Below, piece by piece: positions 1 to 6,747 of a DNA stretch of 6,747 bases (positions are counted from its first letter, which is position 1; every line of letters begins with the position of its first letter). The stretch comes from Thermoplasmata archaeon (lineage in GTDB: Archaea > Thermoplasmatota > Thermoplasmata > GCA-020350865): contig CP070672.1 of the NCBI GenBank assembly GCA_020351895.1, forward strand, positions 2,038,966 to 2,045,712, given 5' to 3'. The notes below the pieces were generated by a model that saw only the letters and a list, made by a program, of their open reading frames with translations, made no database searches and was not told the origin of the DNA. The position numbers and the translations under genes were made by a program.

Positions 1-271
1 AATCAGCAGAAGAACTCCCATCAATGCGGGTAACATTAACCCAGATGTAACTGTATCCTGATGTGTCCCATTTCTCGATATGGTATTTAAGCTCAGATGT
101 TCCATCCTCATCAATAAAACGCAGATCGGTGCCATCTGATTTCGCCTTGGAATAATCGAAATTTGCCGAGCTCAAATTTATCAGAACTGGGAAGTCTGTA
201 AGATTCTCAGTTTGTCCCAAGTTGTCAAATGTCAACCTTCTACGTAAGTTCCAGCTGTTGTTCCACCAGTC
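1..271 (-). other. DUF2341 domain, cut by the window start
   Basis: Residues 1490-1579 open with 'DWWNNSWNLRRRLTFDN' and continue 'LTDFPVLINLSSANFDYSKA', 'DGTDLRFIDEDG', 'ELKYHIEKWD' and 'YIWVNVTRIDGSSSAD'. This is the typical DUF2341 order, and the window stops just before the expected 'IYMYYGN' ending. The family usually precedes a LamG domain in secreted multidomain proteins and has no established biochemical role. Confidence 0.85.
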
Positions 272-3200
272 TAATCCACTGAAGTTAGGTGCTCCAACCA
301 AAACCTCGTTGTTGTTGCTGTTGTCGGTATCCTGGGCACCTGAAACCGAAAATCCGAATTTATCACCGTATCTTTCTCCTGTAATAATGACATCAGTAGA
401 GGAAGCAACATAGCTTGAGCTCCACGAAGCCCTTCCATAGAAAACATAGGCTTTTCCGTTTCCTGCATCAGGAGCACCTATTATCACATCATCCTTTGTG
501 TCAGAATCCACATTTCCGAGATCCGATACACTCCATCCAAAATGATCGCCAGCAGCTTCACCATAAATGGTGACATTGGCGTTGGAAGCATTGATATAAG
601 TTGAGTCTATACCTGAATATCCAAAGAATAAGTATGCTGCACCTGCGTCTTCACCAATGCCGATTTTCTGGGTGTATATATCATCGTCGCTTGCACCGTT
701 TCGCTCATCATCCCAGACTATGATTGCATAATCGTCCGAGCTTATAGTTACATCTGAGAACTGTTGGTAGGCGCTATCCAAGTTTTGATTGACCTTTATA
801 TCCAATCCTCCCCACTGATAATTTCCATTAGAGTCAAGTTTCTGGGCATATATGTCGTAATGACTCTGACTCCGATAATCGCGCCATGCTACAACAGCGT
901 GCCCACTTGATTTTACGGCTACAGCGGGATAATCCTGAAGAGGCACGGCTCCTCCATTTCCCGCTTGATTGACGAGTTTATCTGAAGAACCCCACTGATA
1001 ATCACCAGTGGCGTTGAGCTTCTGAGAATAGATATCAAAATTGCGGCTTTGATCATACCAAACGATAATCGAGTTTCCACTTGAATCACAGGCCACATCT
1101 GTCTGCGATTGATCACCAGACGTGTACCGATTGACTCGTTTGTCTGAGGCACCCCATTGCGCATCTCCGGTTGAATTAAGTTTCTGCGCATAAACATCAT
1201 AATTCGAACCACTACGATAATCAGACCAAGAAATGATTACATCTCCAGAAGAATCTATAGCTATTGCAGGGTCAGTCTGAGATCCTGTGGTGTACTGGTT
1301 AACCGGTTTGTCCGAAGCACCCCATTGTACATCTCCGGCAGAGTTGAGTTTCTGTGCATAGACATCCCAACCGCTGCGAGAATCCTTCCAGACAACAGTG
1401 GCATTACCCGTGGCATTGACAGCAACATCAGGCAAATCCTGGGCACCCAATGTATACTGATTGACCCGTTTGTCAGAAGAGCCCCACTGAGGGTCTCCAG
1501 TTGAGTTGAGTTTTTGGGCATAGATGTTCCAATTGCCATCGCGATAATCAGTCCATACAAAGTATGCATTCCCAAAGGAATCCACATCAACAGCTGGATA
1601 TTTTTGATCTGCGCTGTCCGAGTTCTGATTAACCTGAATATCTGAAGAACCCCACAATGTATTTCCGTCGGAGTCAAATTTCTGTGCTGAGATGTTCCAA
1701 TCGGTACCACGATCATCGGCCCAAACAACGATTGTATTTCCAGATGAGTCATTAGCTACTGCAGGATACTGCTGATTATCGGAGTTCGAATACTGGTTGA
1801 CCTTGATGTCGCTCGAATCCCAAAGATAGGTAGAATCGGGATCATAGTACGGTGCACCAACTATGATATCGGGGTATCCATCATCATTTATATCCCCTGC
1901 ATAGGATACATTCCACCCGAATCTATCGTTATCCTCGGACCCTGTACCAGTTACGACCTCAAGTAAAGTCTCAGCCCTGGTTCCTCTCGGTCCACTTATC
2001 GCCCCTTCGGTATTGGAATAATCCATGCTTCTTTTCTCCCAGTCGGTTGCCAAAAAATAAACCTCGAAACTTTCGTTAAACGGGTCGATATCAATATCTT
2101 CCCAATCAATCCCCACCTCCATTTTAATGGTGTCCAAACCAACTTCCACATTACCTTGCTCAACCCAGCTCCAATCCGATGTGTGCACTCCGGTCCATTC
2201 ATAGTAGACTTTACTCAACACACTGTTGTGCTTTCCGCTTATCTCGATCATATAGTCTGCTTCTATTGGTAGATCTTTGCTATATCCTGTACCTGTAACA
2301 GAATCAATGAAAATATATACAAAATCCTCACCAGTCTTTGGTGGAATAGGTAGCGGTGATCCCCCTCCAGGTCCAGGTTCTCCTCCCTTTTTGGGCTCAG
2401 GTTTAACTTTACTGTTCCAATAAGGTACTTCAACTCCACCACATATCTTATCATCTACCTCCAAATAGAAAGCCGGTCCATCGACAGTTTTCGAAACATC
2501 GTATTTCAGTATATCCAGGTCTTTGCGATCTACATCTCCTTCTGTATCGTTGCGTTTATTATCATCTTCCCAATCTGCAAAAGCGCCGTCTATACTCACG
2601 TTATAGGGGACGCTGAGCAAATAGCTTCTATCATTACGATTTCCCTCGGGCTTTTCGCGCTTCAAAGAAACAGTACCTTTATCTGTCACCACATCGTGAA
2701 TGTTCGCGATAATAAAGCCAATAGTCTTTCTTACTCCTGAATTCCCACCAACATCCACAGCAATATTAAGGGATCTCGTATCACCTTCTGCCAAACTCAA
2801 ATCAGGTAAAAATACCACTATACCGCCATTCATTTCCCCTGATACAACCAGATTACCAGTTTCATCCACAAGTCCTATCCCTGAAATATCATTATCGCTT
2901 CCTGATCCCGTTCTTGTTGCCCTAATCTCACTGACGATTATATCCGAATTCAGAGCCTTTAATTCGAGCTTGAGTAACTTATTACCATCACCACTTATGA
3001 CATCTTCGCCCACACCCTGTTGCGTTATCGATAGAATCCCTTCCTCATTGCTAATTACCGTGTCTGAGAAATCCTCGAATCTGTCCCAACTCTGCATATA
3101 GAACAGAACATCGACAGCATCATCTTTTCGCAGATACAAAGCGCTGAAGGAAACCTTCGCCTCTAGTTCCGAACCACTTACGGCAGAGGACACAGCACCT

Positions 3201-4738
3201 TCGATTCTCCATAGATTCCAGTCCTGATCCTCGCCTTCATAGCTGTAAAGGCTGCTGGCAATCACACTGCCATCCCAACCATATATTTCAAGCATGAAAT
3301 CTGCACCTATTCCTTTGACAAAATAACCCGAATCTGGGTCTTGGTTGGCGTCTATGAAGATATAGGCTGTGTCAACATGTTTTTCACCTTCAGGTTCATC
3401 TGGTTCACCAGCCAATATATCTCCTTCAACCTGCAAATAGAATGATAGCTCTAGTTCTCTATCATCCATACGATAATCAATGATGTCCACATTGCGGTTG
3501 AAAGACATGACTTCGTTGACATCAGAGGTTACAGTTAGTTTGCTCCAATCCTCAAACCTACCGTCGATTTTAATTCCTTGAGTTGGTTCTATTATATTTA
3601 CAAACATATAAGGTGAAAACACAAGGATAAGGACAATAATCGGCACTACAACGAGTTTCCATCTGCTTCGTTTGGATTCAAAAACACCTCTTCGTGTTCT
3701 AAGACCATTGGTTATTCCATTGCCATTCGTTATACCGTTGGTAATTCCTACCTTTAAGGCTCGAAGGCCATTTGTCAAGCCGTTTGTCAGCCCATTTGTA
3801 AGGCCATTGGTAAGTCCATTTGTTAACCCCTCCTTGACCTTTTTAATCCCGTTTGTTAGACCATTTGTCAAGCCATTTGTAAGATCATTAGTGAGCCCAT
3901 GCATCTCTTTTTTTATTCCATTGACCAAACCGTTTGTCAACCCAACAGGTTCTTTCTTGATTTCAAACTCTTCTGGAGGTTTTGTCTCTAGGCTTTCAGC
4001 TGATTCCAATTCAAGTATCTCACCCAACGCATCCTCCAATTCATCATTCTCGGAAACGAATTCCACACCGCATTTCGGACAAGATGAAGCATAGGATTCA
4101 ACAACCTCATCGCATGCGGGACAGGCAAACAATTCTTCTTCTTCCTCAGCAACAAGAATAGTACCGCAATCCTGACACTCAATTGCCCCGACATCAAGAG
4201 AGGCTCCACATTCGGAGCATTCATATTTTTCTGCTATCTCATCTTCTTGGAATTCCTCGGGAATTTCGTCCAGATCAAAGAACTTTAATCCGCAATTTGG
4301 ACAGGATTTGGCGTCGACCTCTGCTTTTTCCCCGCAATCGGGACATCTATAAATCTCAGTACCATCTTCTCCCGCCTCCAATAAGATCCTGTCAAGTTCC
4401 TTGGACAAGGTTTGAAGTTCATCTTCAAGTATGTAGAATTCTTCTTTCTGAGGTTTTTTAGGGCGAGCCTTTGAACGAACTGTTGTTAATTCATTTAATC
4501 CCTCTATATCTTCAAAGTTACAGCCGCATTCTTTACATTTGAGATCCTTTAGGGCCTCCTCCCTTGAAATTTGCTTCAGTCTGAACTTGCACTCTGGGCA
4601 CCTTGGTTTGTCACCTATATCTTTTGATATCTTATCCTCCGTTAGATAAACGTTGCATTTTTTACATTTGTATGAAGGTAGTTTAACCTTGGTTCCACAT
4701 AGGGGGCAGTCTTTCGTTGATTCATTCTCTTTTGGCAT
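1..4738 (-). CDS. Giant single-pass protein: five zinc ribbons, LTNG repeats, TM helix, CBM9-like/FG-GAP/propeller/DUF2341 ectodomain (3' partial)
   Basis: One open frame of at least 1579 codons runs from ATG 4738 past the window start; every codon read is sense. Residues 11-223 hold five CxxC...CxxC zinc ribbons with acidic, helix-prone linkers. Residues 266-345 hold 14 Leu-Thr-Asn-Gly-type tetrapeptides. A basic stretch (RTRRG...KRSRWK) precedes one transmembrane helix (360-380). The ectodomain has a CBM9/DOMON-like domain (389-559), a beta-sandwich-like domain (560-713), a second CBM9-like domain (714-908), an FG-GAP start (929-971), seven propeller blades (972-1362), more FG-GAP (1363-1489) and DUF2341 (1490 on). 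There is no N-terminal signal peptide, and the positive-inside rule puts the N-terminus in the cytoplasm. Role inferred: a surface adhesin or receptor with a cytoplasmic docking region. No enzyme motif is visible, and I know of no characterised protein with this architecture. Confidence 0.9.
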   Translation of the reverse strand, partial: MPKENESTKDCPLCGTKVKLPSYKCKKCNVYLTEDKISKDIGDKPRCPECKFRLKQISREEALKDLKCKECGCNFEDIEGLNELTTVRSKARPKKPQKEEFYILEDELQTLSKELDRILLEAGEDGTEIYRCPDCGEKAEVDAKSCPNCGLKFFDLDEIPEEFQEDEIAEKYECSECGASLDVGAIECQDCGTILVAEEEEELFACPACDEVVESYASSCPKCGVEFVSENDELEDALGEILELESAESLETKPPEEFEIKKEPVGLTNGLVNGIKKEMHGLTNDLTNGLTNGLTNGIKKVKEGLTNGLTNGLTNGLTNGLTNGLRALKVGITNGITNGNGITNGLRTRRGVFESKRSRWKLVVVPIIVLILVFSPYMFVNIIEPTQGIKIDGRFEDWSKLTVTSDVNEVMSFNRNVDIIDYRMDDRELELSFYLQVEGDILAGEPDEPEGEKHVDTAYIFIDANQDPDSGYFVKGIGADFMLEIYGWDGSVIASSLYSYEGEDQDWNLWRIEGAVSSAVSGSELEAKVSFSALYLRKDDAVDVLFYMQSWDRFEDFSDTVISNEEGILSITQQGVGEDVISGDGNKLLKLELKALNSDIIVSEIRATRTGSGSDNDISGIGLVDETGNLVVSGEMNGGIVVFLPDLSLAEGDTRSLNIAVDVGGNSGVRKTIGFIIANIHDVVTDKGTVSLKREKPEGNRNDRSYLLSVPYNVSIDGAFADWEDDNKRNDTEGDVDRKDLDILKYDVSKTVDGPAFYLEVDDKICGGVEVPYWNSKVKPEPKKGGEPGPGGGSPLPIPPKTGEDFVYIFIDSVTGTGYSKDLPIEADYMIEISGKHNSVLSKVYYEWTGVHTSDWSWVEQGNVEVGLDTIKMEVGIDWEDIDIDPFNESFEVYFLATDWEKRSMDYSNTEGAISGPRGTRAETLLEVVTGTGSEDNDRFGWNVSYAGDINDDGYPDIIVGAPYYDPDSTYLWDSSDIKVNQYSNSDNQQYPAVANDSSGNTIVVWADDRGTDWNISAQKFDSDGNTLWGSSDIQVNQNSDSADQKYPAVDVDSFGNAYFVWTDYRDGNWNIYAQKLNSTGDPQWGSSDKRVNQYTLGAQDLPDVAVNATGNATVVWKDSRSGWDVYAQKLNSAGDVQWGASDKPVNQYTTGSQTDPAIAIDSSGDVIISWSDYRSGSNYDVYAQKLNSTGDAQWGASDKRVNRYTSGDQSQTDVACDSSGNSIIVWYDQSRNFDIYSQKLNATGDYQWGSSDKLVNQAGNGGAVPLQDYPAVAVKSSGHAVVAWRDYRSQSHYDIYAQKLDSNGNYQWGGLDIKVNQNLDSAYQQFSDVTISSDDYAIIVWDDERNGASDDDIYTQKIGIGEDAGAAYLFFGYSGIDSTYINASNANVTIYGEAAGDHFGWSVSDLGNVDSDTKDDVIIGAPDAGNGKAYVFYGRASWSSSYVASSTDVIITGERYGDKFGFSVSGAQDTDNSNNNEVLVGAPNFSGLDWWNNSWNLRRRLTFDNLGQTENLTDFPVLINLSSANFDYSKAKSDGTDLRFIDEDGTSELKYHIEKWDTSGYSYIWVNVTRIDGSSSAD
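272..652 (-). other. FG-GAP propeller, continuation (blade 1 end, blade 2, blade 3 start)
   Basis: Residues 1363-1489 resume with 'EDAGAAYLFFGYSG', then blade 2 ('DHFGWSVSDLGNVDSDTKDD', 'VIIGAPDAGNGKAYVFYG') and blade 3 ('DKFGFSVSGAQDTDNSNNE', 'VLVGAPNFSG'). The Ca2+ loops of blades 2 and 3 are degraded compared with blade 1. Blade 3 breaks off after GAPNFSG and runs into DUF2341. FG-GAP propellers normally have seven blades, so more are expected outside the window. Confidence 0.85.
653..1825 (-). repeat. Seven tandem propeller blades (VVW.D.R...DIYAQKLN repeats)
   Basis: Seven repeats of 54-60 residues (972-1362) lie at 1658-1825, 1490-1657, 1328-1489, 1160-1327, 998-1159, 818-997 and 653-817. 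The shared pattern is [L/Q]W.[S/A]SD..VNQ, then PAVAVDSSGN, [I/V]VVW.DYR.G and DIYAQKLNSTGD. The same motif set occurs in many bacterial secreted proteins ('VVVWQS...IYAQRF'). The count of seven suggests one closed seven-bladed beta-propeller. Blades 2 to 5 are also similar at DNA level, implying fairly recent tandem duplication. The whole array lies within an FG-GAP blade. Confidence 0.9.
1826..1954 (-). other. FG-GAP propeller, first part of blade 1
   Basis: Residues 929-971 contain 'RFGWNVSYAGDINDDGYPD' followed by 'IIVGAPYYDPDST'. This is the classical integrin-like FG-GAP motif with an intact Ca2+ loop (D-x-N-D-D-G-x-x-D). The expected second half of the blade ('GAAYLFFG') does not follow here; it comes 391 residues later, after the seven-blade insertion. 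Confidence 0.85.
2015..2599 (-). other. CBM9/DOMON-like domain, copy 2, with Pro/Gly-rich loop
   Basis: Residues about 714-908 repeat copy 1: 'VSIDGAFADWEDD', 'AFYLEVDDKICGG', 'FVYIFIDSVTGTGYS', 'EADYMIEISGKHNSV', 'MEVGIDWEDIDI' and 'VYFLATDWEKRSMDYSN'. A Lys/Pro/Gly-rich loop (KPEPKKGGEPGPGGGS, about 2360-2400) sits just before the YIFID strand, where copy 1 has the shorter GEPDEPEGE. The two copies come from an internal duplication and have diverged far apart. Confidence 0.65.
2600..3061 (-). other. Beta-sandwich-like domain between the CBM9-like copies
   Basis: Residues about 560-713. The pattern 'KLLKLELKALNSDIIVSEI' then 'GSGSDNDISGIGLVDETG', 'SGEMNGGIVVFLPDLSLAEG' and 'RSLNIAVDVGG' resembles the repeated beta-sandwich modules of secreted archaeal and bacterial proteins whose consensus is a '.GTGND..DIS.V.LY' loop. 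I cannot name the family with confidence. It has no cysteines and no visible catalytic residues, and probably acts as a spacer or binding module. Confidence 0.5.
3062..3574 (-). other. CBM9/DOMON-like domain, copy 1
   Basis: Residues about 389-559 begin with the 'IKIDGRFEDWSKL' signature. They continue with 'LELSFYLQVEGDI', 'TAYIFIDANQD', 'GADFMLEIYGWDGSV', 'KVSFSAL' and 'VLFYMQSWDRFEDFSD'. The 'IDG.F.DW' opening and 'YIFID' core are shared with CBM9-like and DOMON-like beta-sandwiches that bind sugars or haem. I see no conserved haem ligand pair, so sugar or protein binding is likelier. A second copy lies at 2015-2599. Confidence 0.65.
3599..3661 (-). other. Transmembrane helix, N-in signal anchor
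   Basis: Residues 360-380 (WKLVVVPIIVLILVFSPYMFV) are, apart from Lys361 at the start, uncharged and strongly hydrophobic. They follow a segment with seven Arg/Lys (347-361) and precede an ectodomain that begins 'IKIDGRFEDW'. By the positive-inside rule the zinc-ribbon side is cytoplasmic. It would serve both as export signal and membrane anchor. Confidence 0.85.
3704..3943 (-). repeat. Leu-Thr-Asn-Gly tetrapeptide repeat region
   Basis: Residues 266-345 contain 14 tetrapeptides of the form [L/I]-[T/V]-N-[G/D] in groups of two, four, five and three. They are separated by short basic spacers (IKKEMHG, IKKVKEG, LRALKVG). Codons vary between copies: Leu is written TTG, CTG, CTT and TTA, and Gly GGC, GGG and GGA. 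The peptide is thus conserved while the DNA has drifted, which argues against recent slippage. The region sits between the zinc ribbons and the transmembrane helix. Function unknown. Confidence 0.92.
4070..4708 (-). other. Array of five zinc ribbons (cytoplasmic N-terminus)
   Basis: The Cys quartets are C11/14/25/28, C47/50/68/71, C132/135/146/149, C174/177/188/191 and C206/209/220/223. Four of the five have the compact CxxC-x10-CxxC spacing; the second has x17 between pairs. Knuckles read CPLCG, CPDCG, CPNCG, CSECG, CQDCG and CPKCG, as in archaeal double-zinc-ribbon proteins. Linkers are Glu-rich (EEEEE at 198-202), and residues 98-122 could form a short amphipathic helix. Such ribbons generally mediate protein-protein or nucleic-acid contacts; the partner is unknown. 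Confidence 0.9.
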
Positions 4739-4827
4739 TAGTACACCTTTATTTGGATCCCTATTAATTTCCATTATCTGCACGTCTTATGGCCATCCTT
4801 TTTTCCATTATCCTGTGGATTTTGTTT
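4739..4827 (-). promoter_or_regulatory. 89-base intergenic gap with a weak TATA-like site
   Basis: This gap separates the two same-strand genes. On the minus strand the A/T-rich AAATTAATA (4762-4770) resembles an archaeal TATA box, but a start of transcription about 25 bases further on would fall almost at the ATG and lose the AAGGTG site. Co-transcription with the upstream gene is equally possible. I see no hairpin or T-run on the coding strand that would end the upstream transcript. Confidence 0.25.
4744..4749 (-). promoter_or_regulatory. Ribosome binding site AAGGTG deciding the start at 4738
   Basis: Read on the minus strand, AAGGTG lies five bases before the ATG at 4738. It fits the archaeal anti-Shine-Dalgarno sequence. 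An alternative in-frame ATG at 4774 would add 12 residues (MEINRDPNKGVL) but has no comparable site upstream, and an in-frame TAA at 4787-4789 closes the frame just beyond. The 4738 start is therefore preferred. Confidence 0.6.
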
Positions 4828-6747
4828 TTATTTTCTTACCATCTTCCTAAATCGTTTTTTTCTCCAAACAGCAACTAATATCAGCATCATGAAAATCGGA
4901 ATTGAAATCTCTTTGAACTCTGGAATGATAAAGTCTACATTCTGTGCATTCGGAGTGGAGCCGTTTTCAGTGCTTCTGTCAATCCCAAAGGGATCAGCTT
5001 TTCCTGCTCCATCCTCCCAATCAGCAGGAAGATTAGTATCATTGGAATCTTGATCACGGCCTAGAGTTTGATTCTCTAAAAGGTCCGAGGTATCCACGTA
5101 CTCCCCGTCAGTCCATTGACACCAAGACACTGCATCATCGTCGTCCCCACCGGGATCCTCTCCCCATGCCACATAATCGATTATAATAGAGTTGCTATTC
5201 ATTAAAGATAAATCATCGGAATTACCGAGCATGGGAGCTGTAGTGGTCATATTGACAATCAGCATTGGATGTTTGCTGGAATCGGAATTGTCACTTGAAG
5301 TGAAATATTGATATTCAGAACCATCATTGGCCTCAAATATCATACCGTAATTGCTGTATGTTCCATCCTCCCATTCTCCAACCAAATCAGTGACATCCCA
5401 GTAGTACCATGCATTAGTTCCGGCGGCAATTGTCTTTGTATCCTCAAATGCAGAATCATAATCACCTCCGGTCTCGGCCCATGAATTTGTACCATCGTAC
5501 GTTGCCCAATTCGCTCCACTGTTTGGACTTCCGGTCCCTTCAATCCAAGATTGGGTTACTCTATGCAGGTTCACTGTGGCACCGGTAGATGCATTACCAT
5601 CATTGCGATACAACCAAACCTTTGCATTTTTTATATAACCAGAAGGAAGGCTTGAAAGATCGAATTGGATCAGTGGTCTTTTATAAACGGAAGAGGCATT
5701 GGTAACGTCCATCCATGTCCATGTACCTGTATTCAATATACCCAAGGTGCTATCCAGAAAGACATCTTTTCCCGCTGTGGCATCCGGTTGTATCGTGATT
5801 TCCGATTCATAGTCAATATAACCATAAACATCTGTTGAGCTATTGGTTCCACTTTCACCAAGATGACAGACAAGATATCCTCCAGGGGGTATACTTCCGG
5901 CACCGCTTATATTAAATTTAAATCCATCATTGTCTGTGAGATACCAGCCTGTTAGATCCACTGGAGTATTTCCTTTATTGTACAGTTCCACCCACTCGAA
6001 ATTTAATGACCCGTTGGCAGATTCTTCGCTTCCTACAGAGTAAAATATACCTGTATCGTTTTGGTTATTGTAAGAAGCGTTTATCCAATCCCAAGGGCGG
6101 ACAATATCGGATACTCGAACTTCGTCGATTGTACCATTCCAATATGCTCCCCTAAGCCCTATTTCTATGCTATCAGTTGTCCATTGTATTTTTTCTGAGC
6201 CTAGATCTTGGGTGTCTTCTAACTCACCATTCACATATATTTTCATATATCTTCCATCAAAAGTACCGACAACATGTACCCATTCACCGGCTGAAATGTA
6301 AATATCTGTTGCATGGGTACCCCCGCTCCAGGTGCCTGTTTCGTTGTATATTCCAAAAGACCATGCATCATCCCAACCATGCCAACCGAGAAGCCAACAA
6401 TTGGATTTTTGATTTCCACCATACCATTGGTCAGACTCCTCTGTTAGATCTATATCGGAATTAAACCAGGCCTCAACAGTAATTGCATCAGTAATATTCA
6501 AACTCGAAGAAAATGCCACATCGATGTAATCGTCGATACCATCAAAATCATCTGCTCCATCTATCTTTCCAGTTGCATCTTGGGTTCCAGGTGAATCAAT
6601 ATATTCTGTTCCATTGTTACCATACTGAGTAGAATCATAATGTGTTCCAGAGGTCTCATGTAGATGCTGAACCATTGTATAATTATTATCCCAGACCCCC
6701 TCTGGATTTTCAGTGGAAGAGGATTTATCACTGTTTCCATAGTACAT
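4828..6747 (-). CDS. Large surface protein, C-terminal part: DUF2341 end, LamG, LTD split by DNRLRE, PEF-type anchor (5' partial)
   Basis: Only the last 639 codons are present (numbered here from the window edge); the stop is TAA at 4828-4830. An ATG falls on the edge, but it lies inside the usual DUF2341 ending 'MYYGN' and no signal peptide follows, so the real start is upstream. Residues 20-240 are a LamG/concanavalin-like domain (VEAWF near 91, WVHVVGTFDG near 156, IDEVRVSD near 207). Residues 250-310 and 504-604 are two halves of a lamin-tail domain (EWVELYNKG near 251, IIDYVAWGED near 522, TLGRD near 561). Between them lies a DNRLRE/CBM96-like domain (RPLIQFDLSSLP near 357). Residues 606-639 form an Ile-Pro-Glu-Phe motif, a hydrophobic helix and a basic tail. 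The protein is most likely exported, anchored at the cell surface and sugar- or protein-binding. No catalytic domain is visible. The domain calls are by motif recognition; the actual ligand is unknown. Confidence 0.9.
   Translation of the reverse strand: MYYGNSDKSSSTENPEGVWDNNYTMVQHLHETSGTHYDSTQYGNNGTEYIDSPGTQDATGKIDGADDFDGIDDYIDVAFSSSLNITDAITVEAWFNSDIDLTEESDQWYGGNQKSNCWLLGWHGWDDAWSFGIYNETGTWSGGTHATDIYISAGEWVHVVGTFDGRYMKIYVNGELEDTQDLGSEKIQWTTDSIEIGLRGAYWNGTIDEVRVSDIVRPWDWINASYNNQNDTGIFYSVGSEESANGSLNFEWVELYNKGNTPVDLTGWYLTDNDGFKFNISGAGSIPPGGYLVCHLGESGTNSSTDVYGYIDYESEITIQPDATAGKDVFLDSTLGILNTGTWTWMDVTNASSVYKRPLIQFDLSSLPSGYIKNAKVWLYRNDGNASTGATVNLHRVTQSWIEGTGSPNSGANWATYDGTNSWAETGGDYDSAFEDTKTIAAGTNAWYYWDVTDLVGEWEDGTYSNYGMIFEANDGSEYQYFTSSDNSDSSKHPMLIVNMTTTAPMLGNSDDLSLMNSNSIIIDYVAWGEDPGGDDDDAVSWCQWTDGEYVDTSDLLENQTLGRDQDSNDTNLPADWEDGAGKADPFGIDRSTENGSTPNAQNVDFIIPEFKEISIPIFMMLILVAVWRKKRFRKMVRK
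4831..4926 (-). other. PEF-type C-terminal sorting / membrane anchor signal
   Basis: The last 32 residues (608-639) contain Ile-Pro-Glu-Phe, a nearby second proline (617), a hydrophobic stretch (614-628, IFMMLILVAVW) and a strongly basic tail (RKKRFRKMVRK). This tripartite layout matches archaeal PEF-CTERM/VPxxxP-type signals, which archaeosortases recognise and process after export. No archaeosortase gene is in the window, so processing is inferred; it could also be a plain C-terminal membrane anchor. Confidence 0.7.
4936..5238 (-). other. Lamin-tail domain (LTD), second part, and acidic linker
   Basis: Residues about 504-604 resume the LTD fold after the DNRLRE insertion: 'NSDDLSLMNSNSIIIDYVAWGED', shown here in pieces as 'DDLSLMNSNS' and 'IIIDYVAWGED', then 'LLENQTLGRDQDSNDTN' and 'LPADWEDG'. 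These are the usual closing strands of an LTD. An acidic run (GGDDDDA, near 533-539) and a Ser/Thr/Asn-rich spacer lead to the C-terminal anchor. Confidence 0.78.
5248..5811 (-). other. DNRLRE / CBM96-like domain inserted in an LTD
   Basis: Residues about 313-500. Signs are the 'ITIQPDATAGKDVFLDS' opening strand, 'RPLIQFDLSSLPSG', 'AKVWLYRNDGN', 'VNLHRVTQSWIEG', 'WDVTDLVGEW' and a closing 'HPMLIVNM' strand. All are typical of the DNRLRE domain family, some members of which have been assigned as carbohydrate-binding module 96. It is bracketed by the two halves of a lamin-tail domain, so it appears to be a loop insertion rather than a tandem domain. Sugar binding is inferred from the family only. 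Confidence 0.8.
5818..6000 (-). other. Lamin-tail domain (LTD), first visible part
   Basis: Residues about 250-310 carry the central LTD strands: 'FEWVELYNKGNTPVDLTGW', then 'YLTDNDG' and 'SIPPGGYLVCHLGESGT'. The usual opening strand (an 'INEVMYNP'-like motif just before the EWVELYN) is not found here; LamG sequence lies there instead. LTDs are Ig-like beta-sandwiches found on many archaeal and bacterial secreted proteins, where they are thought to serve as binding or attachment modules. Confidence 0.82.
6028..6690 (-). other. LamG / concanavalin A-like domain
   Basis: Residues about 20-240 of the upstream gene's visible part. Hallmarks of the Laminin_G_3 type are seen in order: a 'HLHETSGTHYDST' lead-in, 'FDGIDDYIDV', 'ITVEAWFN', 'WVHVVGTFDG' followed by 'KIYVNGELED', and 'NGTIDEVRVSD'. 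The family is a beta-sandwich that commonly binds glycans or proteins in secreted multidomain proteins. It directly follows the DUF2341 ending, a pairing common in archaeal and bacterial surface proteins. Here it runs straight into the middle of an LTD rather than into a linker. Confidence 0.85.

Follow-up and report, generated by a model that had tools for sequence, protein, structure and literature searches.

The giant protein encoded in the window, by which we mean the whole 6,747-nucleotide stretch of DNA analysed here, contains a run of seven repeats, predicted to form a complete seven-bladed propeller, inside the first blade of a second, FG-GAP-type propeller. Sequence comparisons indicate that this nested arrangement is real rather than a product of chance, because it recurs in other records at 63-75% identity and because all 27 closed inserts of this repeat type have seven repeats. 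The first-pass annotation had proposed one propeller growing out of a loop of another, and our results support that interpretation, the fold of the inserted (guest) ring being predicted and the junctions and their recurrence being seen in the sequences themselves. We consider it likely that the gene encodes a membrane-anchored, probably archaeal, surface protein, in which an FG-GAP propeller acts as a display hub and bears a complete propeller in the loop between strands 2 and 3 of its blade 1.

The features of the window are collected in Table 1. Residue numbers are counted along the 1594 codons of the giant protein (P0001); those of the first-pass annotation are 15 lower, consistent with numbering that starts at the in-frame ATG, residue 16. 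The window holds two and a half outer (host) blades only, ending in blade 3, and the DUF2341 module at its edge appears, from its position in the sequence, to sit in the same strand 2-3 loop of that blade. A relative of the giant gene in a Thermoplasmata archaeon, bin33 (locus L001; 4377 codons stop to stop, 4370 amino acids from the ATG), has the same plan, with seven FG-GAP half-blades. Preceding the outer ring, the region with the IDGxFxDW motif probably comprises two similar domains, judging from its sequence; residues 401-928 matched no Pfam family at E up to 1, and the region is matched in many Thermoplasmata genomes. The TNGL-rich repeats between the zinc ribbons and the membrane span recur in several bin33 loci and in the relative P0083.

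Table 1. Features of the window, with positions counted from its first letter.
Feature	Positions	Strand	Basis or remark
Giant gene	2..4783	minus	1594 codons in window, runs past window start
N-terminal zinc ribbons, residues 18-245	4049..4732	minus	Pfam PF13248 and PF12773 above cut-off
TNGL-rich low-complexity repeats, residues 281-373	3665..3943	minus	Sequence, tandem repeats
Hydrophobic segment, predicted membrane span, residues 372-401	3581..3670	minus	Kyte-Doolittle 19-residue windows >1.6
Region before outer ring, repeated IDGxFxDW motif, residues 405-930	1994..3571	minus	Motif by eye
Outer (host) blade 1, strands 1 and 2, DxNxDGxxD loop and GAP, residues 952-981	1841..1930	minus	Pfam FG-GAP 956-983
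Inserted seven-repeat predicted propeller (guest ring), residues 986-1377	653..1828	minus	Repeats and model
Outer blade 1, strands 3 and 4 (GAAYLFFG...VTIYGE), residues 1378-1411	551..652	minus	Sequence, model
Outer blade 2, uninterrupted, residues 1412-1472	368..550	minus	Pfam, half-blade profile; model strands within 489-539
Outer blade 3, first half, residues 1473-1502	278..367	minus	Half-blade profile
DUF2341 module start, cut by window edge	2..268	minus	Pfam PF10102 at 1550-1591
Upstream reading frame, 3' part	6747 to 4828	minus	LamG, LTD, DNRLRE domains

In the architecture that we favour, a seven-bladed FG-GAP propeller of the integrin-α type would be the display hub of a membrane-anchored surface protein. 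In its blade 1 a complete seven-bladed propeller, folding independently, would take the place of the strand 2-3 loop and, with its two ends adjacent, could hang by two short linkers and leave the outer blade unbroken. The surface arch would be anchored by the span at the N terminus together with a hydrophobic segment at the C terminus, as seen in the L001 protein and in P0083. Propellers often bind partners on one face, and we infer that the guests stand on that face, a surface location, orientation and binding role being presumed throughout. Relatives have guest rings and DUF2341-LamG modules, some of the latter apparently split by FG-GAP repeats, in the same loop of several blades, such that several putative ligand-binding modules would be crowded on one face of one protein, likely for adhesion or substrate capture. 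LamG, DUF2341, LTD and DNRLRE modules belong to types commonly associated with cell-surface binding. Their presence in these proteins, or in their neighbour, argues against a reading that accepts the nesting but takes the outer ring for an enzyme or a structural piece of a surface layer rather than a hub displaying binding modules; we regard that reading as unlikely, although propellers can serve catalysis, the active site of the enzyme CylK lying between its propeller and an N-terminal Ca-binding domain (PMC8916777).

With respect to the guest itself, the seven repeats counted by the first-pass annotation are borne out, each being 54-60 residues long and scoring 70.6-94.6 bits with a purpose-built profile, the scores of which are not independent, as it was built from the guest's own repeats and those of P0002. 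The span first given, positions 653-1954 (residues 944-1377), takes in the first half of the interrupted blade as well; the insert proper, as tabulated, lies within it. Within the insert Pfam listed no FG-GAP match at E up to 0.5 and no family above its cut-off, and the likeness of the repeats to TIGR04275 (beta_prop_Msarc; 26 bits against a curated cut-off of 85) and NF053835 (PDIAV_lipo; 37.8 against 90) is, at the sequence level, distant only. By prediction the guest adopts a seven-bladed propeller fold, like that of the C-terminal propeller of CylK (7roo), whereas a phmmer search with the guest sequence matched nothing in the PDB at E up to 1. Its first element is a short edge segment (W..SD..VN) and its last is strand 3 of the final repeat, so that it probably closes on itself with both ends side by side. 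The junctions of 20 closed inserts are, by eye, in one phase, starting at the W..SD segment (F in P0016, divergent in P0113) and ending after a third strand, so that the guests' ends would lie side by side.

The constancy of the repeat number bears on whether the guest might be a recently amplified, tolerated repeat tract without a fixed ring. The 27 closed inserts (20 plus 7 distinct cases), mostly from metagenome contigs, do not each represent an independent event. Left out of the count were the L002 rows (the P0002 protein), P0241 (the same as L028), L069 (the L001 gene) and the open-ended guests, which are cut by a protein end or an N gap (the second of P0004, the third of L027, the first of P0007, P0020 and P0037, and the second of P0261), and the architecture scan left out loci L004-L023. 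The guest repeats of the window are indeed alike, as in amplified tracts (mean identity 0.49), but the highest pair reaches only 0.59, and the repeats match in order with those of the blade-1 guests of L001 (7/7), L027 (6/7) and P0002 (5/7), the blade-2 guest of L027 giving 1/7. Furthermore, dN across the guest (0.15-0.21) is far below dS (1.4-3.5, near saturation), which suggests that selection maintains the guest. Together with the unvarying seven repeats, these observations render an amplified tract very unlikely. Repeat runs in relatives that lack FG-GAP half-blades have 7, 8 or 14-16 repeats in 118 of 130 cases.

The interruption of the outer blade is equally well defined. Outer blade 1 reads FGWNVSYAGDINDDGYPDIIVGAPYYDPDST up to residue 985 and then EDAGAAYLFFGYSG from residue 1378; with the 15-residue shift applied, the cut after VGAPYYDPDST (T985) and the resumption at EDAGAAYLFF (E1378) are exactly as first described. 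The FG and GAP motifs that recur in strands 1 and 2, respectively, mark the outer ring as being of the integrin-α type, and a DxDxDG-like calcium loop, DINDDGYPD, lies between strands 1 and 2 of blade 1 (residues 964-972), such a loop not being present in every blade of L001. Model strands of the first half of this blade are at residues 959-963 and 972-977. The FG-GAP family PF01839 scores 34.7 bits over the giant protein (cut-off 22.1) and PF14312 scores 28 bits (cut-off 23), and integrin α chains match residues 1393-1498. The best PF01839 stretch, residues 956-983, immediately ahead of the cut, spans profile positions 2-27 of 37 only, as might be expected if each FG-GAP half came from a blade of its own and the seven repeats were an adjacent domain in a linear chain rather than nested. 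In P0083 and P0095, however, the same flanks form a single blade with no insert, with 11 residues separating GAPY from GAAYIFFG; identity to the window protein is 25/28 over the first half of this blade in each case, and 23/33 and 24/33, respectively, over the second. Moreover, outer rings total seven blades when the two halves are counted as one, and, in a census that was drawn by similarity to this family, with a few duplicates and with profiles from family members, and so is not a random sample, 875 of 919 neighbouring strand 2-strand 3 half pairs from 355 proteins and frames lie within 20 residues of each other, whereas 43 are separated by more than 40. These observations contradict the separate-blades reading, which we regard as very unlikely.

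A seven-blade outer ring is seen in relatives of the window protein. Seven strand 1-2 half-blades are present in L001, P0083, P0113 and the outer ring of L025, and 8 of the 10 bin33 frames with at least two half-blades have seven; of the others, L025 has fourteen, readable as an outer and an inner set of seven, and the L027 frame is interrupted by a gap. Eight half-blades were detected in P0249 and P0257, perhaps from a split blade matched twice. A model of P0113 residues 740-1895, comprising the outer ring and guest, had a mean pLDDT of 48.9, too low to place two rings. In the separate model that gave the blade-1 strands of the window protein, model residues 1-28, the N-terminal segment that would supply the fourth strand of blade 7 as in integrins, were at pLDDT below 50.

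Over the nested region, identity to the window is 70% for L001, 74-75% for L027 and 63-65% for P0002/L002. Since the same two junctions occur in these loci, which represent two other records besides the window, since the L001 gene is without N, and given the low dN relative to dS, an assembly chimera fusing two surface-protein genes in frame is very unlikely, despite the repeat-rich nature of the genes and the 100-N gaps in the bin33 chromosome. Guests were found in outer blades 1, 2, 3 (P0261) and 5, as assigned from blade sequence and order, and L027 carries three (blades 1, 2 and 5), the third running into N. The blade-1 guest of P0113 falls outside a starred clade (100/100) that unites those of the window protein, L001, L027 and P0002. 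With the caveats that P0113 is a long branch and that four rows unresolved by the labelling pattern were labelled manually with the first tree already in view, a single origin of all 22 inserted guests as one clade (two being open-ended, the six-repeat second guest of P0004 and the third of L027) was disfavoured (p-AU 0.0019); a grouping of the blade-2 guests was rejected (p-AU 0.004), one of the blade-5 guests marginally so (p-AU 0.031), and one of the blade-1 guests with P0113 was disfavoured (p-AU 0.037).

Rings are not the only guests. DUF2341-LamG modules fill the strand 2-3 loop of blade 3 in P0083 and P0095, and in L001 those of both blade 3 and blade 5; blade 1 of P0003 holds, by eye, other propeller-type repeats. 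Blade 1 of L025 contains a DUF2341 module, then seven FG-GAP repeats (2e-65), then a piece corresponding to LamG positions 72-151 of 151, the first LamG half, ahead of the FG-GAP repeats, being recognised by eye only (protein residues 800-1980). The order of L025 recurs, by eye, in P0141, P0242, P0245 and P0261, with 14, 12, 12 and 13 inner half-blades detected, respectively; in these five proteins LamG domains appear to be split at one point by 7-14 FG-GAP repeats within outer blade 1. P0261 is on a 4.2-Mb contig named Thermoplasmata, a second large assembly. The strand 2-3 loop is favoured for insertion, with gaps of more than 40 residues at 34 of 81 such positions versus 4 of 84 between blades in 21 proteins chosen for carrying inserts, but it is not used exclusively: in L028 (P0241) the split in blade 3 falls between its first two strands, and blade 4 bears a large insertion outside the loop in L001 and some other proteins. 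On balance we lean towards viewing the outer propeller as a 'socket ring' of Thermoplasmata and relatives, the strand 2-3 loops of which would repeatedly take in rings and LamG domains, with movement between blades and paralogues. We are similarly inclined to think that it may bear up to three guest rings per protein (L027), or three nesting levels, with rings in LamG in a blade. If so, it would be a natural plug-and-display system working by recursive domain insertion, not by end-to-end stringing.

Integrin α chains have seven FG-GAP blades, with a folded domain inserted into a cell-surface propeller (PMC3192720, PMC12422189), and α-I chains carry one vWA domain between blades 2 and 3, gained once in a tunicate-vertebrate ancestor (PMC10659397). 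The likeness lies in the seven FG-GAP blades and in the insertion of a domain into the propeller of a surface protein; here, in contrast, a whole propeller sits between strands 2 and 3 of blade 1, further guests occupy other blades, and Pfam listed no vWA match, as in an α-I insertion, for the giant protein. In CPSF160, as in DDB1, three discontinuous regions build the propeller bP3 (PMC5760199), so that one polypeptide likewise has its propellers out of linear order. Those are, however, three eukaryotic WD40 rings that pack together compactly and are accompanied by a C-terminal helical domain, whereas the present guest forms an unbroken segment within one loop, belongs to another repeat family and recurs in several blades; no DDB1/CPSF160-family Pfam match was listed for the giant protein at E up to 0.1. 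The ubiquitin ligase UBR5 has an RCC1-like propeller with inserted UBA and dSBB domains, guests that are not propellers. Bacterial integrin-type propellers have seven FG-GAP repeats with DxDxDG-like calcium loops and are found in prokaryotes; they are described, in the available part of that account, as regular and compact with conserved loop lengths, inserted rings being absent from the description (Chouhan et al. 2011; PMC3192720). The insertion point here follows GAP. The available accounts of integrin α-I, UBR5 and CPSF160/DDB1 describe none as a whole ring in one strand loop with repeated gains, and, among the titles and opening parts of abstracts retrieved from the open-licence PMC literature, none describes a propeller inserted whole into another.

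Domain insertion is usually thought to be hard, as the ends of the guest must meet and the host must survive. The proteins described here constitute a natural family in which insertion has been repeated at one structural point, rings into rings, with five proteins apparently one level deeper. The family makes it testable why closed rings suit as guests and which propeller loops tolerate them, and nested propellers may offer a ready-made scaffold for multivalent display. Linear domain annotation would misread such giant surface proteins.

Matches to the whole giant protein at 1e-3 occur in 148 of 200 genomes of the class, among the matches listed mostly to its N-terminal part, and 36 of 400 genomes match a 616-residue segment at 1e-15. 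Loci L041-L098, with 116 frames of at least 300 codons, include both guest-free outer rings and free-standing guests; the nest was found among them only in L069 (the L001 gene), an undercount, as these are best loci with short flanks. This sequence distribution fits a derived insertion in a lineage already holding both parts.

Two giant paralogues appear to lie in tandem in the window, the end of the upstream frame resembling, by eye, the C terminus of the L001 protein. Towards its C terminus the upstream frame has LamG, LTD and DNRLRE/CBM96 domains, followed by an IPEF-hydrophobic-basic tail that resembles archaeosortase signals, for which no family match was obtained and which we take to be of the kind named PEF-CTERM. 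The window ends are without terminal overlap, the first 900 and last 1200 bases sharing no same-strand 14-mer, and circular or overlapping ends were rejected. The bin33 'chromosome' is scaffolded, as 100-N gaps occur within or next to its giant repeat genes (L001 7007-7106; L027 near the end of a 2487-codon frame). LJNI01000151 (L002), which encodes the protein 63-65% identical to that of the window over the nested region, is labelled candidate division TA06 bacterium DG_78, and may be an archaeal contig put in a bacterial bin.
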